The notes beneath the pieces were generated by a model, which was not told the DNA's origin, did no database searches, and worked only from the letters and a program-made list of their open reading frames with translations. The translations under genes were made by a program, and so were the position numbers. Of a DNA stretch of 59,666 nucleotides, positions 1-59,666 are shown in pieces. This DNA is from a virus: IMG/VR virus record IMGVR_UViG_3300034152_000748, positions 1-59,666 of that record; one strand, given 5' to 3'. Each line of letters opens with the position of its first letter. Position 1 is the stretch's first letter.

Positions 1-194
1 GGCCTTGGTTTATGTGTTAAATGTTATAAACAACAGTCCATTTCTGTCCATCGAGTATGACCTCAAGCTTAGGGTATGCCATTACCCCTCCTGAACCAGT
101 GCATATAGCAGCTCAGGCTGATAGACTTTTACCATCTACCACAGGTGCATTGATAAAGATGTTTTTTATAACATTTAACACATAAACCAAGGCC
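1..194. repeat. 30-bp perfect inverted repeat at left edge
   Basis: Bases 1-30 are the exact reverse complement of bases 165-194. The right arm, read on the minus strand, encodes the peptide GLGLCVKCYK of the zinc-knuckle ORF at 129-353, and the left arm encodes the same peptide on the plus strand. The arms are separated by 134 bases. The left arm runs to the window edge, so it may be longer. A fold-back of this kind can be a genuine inverted duplication, but it is also the usual signature of an amplification or assembly chimera at a contig end. Confidence 0.85.
17..82 (-). pseudogene. 5' fragment of a structural gene broken by the inverted repeat
   Basis: An ATG at 82 follows a strong ribosome binding site (GGAGGGG, 3-4 nt upstream) and opens a frame beginning MAYPKLEVILDGQKWTVV. 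The frame enters the inverted-repeat arm at base 30 and stops at 17-19, giving only 21 codons. The beginning looks like the start of a virion protein and fits the next gene of this tail cluster. The early stop coincides with the fold-back arm, so I read this as the start of a longer gene whose continuation is lost or replaced at the window edge. A real micro-protein is possible but less likely. Confidence 0.35.
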
Positions 195-353
195 TACATG
201 TGGTAAAGAAATTGTACCACATTTAGTACATCCATCATAATCCATCGACCATCTATTTCCAGAAGTATAACTAGCTAGTCCTCTTCTATTATGACCACGT
301 ATATATTTATTATTAATCCTTACCAATTTTCCACATCCGCATTTACATAACAT
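129..353 (-). CDS. Small zinc-knuckle protein related to phage HNH-type endonuclease accessory domains
   Basis: This 74-residue ORF is cysteine-rich: C3, C5, C7, then paired CxxC motifs at C42/C45 and C58/C61, and C69/C71. The opening pattern C-x-C-G-C-G followed by N-K-Y-x-x-G-H-N is one I associate with the N-terminal zinc finger of phage HNH or other homing endonucleases. No H-N-H or other nuclease core is present, so it is either a solo DNA-binding finger or what remains of a longer mobile endonuclease gene. It sits between fibre genes, where free-standing homing genes often land. It may be non-functional. Part of it is duplicated in the inverted repeat at the window edge. Confidence 0.55.
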   Translation of the reverse strand: MLCKCGCGKLVRINNKYIRGHNRRGLASYTSGNRWSMDYDGCTKCGTISLPHVGLGLCVKCYKKHLYQCTCGRW

Positions 354-411
354 TTTTTAACGCCTATCCAATTTATTATAATTAAACTTAAAACTCATTA
401 ATATAACTTAA

Positions 412-2004
412 CTAACTGTAATCATAGTACATTCTTTTGTTAATGGAACTATTTGCTCCTGTTTCGCTTGATCCTAATTTTATATTCATCCATATAGGAT
501 CACTCATTAAACCAACATTACCGATAGACTCAGAATTATCAGCGTCAGAAACCACACTTAAATTATCTTCAGTAGAATGCAAATAAGTCGGAGGGGTGTC
601 GCTGTCTATGTCTGCCGCGGCTATATTTGGATACCACTCAACCCCATTGGTTGGAGAAGTTCCTGCAGTATTAGACGGCCCGACCGTTCCGAATCTAAAT
701 TTAGTATCGTTATTGCCTGAATTGTGATGACTAAAACTACCGTGAGACTGTAACCCAAATTTAACAGTAGACATTTCAACAGCTCCTGAATATATTTCAA
801 ACATTACACACTTTACATCAGACTCCGTTGACACAGTCACATTCCCATAACTAATAGTACTTATATCATATGCAGAAGGGGCTGGGGCGGAGCACATTAC
901 TTTAAATTCATCTCCGGCACCCAAAGTTCCGGAATCAAATTTTATATACAATCCCCTAGAACCCAATCTAGTATAGGCAGTGTCAGATTGAATGGGACTA
1001 CTGTTATTGTCTCCTCTATCAGACGCCCAGGTGTAGTATGCAGTACCAACAGCTGCGGAAGCATTTGTCCCTTCTGCGTAATCTGGTTTATAACATACAA
1101 TAGTCCAAGCAGGGCTGCACGTGTTAAACACCGCGTCGCTAAACTTAACCATAAGCCCATAAGCACCTACATAATGCCAACAATCAGGATACAACAATTC
1201 AGTTGAAACCGTGCTATCATCTCCGGCAGTTGAAGTCCACGACATTGTTGGAACGTTTCCAGTGCCAGCCCCCATGGTAGTGCCGTTGGTAACATCTATT
1301 GAAATGACGTATGTAATGTCTGCACTGGCATTAAAAACCCCACCGGTGGTAAAAGTGCCAGCATACGAATTCGTTCCTCCTTTGCTTGGCGTTCCTATTC
1401 CTCTCGTAGCCTCATGATCATTTGTTATGACTATTTTATAGCATTCGTCAAGAAAACCGTAATAAGTTCCTGAAACGGAAACGTTGCCAGCAAATGTGTA
1501 TGCACCACCACCAGGAAATTTAGCATCCAAACCACCCAACTCATACTTAGATCCCCAACCCAAAGTAGGGCCTACGTCATTGGTTCCGCTGGACACGACA
1601 ACAGCGGCTCCAGAACCTAAATCACCAGAATAAATTTTAAACCTAAAACCAAAGTCATCATAATCGCTGGCATTGTTTAACCTATAAGCATTCTCCCACC
1701 TACAAATGGCATTTTTCCATTTTTCATCTGTTTTGCCAGCTATGTTGTGCAATTTTTCAGTAATGTCTTTCGCTATGAATCTTGGATCTAAATTGCTACC
1801 AGAATACAAAGTAATGTAAGGCGCGCTTTCTCCGCCTATGCTTAAATGCAATCTGTTAGCGTTAGCCCCTATTGTGAATGTGTCGGAGACTGCTGCGGTG
1901 CCTATGCTATAAGCCCTTGTCCCTTTACATCCATTGTCTCCATCGCCCGCGACCCCACACGCCGACGTGGAATACTGTACCCATCTTGTTGAAGCAGCGC
2001 ACAT
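412..2004 (-). CDS. Tail fibre or receptor-binding-like virion protein
   Basis: This 530-residue, Ser/Thr/Gly-rich, beta-strand-rich protein has no hydrophobic signal and starts at an ATG with AAGGAGG upstream. Its first 200 residues follow the same plan as the two paralogous tail proteins at 8394-9347 and 10409-11386: a beta segment, a helical stretch containing an A-Y-R-x-x-x-A-like motif, then a beta segment ending near a conserved leucine-glycine. The C-terminal half consists of repeated Tyr/Trp-containing beta segments typical of externally exposed fibre or adhesin domains. Inferred role: a distal or side fibre subunit that contacts the host surface. No catalytic motif was recognised. 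It is the last long gene before the left edge. Confidence 0.6.
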   Translation of the reverse strand: MCAASTRWVQYSTSACGVAGDGDNGCKGTRAYSIGTAAVSDTFTIGANANRLHLSIGGESAPYITLYSGSNLDPRFIAKDITEKLHNIAGKTDEKWKNAICRWENAYRLNNASDYDDFGFRFKIYSGDLGSGAAVVVSSGTNDVGPTLGWGSKYELGGLDAKFPGGGAYTFAGNVSVSGTYYGFLDECYKIVITNDHEATRGIGTPSKGGTNSYAGTFTTGGVFNASADITYVISIDVTNGTTMGAGTGNVPTMSWTSTAGDDSTVSTELLYPDCWHYVGAYGLMVKFSDAVFNTCSPAWTIVCYKPDYAEGTNASAAVGTAYYTWASDRGDNNSSPIQSDTAYTRLGSRGLYIKFDSGTLGAGDEFKVMCSAPAPSAYDISTISYGNVTVSTESDVKCVMFEIYSGAVEMSTVKFGLQSHGSFSHHNSGNNDTKFRFGTVGPSNTAGTSPTNGVEWYPNIAAADIDSDTPPTYLHSTEDNLSVVSDADNSESIGNVGLMSDPIWMNIKLGSSETGANSSINKRMYYDYS

Positions 2005-2026
2005 AACCTATACCTCCTTAACATTT

Positions 2027-2635
2027 CTAATCATTTGGATTTTCTACTGTAAAACTAAAACTAAAATCAGACAACTCGTTTCCATGATAATCACGCACCC
2101 CAGAAATGATTATAGTGTAAGTGCCATCATAAAAAAACGTCTTGCTCTGTGGAAAAATTGAAACCCCCAAATCAACGTATTCAACTGGATTTATTGACGC
2201 CCCCAAATCCTTTAGGGATAAATCTCTTGTAACAAAATAATAAGCGTCAGTTGACGTGTTTGAACAACGCGCCAAATTAGAAGCGCTCATCCAAATGTCT
2301 ATTTTGTTTCCAGGACCCCAGTCAACGTAATCATCAAAGTCAATGTCATAACCATACAACAAGCTGTATGACTCTTCTTCAACGTCTCCGTTCAAATTCT
2401 GAGCGTGAGCGACATACGTTAGATAACCGTCGCTATAAAAACCGCCTGGATCATAAAACATTCTTTGACCATCCACTATGCCAGAAAACGTAACTGGAAC
2501 TTGCTGTCCGTCAACCAAAAAATAACTGTTGGAAACGTCGATTCCATAAACATTGTCCGTTATATCAACCCAGGCAACAGCAGAAGCAGTTGTAAACGCT
2601 CCAGTTTCTAAGAAAAAGTTGCCTATGTTTAACAT
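2027..2635 (-). CDS. Beta-rich virion protein with C-terminal Ig-like strand pattern
   Basis: This 202-residue protein opens with a short beta segment. It ends with a pattern of the bacterial Ig-like (SbsA/Big_5) type: a V-D-L-G-V-S-I-F-P strand, then G-T-Y-T-I-I-I-S-G, then F-S-F-S-F-T-V. The same kind of domain occurs at the end of the 898-residue protein encoded just upstream in transcription and in the protein at 7881-8384. This suggests that the genes share a modular fibre plan and may assemble together. The ATG at 2635 follows GAGG. No enzyme motif is visible. Placement in the fibre cluster is the main support for the functional guess. Confidence 0.55.
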   Translation of the reverse strand: MLNIGNFFLETGAFTTASAVAWVDITDNVYGIDVSNSYFLVDGQQVPVTFSGIVDGQRMFYDPGGFYSDGYLTYVAHAQNLNGDVEEESYSLLYGYDIDFDDYVDWGPGNKIDIWMSASNLARCSNTSTDAYYFVTRDLSLKDLGASINPVEYVDLGVSIFPQSKTFFYDGTYTIIISGVRDYHGNELSDFSFSFTVENPND

Positions 2636-2665
2636 CTTTTACCTCTATTATACACAGTTACTTTA

Positions 2666-5362
2666 CTAACCATGCCTATAAATTATTGGGGTTATGACTA
2701 AGTTGCGTCTTTTTCCTCCTATGTACACCACCAAGCTGTCAACGTCCACCCCGTTTCCAATTCCGTACACTTGAAAAGATATGTCTCTGTTGTATCTATA
2801 AACACCTCTGTTGCACAAACCGGGGGAATAGTTGTCTCTGTCAAACCACGGAGCAACACTGCTTATACAATAAAACCTCCAAGAATCCTGCAATAAATTT
2901 TCATTGTCTGACAAATCTCTTGCCATCACGGAAATTTCAATCACGTCCTCATAATTAAAATCATTTATAGGATCATAAGAAACATGATATCCTCCTGAAA
3001 CAGTGGTTGTGGAAAAACTATTTACCCCCCTGTGGTTGACAAACAACTCCAGAGTGCTTAAATCAACCCCAGTGCCTGTGTCTATTATGTCAAACTCTAT
3101 GTTGGCGTCTATTGGAACGTTATACTCTTCCCTAGACGGATCCTCGTTTATTATATATGGTTTATTGTAATCTTGAATGACTCTGAACCAATAATCCAAA
3201 ACTATTAAATTGGGCACGGGGGCAGTGTCGTATATTTCTATGTGAACGTACACCATGGCATTGTGATGAAATGTCCATGTGTTTATCCAGTTAAAGACTA
3301 CCCCATTTATCCCGCCTGCGTCAAAAGTCGTTACATCCCCATCGCTTGTTATGTCAACCCAACCCGAATCACCTGCATAAGAAACCTCTCTTATTTTAAA
3401 AACTAAAGTTGAAGGGTTCAAACTGGTTACAAAAGGCCTAAGCCTTATCCAAATTCGAGTGTTTACTGGATTCTTCTCCGACCAAAACTCGGGTATGGCG
3501 TCAGTGACAAAAGTGAATTGATCCAAATCAACAGTGTCTTTGTTGTTGTCGTCATCCAAATGCCTGCTGATGAGTACCTGATCCACATCCTTTATCCCCT
3601 CATAAGGGCCTTTTTGCTGGATGCGTTGCTCAATTGGGGTGTCGTCAAAACCTTGCATTATGAAAGCGTAAACTTCAGGATAATTTGGATCTTCAAAATC
3701 ATGAAAAAACGGTATAATAATCTGCCTTAACGACTGGTTCACGCTCTGCAATTGCCCAACCGAATCTACGCGTCCAAAATTTTCTACCCCAGACGCCAAA
3801 CAATGCAAATTGCCAACAGCGGAAAATTCCTTATCTTGAAACACCACTCCGGCCACTTCTGAAAATTCAGCGTACGACTGTATGTAAATTCCATCCCAAA
3901 CATACTGACTTCCAGTTTCCAAACTTGATCCATCCGCCCTAACCGTTATTTCATTCATTCCAGTGTAAGAATCTCCTGCTTCAAAATCCACTGTCACAAC
4001 CCCATTGGAGTCAGTCAAACCATATCCAGTGGGTGGATCAAAATCAGAATCTGGATCCCCTGATTTATAAAAATAAACGTTCTTGTTCAACAACCCTACA
4101 TTAAACTGATCCCTAACTATGGCCGTAAGAGTTATGTCGTCGCTGTTTAAAACCAAAGAACGTGGGTGACAATAAACAGTAACGCTCATAGTGTATGGAA
4201 CTACACTGTCTTTTTGATAATTATATGAACCCCACTCATATAAAGTCTTGTTTCCATCATCATCTCTTTTTACTGTTCTATCTTGCAATCTGTACAAAGC
4301 GTTTCCAAGAAAATCAATGTCATAGACAATTATATCAGTAACTTCATCAGGCTGCACATTGTTAAGAGTCTGTGATTTTAGCAAGGAATAATCATGATTA
4401 ACGTCAGAAGTCAACATGTTGTTGCTTCTAACAAACGACAACGCAGAATAAACCTCATTCCATGCAGAAGCGTCCACGCCTTTGTAAACTCCACTGACGT
4501 CATGCTCTATCAACGAACCTGAAGTAGTTGGATCCAACCTAAAAAGAGTTCCATAATCAGATAAATAATCACCTTCTTCTGTAACGTCACTCATGTCTTG
4601 TTCGGGATCGCTAAATAAAAACCAATCCTTAAACACTGTTACAGGATCGCCAGACAAATATTCATAACCCGTTGGGTTGACAAAATCTATCCCAGAAACA
4701 GTTAAATCATTTCCAGCCACCGAGATCACGCAAACATATTCTAAAGCCCCTGGATTATCCACGTCATTGCTTGGGCCCAACATCACAACGTCATGTTGTT
4801 CTATTCCAGAACTGTCAGAAACCGGAACAACCCCAGTTCCGCTGGCAGTGTTACTTGCAAAAGAAGTTTCAATGTTTTCCACAGACAATGAACGAGAGTT
4901 TATAAAATAATCTTCGTCGCTTCTTTTTATGACAGTGTCTTGTAGCTCAAGTCTTTGACTTGATTCGTTTGACTTCCATTTTCTAACTACGTTTGCGTAA
5001 TGGGAATAATCTTGACCAGATCCGCCACAAACAGGACAATTGTCATACTCATCAGTTCCAACAACGACCTCTTCCCCACAATTTTCACAATAAGCGGCCT
5101 CATAATTTTCCAAAGTAAAGAAGGTAAGCCCGTCACTTATTGTGTCAAGACCTGTTGGACCAACGTACACAAGAGATTTTATAGCCTCTATGTTCAATTC
5201 AACGACACCGGTTGGATAAAACGTGTAAGATCTAATCAAAGATCCGCTGTCGTTTTTCACATTCATTAAGGCTTCGGTACCGCTTGTGTCCACGCTGCAA
5301 CATGTTCCTGTTTGCGGACCGATGCAAAAATTAGATTCTTGAACTTCTATGTTTTCATACAT
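2666..5362 (-). CDS. Large tail fibre protein with zinc ribbon, invasin-type Ig domain and C-terminal Ig domains
   Basis: This 898-residue protein shares its N-terminal plan with the two smaller paralogs at 5380-6633 and 6643-7869: an opening Y-E-N-I-x-V motif, an F-x-T-L-E strand, and a segment ending in Y-N-Y-Q. Unlike them it carries a zinc-ribbon insertion, C92-x2-C95 and C109-x2-C112. At about residues 400-490 comes a Big_1 (invasin-like) Ig domain, marked by T-A-I-V-R-D-Q-F and a G-V-V-T-V-D-F strand, followed by an unrecognised segment and at least one SbsA-like Ig domain (around N-V-P-I-D-A-N-I-E-F-D). The start is an ATG about 9 nt after GGGAAGG. Likely an extended side-tail fibre that holds adhesive domains away from the tail. 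Confidence 0.65.
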   Translation of the reverse strand: MYENIEVQESNFCIGPQTGTCCSVDTSGTEALMNVKNDSGSLIRSYTFYPTGVVELNIEAIKSLVYVGPTGLDTISDGLTFFTLENYEAAYCENCGEEVVVGTDEYDNCPVCGGSGQDYSHYANVVRKWKSNESSQRLELQDTVIKRSDEDYFINSRSLSVENIETSFASNTASGTGVVPVSDSSGIEQHDVVMLGPSNDVDNPGALEYVCVISVAGNDLTVSGIDFVNPTGYEYLSGDPVTVFKDWFLFSDPEQDMSDVTEEGDYLSDYGTLFRLDPTTSGSLIEHDVSGVYKGVDASAWNEVYSALSFVRSNNMLTSDVNHDYSLLKSQTLNNVQPDEVTDIIVYDIDFLGNALYRLQDRTVKRDDDGNKTLYEWGSYNYQKDSVVPYTMSVTVYCHPRSLVLNSDDITLTAIVRDQFNVGLLNKNVYFYKSGDPDSDFDPPTGYGLTDSNGVVTVDFEAGDSYTGMNEITVRADGSSLETGSQYVWDGIYIQSYAEFSEVAGVVFQDKEFSAVGNLHCLASGVENFGRVDSVGQLQSVNQSLRQIIIPFFHDFEDPNYPEVYAFIMQGFDDTPIEQRIQQKGPYEGIKDVDQVLISRHLDDDNNKDTVDLDQFTFVTDAIPEFWSEKNPVNTRIWIRLRPFVTSLNPSTLVFKIREVSYAGDSGWVDITSDGDVTTFDAGGINGVVFNWINTWTFHHNAMVYVHIEIYDTAPVPNLIVLDYWFRVIQDYNKPYIINEDPSREEYNVPIDANIEFDIIDTGTGVDLSTLELFVNHRGVNSFSTTTVSGGYHVSYDPINDFNYEDVIEISVMARDLSDNENLLQDSWRFYCISSVAPWFDRDNYSPGLCNRGVYRYNRDISFQVYGIGNGVDVDSLVVYIGGKRRNLVITPIIYRHG

Positions 5363-5379
5363 TAAACCAAACCTTCCCT

Positions 5380-6633
5380 TTAATCATATTGTGTTACAAT
5401 GGCTTCTATTGTAACCGTCGCGGGAGTAATTCCTGCCACATAATAACTTTCTGAGACCCCAGAGGAGTCAGTGTAAACTTCTGTGTACAACATGTAACCA
5501 ACGCTGTCGTTGTCATAAAAACTCACCGGCTTTAACACAGAAGGCTGTGCGTATTGATCGTGCACAGAAGCCGTTATTTTTGATTTATTCATGCCCGTGG
5601 CCGGCAAAATAGTGGGGTAAGCCCCCACAGTTATAGAATCAATGAAGTTTCTTATAGGAGACATTTGATAATTGTAATTCGACCATGAATAGTCAGAACC
5701 ATAATACATGGCTTTTTTCTGCAACCTATAAACGCTCCCACCATAAACAACCAAATCATATATTGGGTAAACGTCAAAACCGTCCGAACTTAAATTGTCC
5801 ATAGTCATCACGCAATAAGTGGAAAAAGGATCTGAGTAAACATTTAAAAATTTTAAATTCGTCGCCTTAACGTAAATCAAAGAGTTTACGGTTCCAACAT
5901 GCGATATCTCAGTAGTCTTGGCAAACGTGCAAGCCAGCACGTTTTTGTATTCACTGTCAGCAAATTTCTCAATGTAATCTCCAGACTCAGAATCAAATTT
6001 ATACAAAGCCCCAGCATCCGCTTCCACGTTGTAATTATTGAACAACCAAATATATTTATTGAAATTAACCTTATCCCCACTTTCATAATCATACGCAGTT
6101 GGGGAAGACAACCCTATGTAATCCCCTCCTATGGAACCGGTGATAGTCACCTGTTCGTAATATCCGTTAGAATTTGGGCCCAAAGTAAAAACAGTTCCTG
6201 AAGTAACAATGTCGCAATCATCATAATAATGATTTACCCTAACGTAATTGCTGCCTCCTGAGACGTCAACGGAGAAAGACGTGTGATAATGTTCCAAAGT
6301 GAAAGCGTCAGAATCGTATCTATGGCCCGAACCGCTGTACGTTAAATTTATTTCATTTTCCAACTCGCAAAAATAATTGTTTATTCTCCATTTTTTTATC
6401 AACAAATCATAGTCAACACGATAACCGTCTTGCAAAGTCCAAAAATAAAAACCGTCGTACTCCAAACTTTTAACTGGCCTGTTGCCCAACGAATCTTTTA
6501 TCACGTACAAAAACACCCGTTCACCGTCAGAGGTTTTTTCTATTAAACAATTGGAAGTCCTGTCAAATTCATAGAAGTAACCATTTGCCACGGTCATGTG
6601 CGGATCTGAAACATTTATGTTTTCATAAGCCAT
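5380..6633 (-). CDS. Tail fibre protein with C-terminal Big_1 domain (paralog 2)
   Basis: This 417-residue protein is a tandem paralog of the next upstream gene (6643-7869). Both share M-x-Y-E-N-I-N at the start, D-S-D-A-F-T-x-E-H-Y-H near residue 110, a T-L-G-P-N-x-N-G strand, L-F-N-N-Y near residue 200, and Y-N-Y-Q shortly before the C-terminal Ig domain. The final 85 residues form an invasin-like Big_1 domain (strand I-T-A-S-V-H-D-Q-Y). Big_1 domains act as rigid spacers or carbohydrate-facing modules in bacterial adhesins and are common in phage fibres. The ATG follows GAGG. Tandem duplication followed by divergence suggests selection for receptor range. Confidence 0.65.
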   Translation of the reverse strand: MAYENINVSDPHMTVANGYFYEFDRTSNCLIEKTSDGERVFLYVIKDSLGNRPVKSLEYDGFYFWTLQDGYRVDYDLLIKKWRINNYFCELENEINLTYSGSGHRYDSDAFTLEHYHTSFSVDVSGGSNYVRVNHYYDDCDIVTSGTVFTLGPNSNGYYEQVTITGSIGGDYIGLSSPTAYDYESGDKVNFNKYIWLFNNYNVEADAGALYKFDSESGDYIEKFADSEYKNVLACTFAKTTEISHVGTVNSLIYVKATNLKFLNVYSDPFSTYCVMTMDNLSSDGFDVYPIYDLVVYGGSVYRLQKKAMYYGSDYSWSNYNYQMSPIRNFIDSITVGAYPTILPATGMNKSKITASVHDQYAQPSVLKPVSFYDNDSVGYMLYTEVYTDSSGVSESYYVAGITPATVTIEAIVTQYD

Positions 6634-6642
6634 TTTTAACCT

Positions 6643-7869
6643 CTATGATTGTTGCACAGTGGCAGTTATTGTCACTTGCCTAGCGTCTGTTCCAGAAGTG
6701 TACACAGTCGTAACTTGTCCTTCAGAATTGGTTCCCGGACTGGAAGGTGACAAACCTCCAACAGGGTCGTCTTCAGTGAAATTCACTGCTCGACCAGACA
6801 CAGGTTGTCTAAACTGATCCCTAACGGTAGCCGTTATAGTAGAAGTGCTAATTCCATTGGCGGCTATAACTCCAGGAGAAGCTGATATGGCAATGGAAGC
6901 AACAAAAGAGTGCAAAGCCCCCAATTGATAATTGTAATTGGTCCATGATTGAGGAGTTCCGTAATAAACAGCTTGGGTTTGCAGTCTATAAACGTTTTCT
7001 CCGTCAATGACCAAATCATAAACAACAATGACCGTGTTGTCGCTTTTCACGTTGTCCATAGCCATGGAACCGTAATATGACATGTCGGATATATTGACAA
7101 ACAACAAGTTGGACGCTTTCACATAACAAAGAGCCTCCACCTCCCCATAGTCGGTGAACACGTCCACCGAATGAAAAGTGGTTGACTTGACGTCCTTGAA
7201 TTCCCCTCCCTCAGTTTTGGACACATATGATCCGTCATAAGCGTCTATTTTGTACAACGCACCTGTTGAACTGTCAACTCCATCGTAATTGTTGAACAAC
7301 CACACGTAGTTGTAGAATTGAAAATCGTCGGCGTCAACGTAGTTGTAAGACGTGCCACTAACCAAAGTAACCCTGTCTGAATAAATGTTTTGAACCTGTC
7401 TGGTTTCAAATTCCCCATTTGTGTTTGGCCCCAAAGTAACTTCCATCCCAGCAGACAGTTGGGAAGTGAAATCATCATACACATACACAACGCTGGTTCC
7501 TGAAGAAGTGGTTCCGCTTATTGTTGAATGATAATGTTCAACCGTAAACGCGTCGGAATCGTACAAGTGCACCCCAGCCTCATACATGGTAAAAGTTTCT
7601 TTCAATTTGCATATGTAATTCTCTATTCGCCACCTGCGTATGTACGCTGTTTCGTCGTCACCTTCTTTCTCCAAAGTCCAAAAATTTACGCCGTCATGTT
7701 CAGTGCTGACTATCTCATGCTCCAACACAGTGTCCAATGGATATGAAAACGCCGTTGTTCCATCATCAGTCTTTTGAAACAACACGTCCCCGATCTCATC
7801 AAACGAATAAAAATAACCGCTGTAAAAAGTAAAATTTGGATTTTCCAAATTTATATTTTCATAAGACAT
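6643..7869 (-). CDS. Tail fibre protein with C-terminal Big_1 domain (paralog 1)
   Basis: This 408-residue protein is the first of three related fibre genes in transcription order. The N-terminal 320 residues are beta-rich with aromatic motifs (F-W-T-L-E, L-F-N-N-Y, Y-N-Y-Q) and contain no transmembrane helix. The C-terminal 85 residues form a Big_1 invasin-like Ig domain, recognisable by T-I-T-A-T-V-R-D-Q-F and then G-Q-V-T-T-V-Y. The ATG at 7869 is preceded by AAGGAGCG. The gap to the next paralog is 9 nt, so the group is surely co-transcribed. Function is inferred from domain content and position. Confidence 0.65.
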   Translation of the reverse strand: MSYENINLENPNFTFYSGYFYSFDEIGDVLFQKTDDGTTAFSYPLDTVLEHEIVSTEHDGVNFWTLEKEGDDETAYIRRWRIENYICKLKETFTMYEAGVHLYDSDAFTVEHYHSTISGTTSSGTSVVYVYDDFTSQLSAGMEVTLGPNTNGEFETRQVQNIYSDRVTLVSGTSYNYVDADDFQFYNYVWLFNNYDGVDSSTGALYKIDAYDGSYVSKTEGGEFKDVKSTTFHSVDVFTDYGEVEALCYVKASNLLFVNISDMSYYGSMAMDNVKSDNTVIVVYDLVIDGENVYRLQTQAVYYGTPQSWTNYNYQLGALHSFVASIAISASPGVIAANGISTSTITATVRDQFRQPVSGRAVNFTEDDPVGGLSPSSPGTNSEGQVTTVYTSGTDARQVTITATVQQS

Positions 7870-7880
7870 GTTAACGCTCC

Positions 7881-8384
7881 TTAATCATAAGTGTCATAAA
7901 CCCTGCGTTCAGGCAACCATTTTAACTTATAAACGTATGGGTCTCCAGTAATATCCACTTCAGAAGTTATATCAAATTCTTGCGCTCCGTTGTCAAAAGT
8001 CACTCTCATGTTGGAAAGATCCATGCCTGCGGAAGGCAAATCCTCCTTTAAAGTGACAAGCACTTGAGATCCGATTGACACGTCATTTCCTATTGGCGAA
8101 AACTCATGAACATACGGTGACTCCTTATCCAAAACAGTAGGAGTCCAGTCAATGTAAGAGGACAATTCAGACAACGCTTGTTCTATCGCCTCATCCAAAT
8201 CTTCAACGGAAACGTTGTGTATTTTCCTACTCATTTCCACCCCGCCGGTTCCAGAATGGGTGGTGCCAACGTCCAATGTCCAAAAGTGCTCTCCTTTCTC
8301 ACCCTTTATCACGAAATAACGCAAACTTATGTTGAACTTCACTGCCTTTGTGTAGTTTAAACTGTTTTTTACATACACTTCCAT
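7881..8384 (-). CDS. Small Ig-like virion protein
   Basis: I place the start at the ATG at 8384, with AGGTG 6 nt upstream, giving 167 residues. A GTG three codons earlier is possible but badly spaced from any ribosome binding site. The N-terminal half contains strands and an acidic helix (about residues 65-85). The C-terminal half resembles an Ig-like (SbsA/Big_5) domain: S-P-I-G-N-D-V-S-I-G-S-Q-V-L-V-T then a V-T-F-D-N-G strand. It sits between a paralogous tail protein and the Big_1 fibre series and may be a fibre adaptor. No enzymatic motif was seen. Confidence 0.5.
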   Translation of the reverse strand: MEVYVKNSLNYTKAVKFNISLRYFVIKGEKGEHFWTLDVGTTHSGTGGVEMSRKIHNVSVEDLDEAIEQALSELSSYIDWTPTVLDKESPYVHEFSPIGNDVSIGSQVLVTLKEDLPSAGMDLSNMRVTFDNGAQEFDITSEVDITGDPYVYKLKWLPERRVYDTYD

Positions 8385-8393
8385 AACGCACAC

Positions 8394-9347
8394 CTAAGAA
8401 CTAAAATCAAGTTCATTGATCATGTTCATCAAGCCCCATCTAACGACAGAGTCAATGTCAACGTGATAAGAATTTGGCTCAAAATCCGGATCGTTTTCTC
8501 TAATAAGTTGAACTTTGGCCACGTCAGACACGCTGTAATTGTGTTTAATTCCTTGATAACCATTGTTTCCAGAAGTACAAACCTTTATAGTCGTGTCCGT
8601 GGTTCCACTTATCGCTGTAAAATAATCACAGTTTGTTCCGTCAGTTATATAAAAACAACAACCCTCAGAAGCCCCCGAACCGGAATTAACCTTTAAATCT
8701 GAGGTGTTTGCAACATAAGATTCAGTAATCAAAACCTCTTTTAAAGACACTCCTGCCAAAATTTCGCTGGAAACATTTAAATTAAAACCCAAATTCTTAT
8801 AACAAGAATCAACTCCAGAAGAAGTGACGTAAACCGATGATTTGTCATCTCCTGTGTAATACCCTGATATGGAACCAGAAGTTATCACGAACTTACCGTC
8901 TTCAAAATCGACCAAAGCGTTCCTATAAGCAGATTCATAATCAGAATCAACCTCCTGCCAAGAAACGCTGTCAGGCACTGCTCTAATTTTGTTCTGCATG
9001 TCACTGGCTATTGAATCGCCAGTTATGTTGACTCCAGTGGTCAACTCAATGTAATAAACCGTATTGCTGTTGTCTATCTTTATGCCAAGAGTTCTGCTGG
9101 AGTTGTCAATTGTAAATCTCGTACCGGTGAAACCAGAGCTTTTTACCCACCCTGATTTAATGTTTCTAACGTAAACGTCGTCTATCTCAGTGTACAAAAC
9201 GTTGTCAGAATAACCTTCGGTTGAAAAAACAAGAACCCATTTTTCGTCACCTTCAGCGCGCGCAGGCACAATTGTCTGCAAATCCACGCTAACCGTTTTA
9301 GAATTGTTTGGATAATTTTCAATGTCATAAACAGTTACGTCTGGCAT
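8394..9347 (-). CDS. Tail or fibre protein, paralog of the protein at 10409-11386
   Basis: This 317-residue protein aligns along its length with the 325-residue protein beyond the decarboxylase-like pair. Shared marks are Y-P-N-N-S-K-T-V-S-V-D near the N terminus, G-D-E-K/Q, K-I-R-A-(V/I)-P-D near residue 140, A-Y-R-N-A, F-E-D-G-K-F-x-I, L-G-F, and a C terminus M-x-x-x-x-x-D-(F/Y)-S-S. The pattern of a helix followed by G-K-F-x-I-x-S-G and L-G-F is also found in beta domains of other tail-fibre and flagellar hook-type proteins. The start overlaps nothing: the upstream stop lies 2 nt away and GAGGG serves as ribosome binding site. Likely a structural subunit near the fibre attachment point. 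Confidence 0.6.
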   Translation of the reverse strand: MPDVTVYDIENYPNNSKTVSVDLQTIVPARAEGDEKWVLVFSTEGYSDNVLYTEIDDVYVRNIKSGWVKSSGFTGTRFTIDNSSRTLGIKIDNSNTVYYIELTTGVNITGDSIASDMQNKIRAVPDSVSWQEVDSDYESAYRNALVDFEDGKFVITSGSISGYYTGDDKSSVYVTSSGVDSCYKNLGFNLNVSSEILAGVSLKEVLITESYVANTSDLKVNSGSGASEGCCFYITDGTNCDYFTAISGTTDTTIKVCTSGNNGYQGIKHNYSVSDVAKVQLIRENDPDFEPNSYHVDIDSVVRWGLMNMINELDFSS

Positions 9348-9349
9348 GT

Positions 9350-9928
9350 TTACCCTCGGCTTGTTTTTATAAATTCAACAATTCTGTCCTTGTTCTTTTC
9401 TTTAGACAACTCAATTTCATCTAATTTTTTATCCAAACCTTTGTCAACGTTAATCAATATTGCGGTCGGCCCTTTTAGATTGTCTATTATCTTCTTCATG
9501 TTGTCACGAGACTGTTTGTTCTTTAAATAATTTGTAAACTCATAATACACAAACCCCAAACCATACAACAACACTTTCATTGTTTTAACGTTGCTTCCAA
9601 CAGTTGGCAAATCAGTGTCATCTTGATAATACCCACTGTTAAACACAACGTAAAAAACATTTTTACATCCGCTGACAGCAATTTGTACCGCTGAACTAAG
9701 CTCAGAAATAAAACAAAAATCATCAACCAACACAAACACCCTGTTTTCAACGGCTACAGCCAACCCTAAAGCAGTTGAAGCCGCCAAATCCTCAGAATCA
9801 ATCATATAAAAATAACCGTCTCGATCATATTTATATGATTCCTTGCATATTCCTTTGCCTGCCAACACCACTACGTCATCGTCATTTAAACAATCTAAAA
9901 AATGTTCTATGGCTTTGTACCTTTTCAT
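9350..9928 (-). CDS. Thiamine-diphosphate decarboxylase-like protein, C-terminal (pyrophosphate-binding) half
   Basis: This 192-residue protein resembles the beta subunit of sulfopyruvate decarboxylase (ComE) or the C-terminal half of phosphonopyruvate decarboxylase. Visible marks are a F-Y-M strand near residue 40 followed by A-A-S-T-A-L-G-L-A-V-A, a V-F-V-L-V-D-D-F segment at the position of the ThDP/Mg motif G-D-G, and V-F-N-S-G near residue 95 where the family has N-N/D-N-G, followed by L-P-T. The middle Asp of G-D-G (D70) is kept, but both glycines and the usual Asn are changed, so cofactor binding may be weak or lost. Its ATG overlaps the stop of the alpha-like gene (ATGA), so the two halves are translationally coupled. 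Family assignment comes from motif memory and was not searched. Confidence 0.6.
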   Translation of the reverse strand: MKRYKAIEHFLDCLNDDDVVVLAGKGICKESYKYDRDGYFYMIDSEDLAASTALGLAVAVENRVFVLVDDFCFISELSSAVQIAVSGCKNVFYVVFNSGYYQDDTDLPTVGSNVKTMKVLLYGLGFVYYEFTNYLKNKQSRDNMKKIIDNLKGPTAILINVDKGLDKKLDEIELSKEKNKDRIVEFIKTSRG

Positions 9929-10374
9929 TGATTAAAAAACCCTCTGTTCACAACACAGACAGCTGTGGTAGATTCTTTCTCTATTTTATCAACAAGGCTC
10001 TTAAAATCTTTTCTTAAATTTTTACTAAAATACCTATAAAAAACATTGTACAAAGACAACAACTCTTCTAAGTTCTCTGTCTCGTTGTAAACTATAAATA
10101 AAATAGGTATTTTATATTTATTGTTAAATGACGACACGTTCTCCATGATTTTCGCAACTCTGCTAGAACTAATTAAAACCGCGCCTTTAACCCCAGCCAA
10201 TTTAGCCCCACTAATTATACCCGTCGCTATGTTCTCATTGGACGCAGGAATGTAATGAAGAAAATCAGACCTCATAGTGTCGTACAGATTCTTAAACCCA
10301 ACGCACTGCACTCCAGAGAACAATCTATATCCAAACTCCTCACATAAACAATTCCAAAACTCCTTTGCCTTCAT
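9925..10374 (-). CDS. Thiamine-diphosphate decarboxylase-like protein, N-terminal (pyrimidine-binding) half
   Basis: This 149-residue protein resembles the alpha subunit of sulfopyruvate decarboxylase (ComD) or the N-terminal half of phosphonopyruvate decarboxylase. It shows F-S-G-V near residue 20, I-P-A-S-N-E-N-I-A then G-A-K-L-A-G, and K-I-P-I-L-F-I-V near residue 90. E47 lies where ThDP enzymes carry the glutamate that activates the aminopyrimidine ring. The family loop Q-N-S-G is replaced by a serine-rich stretch (S68-S70). The length fits a stand-alone alpha subunit. The gene is AT-richer than its neighbours (27% GC at 10021-10080), which suggests transfer. With the beta-like gene it forms a two-subunit unit between paralogous tail genes. 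The substrate is unknown. Confidence 0.65.
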   Translation of the reverse strand: MKAKEFWNCLCEEFGYRLFSGVQCVGFKNLYDTMRSDFLHYIPASNENIATGIISGAKLAGVKGAVLISSSRVAKIMENVSSFNNKYKIPILFIVYNETENLEELLSLYNVFYRYFSKNLRKDFKSLVDKIEKESTTAVCVVNRGFFNQ

Positions 10375-10408
10375 AACTCACCTTCCCAAACCCCAATCAA
10401 ACCAAAAA

Positions 10409-11386
10409 TTAAGATGAATAATCTATTTGATTAGACGTTGTTTTAATTCCCCACCTAATTATTGAATCCATGTCGTTGTAATGAGAACGAGGTTCTCCTT
10501 CAGGATCTTGTTCCCTTAAAATTTGAATTTTAGTGCCTGAATCAGTGGTGTAATTATACGTAATTCCACCTTGTCCTATTGTAGAAACAACAACGCTTGT
10601 GTCAGTGGTGCCAGCCAAAGCGGCAAAATACTCTGTATGATTGCGGTCTGTGATCAACAAACAATCACCAGCAGTAACGCCCGTGCCGGCGCTGATGGAA
10701 AGAGGACTCGTGTTATTGATATAATTACTTGTGATATAAGCCTCTTTAACCGAAATACCAGCCAGCTCCTCACTGGTTGTGGAAACATCAAAACCCAACA
10801 TAGTCGTACAATCGTTGTTGTCTACAGCAGCAACCATTACGGAAGATCTGTTTGCTCCCGTGAAAGCGCTTTTAAGACTTCCTGAAACAATCTTAAATTT
10901 ACCGTCTTCAAAATAAACAGAAGCGTTTCTATAAGCTTTTATTAAAGAATCATCCGCAGAATCCCAATAATCTCCGTCAGGAATTGCCCTAATCTTTGTT
11001 TCCATGTCCGCGGCAATAACGTCACCGGACATGGCGGTACCGTTTTCGTGATTAAGTAGAATGGAATAATACCCCAACCCATCATAACCACTCACTGTAG
11101 CGTCCATTTTGACTTTCATTCTGCAATGAGTTGAATCCAAATTAAATTTCCCACCCGTGCCGGCAAAACCTGAACTTTTACACCAACCACCGTCAGTTCC
11201 CGTTATGTACAACCTGGGTATTGCAGTACGACTTGTATTGTTGCTGTACGCAGTGGTTGACACTTCTACTATAAGCTGCTCGTCACCTTCATAACCAATC
11301 GGCACTAAAGAATCAACGTCAACAGAAACGTTTTTAGTAGTGCCTGGATAGTTATCCAAGTCTTGAGTAACAACTGTTAATGCCAT
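10409..11386 (-). CDS. Tail or fibre protein, paralog of the protein at 8394-9347
   Basis: I start this gene at the ATG at 11386, directly after GAGGAGG. A longer frame upstream has no ribosome binding site. It has 325 residues. Paralogy with the 317-residue protein is seen in N-Y-P-G-T-T-K-N-V-S-V-D, K-I-R-A-I-P-D, A-Y-R-N-A, F-E-D-G-K-F-K-I, L-G-F, and the C-terminal D-Y-S-S. The two paralogs flank the decarboxylase-like pair, as though that pair had been inserted between duplicated tail genes. Mostly beta structure is expected, and no catalytic motif was seen. Confidence 0.6.
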   Translation of the reverse strand: MALTVVTQDLDNYPGTTKNVSVDVDSLVPIGYEGDEQLIVEVSTTAYSNNTSRTAIPRLYITGTDGGWCKSSGFAGTGGKFNLDSTHCRMKVKMDATVSGYDGLGYYSILLNHENGTAMSGDVIAADMETKIRAIPDGDYWDSADDSLIKAYRNASVYFEDGKFKIVSGSLKSAFTGANRSSVMVAAVDNNDCTTMLGFDVSTTSEELAGISVKEAYITSNYINNTSPLSISAGTGVTAGDCLLITDRNHTEYFAALAGTTDTSVVVSTIGQGGITYNYTTDSGTKIQILREQDPEGEPRSHYNDMDSIIRWGIKTTSNQIDYSS

Positions 11387-11406
11387 TTTCGTATCCTCCT
11401 CTATTA

Positions 11407-11772
11407 TTAATGGTAAAAATACCTTTCTCCATAAGTAACATAATAATGACAATTGTCATAGGTGCATTCAAAACCCCAATTGCCTCTATTAGTGGTCTTC
11501 ATATAACATGTTTTTCCATCAGGATCGGTGTGATCGATCCTGACCACGCTGGGAGGGAACGGATCTTCAGGATCTATTCCCAACAAAAGCTTGGCTCTGA
11601 TTTCGGGACATTGAGTGGAATAAGGACACGGATGCCAACAATGTCCTTTATGCTGATCTTTTTTATGTTGAGGAAGCTGGCCATAGTGTTCTGTGCCGTA
11701 TATCCTTCTCCATTTTTGTTGCGGAGTTTCCCCAACAATGCTTCTATCACATCTATGCTCGCAATCACCCAT
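11407..11772 (-). CDS. Cys/His-rich protein, possible metal-binding tail-tip component
   Basis: This 121-residue protein has eight cysteines (C4, C8, C45, C49, C55, C89, C103, C108) and nine histidines, including a dense cluster H36, H41, H44, C45, H47, C49. That density strongly suggests a bound metal or Fe-S cluster. Metal-centred tips are known in phages (iron in the T4-type spike tip, an Fe-S cluster in lambda gpL), and this gene lies in the tail-tip region, so a tip or plug role is a reasonable but untested idea. I do not recognise the family. The ATG follows GGGGGATG. Confidence 0.5.
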   Translation of the reverse strand: MGDCEHRCDRSIVGETPQQKWRRIYGTEHYGQLPQHKKDQHKGHCWHPCPYSTQCPEIRAKLLLGIDPEDPFPPSVVRIDHTDPDGKTCYMKTTNRGNWGFECTYDNCHYYVTYGERYFYH

Positions 11773-11793
11773 TATTTACATCCCCCAAACAAG

Positions 11794-12216
11794 TTAAAAT
11801 TTATACAAAATACCGTCCTCGTTTATGACAAACGTTTCATACGTCGGGAAAAAAGCATGAGTAGAAGAGTCATGATTCTTTGTGTCAACAACTAGACAGT
11901 CATTGTTCCTCAATTTAGGAACTGTGTTTATTTCTGTGTCATGACTTAGCCTTGCCGAATGAAGCTTGATAATGTTGTTGTCATAAGTTATGTCGTTCCA
12001 AGAAAATTTTGCCACATAAACATTTCTAGCCAACACATAATACTGTTTGTAAAAATCAAGATACATGTGATCTTTTGCATTAACTTTATCGGCGAGCTTC
12101 AAAGCTGGGCCTGAAAAATAAGCCCCGCTTAACTTACACAAACCTTCCCTTTCATAATTCGTTTTTTCCCAATGAATTTCCAATCTATACATTTCAGACA
12201 GTAAAAACTTTTCCAT
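11794..12216 (-). CDS. Hypothetical tail-region protein
   Basis: This 140-residue protein has no recognised motif. It begins with an amphipathic, Glu/Lys-rich segment and continues with alternating strands containing many Tyr, Asn and His residues. There is no signal peptide or membrane helix. The ATG is well placed after AGGAGAAGG. Tight spacing with the Cys/His-rich gene downstream (21 nt) suggests co-expression. Function unknown; probably a minor virion component by location. Confidence 0.5.
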   Translation of the reverse strand: MEKFLLSEMYRLEIHWEKTNYEREGLCKLSGAYFSGPALKLADKVNAKDHMYLDFYKQYYVLARNVYVAKFSWNDITYDNNIIKLHSARLSHDTEINTVPKLRNNDCLVVDTKNHDSSTHAFFPTYETFVINEDGILYKF

Positions 12217-12245
12217 ATCCCTTCTCCTTTTAAATCTTTATGTTA

Positions 12246-12863
12246 TTAAGTAGTACCAAGATACAATGGTGTATAAGGAATGCTCACACTTCCAGTTCCA
12301 GTTTCTCCTACTGTGTCTGATCCTCCACCAACATTGCTAACCGTTCCTATTTCAACCGTATCCGCTCTTCCCACTCCTCCTGCCGACACGCTACCGCTAC
12401 TGCCTTCAGTCGTTGTGCCATCAAAAGTTATCCCAGAGTTGTCTGTTCCAGACCCCTCAGCTATACCTCTAATAACATAATTTGGTGGGTTGTCACCGGT
12501 CCATTGTTGAAGACTCCAAGATTCCTGACCAGGCAATATAGCATCATCCTTACTGAAACTATAGCTCGTAACAAACCAAGTGCCAGTTAACTCACCGACG
12601 GTATCGCCACAAGCAGCAGGATTAATACTGGCAGCTACTTGATTGGCATCAACACACTCAGTAGTAGGAATTGTCTCGTATGGCGTGCCTGGGGAATAAA
12701 TTGTCAAATTAAGGGTTTGTGTGGGTCTTTCAATGGTTTGATCAGGTGTCCAACTACCCAAACAATACAGCCTCTGCGTATTTAGAGAGACGCTCCAGCT
12801 TGCGGAAATAACACAAGCTCCGGCAAAGGATGCAGTGGTTCCGGCTCCTAATACTATTCCCAT
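12246..12863 (-). CDS. Ser/Gly/Thr-rich tail-tip beta protein
   Basis: This 205-residue protein has an ordered beta-rich first part (strands around S-A-S-W-S-V-S-L and G-T-W-F-V-T-S-Y-S-F) and a low-complexity Gly/Ser/Thr C-terminal tail. Paired W-S/Y-S strands with an acidic loop remind me of tail-tube-like or baseplate beta folds, but I cannot assign a family. It follows AAAGGAGGAAC. The 67 nt before the next upstream gene are AT-rich with no convincing terminator. Confidence 0.5.
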   Translation of the reverse strand: MGIVLGAGTTASFAGACVISASWSVSLNTQRLYCLGSWTPDQTIERPTQTLNLTIYSPGTPYETIPTTECVDANQVAASINPAACGDTVGELTGTWFVTSYSFSKDDAILPGQESWSLQQWTGDNPPNYVIRGIAEGSGTDNSGITFDGTTTEGSSGSVSAGGVGRADTVEIGTVSNVGGGSDTVGETGTGSVSIPYTPLYLGTT

Positions 12864-12930
12864 GATTTTTGTTCCTCCTTTACATAAAATTTACATAAAT
12901 CTCTATTAATACAAGGTTACTTTATTAAAT

Positions 12931-13167
12931 CTAATTAGACGTGGCCACAAGAGTAACATTGGATAAATACCATTTTGTATTGGGTATTTGTGTCACTGTG
13001 GCACTAGTCACATACCCGTCAAAAGTTTTACCGCCGGCAGTTATTGACGTTCGAGTTTTCAAACCAGAGCTGTTGGAAACTATCGTAAAAGAAACGGTTG
13101 CAATTCCATAAACGTCATAACTTATTGACAAAGAGGTACAATCTATAAACTCAACGTTCTCAGCCAT
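12931..13167 (-). CDS. Small beta protein of the tail tip
   Basis: This 78-residue protein is almost wholly beta-strand in character, with I-S-Y-D-V-Y-G-I-A-T-V-S-F-T and a F-D-G-Y-V-T-S-A-T-V-T hairpin. Such short hub- or tube-like beta domains are common in baseplates. It starts 2 nt after the stop of the upstream gene, whose final codons supply its GGAGG. Inferred to be a hub or tip accessory; the family is not recognised. Confidence 0.5.
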   Translation of the reverse strand: MAENVEFIDCTSLSISYDVYGIATVSFTIVSNSSGLKTRTSITAGGKTFDGYVTSATVTQIPNTKWYLSNVTLVATSN

Positions 13168-13169
13168 TC

Positions 13170-13466
13170 TTATCCTCCGCTTTCCACCATTTCATCTTCA
13201 TCAATGTATTCTGGGCTTCTTTCCAATTTACCAGAAAAAGCATTACCAGAACTGTCTTGCAACCTACTGTAACTGCCAGAAATAAATTCGCCTCCCTGGC
13301 CCCTAAAATCATCGCTCCCTTTCAATTCTTTAGTATAGGCAACAATGTCAAACTCTATTTTTTCAGCCATGAAAGTATGCAAAATGAAGTCACCGCTCTC
13401 TGTGGACATTGGAGCCCCAGCTCTTAATTTATATTGAGTTCCAAGATATATAACCTCTTCTCCCAT
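13170..13466 (-). CDS. Small hypothetical tail-tip protein
   Basis: This 98-residue protein has an N-terminal beta half (Y-L-G-T-Q-Y-K-L-R-A-G, then E-K-I-E-F-D-I-V-A-Y) and an acidic, probably disordered C terminus. The ATG follows AGGAGGTGTTAAG. It lies between two other beta-rich small genes and is probably translated as a block with them. No family was recognised. Confidence 0.5.
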   Translation of the reverse strand: MGEEVIYLGTQYKLRAGAPMSTESGDFILHTFMAEKIEFDIVAYTKELKGSDDFRGQGGEFISGSYSRLQDSSGNAFSGKLERSPEYIDEDEMVESGG

Positions 13467-13477
13467 CTTAACACCTC

Positions 13478-14062
13478 CTAGTCATTATCCACTGAAAAAA
13501 CAAAAGAATAAGATGCTGTCGGCAAAGTTCCTGGATTACATTCTAAACTAAAACTTTGCAAATACAAATCAGCGCCTCCTGCGATGGAACCAATGCTTAT
13601 TGTTATAGGATCATCTCCGGTTGAAAAAGAAATTGGATCTCCGTTGTAAATAAAATCATAACCATCGCTTTGTTCAGTGTCTGTGTACAAAGAAGAAGGT
13701 CCAGAAGAAGAAGACGCACTTACAACGTTGTATCTAGACAATTCAACCAAAGAAGCCAATGATCCAACCTCACCAAAAATATATGATTGACCTTGACCCG
13801 CAAAAAGAAAATGAACTTTTCCAGTTCCATCGTCACATTCATATTTCCTTATCCAATTAAAAGACGCCCCGGCTCTCCCAGGACAACCTCTATATATATT
13901 TTCCTGTGCATACCCAGTAATGGAGACAGTCCCTACTGTAGGCCCTGTAATAACCACGTCCTCTATTTTGGACATTTCCGTGTTGCTGCTAAAGTTGACA
14001 GAAATGATTCTATTATAAGTTACATCAGGAAAATTTCCCACTAAATTACAACAATCGGTCAT
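13478..14062 (-). CDS. Hypothetical beta-rich tail protein
   Basis: This 194-residue protein has cysteines near the start (C4, C5) and is otherwise composed of strands with Ser/Gly linkers. It has no signal peptide. Its end (A-S-Y-S-F-V-F-S-V) and the repeated I-x-I-G-S strands suggest a beta-sandwich. The start is an ATG after GAGGTG. Position between hub-like and tip genes supports a structural role in the tail tip. Function not recognised. Confidence 0.5.
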   Translation of the reverse strand: MTDCCNLVGNFPDVTYNRIISVNFSSNTEMSKIEDVVITGPTVGTVSITGYAQENIYRGCPGRAGASFNWIRKYECDDGTGKVHFLFAGQGQSYIFGEVGSLASLVELSRYNVVSASSSSGPSSLYTDTEQSDGYDFIYNGDPISFSTGDDPITISIGSIAGGADLYLQSFSLECNPGTLPTASYSFVFSVDND

Positions 14063-14079
14063 AAATTTTCACCTCTACA

Positions 14080-14484
14080 TTAAGCTTCTTCACCATCAAC
14101 TCTGGTAAAATAAGTACCATAAGCAGGACCGCCTTGAACAAGGGTTGAATGATCATGTACAGGCACACTAGACACCTCAACAAACCCCCATTCTCCTGTG
14201 GCCGCAAAAAAATATATAACGTTTTCCAAACCCAGTTTGTGTTTATAATCTATAGCAACGGCATCAGAATAAACCTTAATAATCTCACCGGCTTTTTCAT
14301 TTCCAACACAAAAACCATTCTGTAGAGTCTTTAATTCGTTTTCTATAGGAATAACCGCTGGAGTAGTCCCGTCGTCGTTAGAAATTCTAGCAAAAAACCC
14401 CTCCCCAGCAATTTCATTCACAGGTATTTCTATTTTCACAACTTGTTGAGGTATTAAATAAATTGTGTTTCCTCTCGCACTCAT
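14080..14484 (-). CDS. Hypothetical tail-tip protein
   Basis: This 134-residue protein opens with strands (V-V-K-I-E-I-P-V), has a central acidic helix, and near its C terminus has V-P-V-H-D-H-S-T, where two His and one Asp are close together and could coordinate a metal. The ATG follows GGAGAATAAT, 3 nt after the stop of the hub-like gene, indicating coupled translation. No family assignment is possible by eye. Confidence 0.5.
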   Translation of the reverse strand: MSARGNTIYLIPQQVVKIEIPVNEIAGEGFFARISNDDGTTPAVIPIENELKTLQNGFCVGNEKAGEIIKVYSDAVAIDYKHKLGLENVIYFFAATGEWGFVEVSSVPVHDHSTLVQGGPAYGTYFTRVDGEEA

Positions 14485-14487
14485 TTA

Positions 14488-15081
14488 TTATTCTCCGGTG
14501 CTGCTTTGATAAGTAATTTTAAAAGGTATCTTAAGTTCAATGTCACTTTTGTCCATTCTTGTTGAATCGTCAAGAATAGGCCAAGCGGCTGAAGGACCAG
14601 AAGATTTTATCAACGACAAAGACTTTTTAACGTCATCGTCTGTTGTAAACAACAATTCTTCTTTAACGTATTTGAACTTTCCGCTTTTGTGCCCGGGCCT
14701 TGTAACACTGTTTATAGAAGCCCAACACGCTTTCGTCGCTTTAACTCTCCTGCTGTATTTCCTCTGCCTCAACATGCTCAGTACGTCTTCTCCACTTAAA
14801 CTAAGAAAAGAATATTTAGGATCATCGAAACAAGGAGACAGCTGAGCCCTTTTTATTATTCCAGTAAATATCTTTTTACTTGGAGAACCCTCCCCAGCAT
14901 AAATTTCGATTTCATCACCAACCAAATTTCCGGTGCTGTCGTCTATTTTTAAAGTAGCGTCAAACGTAGAAATTTGTCCTCTCGATTTTCTAACGCTGAA
15001 TGACAATATATATGGAGTCTCAACAGAAAGACTTCCAAAATTTATCTTTGCTCTTACCTTCACTCTCTGTATATCTACCAT
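14488..15081 (-). CDS. Baseplate hub-like protein (gpD/gp27-type N-terminal fold)
   Basis: I start at the ATG at 15081, which follows GGAGG in the last codons of the upstream gene, giving 197 residues. The pattern S-F-S-V-R-K-S-R-G-Q-I-S-T-F-D-A-T-L, then D-E-I-E-I-Y-A-G-E, then K-I-F-T-G-I-I, then L-S-L-S-G-E-D-V-L resembles the first domain of phage tail hub proteins (late control protein D, Mu gp44, T4 gp27 type), where a parameter such as a pitch or orifice is set by a stacked barrel. It stands next to the 671-residue tail protein, consistent with a hub split into separate chains. Family similarity is inferred from strand and motif order only. Confidence 0.6.
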   Translation of the reverse strand: MVDIQRVKVRAKINFGSLSVETPYILSFSVRKSRGQISTFDATLKIDDSTGNLVGDEIEIYAGEGSPSKKIFTGIIKRAQLSPCFDDPKYSFLSLSGEDVLSMLRQRKYSRRVKATKACWASINSVTRPGHKSGKFKYVKEELLFTTDDDVKKSLSLIKSSGPSAAWPILDDSTRMDKSDIELKIPFKITYQSSTGE

Positions 15082-15082
15082 A

Positions 15083-17098
15083 TTAAGCCTCCATAGGAAG
15101 ATTGTGAACGGTGCACTGCACTCTGTCTCCAACCCTCAAAAAATCCTTGCAACAATTGAGCGCAGTCACGTCCCCAACTCCGGCTATGTTTACTTTGTAA
15201 TGTATGTTATTCCCCAAATCTTGTATTATAGTACCCCCCATGCCACTTTCTTCTTCGGTTTGCTTCACATAATATCCAGACGAAATATTAGCCAACGAGC
15301 CAACTGCCCATGGACCTTCAGTAACCGATATAGTATAAGAACCACTGTCGTTGTATGAATAATTTATTGAGTTTATAATGCCCCCAGAAGGACCTGTCAT
15401 TCCCAATTTTGGTTCACTGTCTGGCCCACAAACATGAACTGTTTCAACTCCGGCGCCCTTATTAAGCAGGTTTTTCAAAAGTCCTGACAAAGTCTCTATC
15501 TGATCTTTATCCATAAAGGAATAACTTAATGCCACGCCGTTGCCATTTGCCATTTCTATTTTTATAAGCTCTAATGGAGTGTCGTCAAAATCTTGTTTTG
15601 TAGTTGGATCATGATCAGCAATTCCAGGAATCAGATCAACCTCTGCACCATTGTATGCGTATGGGGCCGCCTCGTTTGTAACCACTAAAGGCGATATATT
15701 GAAAACCAAATCCTCCGCTATCTCTTTGGCCCTTCCATTAGGATCCTCAATGACTATGCATGGTGATTCAAAAGCCACTGTTGCCAATATCTCCTTAACT
15801 GCTATGCCTTCCACGCCACCCGTTGGAAGAACAACCATATCGTTTATGTAATTTTTTTTATTTTTCACCACAATGTCATAACCACCCTCGGAAGCAGAAG
15901 GCACTTTAGCCGAATCCTGCAAAACACACACCTCAACATGATCTCCATAATTTCCATTGTCTCCCTTTCTTGTTTGCTTGGCAAACACAATGTGAGGAAT
16001 TTTAGGAACAGTGTCTTCTTCAGAATACTCTTCAAACGATATTACATAATGAGTGCCCTCGCTTAATTTAAACACCCTCAACATATTGCTTTCAAAAGAC
16101 ACGTTTACTATAGTGTTGTTTCCGTCACTTTCTGACAATCCTGATTTTGGTATTTTAGGCCTGCCGTAACACTTTTTAAGCCTGTAACCAACCGCATAAA
16201 CACCAGAAACTTTTATAAACTTATCAACAACCGTATTTCTAACAGTTTCAAATCTGCGAGAGGCTGGAATATCTATTTTCAACCCGTCTTCTGGACTCGC
16301 ATATTCTCCCAATCCTTCCAAACATTCTGCATCCACGTTGTTTGGATCTCGCGGCGGTGAAAACAAGTCTCCCAAACACCGGCGTTCACTGCTGTATGAA
16401 ACGTTCATAGGAAGATCACACGTCTCCTGATAGCCTATTTTAGTGTCCAAAGCTTCTTTATCCCCCGGATTTATCCAAAAAGCCCACCCAATTATAGTGT
16501 CATACGGATTGGTCTTGTTAATTTCATACCAATTTTCCAACCCATCCTCATACTCACTCTTAAAATGTGGATCGTCAAACAAAACTAAAGCAAATCTTTG
16601 GTTTTTTTTACTGATACATCCCGTCACAATTTGACTGTTTTGTATAATCTCTTTGTTTGCCTCATCCACCCATATGGGTTTCCAATTTAAAGCATGCCTT
16701 ATTGGCAACGGTTTTCCCCCTTGAACAAGAACGCCAACTATTTCTTCTGTATATGTACGAGAATGTATTGTGCGATATATGTCTAAAGTTGAACTTCCAT
16801 CCCCTATACCTACAAACTCCACTTCCCCATCTTCATTCACAACAGGTTCATAAAGAGTGCTGCCACCATTAGCGGCGTGTTCTATCAAAGACAGGTTTAT
16901 AACTGTCATTGGATCCATCAACTTTATGTCTAAATTTTTAAGCGGCCCGCCTTCAGATACACTCACACAAGGTATATTGAATTCATTCAACACATCCGCG
17001 GCGACGTTTCCTTCATATTCATGCAACACTTCAGTGAACGCAGATGAGTCGTTATACTGAGGCCAATAACTAACTTCTGGTCCATCACCTGTAGCCAT
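15083..17098 (-). CDS. Large tail-tip or hub protein
   Basis: This 671-residue protein is encoded directly downstream of the tape measure gene, where siphophages usually encode the distal tail protein or tail-associated hub. It is beta-rich with no membrane segment. Segments such as Y-S-F-M-D-K-D-Q-I-E-T-L and a C-terminal domain with V-G-D-V-T-A-L-N and G-D-R-V-Q-C-T-V-H are reminiscent of hub domains with a small OB-like barrel at the end. No peptidase or lysozyme signature was recognised. It stops 1 nt before the start of the hub-like gene, which suggests that the two proteins work in one complex. Confidence 0.55.
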   Translation of the reverse strand: MATGDGPEVSYWPQYNDSSAFTEVLHEYEGNVAADVLNEFNIPCVSVSEGGPLKNLDIKLMDPMTVINLSLIEHAANGGSTLYEPVVNEDGEVEFVGIGDGSSTLDIYRTIHSRTYTEEIVGVLVQGGKPLPIRHALNWKPIWVDEANKEIIQNSQIVTGCISKKNQRFALVLFDDPHFKSEYEDGLENWYEINKTNPYDTIIGWAFWINPGDKEALDTKIGYQETCDLPMNVSYSSERRCLGDLFSPPRDPNNVDAECLEGLGEYASPEDGLKIDIPASRRFETVRNTVVDKFIKVSGVYAVGYRLKKCYGRPKIPKSGLSESDGNNTIVNVSFESNMLRVFKLSEGTHYVISFEEYSEEDTVPKIPHIVFAKQTRKGDNGNYGDHVEVCVLQDSAKVPSASEGGYDIVVKNKKNYINDMVVLPTGGVEGIAVKEILATVAFESPCIVIEDPNGRAKEIAEDLVFNISPLVVTNEAAPYAYNGAEVDLIPGIADHDPTTKQDFDDTPLELIKIEMANGNGVALSYSFMDKDQIETLSGLLKNLLNKGAGVETVHVCGPDSEPKLGMTGPSGGIINSINYSYNDSGSYTISVTEGPWAVGSLANISSGYYVKQTEEESGMGGTIIQDLGNNIHYKVNIAGVGDVTALNCCKDFLRVGDRVQCTVHNLPMEA

Positions 17099-17113
17099 TT
17101 AACATCCCCCTCG

Positions 17114-20100
17114 TCACATTCTCGTCATACTAAAATTCTTAACTATTTTAACGTCATCTTCAACGTTTCTAATTAAAATCTGCAAATGCTGTTTAGTTAA
17201 TTCCAACGAATCGTTGACGTTTCTCACATCAGATCTAACGTCTTGTATTTCTTTCTTAACAACAGAATAGCTGTCGTTGAATTTTTCATTAAGAGTTCTG
17301 TCCAACAAACTTTTGGACACCGTCTGTTCGGACACGTTTTTAACTTTTTCATCCATATTGTATTTCAAACTGATTATTTGATCATTGACTTTCCCAACCA
17401 ACTCTTCCAAAGTGTCCAATCTTTGGGCACCGACAGAGCCGCCGTTGCTGTCTGCTAACGCAGAACTGATTGCGCTTTTCATAGCCTCTGCTATCTTCTG
17501 CTCTATTCCAGAGGTGTCTATAGGAACCTGCTTGGTTGTGTCCACAGGAACAGGAATAGAAGTATCAACCGGAATTTTAACCCCAGAAGCATCAACAGAC
17601 ACAGTTACTCCTGACGCATCAACTGGTATAGACAACCCAGAAACATCCACAGGTATCTTAACTCCTTCCGTTCTTACAGTTACATACGCTCCGCCAACGT
17701 CCACTGGAACTTTGACCTCTCTCACGTCTACCCCAACCTTGGCTCCGGACGTGTCAACCCCAACTTTGGCTCCGGCCACGTCAACCGGAATTGTAGCGGA
17801 ACCTATGTCTACAGGAACCGAAACTCCAGTAACGTCTACTCCAACTTTAACGCCACCGGCTTCTACCGGAACAGTTATTCCAGTCGGATCTACGCCCACC
17901 ATAGCTCCAGTCGTGTCAACGCCAACTTTGGCTCCGGCCACGTCAACCGGAATTGTAGCGGAACCTATGTCTACAGGAACCGAAACTCCGGAAACGTCAA
18001 CCTTCACGGTTGCTCCTGCTGTGTCTACAGGCACAGTCACTCCTGCGGAATCCACCCCCACTTTAACCCCCGCAACGTCAACCCCTACCTTAACGCCTCC
18101 AGTGTCAACAGGAATCGTGGCAGAACCTATGTCTACAGGAACCGAAACTCCGGAAACGTCTACCCCGACCTTGGCTCCGGACGTGTCAACCCCAACTTTG
18201 GCTCCGGCCACATCAACAGGAACAGAGGCACCTGTTGTGTCTACAGTTACTTTAGCCCCAGTAGTGTCAACCGGTATTCTTTCAGTTCCAATGTCCACAG
18301 GAACCTTAACTCCTGCAACATCCACTCCAACCACAGCTCCGGCAGGATCAACGGGAACTTTGACATTGCCCAACTCTACTGGAACAGAGGCCCCTCCAAC
18401 ATTCACAGGAACTTTTGCATCGCCCACATCCACAGAAAGTTTCATTCCTTTTAATTCATCCAAATTTTCTATTTTTATTGGTTTTAATTTGTCCACTCCT
18501 TCAATAGTTATAGATTTAGGCAAGTCACCGACGTTGTCTATAACTATTTTGCCGTCTTTGGGTAAACCTTCCGCCCCTTTAATTTCTATTTTTTCAGGAA
18601 TGTTTTTTGCATTCTCGTCAAATTCCACACTTATTTTTTTATTCAAGTCTTCTTTGTTTATTTTAACTTCCGGCCAACTTAGATTTTGTACATAATCCTT
18701 AAAATTCTCAATGGCCTTTTTAAACGCGTCCACCCCTCCACCAGCCAAAGCTTCTTTAAGGGCATTACCGGCTTCAACTAAATTCTTAGCAAAAGAACTA
18801 GCAGTGCCGCCTTGACTTTCAAGCTGTTCTCCTAAACCCTCATCTCCCTCTTTTTTTGGTAAATTACTGAATTCTTTAGGGCCCTTATACTCCCACCCAA
18901 TAGCACTTCTAGCTCTCTCTTCCTCAGTGGGCGACCAAATTGATATTCCTTGTTCCTGAGCCAAAATCTCCCCAGGTTTAGCGTTTTTCAACGCGTTAGA
19001 TCCGGTTCTACTGGAAGGATGAAAAGAAACCCCTCTCCCTATCATGCCTTTGTAATAATCTTCTGTGACTTTTCTTCCAGAAGCGTCATAATATCCACCG
19101 GCTCCAGAAGATTTATCTATGCCCGCCGCAGTTCCAGCAGCGATCCTAGACACTTCCATTTGAATGTTTTTAAATCCAGAAGAAATTTGATCTCCAGGAC
19201 CGTACATTTCTTTGAGCCGCTTGTTTCCTATTGCAACCATTTCGTCGGTGATGCCTGAAACCCTGCTGCTTTTCAATTCTTCCAATTTTCTCCTTTCCTC
19301 ATCCGCTCTTTCTTTTTCTTTTCTTTTAAGTTCCTCTAAAGATCTTTTTAAATCCCCTATGCCGCCGCTGGTATGAACACCAACACCCTCTCCCCACCTC
19401 GGACTGACATGAGTTGCCCAACCACCGTCTTTAAATCCTGGTAATTCATCTTTCAAAACCGTCCCCATTTTTCTCCATGTATCAGCCGGTATAACCGCTT
19501 CTCCTTCATGCAACATTGCCAACATGTCTTCTGGAACATAAGAAGTCCCTTGTTGAAACATCGGAATGTCTCGCATAAACGCTTTCATGTCAGGGTCTTT
19601 TTTTATTTCAGTGTCATACGCTTTTGCCCTTTGCTGCGACATATAAGCACTCATTATATTTAGAGATCCAACCGGTTTGGTTTGTCCTTGTTTTATTATT
19701 CTACTTACTGTTCCTCCTGTGTAATCAAACAAGAGCTCTCTGTAGTCCCTAAACAATTTTTTGTCAGCCCAAGGAAGAGGAACGGCTCCTTGATCTATTT
19801 CACCAAGAACCCTATTAACTTTCGACAAATATTTTTTATATCTCTCAATTTTCTTTGAAATTCTCAACGACTCTTCAACGTCTGAATATTTTCCCTCTCT
19901 CAATCTTTGTGACAGTTCATCTATTAGAGTTTTCGCCTCTCCTCTTGATTGATGCAACATCCTATCAGTGGCGCTATAATAAGTTCCTGGAATTGTTTCC
20001 CCCAAAACCTTGGGCCTTCCTCCTTCACTGTACATAAAATCTTGTGGCTTTAACTTAAGCAACTTGAAAACGTCCACCGGTGGTTTTTTAACTGATTTTA

Positions 20101-23100
20101 AACCCTCTATCATAGCCTGCCTTTGCACTTCTTCAAAAGTAGGCAACGGCTTCATAGCGCTTCTATAAAGCTCCTCATAAGAAGGCCCTTCTTTCAATAA
20201 TTTGCCATACAAAGGACGTGGCTGCTTCAAATATTCTTCCGTGGCTTCGTCATATATTTCATCATACACATTCTTTTTGGGACTTCGTTTAAAATATTTT
20301 CCAGCTTTCTTTGCCAAACTAAAACCCTTAGAACCAACACCAAGAGAAGTTCCAATCAAAGACAGTGAAAGTCTGTTCGCTATTCCCTCATCAACACTGC
20401 CAGTCTCATCATGCACTCCATACGTAAGCGCATCTTCAATTGGACCAATTGGGGTTATAGATTTGATCGCGCCATAAAGTCCAAACAAATTTGGGCTGCC
20501 AATAAGAGCTTTTTCCGCGCTTGACCCCTCTTTAGCCTGTCTGTTCCTTATTTGCTTTGTCCTTATGAACTTCTCAATGTTTTTCCATGCCTCTCTTTCT
20601 TTGTCAACCGCGCCTCCTTCTCCAAAATTAGGAAAAAGGCTGCCTATAAACCCACCTTCTTGATATCTAGGAGCCGCATAAAAGTTTTTACTAAGCAGTC
20701 CAAATATATTTTTATATAAATCAGAGTCCTTTTGAATGTCCAAAGAGTCTAGAAAATCAGGTAAATTTGAAATATTAATGCTCTTTTTACCAATTAACTT
20801 AGAAAAATATGAAGGTTTACCGGCTTTAGCCCCAGAAACTGATTTGTCAATAAATTTTTGTAATAAACCAGACCATGCTTGAACATCTTCATAATCTAAA
20901 GTACCTGACGGGTGTCTAAATTCTAATGTACCGTGCTTTATTATAGACTTAGCATTAACTTTTTTATATCTATCCCCCAATGTATAATCTACTTCATCCA
21001 AAATAAGTCCCGAAAGCGATCTTACTTCCTTCTTCTTCTTCACATCTCTCATACTTTTAGCATATTTATTTAAATTTCCTCTTCTTTCTTTGGTTACAAG
21101 TAAATCAAATATATCTTCAGCTTTTCCATAATTCTTAACAACGTTGATTAGTTGTTTTTCGGATAAATCGTCTATACCAAAATGCATATGCATACCGGTT
21201 GAAAAATTAGTCCGTGCACCCAATTTTTTCATGAGTTCTACAAATTTAAGAGAAGGAGACAATTCCTCTTCGTTAAAAAAAGGACCAAGCTTTACCTCAA
21301 AAGGCTTTTGATCAATATAATCTGGTTGTATAGACATGTCAGTCGTAACACTGCCCCGTGCCTTCTTCTTTTTCATTAAATGAGTCAACATTTCTTCCAG
21401 CCCTAAAGATCTAAATTTCTTAGGATCATATCCCCGTGGCCACCCGCCTGGCAAGGATTTAGCATTAATTGTTCGTGACTTTTGGAGCCTGATCCAAGCC
21501 AAGTCTGGATCGGCAAAACCCTCCAATTCAACCCCTAAAGATCTAAATTTCTTAGGATCATATGTTTTTGGTCGTAAAACAGCATGTAATAAATAACCAT
21601 ACTCCTGCAAGTACTGAGAATCTACCACACTATATGCATCATATATATTATCTTCTCCGTATAAGTCACGCAAAAACTTCAAATGCGCTTCCTTCTCACT
21701 CTCTGTAGCCTTCTTTTTAGGTTTCTTTTTATATATTTTTAGAATATTTTTAAGTTCATTAGTAGGACGGTTTTTTGCAAAAACAGCTCCGGGAGTTAAC
21801 GTAGATAAAAGACCTGCAGTAATATTAGTACCTCCAGTAGCTAATTCTTCTTTTAACGAGCCCAAAACCCCTTCCCCTATATTCTTAATGTCATCTAAAT
21901 CTAAATCCCTTAGTACACTAGATACCCCAGCTAACGTCTGCTTAGCCGTTTCACCTAACTTTCCTTTTGCCTGCAAATCCGATAATTTTTCTATCATGCT
22001 AAGAGCGTCAACGGGATATTTAATCATCCTCAATCCTATATCAGGAATTGAAGTGGCTCCCATAGCCCAAGTTCCGACAGCTGATTTTAGTGCCTGTTTT
22101 GACCTGTCCAAAATTCCTTTTGGAGGATCTCCTGACCATATCCAGTCGGCTATGCCAAGTCTTTTTTTCTTCCAAAAGTCAGCAGACTCTCCTAAAACAG
22201 AAGAAACCCTACCAAACACACCGCCTTCTCGAAATCCAGGAACAGTTCCTCTCTCATTCATATAATCAAGAGCGTCGTATCCAATTTTCTTCGCAGAACT
22301 TGCTTTAATTATGTATTCTTCAGGACTGATTCTTGCTAATATTCTATCGTCTCTTGGACCACCTGGACCGTACACTCTTCCACCGCTGTTTTTACCAGTC
22401 CAATCTCTCCATCCGCCAGGTTTAGGATTAGAAAACCAATCCCAAGCTTTCTCTACTGTACCTCTGGTATTAGCCTCAATTTTTTCCAACACTTTAGTTT
22501 GATTTGCCAACTCCTGAGGAACGGTTTTTTCAGCAAAAGACAATTTTTCCATAAGCTCGGCTTTATTTTCTTTGTTAACTGACAACAAACTGTTCAACAA
22601 CTTTTTCGCTTCTTGCTCCGCCGCGTCCAAAGCCTTAGCGGAATAAAAATCCGATCCAGAACTTTCCAAAACTCTTTCTCTTTCCTGTTTCAACTCTCTT
22701 TCTTCCAAACTGCCCTTTTCAGCAGAGGCCAACCTGGTGTCTATCTCTCTCAATCTTTCGCTCTGAGAAACAGTTTCACCAAAACTTTTTAATCCCCTGT
22801 CATAACTGGCTATAATTTGTGACAACCCTTCGTGTATTTGTTTTAACTCTATTCTTTCTTCTCTGCCAGTACCTTTTCCTAAAACCACTTCTTTTACACC
22901 AGCCCCCATTTGTTCTTCAATGTCAGCTTGCGCAGAAACAAACCTGGCTATGGTTTGTTCATAACCAGATCTTTTTTGTTCCATGTCCCTATTTTCTCTT
23001 TGTTGATAATACGCTTGCTCTTCCCGTCTTTGCAATTCAGGCAAAAATCTAAGTTTTTGTTCTGTCCTAAAATATTCTTCTGGACTAAGATTTCCAAACT

Positions 23101-26100
23101 GCAACTGCCTCTCATACTCAGCCCTCATAACGTCGTATTTATTTGATCTCATGTGAGTCAAATCAATTCCTGCCTCTTTGGCAAGAAGCTCCTCCATCGG
23201 AGAAACAGACACGGCTGCAGCGGGATGGCCACCGCCAAAAACTTTGGACATTCTTTCCCTAGCGGCTGACACTCCTTCCATCCCTTCAACAAAATTCGAC
23301 ATGTCAATGTCAAAGAATCTCTTAGCGTGATCTTGAAAAACATCAACCGTTGAGACCAAACTTCCAATAACCGCGTTCATGCTTGACAAAGAATCCCTGG
23401 CTTTTATGGCTCGAGCCTCAGCTGAACTGTATATTTCTTCTTGCCCCTTCATTGCCTCTGTCACCCTGCCAATTTCAGCCTCGTCTTTGACCGCGGCTTC
23501 ATTTAAACCGTCAAGTTCTTCTTCTAAACGATCTATGTTGTCCTGAGCCACCCTCATTGTGGCTAAATACGCATCGTATTTAATCCTCAACTTGTCATAT
23601 TCCTGACCCAATCTTTTATACGTGTCACCACCCTTGGAAAAGGCTAATTGTTGTGCGGACATCTGTCTAAATCCAAAAGGAGCGAACTGAACTTCACGAT
23701 TCATACCCCTCAAAGACTTATTGAACACTGCCGGAATGTTTTCAAATTCCCTGTTGAATTTCAAACTTCTAATGCTCATCATAATGTTTCTAGATTCTAT
23801 GTACTCTGCCTTTACTTTTTCCATTTCATTTTTAGCTTTTTGTGCCTCTACCGCGGTTTCTTTCAACGTTTCCGAAAGCTCTTTAAGTCTAGAAGAACTT
23901 TCAGACGTGTATTCATTGTAATCTTTCCTATATTCTTTCACTCTGGCAGTGTCTTTTCCTCCGGCCTTTGTTTCTTCCTCAATAAGAACCTCGCCTTTGG
24001 TTTTTATCTGGTTGATTATGAATTCTTGTTCGGCCAACGCGTTCTCATAATCTTTTAATGCTTTTAAAGGACCGCTAAAATCAGAAACAGGAACTCCTTC
24101 CTCTCTGGTTTTTACAGTACCTACTTGACGTATGGATATCTGATTTATGTCATCAAACACATCGCCTTTAAACTGATCTGCGTGCCTCATTTTTATCAAT
24201 TGAGACGCCGTTAGATCCCTTAAACGAGGGGCATTGGCGCCATATTCAACGTTTGGAATCCCAGCAGAATACATTCCTCTTCCATACACGGTCTTTTCCG
24301 CCAGTATCTCTCCCCCTCTTCTAATTTTAAACTGTGACTCCGCCCTCTTTTGAGCAAGCTCAATTTCAGCAACGGCTAAAGGGGCCTCAATAGCGTCTTT
24401 AGCTTTTTTAGTTTCCTCTCCAAGTTTTCTAATTTCTTCCGCAGTTTCTTCACTTGCTTTTTCAAGCTGTTCTAATCTCTCGGCTCTAGGACCCCCTTGT
24501 AATTCTTCAAAAAAGCCCATATTTCTTTTTAACTCTTGTCTTTCAGATTCAATGTCTCTATATTTACTTGTTAAATATTCTCTTTTGCTTTCCATGCGTT
24601 CAATATTCTTTAAAAAAGGTTCTACATAATATCCCACCTGACCTGGACCTAAACCACCGCTTACGCTTCCAAGTTTTTGGAAAGTAAAAGTTTTTACTAG
24701 GTCCTTAAGTACTTTACTACCTTCCACCCTACCCTCAGCCCAAGGAGTCCAGCTTTCACCAGCAGTGCCTTTTTTATAAAAATAAGCGTTTCTATGCGCT
24801 AAGTATTCCTCTGGAGTCATGTCCAACTCGCTTCTAACTCCAAAATCTACAGATGCCGGTCTTCTTTTTCCAGCAAATAAACCAGCGGTCTCAGTGCCTA
24901 TATACGTTGATAATTTATTTAATCCATCTCTCAAATCAAGTTTATTTATAGATTCTTTTATATCATACCCAAAATCTATCCTCCTTAACTCCTTTTCCAT
25001 TTGTTCCAGTTCCATTCTAAATTCTTCTGCCATTCTCATGGAAGCAAGTTTTTCCGCATTCTTACCCATTTCTTCCGCGATCTTTTCATGCTCTTTTATA
25101 GTCTTTTCACGAATCTCCTCCATGCTTCTAAAAATTTTCTCTCTTTCCCTTTCCGTGTCAATCACTAAAGATCTTGTTTCAGTGGGAACAGACAATGTAG
25201 CAACATCATCCAAAATTTCTGATTTGTCGCGCATGTCTCTTATAACTCTTTCCGCGGCTTCTGGATATTTTTTTATAATGTCTTCAAATATTCTTGCTTG
25301 ATCTCTTGCTCTTCCCTCCAACGTAGACAACCTGGTTCTTTGATCGGACTTGCCTGCTACATACCCAGCGGCGGTAGCGGTCAAATAAGCAACAAGGACC
25401 TGGCTCAATCTATCTATACTGCTTTTACTTAGATCCACCGTAACATTACCGACTGGCGGTTGTTCTCCTCCTGTAGCTCCTCCTACAACACCACCATGTT
25501 GAAACCCAGGCAGCTCGCCATGTTTGTTTATATATTCCAAATTGCCGTATCCAACCTTCTTAGCTTTAGGTTGACTTACTATGTATTCACCGTCACTCAC
25601 TCTTATTGGTATATTGTCTTTTTCTCCATGTTCTTTTTGCCTACCATACTTCCCATACTTCTCTTTAAACTTTTTTAGTTCTTCAGAAGAGTGTTTTTCA
25701 ATAAGATACTCTGTAATATCTTTTAGAAAATCTTCCGCTGGAACGTCTGTACCTGGAGCCTTAGGCGGCATAATAAGACCACCGTGCTGTAAAAATGGAA
25801 TGGCAGGTCTAAAAAAACCAAAAATAGAACCTATAATTGATTCATATATTTTCTGACCAAAAGACAGCTTTTCACTACCTTCTCCAAACCACGGCTTGAC
25901 TGCAGGAGTTAGAGACGCACCGGCCGCTGTGGCCAATCCTGCAATCCCAAGCACAGAGCCCGGAGCTAATGCCGCTGCGGTCCCGCCCAGTAAACCAATA
26001 CCAGTGTATTTAGCAGCTTTTTTAAATCTATCACCATAAGACTTACCGTATAAAATTTGTTTTGCACGAAGTTTTTCTTCTTCAACAGGACCACCGTGCT

Positions 26101-29100
26101 GGTACATTGGAAGTTTACCGTGTTTATTTATATAATCTAATGGACCTGTTCCAATGCCCCTCACCGAAGAAGCTTTTACAACAAACTCCCCCTTACTGGC
26201 ATCTATATTTACAGAGTCGCTTGTAGGTCCTCCGGGACCTCGCACTAAACCGCCGCCGGCAAACCCCTTCTCTTCTTTTATCTTCTTTAAATATTCCTCA
26301 AAATCACTCATTGCTGACTTTACATCAATCTTTTCCCCTAAAGAAACATCGCCGCCTTTAACATATTTACTTCCTGCTTTGGTCGCCGCTTCCTTTAAAT
26401 TCCTCAAACTCTCTGGAACTTCTTGCCCAGTTATTCTTGCAAGCGCTTCCATTGCCACAGCAGTTGCCACCGTAGCACCTCCAAAAGCTTTTATCTGCCC
26501 TTCGGAAGCCCCGACAGCCTTGGCAAACTCCATTATTGCCGCTGACAAAGCAGCTGTGTTTCTTATCAGTGAGTGAAATTCCTCTTTTTTAGTTTCGCTT
26601 GCTATTGATTTGTCTATGGACTCCAGCTCTTTTCGCAACCCTCCAACGTCTCTTCCTTCTCTGACCGCGTCTTCAATGTCACTCAATTTACTGGTTCTTT
26701 GTGTTTGCAATTCATCCAAAACCTTATTGGAATGACTTTTGTTGAATTGTTCAAAAGCAGCTATAGATGCGCTGGTTTTTATCAAATTTTTAGAACTAAT
26801 AAACTGATTTTCATTGTCTTCTTCCTGCAGTTTTCTGAGCTTGCTTAACTCTTTTATGTCCTTAAACGGAGAGGTTTCAAAATCCATGGTTCTCCAATTC
26901 CACTTTCTAGTTGGCATGTCTTCCATCTTGTCATAAAAATCTTTAAAACCAACGTCTCCAAACGCCCTTTGGGCAAACTCTCCCTTCGTGAAAGATCTGC
27001 CAAACAACTGGAAGTTGTCCTCTATCATTTCCATGCCCTTTCTCAAACCTACTTGTTGAACAAGGTTTTTTGACAAAGCGTCTATTGCCTTGTTCAATGT
27101 AATGACAGCCTCTCTATCACCCTTGTCAGAATATTTATCCCTCTCTTCAGCAAGTCTTTCCAAGGCGCTGACAGTTTTTTGCGGGCCTCCAAACAAAGCA
27201 CCCAAACCACTTCCAAGACGATCAGAAAAACTAGACATTGCCTCTTCCACTGCGTCTGGATCGCCAATGTTTTCCAATATTCTGTCAAGCCTCTCTACAG
27301 TCGCCGCTGTGTTTTCCCTAACCTTGCTTGTCTCCAACACAATCTCAGCAGCCCCAGAGTCTCCTGTTTTAGCCACTACCTCAGTATAACGTTTCATGTC
27401 TTCAGGACTCAATGTCGCACCGAATCCTTTAGACACGTCCGCTATGCTTTGCACAGCCACCAATGCCCTGTCTATAGCATACACGTCTTCCTGTCGTCCT
27501 CTTTGTTGTATTTCAAGCTGACGTTGCCTTGTCGCTCTTTCTAAATATTCGCCGCCGCCTCTTAACAATCTTTGTGGAGCTGTCAAGTCACTAAACTTTT
27601 GTACACCAAGATCCAAATTGTCCAATCCTTTAGTCACGCCTTTCATATATCCAGAAACTTCTTTTTCAAGCTGCACCCTGCTCTTTTCCACAGCAAGATT
27701 TTCTTTTACAACGCGCGTTCCTTGTTCCATTGTTTTCATCAAATCCACAAACACAGCTCTATACTGAAGAACCACTTGGTTATTTTTTAGAATTTCTTGC
27801 AACCTCTCCAACTCTTCATACAAACCAGTTGCAATAGTGGCTCGGCCTCCTTCCTCCAATCCTTCATAACGCAGTTTCGTCAATTGCTCAGCCTTGCGAG
27901 AATAGTCACGCATAGGCTTTAAAAAATACTGTTCAGTGGTTTTTTTCCATTCTTTTTGAAAAGGCGAAACTCCGAAACCAGATCCTGGAACAAACCCTTT
28001 TTCACCCTGCAAAAGAGTGGTTGTTGGTATTTCACTAAAGAATCTTTCTCCCAAACTAAAATCTCTTTTAAAATCCTTTGCTGAAATCCCTCTCAACCCT
28101 GCCGCGGCTCCAGCTAGAAATTCATTGAACACCTCCATTCTATCAGACAAATCTTCCTGTATTGCCCGCATTGGAAAGATTGCGTCCACCATTTTCCTCA
28201 TGTCTTCGTCAAATGGACGTTCCTCTATTCTCAAAGTCTTTGTGTTAAAATAAGTAGCCACCCACTCGAACACTCCGTCCGTCGTTTCTTTTAAAGACAC
28301 TATAGCTTGTTTACCTGCCATGTCGTATTCTTTTGCTATGTCATCAACAAAAGTTACAATGTCTCCTGACAAAGCCTTGCCAACCCTAGGCTTTGCTCCT
28401 GCGGTTTCAAGCCTTGCTTTAGTCAATTCTGAAGTAACATCTATCACAGCAGCGCCCTCTGGAAAGACTCTTTTCAACACCTCAGCTCCAAGAACATCTT
28501 CTGGTTTGGCCTTGCCTTTTATTCCCTTTATTTGCAATCTAGGCTCTATCTCCAACATTAACTCATATCCTTTTCTAAGTTCCTCCCTCCCAAATATGTT
28601 TGCGATAGCGTCTCTTCCAAGACCTTCTGTGGGTATGTCCGATAAGACTCTTTTAAAGTCTCCATACGTTTTCATGTAACCAGTTCTAACTTCTTTCAAT
28701 CTTTTCTGGTATTCCACTATATCCTTGTCAAAAGCAGTGGTTATAGGAAATTTGTTCTTCATGGCTGTTAGATCATTAAGTCTACCAGTAACTTCTTCCA
28801 ATGCCTTTGCAGGAGCAACGTTAATGCCTTTTGACAATAAATTTCCAAACACAGGAGCTTCTTTTAAAAGAGATCTCAACTCATATTTCCATTTCTCTGG
28901 CCCAGCTATTTCTGTTAAATCTTTAACGTACTTGTCAAGCACCTCCACTTCAGTCGCCGCCATCTCTTTGACTTTTAAATTCTCCAGAGTTTTTAAATAT
29001 TCTTTAAAATCACCGGTAGTTTTAAGAATGGCGTTGCCTAAATTATCATAACCAGCAATTAAATTAATATTTGCTTCAGCCAATTTATTAGTAAGATCCA

Positions 29101-32100
29101 AAGCGTCTTCTTGAAGTTTAGGCAAAGTCAACAATGGACTCTCATATGTACCAAGTTCTTGTCTCCTTGCTTTGACTTCAGGTTTACTGGCTTTTCTTAT
29201 GTCTTCCAATCTTCTGTCAAGACCTTCATATTCACCTATAAGCTCTCTTATGGTGCTAAGCTCACTTTCGTTGGCTCTTCTAACTCCATAAACGCTCTTT
29301 TCATAATCTTGAGCTGTTCTAGAAAGTTTACCATAATAATCATACAAAGATTTAAACACAGGAACTAAGGCGGCAAGAGTCAATCCCAACGGAGCTATCG
29401 ATTTTATAAACCCAGTGTTTTCAGAAGCCATGTCCTTAAACATTTCTCCAAATCTTCCGCCTATCTGCTCACTGACAACGTCTATGGACTTTCCTATTCC
29501 CTTGGATATGAAAGCCGGTGCCTCCAAAGCAGCCATGCTTGCCACTCCTCCAGCCCCCTTCAATAATCCAACTAAAGGTTTAGGTCCTTTCAATATTCCT
29601 GGAACAGCCTTAGCAAACTCTTGGCCCTTATAAATAGTGGCCAAGTCGTCCAACGAAGACAATCCTTCTCCCAACTTATTGAAAGGCTTTGCTATTGACT
29701 TGCCTAACCTTTCCCCTCCCAAAAACACGTCTGACACAAATTCATTATAAGCCCGTCCAGCTTCCGCAGCAAGATAAGCAGTTTTGCCTAAAGCTGAATG
29801 AAAATCCTTTAAATTTTTACCTTCGGTTATTTTTTTAAGTCCTTCGAATTCTTTACCGGCGCCTTTACCAAACACTTCGTAACCAGCCAACTTTGTTCCT
29901 GTCTTGAAAGAATCAAACAAATCTTTTATCAATCCGGTTCCTTTTCCTAAACTTTCAGAAAAAGAAGTTATTAATTTATCTCCTTTAGCAATGTAAGTCA
30001 CAAGCAAACCTAGTCCAACTGCCCCAGCTTTAACGCTGGTTGGAATTGCGGATATGGTTTCCAAAAACCCTTTCATGGTTTTTAGACCAAATTTAGCTAT
30101 TGGCAAATACACTTTGCCAAATTCAATCTGCAACTCTATGGCAGATTGTTTTGTTTGTTCCAGCTGCTTCTGGTAAGTCTTCATCACTTCTAAATTTCTT
30201 CTCTCAGCGGAACCTTTGGAGTTAATGCTGTCTCTAACAGCAACAGTTGCTTCTTCCCAGTTGTCCATTAAAACGAGCAATTGATTGTATTGCCTAGTGC
30301 CTCCTATAGCTTGTGCCAAAGACATTTTTTGAGCGTTTGTCAAATCTTTCCAAGCCATGGACAAATCTTGCAATATCTCATAACCACGTCTTAACTCACC
30401 TTCCTCACTCATCACGGGTATTCCAATTTTTGCCAACTCTTTAGGACCTTTTTCGCTAGACAGCCTTCTAAATATAAACCTCAAAGAGGTCCCAACCTCT
30501 TTACCAGACTGTCTTGTCACTGACCCTATCGCGGCAATAACTCCATTCAACTCATCAAAAGTGAATCCGGCGTTTTTACCGGCAGACGCAGCTTTCTTCA
30601 ACGCATTTGCCATGTCTCCAGAAGTAATGGCGTGTTTTGCTTCAACCTCGCTCCAAGCGTCCATAAACTTAACGGAGCTCTCTCCTTCTTGCCTAAACAC
30701 CTTCATAGCTGCAGTTAAAGCTTCTGTAGCCTCCTTGGCATTTAGAGTCGTAACGTTAGCCGCAAGAGTTGCAGTTTTAGTCCTATCAATAACTTCCTCT
30801 TGCTTCAAACCCTGTTGAGCAAAAATTCTCATTCCTCTTAAAACGTCTGTTATAGCGACGCCATAGGTCTTTGCAAATTCAATTGCTGATTTTTGCAACA
30901 CGTCAAAATTTGTCTCAAGCGGGCTCATGACCTGTCTTAAATTAGCCATGGCCATCTCAACGTCTCCTATGGTACCGATCATGTCTTGCAAATTTGAAAC
31001 GCCACCATAAACCAACCTGGCAGCGGCTCCCCACAACACTACTCTCCTTATGGCAGATCTAAAAGATCTGTTGCCAACTTGCATGTATTTTACTAGATCC
31101 CTTTGTTTTTCAGAAAAAGCGCCTGTTTCCTCGCCGGCTTTGTTTACATACTCGCCATATTTATGAAAATCAGTGGCTACGTTCTTTACAACGTTTCCCA
31201 TCTGATCAAGAATCTTCGTTGTGTACGTAAACCTCTCTCCTACTTTAGAACCCCCCTCTGCCTCCCCTTTGACAAAGTACTCCCTGATTCTGGATATGTT
31301 TCTTTGATGCAACGCTTGTTGCGTCTTTGGAGTCAGCCATGGAAGAACTTTTACAGTTCCTATGTCTCCCCATTCTCTACTTTTGCCTTCTTTAGGTTCA
31401 CCCAACTTAGAATAAGTTCTTTCTATTTGTCTCAAATACGCAAGAACATCTTCTAAATTTTTTCTGTGGGCAACTGTAAAATCTTCCCTTACGTTAAATC
31501 TAAGATATTTTTCCAACGCGGTTCTCAACTGCACAACACCAGGGATTAACGTGGTAAAATCCCAAATGTCTTGCAGCTCTGCACCTTTCCTTGCAACCAA
31601 ATCAGCATTACTGTAAACTTCAATCAACTCCTCATTCATATTAGCAAGTCCAGCTAAAGCATCCCTCGCCTTCAATATTGGAGCTGTTTTAGTGTCTGTT
31701 GTTATCGACTTAAAAATTTCCCTAAGCTTTTCAGAATCAATTATACCTTCTGCCTGTTTGGAAATTTCTTCCGGCGACATGTACACTCCTGCTCCTTTAG
31801 CCAGCTCAGGACTAATAAACCCCTTTCCGCCGGCCATTGTGGCAGTAGTGGTGTATATGTCAGTCGGCTTGCCTAAGGTATTCATTATCCTGTCTTGAAA
31901 ATCTTTTATTCCTGACTTAAACTTAGAATAAGCCTCCGTTCGATCTTCCAAACTCTCAAGCTCATCAACTTGCTTCCTGGCGTTTTTTAATTGCTCGACG
32001 TAAAAATCACCAAGAGCAATTCTATAAGCCTTCCACGCTTCAATGTTTTCCTTGTGTATCAGTTTCCCCTCTTGATCAAGTTTTTCCAATACCTTTATAA

Positions 32101-35100
32101 ATTCCGTACCCGTTGGTTTTCCAGTAGACTTAATGCTTGAAAGAACTTCTTTTATTTCATCTGCCATTTTGTCAACATTAAGACCTTCGATAGCTACCTG
32201 CCATTGTTTTGCTGCTATATGTAAAGTCCTCAAATTTTCAAATATAGCGTCTAAATCTCCTCCAGTGAACATGCGAGGATCTTCAAAACCACCCAAACCT
32301 CCACCACCGGCGGCTCCTCCTCCAACAGCTCCTGCAGCTGATTTTCTTCTTGGGGTGGGATCTCCGAAAACGTCCCTATAGCTTCCACTAGCAAAACTTT
32401 GCACAACTTTCTTATCATATTTCTTTTCTGTCAAATAACTTCTAGCTCTTTCTACAAATTCATCCAACTCCTTGTGAGAAACCCCTTCTATCCCGGCTCC
32501 TCCAGTAACATTGGAAGTCGTGGCATAATCAATTTCTCTTCCCGCAAGCCTTCTCTTCAAAGTGCCCAACGCTGATTTGTATTTTTTGTCAGCGTCTTTT
32601 AAAGGATTGTTTTCAACAAGATATTCCTGTATTAATCTCCTGGCTTCTCTAATTGCGTCTATGTCTTTATCAAATCTTTCTTCACTGAATCCAAATCTAA
32701 CCACTGCTGGTTTCTTCTCTTTCTTCAATTTGTCATAAAAACGAATTTCACCAGTAAGACTTGAAGGGTCCATTTCCTTTTCGCTTGCTAAAGCTTTCAT
32801 GTAAAAATTAACCTGAGAAATCGTTTCTTCCAACTTCTGCCTAGTGTAAGAACTAAGCTCCCTATCCATCACCTCGCTTAAACCTTTAATGCCCTCGCCA
32901 ATCTCGTCCACCATTCTTCCACTAACGGTCTTTATGTCACTGACTCTTTCAATTTGATCTTCCGTGTCTCTAAAAACCAAATCAATGTGACCAGTTATTG
33001 TTTTGGCAACTGAATCTTCATATGAAACTGGGGTTTCTACATCGACCGATTTTCCCAATCTTTTTTTCAATCCTTTTTGTATAGAAGAATGCAAAGCAGT
33101 TCCCAACATCGCCTCTGCCTCTAACTTAGGACTTGTAATCTCTCCTAAACCAAGCATCTTCTCCATTATGGATTGAACTTGTGAAACCTTCAACTTTCCC
33201 ACGTCAGTAAAACCTTTGCCAAATATACCTCCTTTTTGTCTGTATATACCGCCTCCAGAAATGGCGCTTGCTCTAAACTTAGACTCAAAGGTTTCTCCAA
33301 CAACCTTGGATCCGGAAATTTTTTCTGCCATCCCTTTAAGATACTCAGCCTCTTTGTCCACCGCCCCTTTAGTTTGATTGGAGTATTCTTTCAACACATT
33401 AGCAACAGTAGAACCTTGACCAAAATCAAATCTTGGCAAATTCTCCAACCCACCGACTATCTCCACCAACAAAGGCTTCCCGCCACAATTTACAACAGGA
33501 ACACATTCTCCAGATGCAACCGACAAAGTAGCTTTGTCCACAGCTTCTTTAGCTGCAGAAACCCCATCTGCTTCTGCCCGTTTGGACAAAATTTCCTGTG
33601 CTTTGGAAAGACGTCTTTGATCCAACGGACCTCCGGCAAAATCCGCTGCCGCCCTTCTTTTTTTAATCTCTGCAGGACCCTCTAAAATACTCTCAGTGGC
33701 CTCTTTACTTGGCAATATGCTTCTCAACACCATGCCCTCGCCACCTCTTGACACCAAAGCTTTTATAACTTTGTCCAACTGAGCAAGAGCTTTTTGTTTC
33801 TCCACCCAAACCTCGGTGTATTTCTCCAATTTGTTTACGTAATCTTCCCTTTCCGCTTCAGAGGCTCCTTCAACAAGAGGTCCCATCGCTTGTGCTATTT
33901 GATTTTTAAAACGTTCTCCAAACTTCTCTTCTATATTAAAAGATTCTATGTCTGTCATTGGAGGAATGCCGGCAAAATCAGAAAGTTCACTGATCTCCTT
34001 CCTCATATTTTTCATTTTTCTTTCGTCAAATTTTTCAGACAACACTCCTGCCGCGTCCATGGCTCCGACAATGCTTTCTTCAAAAGCCCTTCTTCCTTCT
34101 GGCTTGGATGTCTCTTCCACAATTTTAGCTGCTTTTTCTTGATCTTTGTACAAATTCTCTATAGAACTTGACAACAACTCGGAATAAGCCCCAAGTCTTG
34201 GCTTTTCAGTTATTGTGGAAAAATCCCTGAGTATTTCACTTGAAGTGGCTTGAGCTTCTCTGTACTTCCTTAAATACTCTTTCTCCTTGCCGGTGCCAAA
34301 TTTATAACCTACTGGAGCTTTTATTCCTCCAGTCATTTTACCTTCTTCTTCCCCCAATCTTCTGCTAAGAGCCTCCAATTGTGACTTAGGCGTGGCACCC
34401 CAAGCTCTTTTGCCATACAGCGGTTGCATTTGACCGAACACGTGTCGTCTAATATTTATGCCACCAGGAAGATTCTCTTGCTCCCACTTAATCCGTCCCT
34501 CTGCGTATCTCCTGAGATCGGTTGCCCCTCTTGTTCTCTCACGACGAACTTTTGGGGGCAATCCTTCCAATTCTCCTATCAACCCTTCCACCGCTTGTTC
34601 TTGTATTGTCACTGCAAGTTCTTTTAAAAAGGACTTAAACCCCACCATTTCCACAGCTCTTTTTATTAATTTCTCTCTTGGCTCTATTCCTATGTCTGAC
34701 GTAGGCAGACCTCTTGCTTCGCTAATTTTAGTAAGCTCGCCTCTAATGTCCTTGGTTTTCATCTTACCAAGTCTTCTCTTCACGGCAATTTGATTTGCCT
34801 CGACAAACTCTTTTAGATCTTCATAATCCTTCTCAACCATTATTGATTCATAAAACTCTCCAGCAGCCTCAGGTCCCTTTGCTAAAACCCCCGCAATTTT
34901 ACCTGCAACGGGGGCCGCGCCTGCGTGTTTTACGTCCATTCCTTTTTGCAAACCAAACCTAAGCAACTCATTCATCATGGTTTGAAATTCAAATTCAGGC
35001 CCTTTGGATCCAAATATGTTTAGCTCTCTTGGGTATTTCTTTTTAAAACTCTCTACGGCCCTAGACTCAGCGTCTGGAGCTATTTGACCCCCGGCAAAAC

Positions 35101-38100
35101 CCGTAATCATTTCGGCAAGCCTATTTATCCTATACAAAGCCTCGGTTTCTTGACCGGTGTGTATCTTAAAAAGCTGGGCCGCCAAAAACTCACTTTGCTT
35201 CTCTTCAGACAACCTTCCTCTAATTCTTTCTTTAACCAACCCTATTCCTTTGAGATCTTTAATTGAATCCATCAAACCGGACGCCGTTTTGTCTATGGAA
35301 GCGTTTATTACTTCAAGAAATTTCTTTTCGTCTTCATCCCCCTTCACAACGCTCCTAACTATGTTTTCAAGTTCTCCCTGAACGTCTCCACCTTCTCCTG
35401 CCAGTATCTCCAATTGTTCTCCTGGTTTTAAATACTCTAATTTTTCTGTAAAAAATGGTTTCTTGAGAAATTCATATCCTTTCTCAGAAGCGAATTTCTT
35501 TTCAAACGCAGCTGACATTTCCGCCAAAGGAAATTCACCGCGAGCTTTTGACATGGATTTAGCAGCACCATAAGTAAACACGTCTCTAAAGACAGCCCTT
35601 GTGCTGTCTATGTCTTCAGCCAACGAATTAAAATGTTGTTCGATGTTTTTTCTAGCTTCAGCAGTCTTGGCGGCATGAACTTCGATGGCGTCCCCATCAA
35701 AGTCTAATTTTTGTTCGTGGGACAAATATTTAGGAAGAACGTTGCTTATGGCAGTATTAAGCTCGTCTATTAAATTGTTTAACTTTTCTCTCTTCGCAGC
35801 GCCCTCTTCTGTGTCTCCAAGAGCTTCCCTTCTTTCCGACAATTTCTCCACAACGGATCTTGCGCGTTCTATTTCTTTGTCAAACGCTTCCAAATCCAAC
35901 TCTGGAATTCCAGGAACCGCAATTGAATATTTGCCAAAATCTTTGGCTCCTTTTTTTCCTCCAATCAATTTAGGCTCAAATGGCTGCACGCTGGAAATTC
36001 CAGTGAACGGATACCTCACAGTTTCTATGTATGGAACCAAATCTTCTTTTACATGCTTCTTAACTTCGTCTCTTATAGCGGGATCCGTTTCTTTGCTTAA
36101 GCTGGATCTCACTATATCGTCCATGTACTTAAGCATGTCATAAAGAGATCCTTCTTTAGTAACAGCCTTTTTTCTAACCGTTTTGGGAACTCTAAAAGTT
36201 TCCCCTCCAAGAACGTTGAATTCTTCTTTGTCTCTTCTATATTTTTCTGTGTAAGTGACCGGTATCTTTTCAGCAAATTCTTTAGGAATTCCAAGCTCAG
36301 TTTGCTTAAGAACCGGCAAACCCATCTTTTTGTATTTTTTTACGTTCTTAGCGTGCTCTTCATTTATGTCTGATATCTTTTTTGAAACGTCAAGCAAGTC
36401 TTGCAACCCAAGCTCTTCATCTAAATCTTCAAAACCTCCATATATGTCTTTCAAAGATTCACTAAACTTTTTGAGATCTTCGGTTTTGTCAACGCTGGCG
36501 GTTATGGCTTTGCCCATAACGGCAGGTATCTTTCTGGAAAACAACACTTGGGCTATGGAACCTGACTTTCCCAAAACTTTTTCAGCTATTGTTTCATAAT
36601 AATCCACTTTTGCTCTAGCAAATTGAGCCAAAGCCCTTTCAAAAGCATTTTCTTGTGTGGCAACGGTGTCCAGATCCGCTTCTTTAACTAACTCATAAAG
36701 CTGTTTTCTTGAAAACGATTCTATGAGAGGAGTGGCTTTTTTAAACTTATCCTCGCTTCTTTTAATGTGTTTCCTCAATCTATTCGCAAATTCCTCGCTT
36801 CTTTTGTCTAAACCTTGCCTGCTTGCAAATTTCTCTACAACGTCTTGGTCGTACTCCCCCCTCTTTATAAATTTCTCAGCCTCTTTCATTTCATCCAACT
36901 CTTTACGAGACTCTTTTCCAGAACCAATCAACACGTCAGCTATTCTTCCAACAACGTCTGCATGTGCCTCCACTTGTGATTTGACTTTCAGCTGTTGCCC
37001 AAGAAAAGCCTCTATATGCTCCACTTGTGAGTATTCCGCTGCTGGAGTAAGTCCGGTGGTTCTATAACCAGGAGGCATGGTGCCTTTTTCCACAGACAAA
37101 AACGGTTTAAGTTTTTCAACAATTCCAATTACCTCTCTTACGTCACCTCCCTCCCTTTTCAACGCGTTAGCTCTTCCAACCATCCCTTTAACAGCGGAAG
37201 CGATGTCTTCTCTTAACTTTTCCATGGAGGTTCCGCCGTAAGACTCTTCCAATATCGTGTTTAATTCTTCCAGCCTTTTTTCCAACCCAGCCTTGACAAA
37301 CTCATCTTGTGAATCATCCAATCGAGAAATAGCCATCTCCAAATCCTCAACCTCTTTAACTATTTCCGACATGCCCCTTCCAATCTCTTCCACTTTTTTA
37401 GCGGAGCTTATGACGTTCATAAGACGCCTTGTTGGAATTGTAGGGCCATACTCACCTCCTATTATTTCTTCTTCATACTTTCCTCTCGCTGCTGCTCCAG
37501 GAACGTACAAAGGCTCTTTCTTGGTTGGATCTGCGACACTAGGAATCATCACTTTAAACGCCTCTGGATGAGCACTCATATCCAATAAGGTGTCTTGTAA
37601 GTCTTCAAAAGCTCCCACAGTCTGATCAAACTCGGCTATGCTTGACAACTCTTTTGTAGGGACAGTTTCGAACAAACGTTTCCTAAACTCCCCAGCCTGT
37701 TCGTTCATTGACTGTAACGCTTTGATGTATTCTAAATGTTCTCTAACGTCAGCTCCGCCAGGAGCGCTTCTTATTTCTTCCATTATTGGGGCTTTTTCTC
37801 CAAAAATGGACGCATAAGCGGCGTAAGCTGGTATGTTTAGTTTCTCCCCTTTTATTCCCTTCTCTATCTCTCTTTTTGACCAATCCGCATAAAGATGCGG
37901 TTCTTCTATAACTTGTAGAAATTTAGTTCCAACAAGACCCTTTCTTTTCTTTACGCCAGGACCTTCTTTGGTTAAAGTTCTTTCCAAGACATCTACGTAA
38001 TAGTTGGACAACTCTTCCAACTCTAAGGCCTTTTTACCAAACCTTTCCTCCACGATATTTTTAGCCTTTCTTATGTCCTCATCCGTTCCAGTAAAAGCAG

Positions 38101-41100
38101 ACTCATACCCTAACACAGCGGCGTATTCACTAAGCTTGCCCTTCTCTCCTTTTTTACCCAATAAAGATCTGTATATGTCTTCTCCAAATTTTGTTTTTAG
38201 CGTCGTTGCCCCACTTATTTCTTTTCCACGAAATTCTTTAGCGCCCACTCCTGCAATGTTAGCCAAAACAGACTCCAACACCTCTGTTTGCAAACCTCTT
38301 TTTCCAACCCCATAAGAACTTATCTGTACGTCAATGGGCATTTCTTTATAGAGTTCCGCCTGTTTGCCAAGTTCTTTCTTGTACAAATCTTTAAGCTGCT
38401 TTACCCCCTCAATGTCATCAGACAAATCCGTCCCATAAAGCTCTTTCATTTTATCAACAACTCTTTTAAACAGCTTTTGTTGTTGTATCGCCTCGTCTGC
38501 AACGACAACGCCTTTGTCCACATCCTTAAACATGGACAACATGAACTTGTTTCCAGACTCAAGCAAGTTTTTCTGCAAATTCCGATTTGACACTAACCCA
38601 GAATACTTAGTCAGACCTTTTGACTTCTCTTCTATAAGTTCAGAAGCAAGCTCACCCAACGTTTTTGGCATGATGGCTGTGCCAAGCCCTGCTTTTTGCG
38701 CTTCTTCAGGAGCCAAAACCTTGAACTTCTTGTCTTCTTCATAATACTGAAGTACGTCTCGAGCGCCTCTTGGCAAAGTAGGAGTTACGCCCACTCCTTT
38801 GGCTCCGTACCGCGTTGTAACCTTTCTACCAAAATAATTCATGAAAACTTCAGCCAATCTGGCCGCCTGAACTTCCACGTCGGCAGATCTAACAACTGAT
38901 ATTGCTTTAGTGACGTCTGAAATCAAAGCCTTGTCAGCCCTTCCCTTATATTCCTTGCTAACTCCAAGAACGTTCTGTATTTCAGCTGCGGCATCCATTA
39001 CTGACTGCTCCACGTCTCTAAGCAACTTTGGTTCCACTTCACTGATTCCAGCTCTTGGGGCGCCTTCAACTCTTCCTCCCTTGCTTGGAAGTATAAGCTT
39101 TTTAGTTATGGAGGTAAGGGCGTCTGCCAACCTTCCAGATATAAGCACTTGATCCTCAAATGTATTTGCAGTGCTTCTTAACTCAGCCAGCACGTTAAAA
39201 CCATATCCTCCTGCGCCATACCTGCCACCGGCAATCATCCCTCTCTCACGTTCAGTTCTTAAACTTGGAAAATCGGTAGTCACTTTACCCAAATCAACGC
39301 CGAATCTTTTAAACGCGTCGTTTATGTCATCTTCACCAGAAGACAAAGCGTTTGTAACATTGGATATGTTTCTGCCAACGTTTTGAAACTCCGTTCCGAA
39401 CGGGGCGAGTTCCCTAAGATTTTCCGTATACATCTTAAGAGTGTCTGCTTGCAAAGTCCTTAAATACTCAGTTCCTTCTTTAGCCATTCCCACGCCAGGC
39501 CTTAATGAAACAACCTCTGAAGCCGATTCTGGCAGACCTAAAGTTGAAACAGTTCTTATTCTTTCAGGCACTCCTATCTCTTCCAATCTTGACAAAGCTT
39601 CTTTAGTTCCTTTGCTTTCAAGAACTTTCACTTCTGACATAATTTCATTCAATCTAAAGTTTATGTCTTTTATCAAACGAACTTGAGTTTGTGGATCTGT
39701 TTGCGCCTGTAATTCTGGTTGACCTCTCAAAACCCCCCTGCCATAAATTCCAGGAACTGATTTCATCAACACCTGAGCCACGCTTTCTTGATGAACCCCA
39801 CGCCTTGGCCTGCCTCTCTCTATCAAAGGCAATATTTGCTCAATTTGCCTCACTGCCCTTTCGTATTCTCTAATATTGCTTTGAAAACCAGGCCTCTTCG
39901 CCACGCTGCCAAGAACCCCTTGTTTTGCCTTTCCTATAGGAGAAGTCATCACCTTTTCCAAAACGTCATAAACGTTTTCAAATTTCAAAGAATCCAAAGC
40001 TTTTGCCACGTCATACGCAGACAAACCGGCTTCTGCCATTCTCTTCATAAACTCATCTATTGATTTGTTGTCGATGTTTTGTAACGTCTTATATACTTCA
40101 TCAACTCCCTTCTTAAAATCCTCTAAAGAAGTTATCCCCGCCTTCTCCAATTGAGCGCCTTTAGACACGGCGGCCGCCTTGTATCCTTTAGCCACAAACT
40201 CCCTGCCTCCAAACTTAACTATATTCTTTATCATGTCTCTTGACAAATCTTCCGCTTGTTTAGTGGCTCCGGGATCGGGCCTATAACCAACGTCTCTGAT
40301 GCCGGCGCCATATTTAGCGGCCAAAGAAACAGTGCCTTCTTCAGTAAAATCTTTGGTCAACGTTCCCAACTTTTTGAACATTTTTTCCAAGCCACTTTCA
40401 AAAGTGACAAATTTTTGCAAAGCCCTCTGACTTCCAGTGGAGGTTTCAAAAACAGAGGCGCCGGTGCTAGTCAATCTTGCAGCAGGGATGGCAATTTTTC
40501 TCAATAATGGATCTTTGCCTCCCATTAATTTATCCAAAGCGTATTTCTCGCCTATGGTTTCCTTAAACACCCTTGTTATTTCATCATAAGAATCACTCAA
40601 AATCTTATTCAATTCGTTAACCATTTCTTTGCTTGGAACAGACGCTGGGTGTTTTTGTCTCAACTTAATCACTTCTTGCGCCCGTTCTTTGCCAAATATT
40701 CTGCCTATGTTTTCTTTATGTGCTGCTTTGACCCACCCTGCTATCTCCTCAACCCTCAATTCTTGGCCCCTAACCTGACGAAGCTTCTCAGCTTTTTTCT
40801 CTTCCTTAAACAATCTGACCAACTCCGCCGTGGACTGCCCTCTAGTGGCCTTTTGCCCAAGAACGCTTCTTAAACCTGCAACATCGGCTATTTCAAACGA
40901 CCACTGTTTTCCACTTGTTTTTAAATTAGCTCCGGAGGCCAATTTAAAATACTCTTCTATAGGCTGTTTTGAACTTTCTCTGACTATCTTCCACCCAGAA
41001 CTTAATTCTTTTTCCATTTTATCAATCATGGTTCTTTGTAATTTATACAAAGAATTAGAAAGTTCCGTTATATTGTCCTCCACGGATTTAAAAGCCTTTG

Positions 41101-42955
41101 CCCCAAACTTGGACAACGGTTTTTCAACTTCCAATTCATACCTCTCCCCAGGTTTCTTAGGACCAAGAGCTTTATCAGGATACTTATAAATGCTGAATCT
41201 TTCCCTTAATCCAGACAACTTTTCCAAAGCCCCCGCATACGTTAATTTTGAGGGGGAGTCTTTTAAAGACTTGTCCATCTTTTTTAAAGAACTGGCAGTC
41301 GAATCCGCAGCTTTCTTGGTGTTTTCCAAAGATTTCTCGGCCGCGTTAACTTCTTTCTTAAAAGAGTCTATGTCATCTGACATCTGTTTTATTTCTTTGC
41401 TGTATTTAGGAGAGCCTTGCTTGCTTATATTCTCTAAATGAACCACAGACTCTCTAATCTCTTGAATCAATTTAGCCATTAATTTGTCAGAATCCCCAAC
41501 CTTGGACTCAAGTTCGCTCATCGCTTTTCGCAAAGCTTCCAAATCTTTCTCCCCAAACGCCTTTTCTGCCTTTTTGTAAGACTCAAAAACTCCAGGACGA
41601 GCTAAAAGAGAGTGACCGGAAATAGGCTCCCTTCCGAACTGAGAATGGCTTTGATACAGCAGTTTGCTTTTGAACACCTTAGGATCCAATATGGAAAGCT
41701 TTTTCATTTTAGAATCAAGATCTTTAAATCCTTTTTCCAAACTGTCCCCAACTGCTCTTTCTATGCCTTTGACATCAACGTCAACCTTCACTGAAACGTC
41801 AGACAATTCTTTTGTAAACAAATCTAACTTCTTTATAAATAAATCCAAGTCCTTAAACGACTTAGCCTCTCCTTCAATTGGCTTGGGAAGGTTTTTCAAA
41901 CTAGAATTAAGAACCTCTATTCTCTTGGTAAAATTATCCATCCCCGAAATTTCTACTTCCCCAGACTTGGTTTGAGTTTTGATTTCTTTTTGTAAATCTT
42001 TTATGACTTTAGTTAAATCAGTGACGTTTGTTGGCTTTTTTTCCAAACCGGCAACAACCTTTTCCAATTGAGTCCCTTTCAAAGAAGACGCTTCTTTTAT
42101 TGCTGCATGCAACTCTTTAGCCAACAATTTAATGAAACGCTGAGGATCTTCTGCGACCGTCTGTCTAACGCCAGAAACCCTTTCTGTCATGGCTTTCTTA
42201 ACGTCAGTTAGAGCTTTTGACAACTCTCTATATATTTCCTTCTGTTCCCTTGTGGCCTCTTTAGCGGAATCTCTCGCTTGTTTAATTTCACCTGGAAGTC
42301 TTTTGAATTCAGATATTAGGCTTTTTAAATTAGTAAAAAGGGGACCAAGTTCCTTAACGTCCACTCCCCCACCGCTAGTTCTAATCTTTTTCATGGAGTT
42401 GGTCAAAGCAACCATGTTTCTGGCTATGGAAACAACGGTGGACGTGCTTTGGGCCATGTCCCTCGTTACCTTGTCCAAAGATTTTGGCAAAACCCTTTCT
42501 ATAGATCCAGACACGGCTCTCGACAATTCATTTATTTCCTTGTCACTTAAACCAATCCCAGTGGATTTCTCCATCTTTTTACTCAAATCCTTTATAGATC
42601 TCTCTATGGATCTGTTCAAATCAGATAGAGAACTGACTATGGCTTTGTCTGAAAATTTTTGTCCTGGAGCAGGAGCTGATTTAATTATGGATTGAATTGC
42701 TTTTTTTGAAAATTCGTCTGCGAGCCCTCTAGACAACCTGTTGATGTCTTCTCTAGAAATCACAGCGTTTATAGAACTTACGGTTTTACCCAGTTCGTTT
42801 GCTATGGCTTTGCTAAGCTTTGACGCGTCAAAAAGCTTAGACAGGGCTTCTTGAAGAGCTTTACTAAGTCTTTGGACAGAAATAGGCGACTCGCCGCCGC
42901 CGGTAGGTTTGTTTGTGGTAGCTCCGTCTTTAAAGTAAACGTTATGATCAGCCAA
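17114..42955 (-). CDS. Giant tape measure protein with embedded RNA polymerase-like, nuclease-like and amidoligase-like domains
   Basis: This frame is open for 8,613 codons. It begins with TTG at 42955, about 10 nt after GGAGG; no in-frame ATG lies nearby. Domain order by residue: long coiled-coil helices (1-1700); RNA polymerase-like region (about 1790-2690); PD-(D/E)XK-like domain (about 3270-3440); TP901-type tape-measure core (about 3960-4360); hydrophobic segments near 4320, 4520 and 5665; four Gly-rich motifs ending in H-G-G, E-G-G or D-G-G (near 5565, 5775, 6860 and 7810); amidoligase-like domain (7130-7370); 33 nonapeptide repeats (8172-8468); C-terminal coiled coil. The protein sets tail length. 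Fully helical at 0.15 nm per residue it would span about 1.3 micrometres, less if globular domains do not contribute. Tail-assembly genes precede it and tail-tip genes follow. Processing into pieces is possible. Confidence 0.9.
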   Translation of the reverse strand: MADHNVYFKDGATTNKPTGGGESPISVQRLSKALQEALSKLFDASKLSKAIANELGKTVSSINAVISREDINRLSRGLADEFSKKAIQSIIKSAPAPGQKFSDKAIVSSLSDLNRSIERSIKDLSKKMEKSTGIGLSDKEINELSRAVSGSIERVLPKSLDKVTRDMAQSTSTVVSIARNMVALTNSMKKIRTSGGGVDVKELGPLFTNLKSLISEFKRLPGEIKQARDSAKEATREQKEIYRELSKALTDVKKAMTERVSGVRQTVAEDPQRFIKLLAKELHAAIKEASSLKGTQLEKVVAGLEKKPTNVTDLTKVIKDLQKEIKTQTKSGEVEISGMDNFTKRIEVLNSSLKNLPKPIEGEAKSFKDLDLFIKKLDLFTKELSDVSVKVDVDVKGIERAVGDSLEKGFKDLDSKMKKLSILDPKVFKSKLLYQSHSQFGREPISGHSLLARPGVFESYKKAEKAFGEKDLEALRKAMSELESKVGDSDKLMAKLIQEIRESVVHLENISKQGSPKYSKEIKQMSDDIDSFKKEVNAAEKSLENTKKAADSTASSLKKMDKSLKDSPSKLTYAGALEKLSGLRERFSIYKYPDKALGPKKPGERYELEVEKPLSKFGAKAFKSVEDNITELSNSLYKLQRTMIDKMEKELSSGWKIVRESSKQPIEEYFKLASGANLKTSGKQWSFEIADVAGLRSVLGQKATRGQSTAELVRLFKEEKKAEKLRQVRGQELRVEEIAGWVKAAHKENIGRIFGKERAQEVIKLRQKHPASVPSKEMVNELNKILSDSYDEITRVFKETIGEKYALDKLMGGKDPLLRKIAIPAARLTSTGASVFETSTGSQRALQKFVTFESGLEKMFKKLGTLTKDFTEEGTVSLAAKYGAGIRDVGYRPDPGATKQAEDLSRDMIKNIVKFGGREFVAKGYKAAAVSKGAQLEKAGITSLEDFKKGVDEVYKTLQNIDNKSIDEFMKRMAEAGLSAYDVAKALDSLKFENVYDVLEKVMTSPIGKAKQGVLGSVAKRPGFQSNIREYERAVRQIEQILPLIERGRPRRGVHQESVAQVLMKSVPGIYGRGVLRGQPELQAQTDPQTQVRLIKDINFRLNEIMSEVKVLESKGTKEALSRLEEIGVPERIRTVSTLGLPESASEVVSLRPGVGMAKEGTEYLRTLQADTLKMYTENLRELAPFGTEFQNVGRNISNVTNALSSGEDDINDAFKRFGVDLGKVTTDFPSLRTERERGMIAGGRYGAGGYGFNVLAELRSTANTFEDQVLISGRLADALTSITKKLILPSKGGRVEGAPRAGISEVEPKLLRDVEQSVMDAAAEIQNVLGVSKEYKGRADKALISDVTKAISVVRSADVEVQAARLAEVFMNYFGRKVTTRYGAKGVGVTPTLPRGARDVLQYYEEDKKFKVLAPEEAQKAGLGTAIMPKTLGELASELIEEKSKGLTKYSGLVSNRNLQKNLLESGNKFMLSMFKDVDKGVVVADEAIQQQKLFKRVVDKMKELYGTDLSDDIEGVKQLKDLYKKELGKQAELYKEMPIDVQISSYGVGKRGLQTEVLESVLANIAGVGAKEFRGKEISGATTLKTKFGEDIYRSLLGKKGEKGKLSEYAAVLGYESAFTGTDEDIRKAKNIVEERFGKKALELEELSNYYVDVLERTLTKEGPGVKKRKGLVGTKFLQVIEEPHLYADWSKREIEKGIKGEKLNIPAYAAYASIFGEKAPIMEEIRSAPGGADVREHLEYIKALQSMNEQAGEFRKRLFETVPTKELSSIAEFDQTVGAFEDLQDTLLDMSAHPEAFKVMIPSVADPTKKEPLYVPGAAARGKYEEEIIGGEYGPTIPTRRLMNVISSAKKVEEIGRGMSEIVKEVEDLEMAISRLDDSQDEFVKAGLEKRLEELNTILEESYGGTSMEKLREDIASAVKGMVGRANALKREGGDVREVIGIVEKLKPFLSVEKGTMPPGYRTTGLTPAAEYSQVEHIEAFLGQQLKVKSQVEAHADVVGRIADVLIGSGKESRKELDEMKEAEKFIKRGEYDQDVVEKFASRQGLDKRSEEFANRLRKHIKRSEDKFKKATPLIESFSRKQLYELVKEADLDTVATQENAFERALAQFARAKVDYYETIAEKVLGKSGSIAQVLFSRKIPAVMGKAITASVDKTEDLKKFSESLKDIYGGFEDLDEELGLQDLLDVSKKISDINEEHAKNVKKYKKMGLPVLKQTELGIPKEFAEKIPVTYTEKYRRDKEEFNVLGGETFRVPKTVRKKAVTKEGSLYDMLKYMDDIVRSSLSKETDPAIRDEVKKHVKEDLVPYIETVRYPFTGISSVQPFEPKLIGGKKGAKDFGKYSIAVPGIPELDLEAFDKEIERARSVVEKLSERREALGDTEEGAAKREKLNNLIDELNTAISNVLPKYLSHEQKLDFDGDAIEVHAAKTAEARKNIEQHFNSLAEDIDSTRAVFRDVFTYGAAKSMSKARGEFPLAEMSAAFEKKFASEKGYEFLKKPFFTEKLEYLKPGEQLEILAGEGGDVQGELENIVRSVVKGDEDEKKFLEVINASIDKTASGLMDSIKDLKGIGLVKERIRGRLSEEKQSEFLAAQLFKIHTGQETEALYRINRLAEMITGFAGGQIAPDAESRAVESFKKKYPRELNIFGSKGPEFEFQTMMNELLRFGLQKGMDVKHAGAAPVAGKIAGVLAKGPEAAGEFYESIMVEKDYEDLKEFVEANQIAVKRRLGKMKTKDIRGELTKISEARGLPTSDIGIEPREKLIKRAVEMVGFKSFLKELAVTIQEQAVEGLIGELEGLPPKVRRERTRGATDLRRYAEGRIKWEQENLPGGINIRRHVFGQMQPLYGKRAWGATPKSQLEALSRRLGEEEGKMTGGIKAPVGYKFGTGKEKEYLRKYREAQATSSEILRDFSTITEKPRLGAYSELLSSSIENLYKDQEKAAKIVEETSKPEGRRAFEESIVGAMDAAGVLSEKFDERKMKNMRKEISELSDFAGIPPMTDIESFNIEEKFGERFKNQIAQAMGPLVEGASEAEREDYVNKLEKYTEVWVEKQKALAQLDKVIKALVSRGGEGMVLRSILPSKEATESILEGPAEIKKRRAAADFAGGPLDQRRLSKAQEILSKRAEADGVSAAKEAVDKATLSVASGECVPVVNCGGKPLLVEIVGGLENLPRFDFGQGSTVANVLKEYSNQTKGAVDKEAEYLKGMAEKISGSKVVGETFESKFRASAISGGGIYRQKGGIFGKGFTDVGKLKVSQVQSIMEKMLGLGEITSPKLEAEAMLGTALHSSIQKGLKKRLGKSVDVETPVSYEDSVAKTITGHIDLVFRDTEDQIERVSDIKTVSGRMVDEIGEGIKGLSEVMDRELSSYTRQKLEETISQVNFYMKALASEKEMDPSSLTGEIRFYDKLKKEKKPAVVRFGFSEERFDKDIDAIREARRLIQEYLVENNPLKDADKKYKSALGTLKRRLAGREIDYATTSNVTGGAGIEGVSHKELDEFVERARSYLTEKKYDKKVVQSFASGSYRDVFGDPTPRRKSAAGAVGGGAAGGGGLGGFEDPRMFTGGDLDAIFENLRTLHIAAKQWQVAIEGLNVDKMADEIKEVLSSIKSTGKPTGTEFIKVLEKLDQEGKLIHKENIEAWKAYRIALGDFYVEQLKNARKQVDELESLEDRTEAYSKFKSGIKDFQDRIMNTLGKPTDIYTTTATMAGGKGFISPELAKGAGVYMSPEEISKQAEGIIDSEKLREIFKSITTDTKTAPILKARDALAGLANMNEELIEVYSNADLVARKGAELQDIWDFTTLIPGVVQLRTALEKYLRFNVREDFTVAHRKNLEDVLAYLRQIERTYSKLGEPKEGKSREWGDIGTVKVLPWLTPKTQQALHQRNISRIREYFVKGEAEGGSKVGERFTYTTKILDQMGNVVKNVATDFHKYGEYVNKAGEETGAFSEKQRDLVKYMQVGNRSFRSAIRRVVLWGAAARLVYGGVSNLQDMIGTIGDVEMAMANLRQVMSPLETNFDVLQKSAIEFAKTYGVAITDVLRGMRIFAQQGLKQEEVIDRTKTATLAANVTTLNAKEATEALTAAMKVFRQEGESSVKFMDAWSEVEAKHAITSGDMANALKKAASAGKNAGFTFDELNGVIAAIGSVTRQSGKEVGTSLRFIFRRLSSEKGPKELAKIGIPVMSEEGELRRGYEILQDLSMAWKDLTNAQKMSLAQAIGGTRQYNQLLVLMDNWEEATVAVRDSINSKGSAERRNLEVMKTYQKQLEQTKQSAIELQIEFGKVYLPIAKFGLKTMKGFLETISAIPTSVKAGAVGLGLLVTYIAKGDKLITSFSESLGKGTGLIKDLFDSFKTGTKLAGYEVFGKGAGKEFEGLKKITEGKNLKDFHSALGKTAYLAAEAGRAYNEFVSDVFLGGERLGKSIAKPFNKLGEGLSSLDDLATIYKGQEFAKAVPGILKGPKPLVGLLKGAGGVASMAALEAPAFISKGIGKSIDVVSEQIGGRFGEMFKDMASENTGFIKSIAPLGLTLAALVPVFKSLYDYYGKLSRTAQDYEKSVYGVRRANESELSTIRELIGEYEGLDRRLEDIRKASKPEVKARRQELGTYESPLLTLPKLQEDALDLTNKLAEANINLIAGYDNLGNAILKTTGDFKEYLKTLENLKVKEMAATEVEVLDKYVKDLTEIAGPEKWKYELRSLLKEAPVFGNLLSKGINVAPAKALEEVTGRLNDLTAMKNKFPITTAFDKDIVEYQKRLKEVRTGYMKTYGDFKRVLSDIPTEGLGRDAIANIFGREELRKGYELMLEIEPRLQIKGIKGKAKPEDVLGAEVLKRVFPEGAAVIDVTSELTKARLETAGAKPRVGKALSGDIVTFVDDIAKEYDMAGKQAIVSLKETTDGVFEWVATYFNTKTLRIEERPFDEDMRKMVDAIFPMRAIQEDLSDRMEVFNEFLAGAAAGLRGISAKDFKRDFSLGERFFSEIPTTTLLQGEKGFVPGSGFGVSPFQKEWKKTTEQYFLKPMRDYSRKAEQLTKLRYEGLEEGGRATIATGLYEELERLQEILKNNQVVLQYRAVFVDLMKTMEQGTRVVKENLAVEKSRVQLEKEVSGYMKGVTKGLDNLDLGVQKFSDLTAPQRLLRGGGEYLERATRQRQLEIQQRGRQEDVYAIDRALVAVQSIADVSKGFGATLSPEDMKRYTEVVAKTGDSGAAEIVLETSKVRENTAATVERLDRILENIGDPDAVEEAMSSFSDRLGSGLGALFGGPQKTVSALERLAEERDKYSDKGDREAVITLNKAIDALSKNLVQQVGLRKGMEMIEDNFQLFGRSFTKGEFAQRAFGDVGFKDFYDKMEDMPTRKWNWRTMDFETSPFKDIKELSKLRKLQEEDNENQFISSKNLIKTSASIAAFEQFNKSHSNKVLDELQTQRTSKLSDIEDAVREGRDVGGLRKELESIDKSIASETKKEEFHSLIRNTAALSAAIMEFAKAVGASEGQIKAFGGATVATAVAMEALARITGQEVPESLRNLKEAATKAGSKYVKGGDVSLGEKIDVKSAMSDFEEYLKKIKEEKGFAGGGLVRGPGGPTSDSVNIDASKGEFVVKASSVRGIGTGPLDYINKHGKLPMYQHGGPVEEEKLRAKQILYGKSYGDRFKKAAKYTGIGLLGGTAAALAPGSVLGIAGLATAAGASLTPAVKPWFGEGSEKLSFGQKIYESIIGSIFGFFRPAIPFLQHGGLIMPPKAPGTDVPAEDFLKDITEYLIEKHSSEELKKFKEKYGKYGRQKEHGEKDNIPIRVSDGEYIVSQPKAKKVGYGNLEYINKHGELPGFQHGGVVGGATGGEQPPVGNVTVDLSKSSIDRLSQVLVAYLTATAAGYVAGKSDQRTRLSTLEGRARDQARIFEDIIKKYPEAAERVIRDMRDKSEILDDVATLSVPTETRSLVIDTEREREKIFRSMEEIREKTIKEHEKIAEEMGKNAEKLASMRMAEEFRMELEQMEKELRRIDFGYDIKESINKLDLRDGLNKLSTYIGTETAGLFAGKRRPASVDFGVRSELDMTPEEYLAHRNAYFYKKGTAGESWTPWAEGRVEGSKVLKDLVKTFTFQKLGSVSGGLGPGQVGYYVEPFLKNIERMESKREYLTSKYRDIESERQELKRNMGFFEELQGGPRAERLEQLEKASEETAEEIRKLGEETKKAKDAIEAPLAVAEIELAQKRAESQFKIRRGGEILAEKTVYGRGMYSAGIPNVEYGANAPRLRDLTASQLIKMRHADQFKGDVFDDINQISIRQVGTVKTREEGVPVSDFSGPLKALKDYENALAEQEFIINQIKTKGEVLIEEETKAGGKDTARVKEYRKDYNEYTSESSSRLKELSETLKETAVEAQKAKNEMEKVKAEYIESRNIMMSIRSLKFNREFENIPAVFNKSLRGMNREVQFAPFGFRQMSAQQLAFSKGGDTYKRLGQEYDKLRIKYDAYLATMRVAQDNIDRLEEELDGLNEAAVKDEAEIGRVTEAMKGQEEIYSSAEARAIKARDSLSSMNAVIGSLVSTVDVFQDHAKRFFDIDMSNFVEGMEGVSAARERMSKVFGGGHPAAAVSVSPMEELLAKEAGIDLTHMRSNKYDVMRAEYERQLQFGNLSPEEYFRTEQKLRFLPELQRREEQAYYQQRENRDMEQKRSGYEQTIARFVSAQADIEEQMGAGVKEVVLGKGTGREERIELKQIHEGLSQIIASYDRGLKSFGETVSQSERLREIDTRLASAEKGSLEERELKQERERVLESSGSDFYSAKALDAAEQEAKKLLNSLLSVNKENKAELMEKLSFAEKTVPQELANQTKVLEKIEANTRGTVEKAWDWFSNPKPGGWRDWTGKNSGGRVYGPGGPRDDRILARISPEEYIIKASSAKKIGYDALDYMNERGTVPGFREGGVFGRVSSVLGESADFWKKKRLGIADWIWSGDPPKGILDRSKQALKSAVGTWAMGATSIPDIGLRMIKYPVDALSMIEKLSDLQAKGKLGETAKQTLAGVSSVLRDLDLDDIKNIGEGVLGSLKEELATGGTNITAGLLSTLTPGAVFAKNRPTNELKNILKIYKKKPKKKATESEKEAHLKFLRDLYGEDNIYDAYSVVDSQYLQEYGYLLHAVLRPKTYDPKKFRSLGVELEGFADPDLAWIRLQKSRTINAKSLPGGWPRGYDPKKFRSLGLEEMLTHLMKKKKARGSVTTDMSIQPDYIDQKPFEVKLGPFFNEEELSPSLKFVELMKKLGARTNFSTGMHMHFGIDDLSEKQLINVVKNYGKAEDIFDLLVTKERRGNLNKYAKSMRDVKKKKEVRSLSGLILDEVDYTLGDRYKKVNAKSIIKHGTLEFRHPSGTLDYEDVQAWSGLLQKFIDKSVSGAKAGKPSYFSKLIGKKSINISNLPDFLDSLDIQKDSDLYKNIFGLLSKNFYAAPRYQEGGFIGSLFPNFGEGGAVDKEREAWKNIEKFIRTKQIRNRQAKEGSSAEKALIGSPNLFGLYGAIKSITPIGPIEDALTYGVHDETGSVDEGIANRLSLSLIGTSLGVGSKGFSLAKKAGKYFKRSPKKNVYDEIYDEATEEYLKQPRPLYGKLLKEGPSYEELYRSAMKPLPTFEEVQRQAMIEGLKSVKKPPVDVFKLLKLKPQDFMYSEGGRPKVLGETIPGTYYSATDRMLHQSRGEAKTLIDELSQRLREGKYSDVEESLRISKKIERYKKYLSKVNRVLGEIDQGAVPLPWADKKLFRDYRELLFDYTGGTVSRIIKQGQTKPVGSLNIMSAYMSQQRAKAYDTEIKKDPDMKAFMRDIPMFQQGTSYVPEDMLAMLHEGEAVIPADTWRKMGTVLKDELPGFKDGGWATHVSPRWGEGVGVHTSGGIGDLKRSLEELKRKEKERADEERRKLEELKSSRVSGITDEMVAIGNKRLKEMYGPGDQISSGFKNIQMEVSRIAAGTAAGIDKSSGAGGYYDASGRKVTEDYYKGMIGRGVSFHPSSRTGSNALKNAKPGEILAQEQGISIWSPTEEERARSAIGWEYKGPKEFSNLPKKEGDEGLGEQLESQGGTASSFAKNLVEAGNALKEALAGGGVDAFKKAIENFKDYVQNLSWPEVKINKEDLNKKISVEFDENAKNIPEKIEIKGAEGLPKDGKIVIDNVGDLPKSITIEGVDKLKPIKIENLDELKGMKLSVDVGDAKVPVNVGGASVPVELGNVKVPVDPAGAVVGVDVAGVKVPVDIGTERIPVDTTGAKVTVDTTGASVPVDVAGAKVGVDTSGAKVGVDVSGVSVPVDIGSATIPVDTGGVKVGVDVAGVKVGVDSAGVTVPVDTAGATVKVDVSGVSVPVDIGSATIPVDVAGAKVGVDTTGAMVGVDPTGITVPVEAGGVKVGVDVTGVSVPVDIGSATIPVDVAGAKVGVDTSGAKVGVDVREVKVPVDVGGAYVTVRTEGVKIPVDVSGLSIPVDASGVTVSVDASGVKIPVDTSIPVPVDTTKQVPIDTSGIEQKIAEAMKSAISSALADSNGGSVGAQRLDTLEELVGKVNDQIISLKYNMDEKVKNVSEQTVSKSLLDRTLNEKFNDSYSVVKKEIQDVRSDVRNVNDSLELTKQHLQILIRNVEDDVKIVKNFSMTRM
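17552..18442 (-). repeat. About 33 nonapeptide (27-bp) repeats near the tape measure C terminus
   Basis: Residues 8172-8468 are a near-continuous series of nine-residue units with consensus (K/S/T)-(V/I)-(P/G)-V-D-x-x-G-(A/V). I counted 33 units (33 x 27 = 891 bp). Several higher-order blocks repeat nearly identically at DNA level, such as the units S-V-P-V-D-I-G-S-A and T-I-P-V-D. Regular spacing of Val, Asp and Gly suggests a solenoid or triple beta fibre rather than a coiled coil. The repeats precede a C-terminal coiled coil and would lie near the tail tip. Confidence 0.9.
20830..21570 (-). other. Amidoligase-like domain inside the tape measure protein
   Basis: About residues 7130-7370 show the pattern of the putative amidoligase family (glutamine-synthetase-like fold): G-V-E-L-E-G-F, D-M-S-I, P-F-E-V-K-L-G-P, G-M-H-M-H-F-G-I near the middle, and H-G-T-L-E-F-R-H-P-S-G-T toward the end. 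These hold the acidic, histidine and arginine residues expected for metal and ATP binding. The DNA is unusually AT-rich (23% GC at 21061-21120 and 28% at 20941-21000, against 48% at 30001-30060 elsewhere in the gene), suggesting later insertion. Members of the family ligate amines to carboxylates in peptides; a cell-wall or protein substrate here is conjecture. Confidence 0.65.
21401..21563. repeat. 31-bp direct repeats in the amidoligase-like region
   Basis: The 31 bases at 21401-21431 recur exactly at 21533-21563. The offset is 132 nt, a multiple of three, so both copies are translated in the same frame as Y-D-P-K-K-F-R-S-L-G. They bracket the G-V-E-L-E-G motif and a 30-residue spacer. The exact identity suggests a recent in-frame duplication, or a repeat-mediated insertion of the spacer into the first motif of the domain. 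Confidence 0.9.
29880..31100 (-). other. TP901-type tape measure core domain
   Basis: About residues 3960-4360 contain the classic order for TP901-family tape measure proteins: a hydrophobic R-R-V-V-L-W-G-A-A segment, D-V-E-M-A-M-A-N-L-R, repeated A-A-T-A-type helices around K-E-A-T-E-A-L-T-A-A-M-K, G-S-V-T-R-Q-S-G-K-E-V-G-T-S-L-R, and A-Q-A-I-G-G-T-R-Q-Y-N-Q-L-L. This region is the main reason for naming the whole gene a tape measure. A membrane-like helix (A-G-A-V-G-L-G-L-L-V-T-Y-I-A) follows at about 4320. Confidence 0.9.
32620..33150 (-). other. PD-(D/E)XK nuclease-like domain inside the tape measure protein
   Basis: The motif series G-T-A-L-H3289, then T-G-H-I-D3325-L-V-F, then S-D3340-I-K3342-T, then S-Q-V-N-F-Y-M-K-A-L near residue 3380 reproduces the RecB/Cas4-type PD-(D/E)XK core in order and spacing: His, Asp after the first strand, D/E-x-K on the second strand, and Gln-x3-Tyr on the following helix. 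All expected catalytic residues are present, so the domain may be active. It lies between the polymerase-like region and the TP901 core. A role in degrading host DNA at entry, or processing the phage end, is inference. Confidence 0.65.
34880..37600 (-). other. RNA polymerase-like two-barrel region inside the tape measure protein
   Basis: Residues D2418-F-D-G-D2422, followed by V-H at 2426-2427, match the metal-binding signature of multi-subunit, RDR/QDE-1 and phage YonO/crAss-type RNA polymerases. About 100 residues earlier, R2314-Y-P followed by S-V-Q-P-F-E-P-K-L-I resembles the beta' segment R-x-P and I-Q-A-F-E-P-V-L-I. About 250 residues later, M-D-V-K-H-A-G (D2674) resembles the A-V-D-x-x-K-x-G segment of single-chain relatives. 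Upstream, E2125-K-V-L-G-K-S-G with S-R-K-I-P may be the beta-type barrel with its lysine, but one usual lysine position is not clear. Together these suggest a single-chain polymerase with helical insertions. Activity is untested. Confidence 0.6.
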
Positions 42956-43008
42956 AATAAATGTCCTCCAAGATTAATTAAAAAAAACACAGAGATAGAT
43001 AAAAAACT

Positions 43009-44040
43009 TTATTTCCTGACCCGTCTAACCCTCTTCCTTACATCAGCTCTATCTTTAATTAACCCCGATTCTTTCGGCTTATCATATTCTATGTCTTGAT
43101 ACAACTCATTGGACTGAGTGACAATCACTTCTTCGCTATCAAAAGCTGACAACTTGCCGCTTCTTGAAGCTTTGCTTCTCTTAGCCGCCGCCTCTCTATT
43201 CCTTTCCTCATAATAGCCCTTCATGTAAGCGTCAAGGGCTTCATCGTCTTCAATGATTAAATCTGACGGCTTGTCTTCAGGAAGCATTTCATACACGTTT
43301 TGATAGAAATTCGACCAATAAGCCAAATTCAACATGTCATTAGTGTATTCAGATGTAGGAACCCCAAAAAGTTTTTCCGACGTCTTTTGGCTAGTGATGA
43401 ACCTTATTCTCCATAAGGTGCTTCTAGCTATGTATCTAATGATCTCTGTGTCTATCCCTCTGTAAAAATCAGAAAAATTAGACAAAATTATAGATCTTTT
43501 CAACGTGTCTTTTTCATTCAAAAAATCTTTGTACGTGTCCCAAAACAATTTAGAAGAATAAATGCAATCGTCTTCATAAGAATAAGTGGAAGCCCAACAC
43601 AAAAACAACTGTCTAACTTCTTCGGCTTTGGTTTCAGCAGACAGCGCCAATTTAGAATACTTCTTGTTCTCAATTTTGGCTATGTCTTCAGTCAAATCTC
43701 TTATTACCGTCTTAATTCTGTCTATGTTGGCTTTTACCTTTTTGGTTTTAGACAAAAGCAACTGTTGGGCTTCCAGCTGTGATTTTAACTTTCCAAGTTT
43801 AAACTTCTCTTCTTCACTTATTAAACTTCTCTCTTCTATCAACTTCTCTATGTCTCTTATAGACAACAACCCTTCGTCTATCGCTTTTTTGTAAGTTTCA
43901 GAATATACGTAACCTGACTTCAATTTTACTTCGTTGTCAGGCTGTATGAATACAACGCTAATGTCTCCTTGTTTAAATATTTTTTTCCCAAGAAATATAA
44001 AATTCAAATACTCTTCCACTTCATTTATAGTAAGATCCAT
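43009..44040 (-). CDS. Tail assembly chaperone-like protein, larger
   Basis: I prefer the ATG at 44040 (343 residues); a TTG four codons upstream is also possible. The segment Y-V-Y-S-E-T-Y-K-K-A-I-D-E-G with the following helix aligns with W-I-Y-S-K-T-Y-T-K-S-L-V-E-G in the neighbouring 262-residue protein, so the two are related. They occupy the position just upstream of the tape measure gene where siphophages encode the G and GT tail chaperones that hold the tape measure in solution. Here they are separate genes instead of a frameshift pair. The protein is helical with charged coiled-coil segments and a basic C terminus. Confidence 0.6.
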   Translation of the reverse strand: MDLTINEVEEYLNFIFLGKKIFKQGDISVVFIQPDNEVKLKSGYVYSETYKKAIDEGLLSIRDIEKLIEERSLISEEEKFKLGKLKSQLEAQQLLLSKTKKVKANIDRIKTVIRDLTEDIAKIENKKYSKLALSAETKAEEVRQLFLCWASTYSYEDDCIYSSKLFWDTYKDFLNEKDTLKRSIILSNFSDFYRGIDTEIIRYIARSTLWRIRFITSQKTSEKLFGVPTSEYTNDMLNLAYWSNFYQNVYEMLPEDKPSDLIIEDDEALDAYMKGYYEERNREAAAKRSKASRSGKLSAFDSEEVIVTQSNELYQDIEYDKPKESGLIKDRADVRKRVRRVRK

Positions 44041-44059
44041 TTCACTGCCCAATCAAAGT

Positions 44060-44848
44060 TTATTTTTTAGGTTTTGTCGTCTTTTTTCTAGAACCTTTCT
44101 TTTTCTTAGGCTTTTCTTCCTTATCTTCTTTACCCTCTTCTTTAGCCTCAATTTCTTCAACGAACTTTTCCTCTTCTTCCATAGCCTGAGCGGCACGCAC
44201 AACCTCTTCCGCTTTAGACATAACGTCGTCTTCTATCTCTTTCAGCGCCAACGCTTCAGGAGTTTTTTCGAGGAAATCAGAATCAAGACCTTGCAGATAA
44301 ATCATAACTTCAAATCTGGATCTCGAAGCCAGCTGAGTGTTTTTCTCCATAAGAAAAGAATCATAAGAATCCCAAACCCTTCTGGATCCATCTTTGTCTT
44401 CATTGTCTTTCTCTATCATGGCGGAAGTGAGATACTCAAGACGGGCGTCGTCAGCAATTTGCTCACAAGTGTTGTTCATAGGACCATTAAGTCTCTGATT
44501 CCAAGTAAACAACTCTTCCCTAGCCCGAGCAACTTCAACAGCAAGTTCTCTCTTCTCTTCTAAAGAATCCGCATTTTCAAGAGCCAATATTTTCTCGTTC
44601 AAAACGTTTGAAAGCTCCGCGGATCTTTCCTCAAACTCTGGACCTATGATGCCTCTTCTTCTGAGTATGTCCATCATCTCAGCGCTTGTCGTTATTCCTT
44701 CCACAAGGCTTTTCGTATAGGTCTTACTATAAATCCAATCGGCTCCCCTAATGTCTTCTGCAGTAGGAACGTTTATGTAATAAACTGTTTCTCCATCCGG
44801 TCCAATAAAATTCCTTCTTAAATCTTCTTTTGTTTCCTTGTTTTCCAT
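44060..44848 (-). CDS. Tail assembly chaperone-like protein, smaller
   Basis: I start at the ATG at 44848, 8 nt after AAAGGAGG, rather than at an upstream in-frame ATG, giving 262 residues. The N-terminal half is shared with the 343-residue neighbour (Y-S-K-T-Y-T-K-S-L-V-E-G and the next helix). The C-terminal 60 residues are an extremely charged Glu/Lys-rich tail ending in Lys-rich clusters, probably disordered. Position and charge fit a chaperone that coats the huge tape measure protein during assembly. The role is inferred from location. Confidence 0.6.
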   Translation of the reverse strand: MENKETKEDLRRNFIGPDGETVYYINVPTAEDIRGADWIYSKTYTKSLVEGITTSAEMMDILRRRGIIGPEFEERSAELSNVLNEKILALENADSLEEKRELAVEVARAREELFTWNQRLNGPMNNTCEQIADDARLEYLTSAMIEKDNEDKDGSRRVWDSYDSFLMEKNTQLASRSRFEVMIYLQGLDSDFLEKTPEALALKEIEDDVMSKAEEVVRAAQAMEEEEKFVEEIEAKEEGKEDKEEKPKKKKGSRKKTTKPKK

Positions 44849-44877
44849 TTTAATTTCCTCCTTTACCATAAATCCGC

Positions 44878-45129
44878 TTATTTAGAAGAACGCCTGACTT
44901 CTATAAGCTCTTCACCAACCGATTTGTATTTTACTTCATAATGATCGATGTCTTTTTTCAACTGTCTTATACAATCGTTTCCAAGCCCCAAAATTTTTGA
45001 CCTCATGGCTTTGTAAGATTCCTTGGTGGGGCATATCACCTCAACGAAATCCAATATTTTTTGAAACAAATTTGTAACCCTGTTGTCTGTAGTCCTCTTC
45101 AATTTTTCCCTAGATTTATCTTCATCCAT
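44878..45129 (-). CDS. Small helical tail-assembly region protein
   Basis: I start at the ATG at 45129 after AAAGGAGG, giving 83 residues. The longer in-frame extension runs through the hairpin and lacks a ribosome binding site. The protein is basic and helical (Lys/Glu/Arg-rich) with two cysteines and no recognised motif. It sits between the major tail protein and the chaperone-like genes and probably helps tail assembly, or is a minor tail component. Confidence 0.55.
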   Translation of the reverse strand: MDEDKSREKLKRTTDNRVTNLFQKILDFVEVICPTKESYKAMRSKILGLGNDCIRQLKKDIDHYEVKYKSVGEELIEVRRSSK

Positions 45130-45162
45130 GACCTTTATTCCTCCTTTTGCCTTCAAACAATT

Positions 45163-45203
45163 GCAAATAAGTGGGAAGCGTTTAAAGCTCCCCACTTATT
45201 CGC
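45163..45203 (-). terminator. Strong 17-bp hairpin after the major tail protein gene
   Basis: Bases 45163-45179 pair with 45187-45203 over 17 positions (two G-U pairs on the minus-strand RNA) around a 7-nt loop. The hairpin begins 20 nt after the stop codon at 45223. No clear U-run follows, so it is not a textbook intrinsic terminator. It may be a leaky terminator or an RNA-stabilising structure that separates abundant tube-protein mRNA from the low-copy tape measure mRNA. Confidence 0.65.
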
Positions 45204-45222
45204 TTCAATCAACCTATATGAA

Positions 45223-48200
45223 TTAGGCGTTCCTTCTAACTTTAAAATCTCCAGTGATGTTACCAATGGTAAGATCTCCCTTAACAACGTACAAATCGTT
45301 GGTTGATCTAAACCCAAAGGTCTGGGTCATGTTAGTACCCAAATCCAACGTAGCGCCTTCATCAGTGATCTTCAAATGCTCCACGATGATTGTTTTAAGA
45401 GCGTGCTCCGTCTCACCGGCAGAAGCGTAAGTGCCCTTCACCCCATCAAGAAAATAACTCTGACCAATCAAATCAGTGTTGGTGTGAAGCGTTCTGCTGT
45501 CTCCAGTTCCACCTGCTTCTTCATCAGTCTGCGCGTACACCTTAACAACCAACTTATTGTCTTCAGCAGTCATCAAATCAGCCAAATCAATGTCATCCAA
45601 AGTGTCGGCGTTGTACGCTGTAAGTTGGTTGGCAACCCTAGACCAGTTTTCAAGGTCGCCCATTGTGGAATCCACAGTTACGGTTATGGGTATAGGCAAG
45701 GTAAGCGGTCTATCATAAGGAGACAAGTGACCCAACTCAAGCAAGGCCTCACGGGTCAAATCACAAGTAATTGTGACTCCCGTCAATCTCCAAGCAATGT
45801 CCCAAGAAGCGTCAGTAGGACCAACAATGTACGCTTCAACTTGACCCTGTCTAATGGCACCAATGGTGTCCGGCCTGTCAACGTCGTCAAGGGCGGTAAA
45901 ATACGCATTGGACGTTCCAGTACCGTAACCGTCAGCGCAGTAAACCACCTGGATTATATCTCCAGCAGCAAGAGAAATGCCTTCCACAGAAGTGGGCAAA
46001 TGAAGTCTGTGCTGCGCTCCAGGTGCAGAATAGGTAAACTGATCAGCGGCTCCGCCGGCACCTGTCTCTACTTTAACATTCACCATCTCATTTCGCGTCA
46101 AATCAAACCAAGTGGCGGCAGGCAATCCATCAGAATCTTTTCTAAGAAAACCTCGCTTGCCAGTTGACAGCGTTGGAATGGTGTAAGTAATGGCCAGCGT
46201 TAAATCAACGTAACCATTAGCCACATCCGCGCCAGTAAGAGTGTAAGAGTCATAATTGACAAACCTACCGTCATTCAACAGCCACATCTTGTTGTCTGTC
46301 TCACCAGCGTAGTTCTCAGTGGCGTTAGCTCCGGTGGTGTAACTAAATTCAACACTATTGATGAACACCTCGTCCATGAACAAGGTCTGATCAATGTTGT
46401 TGTCCAGAGTTCCAAGAGAACACTCGTCTTGAACTGGAGCCCAAATAGTTACTCCTGGCAAATTGCCACAAACAATGGCGAAATCAGCCAAAGACGCACC
46501 GTGAAGATAAGTGCTGGTAGGGGTTAAATTAGTTCCACTTACCACAACCAAGTTCGCGTTGCTACCACTAGCAGTAGTGTCCATGGTTCTTCGATCTGGT
46601 CTTACTTGCGATAGAACGGCAAAACTTTTTACGTCACCAAATTCGTTAGTATTCAATGTCACCGCGACGGCAGGGCAAATCTGTTACTTTTATGACCTAA
46701 GATTTCTTTTCTTTAGGCGGGCTATTGCGAAATAGCCTCTGTATGTCTCCATACAGTTCGGACTGTACCATCACCCTTTATTTTTAAAGGGGTTCCACAC
46801 CCAGTCTCTGAGGGTGAAGTTTATTAACTTCCTCCCTGCTGATTGTCCCTATCTTTTACATTATTACTCCATTTCTGGTAGTAGTAAAAGCTTAACGGGA
46901 GTTTCCAGCATATCGTGGAATTTTACACGTTAGTTACCTAACGAGGATGCCTTTAATTGACATCATCTACAACGTCGATTCAATCTGTTACTTTCATGAC
47001 CTGAATAATTTCAGGCGGGTTGCTGCGAAGCAACCTCTACATGTCTCCATGTAGTTCAGACTATATCATCATCTCTAAATTTATTTAGAGAGCTTTGCGT
47101 GTAGTCGTTGAGGATCAAGTTTAAAATGGATACATTCTGGTAACACATTCCTTATCATAGAAAGAAAATCTCTCAAACAATCACTTCCAGTAAGTTTTAA
47201 AACGTGTTCGTTTCGTCCATTACATCTATAAGGCATTATATTTATTCTTCCACAAAAAAACTTACTTAAAGCATCTTTTAAAAACTCTTGTTCTTGATAA
47301 CTAAAACTATTAGTACAGATTTTTCCTCCAATAGAGTTAGTCCATTTTTTATCAGAATAAAAAGATCCATCATCAGCTACCCATATTGCTAAAGATAATA
47401 AATTTAACTCATCTATTACCTCTTCAATAATCCCTTTTTTTCCACTACAATAATATTTATAAAAAAAATCAGTAATGTCTGGGTGGCATATTGTGTAACA
47501 AACATATGTGCTAGTACTATGAAATTTACTACCATTTATAACATGTTCTTCATCTTCAGAGGTCTTGTAAATTTTTCTACTAAAAGGATCTAACAACTTC
47601 TTCTTCCATTTTAAATATGGAAGTTGTCTCACACAATGCTTTATATGTAGTTTAGCATTTTTTCCCCTTCTAGGTAATTGAAGACCTCCATCACCCAATA
47701 TAGAACCTAACACAACAGATCTTTGAATATCTGAGAACGGAGTTTCCCTTAACTCATGAAATACAGTTCTATTACTTTCAGGTCTAGGCAGCTTATATTT
47801 ATTAAACCAAGCCCTTACTGTACCATATGGTTTAGATAACTCAGCAGCAACCTTTCCCATAGAACCAAATTCATTCATAAGCGACTCTAACCTTTCCTTA
47901 CTTGGAATTTCATTCTTATCCATTTTAACCTCTTTCCTGCCGATTGTCCATATCTTATACATCTTTACTTCCTATTGTAGGTTAAGTAGTATAAGCTTAG
48001 CTGGATGTTCCGGCATACAGCAAAGTTTTTATTCTACTAGTCGCCTAGTAGAGGATACAATTTGACCTCATATCCTGGTGACCTAGCTCAAATCATCCTG
48101 TTACTTTAATAACCTCAGCTTAACCTGTTAGGCGGGGAAGCTCTTCGGCGTTCCCTCTCACTGTTTCCAGTGAGTTCAGACTATATCATCATCCCGATTT

Positions 48201-48480
48201 AGGGAGCCTGGCGTATAGTCGTTGAGGAACCCATTAAAGGTTTCCTGCTGATTGCCCTTATTTTCCACATTATCACTCCATTTCTGGTAGTAGTAGAAAC
48301 TTAACAGGGTTTTCCAGCATATAGCCAGGTTTTTACCAATTTGTTGCCAAAAAGGTGACACATTTAAACTATGTCTTCGCTAGTAAATGTAGTAGTGGAC
48401 CCTAGTGTCTGGACTCTATAAAGAACCTCACCATTAACCCACACACTCTGGCTGGCATAAATTATTCTATTTCTTGCCAT
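45223..48480 (-). CDS. Major tail (tube) protein, split by three group I introns
   Basis: Proposed exons are 48480-48371, 48093-48070, 46980-46960 and 46675-45223 (110, 24, 21 and 1453 nt), joined to a 535-residue product. The start is the ATG at 48480 after AGGAGG. All three junctions fall after the second base of a codon. The joined segment reads T-S-E-D-I-F-E-L-G-H-Q-D-I-I-D-V-V-D-D-V then P-A-V-A-V-T-L-N-T-N-E-F-G, a plausible continuous structural protein. The protein is beta-rich with Asp/Thr-rich loops. Its place just before the chaperone-like and tape measure genes is that of the tail tube subunit. Exon 4 alone looks like an intact GTG-started gene, so an automatic annotation would miss the first 60 or so residues. 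Confidence 0.8.
46676..46959 (-). ncRNA. Group I intron C (284 nt, no ORF)
   Basis: P1 pairs G-A-U-G-U at the end of exon 3 with G-C-A-U-C, again with a U-G pair at the splice site. P2 is a 6-bp hairpin with a GUAA loop. The sequence ATATGCTGG and the stretch around ACTACTACCAGAAATGG match intron A closely, as do the P7 strands. The last base is G at 46676. Splicing there joins codon halves G-T and C in the frame of the long downstream exon. Confidence 0.85.
46981..48069 (-). mobile_element. Group I intron B (1089 nt) encoding a LAGLIDADG endonuclease
   Basis: P1 pairs G-G-A-U-A-U at the end of exon 2 with G-U-A-U-C-C in the intron, leaving the U-G pair at the 5' splice site. A perfect P2 hairpin (7 bp, GCGA loop) follows. 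The core GGCAATC...GCAGG is interrupted by the endonuclease gene in the P6 region and resumes with CAACGACTA. The P9 stem is followed by the shared AAAGTAACAG end, and the terminal G is at 46981. Sequence identity with introns A and C in these elements shows a common origin. Confidence 0.85.
47081..47923 (-). CDS. LAGLIDADG homing endonuclease of intron B
   Basis: I start at the ATG at 47923, with AGAGG 5-6 nt upstream, rather than at the upstream ATG at 47962, giving 280 residues. An N-terminal helix-turn-helix-like segment (residues 12-45, V-A-A-E-L-S-K-P-Y-G-T-V-R-A-W-F) precedes two LAGLIDADG motifs: V-L-G-S-I-L-G-D-G-G (71-80, D78) and L-A-I-W-V-A-D-D-G-S-F (178-188). Two motifs in one chain indicate a monomeric enzyme. 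It would cleave intronless alleles of the tail gene and copy the intron into them. The C terminus (last 12 residues) is encoded by the intron's own P6-P7 core sequence, so ORF and ribozyme overlap. Confidence 0.85.
   Translation of the reverse strand: MDKNEIPSKERLESLMNEFGSMGKVAAELSKPYGTVRAWFNKYKLPRPESNRTVFHELRETPFSDIQRSVVLGSILGDGGLQLPRRGKNAKLHIKHCVRQLPYLKWKKKLLDPFSRKIYKTSEDEEHVINGSKFHSTSTYVCYTICHPDITDFFYKYYCSGKKGIIEEVIDELNLLSLAIWVADDGSFYSDKKWTNSIGGKICTNSFSYQEQEFLKDALSKFFCGRINIMPYRCNGRNEHVLKLTGSDCLRDFLSMIRNVLPECIHFKLDPQRLHAKLSK
48094..48370 (-). ncRNA. Group I intron A (277 nt, no ORF)
   Basis: The 5' splice site lies after G-A-C-A-T, which pairs with G-U-G-U-C in the intron, ending in the conserved U-G pair of P1. 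A P2 hairpin and the core sequence GGCAATCAGCAGG follow, then CAACGACTA (5' strand of P7) and GATATAGTC (3' strand), a P9 hairpin, and an AAAGTAACAG end. The last intron base is G (48094). The ORF readable across this intron (MSPFWQ...) is not a gene. Confidence 0.85.
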
Positions 48481-48501
48481 TTTTTATTCCTCCTAAGTTA
48501 T

Positions 48502-48636
48502 TTATTCCCAATCATTAAAACAACTTAACTCATTGAAAAACATCATAACATAGGTTGGTATTGTTTGTTTCAACTCCTCTTGCGGCTGCCAAATTGAGGC
48601 GATTTGACAACTACAAGTCCTTTTCCTTTTATCCTC
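48502..48636 (-). pseudogene. Open remnant between endonuclease and tail protein genes
   Basis: After the endonuclease stop (TAA followed by TAG) the same frame stays open for 44 codons to a TAA at 48502, just before the tail protein ribosome binding site. Its translation has a protein-like look (Q-I-A-S-I-W-Q-P-Q-E-E-L, then Y-V-M-M-F-F-N-E-L) but no start codon in a suitable position beside the GGAGG at its beginning. It could be the 3' end of a small gene whose start was displaced by insertion of the endonuclease gene. Chance openness cannot be excluded. Confidence 0.3.
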
Positions 48637-48639
48637 CTA

Positions 48640-50247
48640 TTATAAAGAGGTTAGTTTATTGTTTGTCTTGTCAAATTTCGCGTTTCCACAGTCCCAAATT
48701 CTTGACCAACCCTGGGACTTTTTAATTCCCCACTCATCCAAACAAACCGAACCGTCTTCTTTTTTTCTAAAATTAAGCCAGCGAACCCTTTTTTGGTTCT
48801 TGACGTACCAACAATTCGGTCCGGTAAAACCAACTAACAAAAAATTCAACTTGTCGTGTTCGTCTCCTGACGACCATCGTCTGTCAACGTAACTTCGCAC
48901 GCGCCTCCATTTGTAATTGTTTTCAAAATGTTTCAACAACTTGTAAGCTCCTCCAACAACCATGAAATTTGTTTTTGAACAAAACCTGTGGAGCTTCCAA
49001 TCAAGCTTTCTATCAAAATCCGTCTCATTTTCCATGGTCTGTTTTGAAAAAGTCATTGCGCTGACCAACTCATTTTCATGGAACAAACCGATTTTTACGG
49101 CGGCGTTGATTCCATATCCTTGCAAATGATTGTCGTTGCAAAACTTTTCAGCAACTCCGTCAGTTATTTCCTCTACATGACACTTTTCTGCGAGCACTTT
49201 CTCGCCTTTTTCCACGTTCAACAATTTCCTCAATCTTGATTTGACCACTTTTTTGTTGAAAACCCATTCGTCTTCAAACACGGTTATCAATCTGTACCCA
49301 ACTGAATTACACAAATTCAATTTGTCCAGGTGATATGTTTTGTTTTTGCCCGCCCGATCCGAATGCCAATACAACCCACAATATTCTATTGCAAGATTTG
49401 ACTCTGGAATCACAACGTCAAGCTCGTATGGTTTTATCAAATTCCTGTCACGCTCTATAATCTCACGTCCACAATCCAGTTTTAAAAATTCTATGATCTC
49501 TCTCTCCTGACAAGAAGAACCCCACTCAGTGCATTCAACGCAACGAGAATTGTTGTTGCTCCAATTGTTCCAAGTAACAAAACAGTCGTGTCCGTTTGGA
49601 CAAACCGCATGCAGTTTTTGATTGTGATTGGAGTATTCTGAAGACATTAATGAATAACCTTCTTTGGACAATTCCTTTCCAATGAATTCAATGTCTTTCT
49701 TCATGTTTGGGGAGCACTCTGGACATCTGTGCCCTGCGTTCCAATTTCTCCAACTAACGCTGTGTTCGTGTCCATTAGGACAAACGTAATTCAATTTTTT
49801 GGAACTGTTGACATACCGTCTGTCCAACAACTCATAACCCTCTTTCGCGAAAGAATTTTTAACTGAATCCAAATCAATGACTGGCTTTCCGGCACAATAT
49901 GGGCATCCGTGCCCTCTTTTAAAATGATCCCATCGTATGGAGTGTTTATGCCCATTTGGACAAAGGTAAACCAACTTCTTCCTGTTTTTGTAATTTTTTG
50001 ACAATAATTTATAGCCGCGCTTTGAAAACTCTCTCTCAATAAAAACAATGTCGAGCCTGTTCTTTCCAGATTCGCACAAACATCTTCTTCCAGCCATCCA
50101 TTTGTCAAAACTAATTTTGCATTCATGTCCATTTGGACAAATTAAAGTCAACTTAGCTCGAGCGTTACAGTATTCTTTGTCGATTAAAACGTAACCTTCG
50201 TCTTCTATGTACTTCCTCACATCTTCTACCGTACGTCTTCTGCCCAT
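48640..50247 (-). CDS. Free-standing homing endonuclease, zinc repeats plus Vsr-like (EDxHD) nuclease
   Basis: This 535-residue protein starts with four repeats, each carrying C-P-N-G-H-(E/K/D) and ending in a second cysteine pair (C-P-Y-C, C-P-E-C and similar), consistent with treble-clef or zinc-ribbon DNA-binding units. At about residues 270-320 comes the nuclease segment: Y-E-L-D-V-V-I-P, A-I-E-Y-C-G-L-Y-W-H-S, Y-H-L-D-K-L-N-L-C, I-T-V-F-E-D-E-W. This is the pattern of Vsr-related phage homing endonucleases (I-Bth0305I type). The C-terminal third has R-W-S-S-G-D and F-T-G-P-N-C-W-Y-V, as usual for these proteins. It lies just before the intron-bearing gene and may help mobilise the introns. 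Confidence 0.8.
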   Translation of the reverse strand: MGRRRTVEDVRKYIEDEGYVLIDKEYCNARAKLTLICPNGHECKISFDKWMAGRRCLCESGKNRLDIVFIEREFSKRGYKLLSKNYKNRKKLVYLCPNGHKHSIRWDHFKRGHGCPYCAGKPVIDLDSVKNSFAKEGYELLDRRYVNSSKKLNYVCPNGHEHSVSWRNWNAGHRCPECSPNMKKDIEFIGKELSKEGYSLMSSEYSNHNQKLHAVCPNGHDCFVTWNNWSNNNSRCVECTEWGSSCQEREIIEFLKLDCGREIIERDRNLIKPYELDVVIPESNLAIEYCGLYWHSDRAGKNKTYHLDKLNLCNSVGYRLITVFEDEWVFNKKVVKSRLRKLLNVEKGEKVLAEKCHVEEITDGVAEKFCNDNHLQGYGINAAVKIGLFHENELVSAMTFSKQTMENETDFDRKLDWKLHRFCSKTNFMVVGGAYKLLKHFENNYKWRRVRSYVDRRWSSGDEHDKLNFLLVGFTGPNCWYVKNQKRVRWLNFRKKEDGSVCLDEWGIKKSQGWSRIWDCGNAKFDKTNNKLTSL

Positions 50248-50285
50248 ATCTTCCTTCCCGGTTTCAAATCAATGAAAACCACAAC

Positions 50286-51167
50286 CTAATAACTTGTGTA
50301 ACTCACTAAATTAAAAGACACTCTAGCCCTATACGCATTTAAATCGGAAAGCATTATCTCATTTGTTCCCCTCGACATCAACGCTGGCAAGTTCACTGTT
50401 CTTGCGCTCACGTTTTCAAACGCCAGCTTGCTAACCCCATTGACAACGGAACGATCAAACAAAGTCTCGTCTTTGTTAGGGTTGTTTCTCCTACCGTAAA
50501 AAGTTCCGTCATAATCCAACGGAGTCCCATTTGGAAAGCTGTGCAACAAACAGCTTTTTTCATACAACCCATCATAAATGGTTTCCATTAAATCATTTCT
50601 CTCAGCCGTGTCAGAAGCAAATACGTGTATGTTTACTTTTCTAATTATTTTCTTCCCCCCGCCAAGCTGATACCCAATCTTGTCCGTGGCATTCATGTCT
50701 ATAACAACCACAGGAGGACTTGCGGCCTCCAACACAGACCATTCATCAACCAAGCTAACGTAATGCCAGTAATAATCCACATAGGCAGGAGAACAAGTTC
50801 CGTCAGTGACTATCCTTCCATCTATGTAATCTATCATGTATTGATTTTCATTCACTACATTTAAGTTGTTGTCATAAACCGTGACTCTATTGGACTGTTC
50901 TCTAACAGGCAAATCCCCAACACAATAATTATTAGTGCCTGATATAGTGTCAAAACACACCCAACCTCTTCCTCTTTCAGTGGGGCTGGGAATCATGTTA
51001 GAAAGAGCTTCGTAAACGTAACTACCGCAAGAAGGATCCGACACTCCCTCTAAATAATCCAACGACACCTGTTCCTCCAGTTCTATGAAATCTGCCAGCA
51101 CAAAATCACGCATGTACATGAACACGCTAAGATCTTCTTTTCTCAAACTTTTCATTTCATAGCTCAT
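50286..51167 (-). CDS. Tail terminator or tail-completion-like protein
   Basis: This 293-residue protein overlaps its upstream neighbour by one base (TAATG). The middle part, V-V-V-I-D-M-N-A followed by R-K-V-N-I-H-V-F-A-S-D-T-A-E-R-N-D-L-M-E, and the end R-A-R-V-S-F-N-L-V resemble the alternating strand-helix-strand fold of siphophage and myophage tail terminators, which cap the tail tube at the neck. Its position immediately before the tube protein gene agrees. The extra N-terminal beta part is unassigned. Confidence 0.55.
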   Translation of the reverse strand: MSYEMKSLRKEDLSVFMYMRDFVLADFIELEEQVSLDYLEGVSDPSCGSYVYEALSNMIPSPTERGRGWVCFDTISGTNNYCVGDLPVREQSNRVTVYDNNLNVVNENQYMIDYIDGRIVTDGTCSPAYVDYYWHYVSLVDEWSVLEAASPPVVVIDMNATDKIGYQLGGGKKIIRKVNIHVFASDTAERNDLMETIYDGLYEKSCLLHSFPNGTPLDYDGTFYGRRNNPNKDETLFDRSVVNGVSKLAFENVSARTVNLPALMSRGTNEIMLSDLNAYRARVSFNLVSYTSY

Positions 51168-51721
51168 TATATGTCACTTCTCCAAATGGAACATGTGTAA
51201 AAATTTGTGTTCACTAAGTAGTCGTCTTCAAAATCATCTGGTTCCACAGAAAACCATTTCAACGCGTTGAATTCTATTTTGCAAATCACGTAATATGACC
51301 AAGACACAAACGTCGAACAAATGTGTCTCCTGCAATGCCCAGTCAGTCTTGTGAATCTGTTTGTGCCAAACGCTTGATCAAACAATTGAGCAAACAGACG
51401 GATGTAACCATAACTCTGGCCTAAACATTTCCTTGCTTTATTAACTATTAACTCTCTCTGGCCGTCAGTTAAATCGGTTCTTCTCAAAATCATGTAAGAG
51501 TTACAGTTAGTTAATTTATCCAACAGATCTATTTCCCTTATTTCTCCAGGAAAACCTCCTGCCTCTATGCCAATTCTTTCATCGCAAGCCATCAACGCGT
51601 GGCTGAAATAAACCTCGTCTTTTTGAAACAAATTTAAAACCCACTTGATTGCCCTGCCAATCAACCACCTTGAATCGTGAACCAAAATTATGTCCGCCGG
51701 TTTAAATTTCCAGTTAATCAT
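51167..51721 (-). CDS. Permuted papain-like (YiiX/NlpC-P60 type) hydrolase
   Basis: This 184-residue protein has A-D-I-I-L-V near residue 10, F-S-H41-A-L-M-A, G-I-E53-A, and I-C135-S-T-F-V-S-W-S-Y-Y. The order His first, Cys later is that of the circularly permuted NlpC/P60 clan (YiiX/YaeF type), and H41 with C135 would be the catalytic pair. Such enzymes cleave peptidoglycan peptides, acyl bonds or amides. It sits among neck genes and overlaps the terminator-like gene. A virion-borne cell-wall hydrolase acting at entry, or a maturation amidase, are the two main possibilities. No signal peptide is present. Confidence 0.65.
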   Translation of the reverse strand: MINWKFKPADIILVHDSRWLIGRAIKWVLNLFQKDEVYFSHALMACDERIGIEAGGFPGEIREIDLLDKLTNCNSYMILRRTDLTDGQRELIVNKARKCLGQSYGYIRLFAQLFDQAFGTNRFTRLTGHCRRHICSTFVSWSYYVICKIEFNALKWFSVEPDDFEDDYLVNTNFYTCSIWRSDI

Positions 51722-51724
51722 GAA

Positions 51725-52333
51725 TTATCCATTACTTATCTTATTTAAACATGAATCAGAAGCCTCATCTATCCATTCATCCAAATTGTCCTCAACAAAT
51801 TTTTCAGCTTCGCTAAATATGTCCTTGGGAGAAGAGTTGGAAAATTCAAATATTCTGAACTTTTTTCCCAATCTATTTTCCCAAAGACGTATTTCGTCCG
51901 TCAACATCAATAAATACGGTTTTCTATCAGTTGTCTCTTGACGATCTACAACGTCTGAAGCAAACATTACGTTGTAATATTTGCTGCTAACCTCAACGTG
52001 AGTTCCAACAATTCCTTCTAAAACAGTTTGTATAAATTCAAGATCTCCAGAAAAATCAAAATTTTCCATGTCAGGACAGCTAAACGTCACAACTCTGCCC
52101 CGATCTTTTACAAAATCAAAAGATTTCAATCTGTCATAAAACTCAGACATGAAATGTTCCGGAGCCAATTCACTGCTAACCGTAACCACTCCGTTCAGCT
52201 GAGAATTGTATTCATCCATAATAATGTCTATGACTCTTGGAACTATTTTGTTCTCCAACAATTTTACCAAAGAATTGCGAATTTCAAACTTAACATCTCT
52301 TTTCAGTCTCTCTTTTCTTGGATCTATAATCAT
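51725..52333 (-). CDS. Neck (head-tail joining) protein candidate
   Basis: This 202-residue protein is helical at the N terminus (E-I-R-N-S-L-V-K-L-L-E), with a middle beta part and an acidic helical end. It overlaps the zinc-binding gene by ATGA, a sign of coupled translation in equal amounts. Location between the connector-like and terminator-like genes suggests a neck role such as head completion. No family motif was recognised. Confidence 0.5.
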   Translation of the reverse strand: MIIDPRKERLKRDVKFEIRNSLVKLLENKIVPRVIDIIMDEYNSQLNGVVTVSSELAPEHFMSEFYDRLKSFDFVKDRGRVVTFSCPDMENFDFSGDLEFIQTVLEGIVGTHVEVSSKYYNVMFASDVVDRQETTDRKPYLLMLTDEIRLWENRLGKKFRIFEFSNSSPKDIFSEAEKFVEDNLDEWIDEASDSCLNKISNG

Positions 52334-52929
52334 CTGTAATCTTTAACAACCTCCCCGCTGCTGGCGGATGGTTTGTCAGCTGTGAAAGCATCCACGATCA
52401 ACACCGCTTGAACCCCCAACCCCCTCAAAGCTGGAGCCTTGGCCAACTTACATTCCACTCCATCTATTATCATTTTGGAAGAAGCTTTAAACAAATCAAA
52501 ATGTTTTGGATCCGTTTTCAGTCTAACGTCAGTGGAACCCTCTGACCCAGCAGGAGTGTACAAAGACTCGTTTCCATAAGACCTGTTGGTTGGGTTCCAA
52601 ATAACCATGCAGTCAACGTTCACTCGGCGATGCGTCTCTATGTAACCCTTGCCGTAACATATCGGGCATCGGCCCTTCAAAAAATACTTGTACCTTGTGG
52701 TGGAATAACCAAGAGCTTCCCACTCTGCCTGCTTAGCCAAAGCTTGAACAGGAGTCCATTTGCACTTTCCGGTGGATCTATCCGTCATCTTGTCATAGTA
52801 ACAATTGTAACATTCGGCTTTTGTTGGCTGCCTGTACACAACCACCTTTCTGCTAAGACTTTTGACAACGTCTTGTATTCTTCTTTTGTGCCTTTCCTTT
52901 GTTTTGACACTTATTCTGTCTCTTACCAT
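52330..52929 (-). CDS. Zinc-binding head-to-tail connector-like protein
   Basis: This 199-residue protein has two CxxC pairs, C40-Y-N-C43 and C88-P-I-C91, the second inside C-P-I-C-Y-G-K-G-Y-I, which resembles a rubredoxin or DnaJ-like zinc ribbon. The remainder is beta-rich (M-V-I-W-N-P, L-I-V-D-A-F). The N terminus is strongly basic. Small zinc-ribbon proteins are frequent in the neck region of large siphophages, but I cannot name the family. It is coupled to the next gene by a 4-nt overlap. Confidence 0.55.
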   Translation of the reverse strand: MVRDRISVKTKERHKRRIQDVVKSLSRKVVVYRQPTKAECYNCYYDKMTDRSTGKCKWTPVQALAKQAEWEALGYSTTRYKYFLKGRCPICYGKGYIETHRRVNVDCMVIWNPTNRSYGNESLYTPAGSEGSTDVRLKTDPKHFDLFKASSKMIIDGVECKLAKAPALRGLGVQAVLIVDAFTADKPSASSGEVVKDYR

Positions 52930-52944
52930 AACTACCTCTACACA

Positions 52945-53871
52945 TTAGTCGATTAATACTCCCTGAATGTCACTAAACACACTAACCTTTATTGCGTCGT
53001 CCAACATTTTTCTAAGTTTTCCCAATAAATCATCTCTAAATCTAAATCCAGGTTCCTGTGAATAATACGAACCCTCATCTCTAACAATTGCACCATCCTC
53101 TATAGCATCTTCCCAATTCTCCATCATCAGCAAGTCTATGGCTGTTTGTAGCATGTAATGCTGACTTGTAGCCGTTGCAGAGGTCAACGGCGGTGGTGGA
53201 GGGCATGAATCGTACGCCCTCATTATTTCACAATCAGAATGTCTGAATGAATAATACCAAACGTCGAATCCATAAGTGGTTGTTGTTTGATTTGGAGGAC
53301 AGCCAGAAATCACTGTGTAAGTCAAATCAATGTCTTCGTCAAAAGTCAAATACTTATAACCGTGAACTGAAGGATTGTTGCTTGTGTTGTAAGATTGATT
53401 GTTCATGTAAATGCTTACAGGCCATCCTTTGTGATCAAGTTCATAAGTTTTTCCATCCTCATGCACAGAAGAAGAAGCATCCTCCCCAAACTCCCTCCTC
53501 AATGAAAGAGGATCTCCTATGTAAATGCGTATTCTGTCCACCACGCTTTGATCAACGGTTGTGCCATAACAAGGCTCTTCCGGAAACAACGGATCGTAAA
53601 ATAAATCACCCAGTTGTCCAAGAACAGGGGATGACCAGGAACTTCCATAACCAGTGGACGTTGAGTAATATCTTGATCTATACCAATGACTTGAAGTGCC
53701 CGTTGGATCCTGTTCTGTGTATTCTGATTGACCAGAAACCAAAATTATCGGGCCTGCCCCAGAAATAGTTGTGAACGCTCCGGTTTCGGATTCACTTCTT
53801 TGTATTTGTATTTGATTGTAAATCTGCATCACAACCGAAATGTCATTAACTTGTATTGATAATTGAATCAT
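52945..53871 (-). CDS. Head-tail connector-like protein with N-terminal fibronectin III-like domain
   Basis: This 308-residue protein has a first 85 residues of FN3-like appearance: I-Q-I-Q-R-S, T-E-Q-D-P-T-G-T, and W-Y-R-S-R-Y-Y near the end, as in many phage structural proteins. The second part includes V-D-R-I-R-I-Y-I-G-D-P, and the last 90 residues are helical (T-S-A-T-A-T-S-Q-H-Y-M-L-Q-T-A-I-D-L-L-M), resembling head-tail adaptor proteins that cap the portal. The fusion of a surface Ig-type domain to a connector part is notable. The role is inferred from helix pattern and location. Confidence 0.5.
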   Translation of the reverse strand: MIQLSIQVNDISVVMQIYNQIQIQRSESETGAFTTISGAGPIILVSGQSEYTEQDPTGTSSHWYRSRYYSTSTGYGSSWSSPVLGQLGDLFYDPLFPEEPCYGTTVDQSVVDRIRIYIGDPLSLRREFGEDASSSVHEDGKTYELDHKGWPVSIYMNNQSYNTSNNPSVHGYKYLTFDEDIDLTYTVISGCPPNQTTTTYGFDVWYYSFRHSDCEIMRAYDSCPPPPPLTSATATSQHYMLQTAIDLLMMENWEDAIEDGAIVRDEGSYYSQEPGFRFRDDLLGKLRKMLDDAIKVSVFSDIQGVLID

Positions 53872-53893
53872 ATCAATCTCTCCCTATTTTGTA

Positions 53894-54064
53894 TTAAGAA
53901 TCAGTGTATGCCTTTATCCTGGGGGTTCCCACGTCTATAACTTCAAACGTCATTTCCCCGACTACATCCGCATCTACTTCTGGAACATTAGTAGATACAA
54001 CTATATCCTGTGAATATTCTTCCCACAAATTGTACCCAGCAGAAACAATCAATTTTATATTCAT
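53894..54064 (-). CDS. Small 56-residue structural-region protein
   Basis: Easily missed because it is short, this frame starts at the ATG at 54064, overlapping the stop of the upstream gene by one base (TAATG), and ends with TAA at 53894. The product is beta-like and acidic (K-L-I-V-S-A-G-Y-N at the start, E-M-T-F-E-V-I-D-V-G-T near the end). The overlap mode matches that of neighbouring genes, and codon composition is like theirs. Function unknown; it is probably translated by reinitiation with the 177-residue protein. Confidence 0.6.
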   Translation of the reverse strand: MNIKLIVSAGYNLWEEYSQDIVVSTNVPEVDADVVGEMTFEVIDVGTPRIKAYTDS

Positions 54065-54597
54065 TATGTTGGTCCTCCCATCTTATAAGGAAGGTTACTT
54101 AACGTTGTCTCATAATGAGCGTATGTCACTCCACTCACGGTTGTGCCGTCCCAATCACTGTCGTTGTCACTTTTTATTAAAGTCACAATGTAATCTGTTT
54201 TATTCAATGGAACGTTTCTTGACAATTGTGACGCCGTGGGAACGGCATTGGTTCTGACAACGTCCTCCACACTTATGTTGCACTGCCTGTTTTGTTTTGT
54301 TAAATCATAAATTGACTCTGGATTGACAATCACGTCCTCAGTTCCAGAAATGTACCCACTGCATGTTGTGTATATTATGTATTCCCCGTCTGTAGGTATG
54401 GTTTCCACGGTTCTATACACTCCGGGCTCATAACTGGATTCTGACAAAATGCCAGAAATAGGAGGAACAAGAGCAACGTCAACGTTGGCGTCTCGTATCT
54501 CATAATATACAGTTTGACCAGTAACCAATGATCCAAGGTCATCATCCACAACTGTAGCCACTATAGGAAATTCTTCTAACTTGTCTACTCTTATCAT
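54064..54597 (-). CDS. Beta-rich structural protein with Ig-like strand pattern
   Basis: I place the start at the ATG at 54597, after AGGGG, which gives 177 residues; the longer frame would overlap the upstream gene by 61 nt and lacks a ribosome binding site. The first 100 residues show the pattern of a one-domain bacterial Ig-like or carboxypeptidase-regulatory fold: P-I-V-A-T-V-V-D, G-Q-T-V-Y-Y-E-I-R-D, Y-E-P-G-V-Y-R-T, and D-G-E-Y-I-I-Y-T. The remainder is helical. It is likely a neck or head surface protein. The single-base overlap with the 56-codon gene couples the two. Confidence 0.55.
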   Translation of the reverse strand: MIRVDKLEEFPIVATVVDDDLGSLVTGQTVYYEIRDANVDVALVPPISGILSESSYEPGVYRTVETIPTDGEYIIYTTCSGYISGTEDVIVNPESIYDLTKQNRQCNISVEDVVRTNAVPTASQLSRNVPLNKTDYIVTLIKSDNDSDWDGTTVSGVTYAHYETTLSNLPYKMGGPT

Positions 54598-54614
54598 TTT
54601 ATTTCCCCTGTAAA

Positions 54615-55667
54615 TTAAAATACGGTTTTCCAAGCATCTCCTATATTCATTTTCATTTCTGACACATCTTTCCAAGCACCACCTACATTTATTTTTACCT
54701 CTTCAACATCCTTCCAGACACCTCCCACATTAACCTTCATGTCCATAGAAGGCCCGGCCGCCACATACTCGTCAAACCCAATGTCCCATGAGCCGCTTCT
54801 CGTGTCACCGTCTATATCGTCATCGAAAGCATAGGTGCCGTCTGAGGAGAGGTCTGTGCCCTGGTCCTTGGCCGTGCTGTCACCACTGGAAAGATGACAG
54901 TCTCCCCCCGCCGCGTTAACAAACGTAACAGACGCACCCTCTGCGGTACACGTGGTTTTTGACCATGTGCCATACCAGTCTCCATCACTGCCATCAACTG
55001 CTATACAGTTTTTGGCTACACCTGTTCCTCCGTTTTGATAAAAGCAATATCCGCCAGGACTGTAGGACGTGCAGTTGTAGAAATATCCAGTGCCAGAATG
55101 TTGAAAGAAGCCCTGAGACTCGACATTATACGATAAGCAATTTATAAAATAACACGTCTTCCCGGCATCTGTTTCCATACCGAACCCTGAGTAACCGCCG
55201 CTGCCAGAGTTGTTAGAGTTAGCCACTATAACACCAGTCATATCACCGTAATCACAATCCCCACCAAACCATGCAGTACGCCGCCAGTGTGTACTGTTGT
55301 ATGTTAGCGTTAAAATAACATCTTGCAGCGAAAAATAGTCGCAATATATCTGGAATATTGGAATTGAACCACTGCTTGAGAAGTGAACCCCGTTGTTCGG
55401 CGTACCGTCATGCCCCTCACCATCAGCAGGCCGAATAATCCTAAAATAACTGCTACTGGTAGTCGCCCCGCCTATGGTTACATAATCATCAAAACTCGCC
55501 GCATCGTCATATATCTCAAGTACCTCGCTCTGTTCCGCCGTCACCAAATCGTTGTCCGTGGCCTGCTCCCAGTTCGTCAGTTCGCTGTTCGTGAGGTCGT
55601 AGTCACGGGTGTTGTTGCCGCCCGTGCTGACGTTTTCGTTGGTGCCCGTCCTGCGACTAGAAGACAT
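54615..55667 (-). CDS. GC-rich parallel beta-helix virion protein
   Basis: This 350-residue protein has repeated short strands with C-Y-F-I-N-C, Y-F-Y-N-C-T-S-Y and N-C-I-A-V-D, typical of a right-handed beta-helix as in phage tailspikes and polysaccharide lyases, followed by D-D-D-I-D-G-D-T-R-S-G and W-D-I-G-F-D-E-Y, the usual C-terminal seal. Three tandem 14-residue repeats (M-K-x-N-x-G-x-x-W-K-x-V) end the protein. No catalytic acid can be assigned. The gene is far richer in GC (60% at 55561-55620) than its neighbours (38% at 56041-56100), indicating recent acquisition. It probably binds or trims a surface glycan. Confidence 0.6.
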   Translation of the reverse strand: MSSSRRTGTNENVSTGGNNTRDYDLTNSELTNWEQATDNDLVTAEQSEVLEIYDDAASFDDYVTIGGATTSSSYFRIIRPADGEGHDGTPNNGVHFSSSGSIPIFQIYCDYFSLQDVILTLTYNSTHWRRTAWFGGDCDYGDMTGVIVANSNNSGSGGYSGFGMETDAGKTCYFINCLSYNVESQGFFQHSGTGYFYNCTSYSPGGYCFYQNGGTGVAKNCIAVDGSDGDWYGTWSKTTCTAEGASVTFVNAAGGDCHLSSGDSTAKDQGTDLSSDGTYAFDDDIDGDTRSGSWDIGFDEYVAAGPSMDMKVNVGGVWKDVEEVKINVGGAWKDVSEMKMNIGDAWKTVF

Positions 55668-55669
55668 TT

Positions 55670-56191
55670 TTATTCCTGCCTCCCAACAAATTCTCTCTTA
55701 ATTTCTTCTCCAGAAACTCCTATGGAATTTCTAAGACACTCTATCGCTGACTTATCCAATTTAACACCAACTGCCTTATCATATATGTCTTTATAATCCA
55801 AAACTATTTTATTATCCAACAACGGTTGATAGTCGTCTTCTTCGTCTCTAACCCTCTTCCAATCAATAACCACCCCTTTAGCTTTTGCCATAACGTCAAT
55901 GTCAGAAAAAGTCACTCTAAATCTATTTTTAGCCAATGAAATTCTACTCTCGCCAATTGGATCTACATTAATGTCTGTCTTTCCGTCATATAAACAATGT
56001 CTAAATACAGCCCTACAATCTTGCCATGTTTTAAATAAATCACCAAAATCTATAGGCACAAACAAATATTGTTTACGAGTCTTTCTGCCACCAGAAGACA
56101 CTCCCCAAGGATGAATCCCAACAATGTCCCCTTCAAACTTTCTATTTGCCTCAATGGCTTCGTTAGCTAAAGTAAATTGTATTACAGCCAT
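55670..56191 (-). CDS. Hypothetical virion-region protein
   Basis: This 173-residue protein has a basic middle (G-R-K-T-R-K-Q-Y) and a helical acidic end. It begins after AGGAGAATT. There are no membrane or signal segments and no recognised family. It ends 2 nt before the start of the beta-helix gene, so the junction between the AT-rich phage background and the GC-rich module lies exactly here. Confidence 0.45.
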   Translation of the reverse strand: MAVIQFTLANEAIEANRKFEGDIVGIHPWGVSSGGRKTRKQYLFVPIDFGDLFKTWQDCRAVFRHCLYDGKTDINVDPIGESRISLAKNRFRVTFSDIDVMAKAKGVVIDWKRVRDEEDDYQPLLDNKIVLDYKDIYDKAVGVKLDKSAIECLRNSIGVSGEEIKREFVGRQE

Positions 56192-56210
56192 TTTAATTCT
56201 CCTTTCATAA

Positions 56211-57896
56211 TTAAGTAGTATACTTTATCCATAAAGCTCCCTCTGTAACAGTACCTGCGTCTGGTGGATCGCCTGTACCATAACACACATTCACTAATTC
56301 ATCAGACATTCCAGGACCATGATTACTTACACTCATACCAGTCCCACTAGATGTAAGATTAGAACTTCCTATATAAACACTATCGCCTGATGTGTGTATA
56401 TCGTTACAATATATATCTCCAGTTCCAGAAATTGTACCAAAGGTATAAATGTTGTTACAATAAACGTCACCTGTTCCAGAAACTGTGTTAGAACCGAAAT
56501 TCCAATTAGACTCCAAATACTCTAAAGCGTCTTTAACAGTGTCCCCAGTTACAGAAGAATCATTACCAATTCCAGACGACTTTTCCAAAAAGGACTCGGT
56601 TTGTACAATTGTTTCATAGTTCACTTCATCGGACCAACTACTATGACTGTATGCATCCATGCGCACAGTTTCACTTAAGTAAGTAGTTAGATTTACTTGT
56701 TTAAAATAACAATCTCTAAAATGATTTGAATCACTGTCAAAACCATAAATACGCATGTCTACGTCTTGATATCCAAGCCAAGGGTCTTTATTATAAAATT
56801 TAACGTCATGTAATTCAAAAATTGATCCAAACTCGATGAAAGAGCAGTCAAAATCTATGTTTTTACCATACTCCAATAAGACGGAAGTTCCTGACACAGT
56901 ACCGGTAAACCTACAGTCTTCCGCATGAAACACCGCAGATCCGGCGTCATTAAGAACAGCAACATCTCCCTCTATACAACATCCTTTAAAAAAAAGCTCA
57001 TGTTGCGCCCCTGAGTCCCCAGGAACTACGTCAATGGTGTAATTACCAGTAAGTTTAATCCCTTCTCTACAAAAATCATCTACTGTGGAATCGTAATTAA
57101 TGTAATCTCCACACAAATACAACAAACCCATCCAAGTGACATAAGGAACAAAATACTGCTTTTCGGTTGATATATATCTGTTAATATTGCCGTCTATTAT
57201 TACATTTCTACCTATGATGGTTATAGATCTATGTGGCACTGATAAATTTTCTGCATAAGTTCCTGGGGTCAATATATTTATTAAAAAATGTTCTTGAAAT
57301 TCCTCTGCTGAAGCAGCGTAACCTATCTCATCCAATGCTTGTTGAATAGTACCATAAGGAGCGGTCAGAGAACCAGACTGCGTAAGAACTGGAAATGAAG
57401 TGCCACCATCAACGTACATTACATAATCAAAATCAATGTCTAACCCGTCTATTTGTTCTTGTAAAGTACCAGAAACAGAGGTTAGTTGATCTGACGAAGC
57501 AAACCCAGTGTGACCTGAAGAAACATAACTCAAATTATTTAAAGCGGAATGATCAGTAATGCCACTGGCAGTGGCTACAAGAAAATCCACTTCAGATTCT
57601 GTATAATAACGGTCATCATGTGTGTGACCTAAATCAGATTTACCATCAACATTGGATTGCAGGGTTCCAGAAATTGTGTCAACCTGTGACTTAAGATAAT
57701 ATCTAACGTCGCCCCTTGAATCGGTATGATATTGTGGATGATCGTCGTCCAACAACCCATGCAACAACCCGTGATCCTCCACAATAGAACCACTTACAGT
57801 GGCCAATAAGGAATCGATCTCTGATTCAACATAGTACCTGTCATCGTGGTAGTGAATCAGAGCTGCCGATTGTTTTGGTTTTCTTAAAATTATCAT
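56211..57896 (-). CDS. Fibre protein with repeated H-D-D-R-Y-Y modules and a beta-helix
   Basis: This 561-residue protein carries three H-x-(x)-D-x-R-Y-Y (Y/L) modules in the first 120 residues, each followed by (T/V)-E-S-E-(V/I)-D or a related helix turn; such modules form trimeric shafts in phage head or tail fibres. Next comes a right-handed beta-helix-like region (V-D-G-G-T, G-T-I-Q-Q-A-L, S-I-T-I-I-G-R-N-V-I-I-D-G-N) and a repetitive C terminus with T-I-S-G-T-G-D-I-Y-C-N-D. Its place among neck genes suggests a head or collar fibre. The frame stays open 24 codons upstream of the chosen ATG but contains no start codon. Confidence 0.65.
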   Translation of the reverse strand: MIILRKPKQSAALIHYHDDRYYVESEIDSLLATVSGSIVEDHGLLHGLLDDDHPQYHTDSRGDVRYYLKSQVDTISGTLQSNVDGKSDLGHTHDDRYYTESEVDFLVATASGITDHSALNNLSYVSSGHTGFASSDQLTSVSGTLQEQIDGLDIDFDYVMYVDGGTSFPVLTQSGSLTAPYGTIQQALDEIGYAASAEEFQEHFLINILTPGTYAENLSVPHRSITIIGRNVIIDGNINRYISTEKQYFVPYVTWMGLLYLCGDYINYDSTVDDFCREGIKLTGNYTIDVVPGDSGAQHELFFKGCCIEGDVAVLNDAGSAVFHAEDCRFTGTVSGTSVLLEYGKNIDFDCSFIEFGSIFELHDVKFYNKDPWLGYQDVDMRIYGFDSDSNHFRDCYFKQVNLTTYLSETVRMDAYSHSSWSDEVNYETIVQTESFLEKSSGIGNDSSVTGDTVKDALEYLESNWNFGSNTVSGTGDVYCNNIYTFGTISGTGDIYCNDIHTSGDSVYIGSSNLTSSGTGMSVSNHGPGMSDELVNVCYGTGDPPDAGTVTEGALWIKYTT

Positions 57897-57919
57897 GCGT
57901 TGTTGACCCTTATACGTTT

Positions 57920-57946
57920 GTGGCGCGCCGTTAAACGACGCACCAC
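57920..57946. promoter_or_regulatory. Strong 11-bp hairpin upstream of the fibre gene
   Basis: Bases 57920-57930 pair with 57936-57946 over 11 positions (two G-U pairs in the minus-strand RNA) around a TTTAA loop. The stem is much more GC-rich than the surroundings. No U-run follows on the minus strand. On the plus strand a TTTT follows 4-5 nt later, so it could stop opposing transcription. A role in controlling the fibre mRNA is possible. Confidence 0.5.
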
Positions 57947-57951
57947 CGGAT

Positions 57952-57980
57952 TTTATATAACATAAAAATTTACATCACAA
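57952..57980 (-). promoter_or_regulatory. Possible sigma70-like promoter for the fibre gene
   Basis: On the minus strand TTGTGA (57980-57975) is followed after 17 nt by TATAAA (57957-57952). Both boxes are near consensus and the region is AT-rich. It would place an RNA start just before the hairpin and the fibre gene at 57896. The match is suggestive only, because the whole area is AT-rich and late phage promoters may differ from this consensus. Confidence 0.25.
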
Positions 57981-57989
57981 AACCATCTA

Positions 57990-58352
57990 TTATTCTTTGT
58001 GAACGTACTTAGTCACTGCCGCGGCCATAGCCTCTTTGAACACTTCATCCCTCAGAATTTCAGCCACAACGTAACTCTGCTCATCAATGTTCCATTGTCT
58101 GTCTATGGCGAGATCCCCATGTCTAACCGCCTGTTTTGCAACCATGTTTGAGGTCTCTATGGCGTTCTGCATGCACTGATTGATGAGATTTCTCTTCACC
58201 TCAGTGTCTTGCTGAGCGTCCACAAGAATCTTGTCTACATGAGTTCTGTTCCTTTTAATGCTTTCAAGACTTTCCTGCTGATACTCGTCATAAGTTCTCT
58301 TGATGTTGGCAAACCAAGCCTCGTCTTTGCCCACCTCAAACGATCTTTCCAT
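57990..58352 (-). CDS. Helical virion protein, paralog of the next upstream gene
   Basis: I choose the ATG at 58352, with AAGGGGG 9 nt upstream; a TTG two codons earlier is too close to it. The 120-residue protein shares with its neighbour G-(K/R)-D-E-A-W-F-A-N near the start, R-T-H-(V/I)-D, E-T-S/A-N-M-V-A-K-Q and D-R-x-(W/F)-N-(I/V)-(D/E)-E-Q. The M-V-A-K-Q and D-R-Q-W-N segments are familiar from phage structural operons, but no function is known to me. Both are probably helical bundle proteins incorporated in the head or neck. Confidence 0.55.
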   Translation of the reverse strand: MERSFEVGKDEAWFANIKRTYDEYQQESLESIKRNRTHVDKILVDAQQDTEVKRNLINQCMQNAIETSNMVAKQAVRHGDLAIDRQWNIDEQSYVVAEILRDEVFKEAMAAAVTKYVHKE

Positions 58353-58373
58353 TGTCAATTACCCCCTTATAAT

Positions 58374-58769
58374 TTATTTTATTTCACCTCGAACAAATTC
58401 AGCGACAATTTTAGCAAGAGCAGTTTTGGCTTGTTCGTCCTTCAAAATTTCTTCAACAATCAGATCCTGCTCTTCAACGTTAAATTTCCTGTCCGACGCT
58501 ACATCTGTATGTCTAATAGACTGTTTGGCCACCATGTTTGCCGTCTCAACAGCAAGCTGCAAAGCCTGAATGGCAATGGCGTCCTTGGCCTGGTCACTTT
58601 CAGCCTTCTGAGCCAACACAGAGTCAATGTGAGTTCTGTCTCTTCTCTTAACTTCCATACCCTCATACTGACCCTCATCATACTCTCTTTTACGATTGGC
58701 AAACCAAGCTTCGTCCCTTCCTATTTCAAATTCTTCTTCTTCATGCCTATTTTTCCAAAAACCAAACAT
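58374..58769 (-). CDS. Helical virion protein, paralog of the next downstream gene
   Basis: This 131-residue protein starts at an ATG after AGGTAAAGG. It shares G-R-D-E-A-W-F-A-N, R-T-H-I-D, E-T-A-N-M-V-A-K-Q-S-I-R-H and the C-terminal helix with the following gene, so this is a tandem duplication. The extra N terminus (F-G-F-W-K-N-R then Glu-rich) may dock it to another virion protein. High helix content and charge suggest an oligomeric surface or scaffold-like component. Confidence 0.55.
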   Translation of the reverse strand: MFGFWKNRHEEEEFEIGRDEAWFANRKREYDEGQYEGMEVKRRDRTHIDSVLAQKAESDQAKDAIAIQALQLAVETANMVAKQSIRHTDVASDRKFNVEEQDLIVEEILKDEQAKTALAKIVAEFVRGEIK

Positions 58770-58783
58770 GTCCCTTTACCTCC

Positions 58784-58855
58784 TTAATCAATCGTTTTAA
58801 ATCTACCGGTTATTTTATCCCAAATGCAAAAATCATTGCTTCCCCGGCAAATCAT
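58784..58855 (-). other. Short open frame in a 159-nt gap
   Basis: The gap 58770-58928 contains no obvious gene. A 23-codon frame from the ATG at 58855 to TAA at 58784 reads M-I-C-R-G-S-N-D-F-C-I-W-D-K-I-T-G-R-F and looks protein-like but lacks a ribosome binding site. A neighbouring frame (H-A-D-N-N-I-D-V-L-D-D-L-P-G) ends just where this one begins. The two could be halves of one frameshifted small gene. Weak evidence. Confidence 0.2.
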
Positions 58856-58928
58856 CTAATACATCAATGTTGTTATCCGCGTGATAAAATTAAGCATAAT
58901 GTCTAAGCCCCACACTAAACGTTTGTGT

Positions 58929-59519
58929 TTAATCCCAATCCAATTCTGACACTTGAACTTGACACGGCCCAATGTCAGTGTCAACAAACAATGGGTTTCC
59001 ATTTTCTCCAACCGACACAACAAAATACCTTGCGGTTTGTTCTTCAAACGTAAAAGTCCAAGCAATTTCCCCCGGCGCTGTATGAGAAAAAGGAGGATTT
59101 AAATAAGCGTCCACTTCCGTATAATAAGAATTGTCATTGGACTTGGCTAAAGTAAAGTACGCGTCAAAAAAAGTGTACCCTGTTGGAGTTCCCCCATTGT
59201 CAGTCACACAATGCAACGTAAACGAACTCATAGGAACAGCATAACCAAAATCCATGCCAGATCTAGAACTAATCTCTGAAAGAACTGATTCTTGCCCTTC
59301 TCCACAACTGTCGGCTTCATATAAAACACCGTCATTCAACGCCGGACACTCATGCTCCAATGGATAGCATATTTCATACGGATTTATAGAATCTCGTTCA
59401 TGATACATAACAGGATCCAACTCATCTACAGACAACTTTCTAACCAACCAGGTACTGCTTGTTGAACTGGCATAAAACAAAAAACCGAAAAAGAACAAAA
59501 CAACAAACAACTTTTTCAT
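58929..59519 (-). CDS. Predicted secreted or envelope-facing protein
   Basis: This 196-residue protein has a textbook signal peptide (M-K-K-L-F-V-V-L-F-F-F-G-F-L-F-Y-A-S), likely cleaved near residue 20. There is no lipobox cysteine. The mature part is beta-rich, with C-Y-P-L-E-H-E-C and other cysteines that could form disulfides. A signal peptide is unusual for a tail or head protein. It may instead be exported by the infected cell, for example to block superinfection, or placed in the envelope to aid release or adsorption. Its end (strands ending Q-V-S-E-L-D-W-D) resembles that of the partial gene upstream. Confidence 0.6.
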   Translation of the reverse strand: MKKLFVVLFFFGFLFYASSTSSTWLVRKLSVDELDPVMYHERDSINPYEICYPLEHECPALNDGVLYEADSCGEGQESVLSEISSRSGMDFGYAVPMSSFTLHCVTDNGGTPTGYTFFDAYFTLAKSNDNSYYTEVDAYLNPPFSHTAPGEIAWTFTFEEQTARYFVVSVGENGNPLFVDTDIGPCQVQVSELDWD

Positions 59520-59532
59520 ACATTCACCTCGA

Positions 59533-59666
59533 TTAAGAATGTTTTTTCCTAAACACGCAAGTTGACACCACCCAATCCACGTCAGTGGAAGGAATGTCCA
59601 AAAACACCCAATTGCCAGACGCTATGGTTGAGTCGTCTATGTCGGTTGTCTCAACCTCAGCGTAAC
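59533..59666 (-). CDS. 3' end of a structural protein gene cut by the right window edge
   Basis: The frame is open from the window edge to TAA at 59533, giving 44 complete codons. The segment contains A-S-G-N-W-V-F-L-D-I-P and D-W-V-V-S-T-C-V-F, a beta pattern seen in surface or decoration domains (an A-x-G-x-W-V strand). No more can be said without the upstream sequence. It ends 13 nt before the ATG of the secreted protein, so the two are probably co-transcribed. Confidence 0.55.
   Translation of the reverse strand, partial: YAEVETTDIDDSTIASGNWVFLDIPSTDVDWVVSTCVFRKKHS

Follow-up and report, generated by a model that had tools for sequence, protein, structure and literature searches.

The closest described system to the gene pair considered here, by both sequence and predicted fold, is RhiEF, a phosphonopyruvate decarboxylase from Bacillus subtilis ATCC 6633 (PDB 9IZ3 and 9IZ4; PMC12141560). 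In RhiEF, the PYR domain (RhiE) and the PP domain (RhiF) are separate subunits encoded by adjacent genes, and these lie in a phosphonate biosynthesis cluster. Sulfopyruvate decarboxylase (ComDE) is likewise made up of two small subunits. Small ThDP folds are also encoded by phages, as in the transketolase-like proteins of the Campylobacter phages IBB35 and CP21 (BFVD H6SUI2 and I7KLL3, respectively), though by name these belong to another branch of the ThDP enzymes and, in the fold search of the beta model through which they were found, they were weaker matches (E values of 1e-4 and 5e-3). Literature searches on phage sulfopyruvate decarboxylase, on ThDP in tails and on pseudoenzymes in phage tails or baseplates yielded nothing on the system described below. 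We know of no earlier case of a ThDP-enzyme fold in virions, and none was found in the literature searched. A report on large aquatic phages identified no tape measure gene and makes no mention of a decarboxylase or of thiamine (PMC12619734); hence, those phages look like another lineage.

The window analysed here is the whole of a 59,666 base stretch from an IMG/VR virus record, and nearly all of its genes are carried on the minus strand. An earlier note made from this DNA had described two coupled genes, lying in AT-rich DNA between paralogous tail genes, as matches to the alpha and beta halves of decarboxylases for sulfopyruvate or phosphonopyruvate. The pair was found as described, on the minus strand (the strand had not been given), and the genes that flank it are indeed paralogues. 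The features of this region, in order of transcription, are:

17114-42955, minus strand, tape measure protein of 8,613 aa, preceding the tail module in transcription (phrog_4211, 5.3e-88; PF10145, 2.8e-30)
10409-11452, minus strand, g325, a flanking tail-module gene of 347 aa (longest frame), 42 % identical to 8394-9347 and conserved in all module-bearing relatives
9925-10374, minus strand, alpha, a PYR-domain subunit of 149 aa, RhiE/ComD-like
9925-9928, minus strand, ATGA, the 4 nt overlap of the alpha stop and the beta start
9350-9928, minus strand, beta, a PP-domain subunit of 192 aa, RhiF/ComE-like
8394-9347, minus strand, second copy of g325, a flanking tail-module gene of 317 aa

The GC content of the pair is 35.1 %, lower than the 40.6 % of the window. 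The ATGA overlap recurs in nine of the ten viruses known to carry the pair and is likely to couple translation of the two halves.

In profile searches, alpha matched TIGR03845 (sulfopyruvate decarboxylase subunit alpha; 1.1e-11) and the N-terminal part of TIGR03297 (phosphonopyruvate decarboxylase; 1.3e-9), and beta matched TIGR03846 (the beta subunit; 3.9e-15) over nearly its full length, along with the C-terminal portion of TIGR03297 (3.5e-13). The ComDE profiles were the best NCBIfam matches for both halves. However, the curated cut-offs were not reached, the scores being 45 bits against 148 for TIGR03845, 56 against 221.5 for TIGR03846 and 49 against 312.5 for TIGR03297, and the viral relatives of the pair that were scanned likewise fall below them. 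The pair falls outside what defines a sulfopyruvate or a phosphonopyruvate decarboxylase. Neither half had a significant match in Pfam or PHROGs. When six-sequence viral alignments were used, RhiEF was the top PDB sequence match for alpha (E 1.2e-12) and beta (E 7.9e-11) alike.

Fold predictions agree with the profiles. AlphaFold2 models of alpha and beta, built from input alignments of four sequences each (pLDDT 77-79, pTM 0.78-0.81), had RhiE and RhiF, respectively, as their top Foldseek matches. Using VIA-align, the alpha model superimposed on RhiE (9iz3_C) with Z 21.6 and rmsd 1.8 over 142 residues and the beta model on RhiF (9iz3_B) with Z 21.3 and rmsd 2.1 over 170 residues, the runners-up being the AzcBC decarboxylase (Z ~18) and other ThDP enzymes (Z ~16-18). 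The predicted models place the PYR and PP domain folds on two subunits, and the assignment to the two halves of this decarboxylase group stands.

Relatives came from scans of viral contigs, first with the pair as query and afterwards with the neighbouring tail proteins. Nine further uncultivated phages (L002, L003, L005, L008, L033, L053, L057, L059 and L069) carry the pair, which is absent from the records, themselves fragments, of 13 other viruses that bear the module. Elsewhere in these 13 incomplete records a scan without its own positive control gave no match to beta; a profile of the same family did recover the pair in five pair-bearing records. A maximum likelihood tree of eight neighbouring proteins from all 23 viruses (2,911 columns) placed the ten pair-bearing viruses in one clade (support 99/98), within which the window branches first and L003 second. 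Every known member of this clade retains both halves, and no loss is seen inside it. In a second tree, built from the viral pairs together with eight cellular enzymes from plasmids, the viral pair forms one group (100/100) with L003 adjoining the root, though a closer cellular relative may exist as the cellular sample is small. The pair was acquired once, long ago, and has since kept its fold, coupling and place as its catalytic site eroded; the two trees reject a recent decay in the window alone. A tblastn search of 50,697 phage records with the pair and with three of the tail proteins revealed no relatives, and none was found on scanning GTDB genomes with the beta alignment and the 898-aa tail protein, using short peptide patterns that can miss relatives. 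A methanogen host, as suggested by the similarity to ComDE, found no support.

The active-site residues were compared by aligning the ten viral pairs with eight cellular enzymes. The positions concerned in the window are:

10234-10236, minus strand, alpha E47, aligned with the invariant Glu of the cellular enzymes; 8/10 viruses keep it
10150-10170, minus strand, alpha residues 69-75, SSSRVAK at the place of QNSGLGN; motif absent in 10/10 viruses
10060-10083, minus strand, alpha residues 98-105, approximate place of the missing segment RG..(E)PQ..MG..T; deleted in 10/10 viruses
9716-9724, minus strand, beta residues 69-71, D-D-F replacing the Mg-ThDP motif G-D-G
9635-9643, minus strand, beta residues 96-98, F-N-S replacing L-D-N

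The Glu at the E47 position of PYR domains activates ThDP. Its retention in alpha and the replacement of GDG by DDF in beta had both been pointed out before and are borne out by the alignment; the two viruses without the Glu have Ala (L008) or Ile (L053). The losses in the window go beyond these: alpha is also missing QNSGLGN and the segment RG..PQ..MG..T, and beta is missing GSMG, the Asn of LDN and the STGGQ loop, with which residues 102-112, the least confident part of the beta model, align. The lost alpha motif and segment are conserved in all eight cellular enzymes and, from this conservation and general knowledge of ThDP enzymes, we take them to be substrate or cofactor contacts. Since QNSGLGN is found in none of the ten viral alphas and the segment is deleted in all of them, both losses are likely to be ancestral. 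Unlike RhiEF, which has a full ThDP and substrate site, the viral pair lacks this motif and segment and, in the window, GDG..DN; it differs from ComDE by the same absences.

The cofactor site in beta is more varied. At the GDG position, the betas read DDF (window), SDC (L002), GDG (L003), NDG (L005), EDS (L008), GEG (L033 and L059), DDA (L053), EDI (L057) and EDQ (L069), the middle residue being Asp in eight and Glu in two, so that the residue at the metal position is acidic in all ten. LDN is retained only in L003, L033 and L059, and the full GDG..DN site is present in a single beta (L003) and absent from the other nine. None retains GSMG, for which L033 has GSVG. If GDG is ancestral, the tree would require several separate losses of it, and an ancestor that already lacked the alpha motif and segment, with the cofactor site then wearing away independently, would fit the pattern. 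Columns of the fold core were kept: G56 and G61 in alpha and R3, Y41, G55, A57 and G153 in beta are present in 10/10, several further fold-core columns in 9/10, and the core Gly, Tyr and Ala columns in 9-10 of the ten.

While RhiEF belongs to a phosphonate biosynthesis cluster, the viral pair is found among tail genes. It lies inside the same tail module in all ten viruses, with the tape measure gene shown upstream in the window. Tail-tip and baseplate genes usually follow the tape measure gene in phages, and the pair, being downstream of it, is therefore in the region usual for such genes, though PHROGs gave no match of known tail function for those neighbours that were checked. In the nine other viruses with the pair the genes run g325 - g168 - alpha - beta - g406 - g898, and in the window they run g325, alpha-beta, the g325 paralogue, g168, two g406 paralogues (42 % identical) and g898. 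As 13 relatives have the module without it, the pair is not needed for the tail type as such, and among these records, which are fragments, it is not a core part common to all module-bearing viruses; it is an addition of one clade to the tail module. Two or more g406 genes precede g898 in the relatives that lack the pair and one in the nine other pair-bearing viruses, the window being the exception with two (5380-7869, minus strand) plus the pair. This change in g406 number counts as one evolutionary event, whose connection with the pair is uncertain. In several pair-lacking relatives, homing-endonuclease/HNH-like genes lie between tail genes of the same module (L046, 4087-5012; L050, 8966-9469; L052, 8537-9463; L061, 7578-8477), and a hidden diverged pair in the gap between the same tail genes of L046, L050 and L052 was discounted, as the gap holds these genes.

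Taken as a whole, the evidence leans towards the pair being a non-catalytic heteromer that performs tail-related work, most likely as a component of the tail tip or baseplate or as an assembly factor. From the pattern of losses and the context we infer that the two halves work together without catalysis. A split ThDP decarboxylase of the RhiEF/ComDE type would have been captured once, by the ancestor of the clade, into the tail module; the alpha-side motif and segment would have gone early, followed by erosion of the Mg-ThDP site in several lineages independently, under continued constraint on the fold core, and both halves would still be expressed from the coupled genes, forming a non-catalytic heteromer at or for the tail tip. 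A more specific form, in which the pair is a stoichiometric tail-tip part of the virion, with the decarboxylase fold turned structural and L003 recording an intermediate state, is one we put forward tentatively and would not yet bet on. Lying in a tail operon does not prove that a protein is in the virion, and the pair is a candidate virion part. Of the earlier statements, the homology, the tail context and the reading as a repurposed or altered enzyme are well borne out. Of the two roles then proposed, the losses best match the one in which an enzyme fold has become a non-enzymatic part, which is unproven; an enzyme acting on a metabolite is not supported for this virus.

Several observations count against the favoured tail-related heteromer. 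L003 retains GDG and LDN, 13 relatives have this tail module without the pair, and a plain scaffold would need neither the acidic residue that every beta has at the metal position nor E47, which eight of ten alphas keep. Judged from the alignments, the acidic residue leaves room for the binding of a ligand, and together with E47 it fits a remaining ligand site in a complex that is expressed late and acts without catalysis inside the host, outside any virion, for instance through capture of a metabolite or cofactor, or as a partner that blocks a host ThDP enzyme. The addition of the pair to a module that exists without it is also in keeping with such an intracellular complex, which is the main alternative, but we consider it unlikely, because the pair lies within the tail module in all ten viruses, tightly coupled to tail genes, and no tie to any host target was seen.

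That the pair remains, in some lineages at least, an active ThDP-dependent enzyme of altered chemistry appears improbable. L003, which keeps GDG, LDN and E47, is the least unlikely lineage for this; L033 and L059 combine GEG with LDN and E47, and L005 retains AGGQPT. In the window, however, the corresponding residues are DDF, FNS and DDTDL, neither QNSGLGN nor the RG..PQ..MG..T segment is present in any of the ten alphas, and L008 and L053 are without the ThDP-activating Glu yet retain the pair. A PEP mutase gene is absent from the ten pair-bearing records, which are incomplete. The earlier suggestion of an enzyme for a phosphonate, sulfonate or keto acid is unsupported in this virus, which has lost the alpha motif, the segment and the Mg-ThDP site, and these sequences lend no support to a working decarboxylase of sulfopyruvate or phosphonopyruvate.

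Neutral decay of a passenger gene pair, which could draw on the ongoing loss of active-site residues and on the homing-endonuclease-like genes at nearby module junctions in relatives (a sign that the region accepts passengers), is very improbable and already largely refuted by retention, constraint and open frames, as ten lineages diverged to ~40 % identity all have open, coupled alpha and beta frames, neither half has been lost in the clade, the fold-core columns are nearly invariant, and dN/dS (Nei-Gojobori) falls mostly within 0.24-0.45, apart from a single 0.73; these figures are rough, since synonymous sites are close to saturation or beyond it. The pair is no remnant of a pseudogene. Its mean pairwise identity is 39-40 %, compared with 42-58 % for the neighbouring proteins.

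If the two proteins are in the tail, the ThDP-enzyme fold would join the known folds of virion proteins. The pair offers a case, in a tail gene cluster, of a stepwise loss of chemistry in which fold and partnership were retained and intermediates are found in living lineages. It also calls for caution, as profile matches alone are insufficient to annotate such genes as auxiliary metabolic genes for sulfonates or phosphonates.

Elsewhere in the window, 48640-50247 (minus strand) encodes an HNH/homing endonuclease-like protein (phrog_559, 2.7e-106) with CapR-like repeats (PF21817, 1.7e-14), and the 898-aa tail-module protein at 2666-5362 (minus strand) has a weak match to Big_1 (bacterial Ig-like) at residues 406-480. 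The tape measure protein includes an Amidoligase_2 domain (PF12224, 5.2e-16) at approximately residues 7207-7368 (window ~20852-21337, minus strand), and a gene of 7,445 aa occupies the tape measure position in G001. By the tape measure rule, each residue accounts for 0.15 nm of tail, and the 8,613 aa protein of the window would predict a tail of ~1.3 micrometres. The tail of phage P74-26, described as the longest known, is nearly 1 micrometre (PMC10034513).
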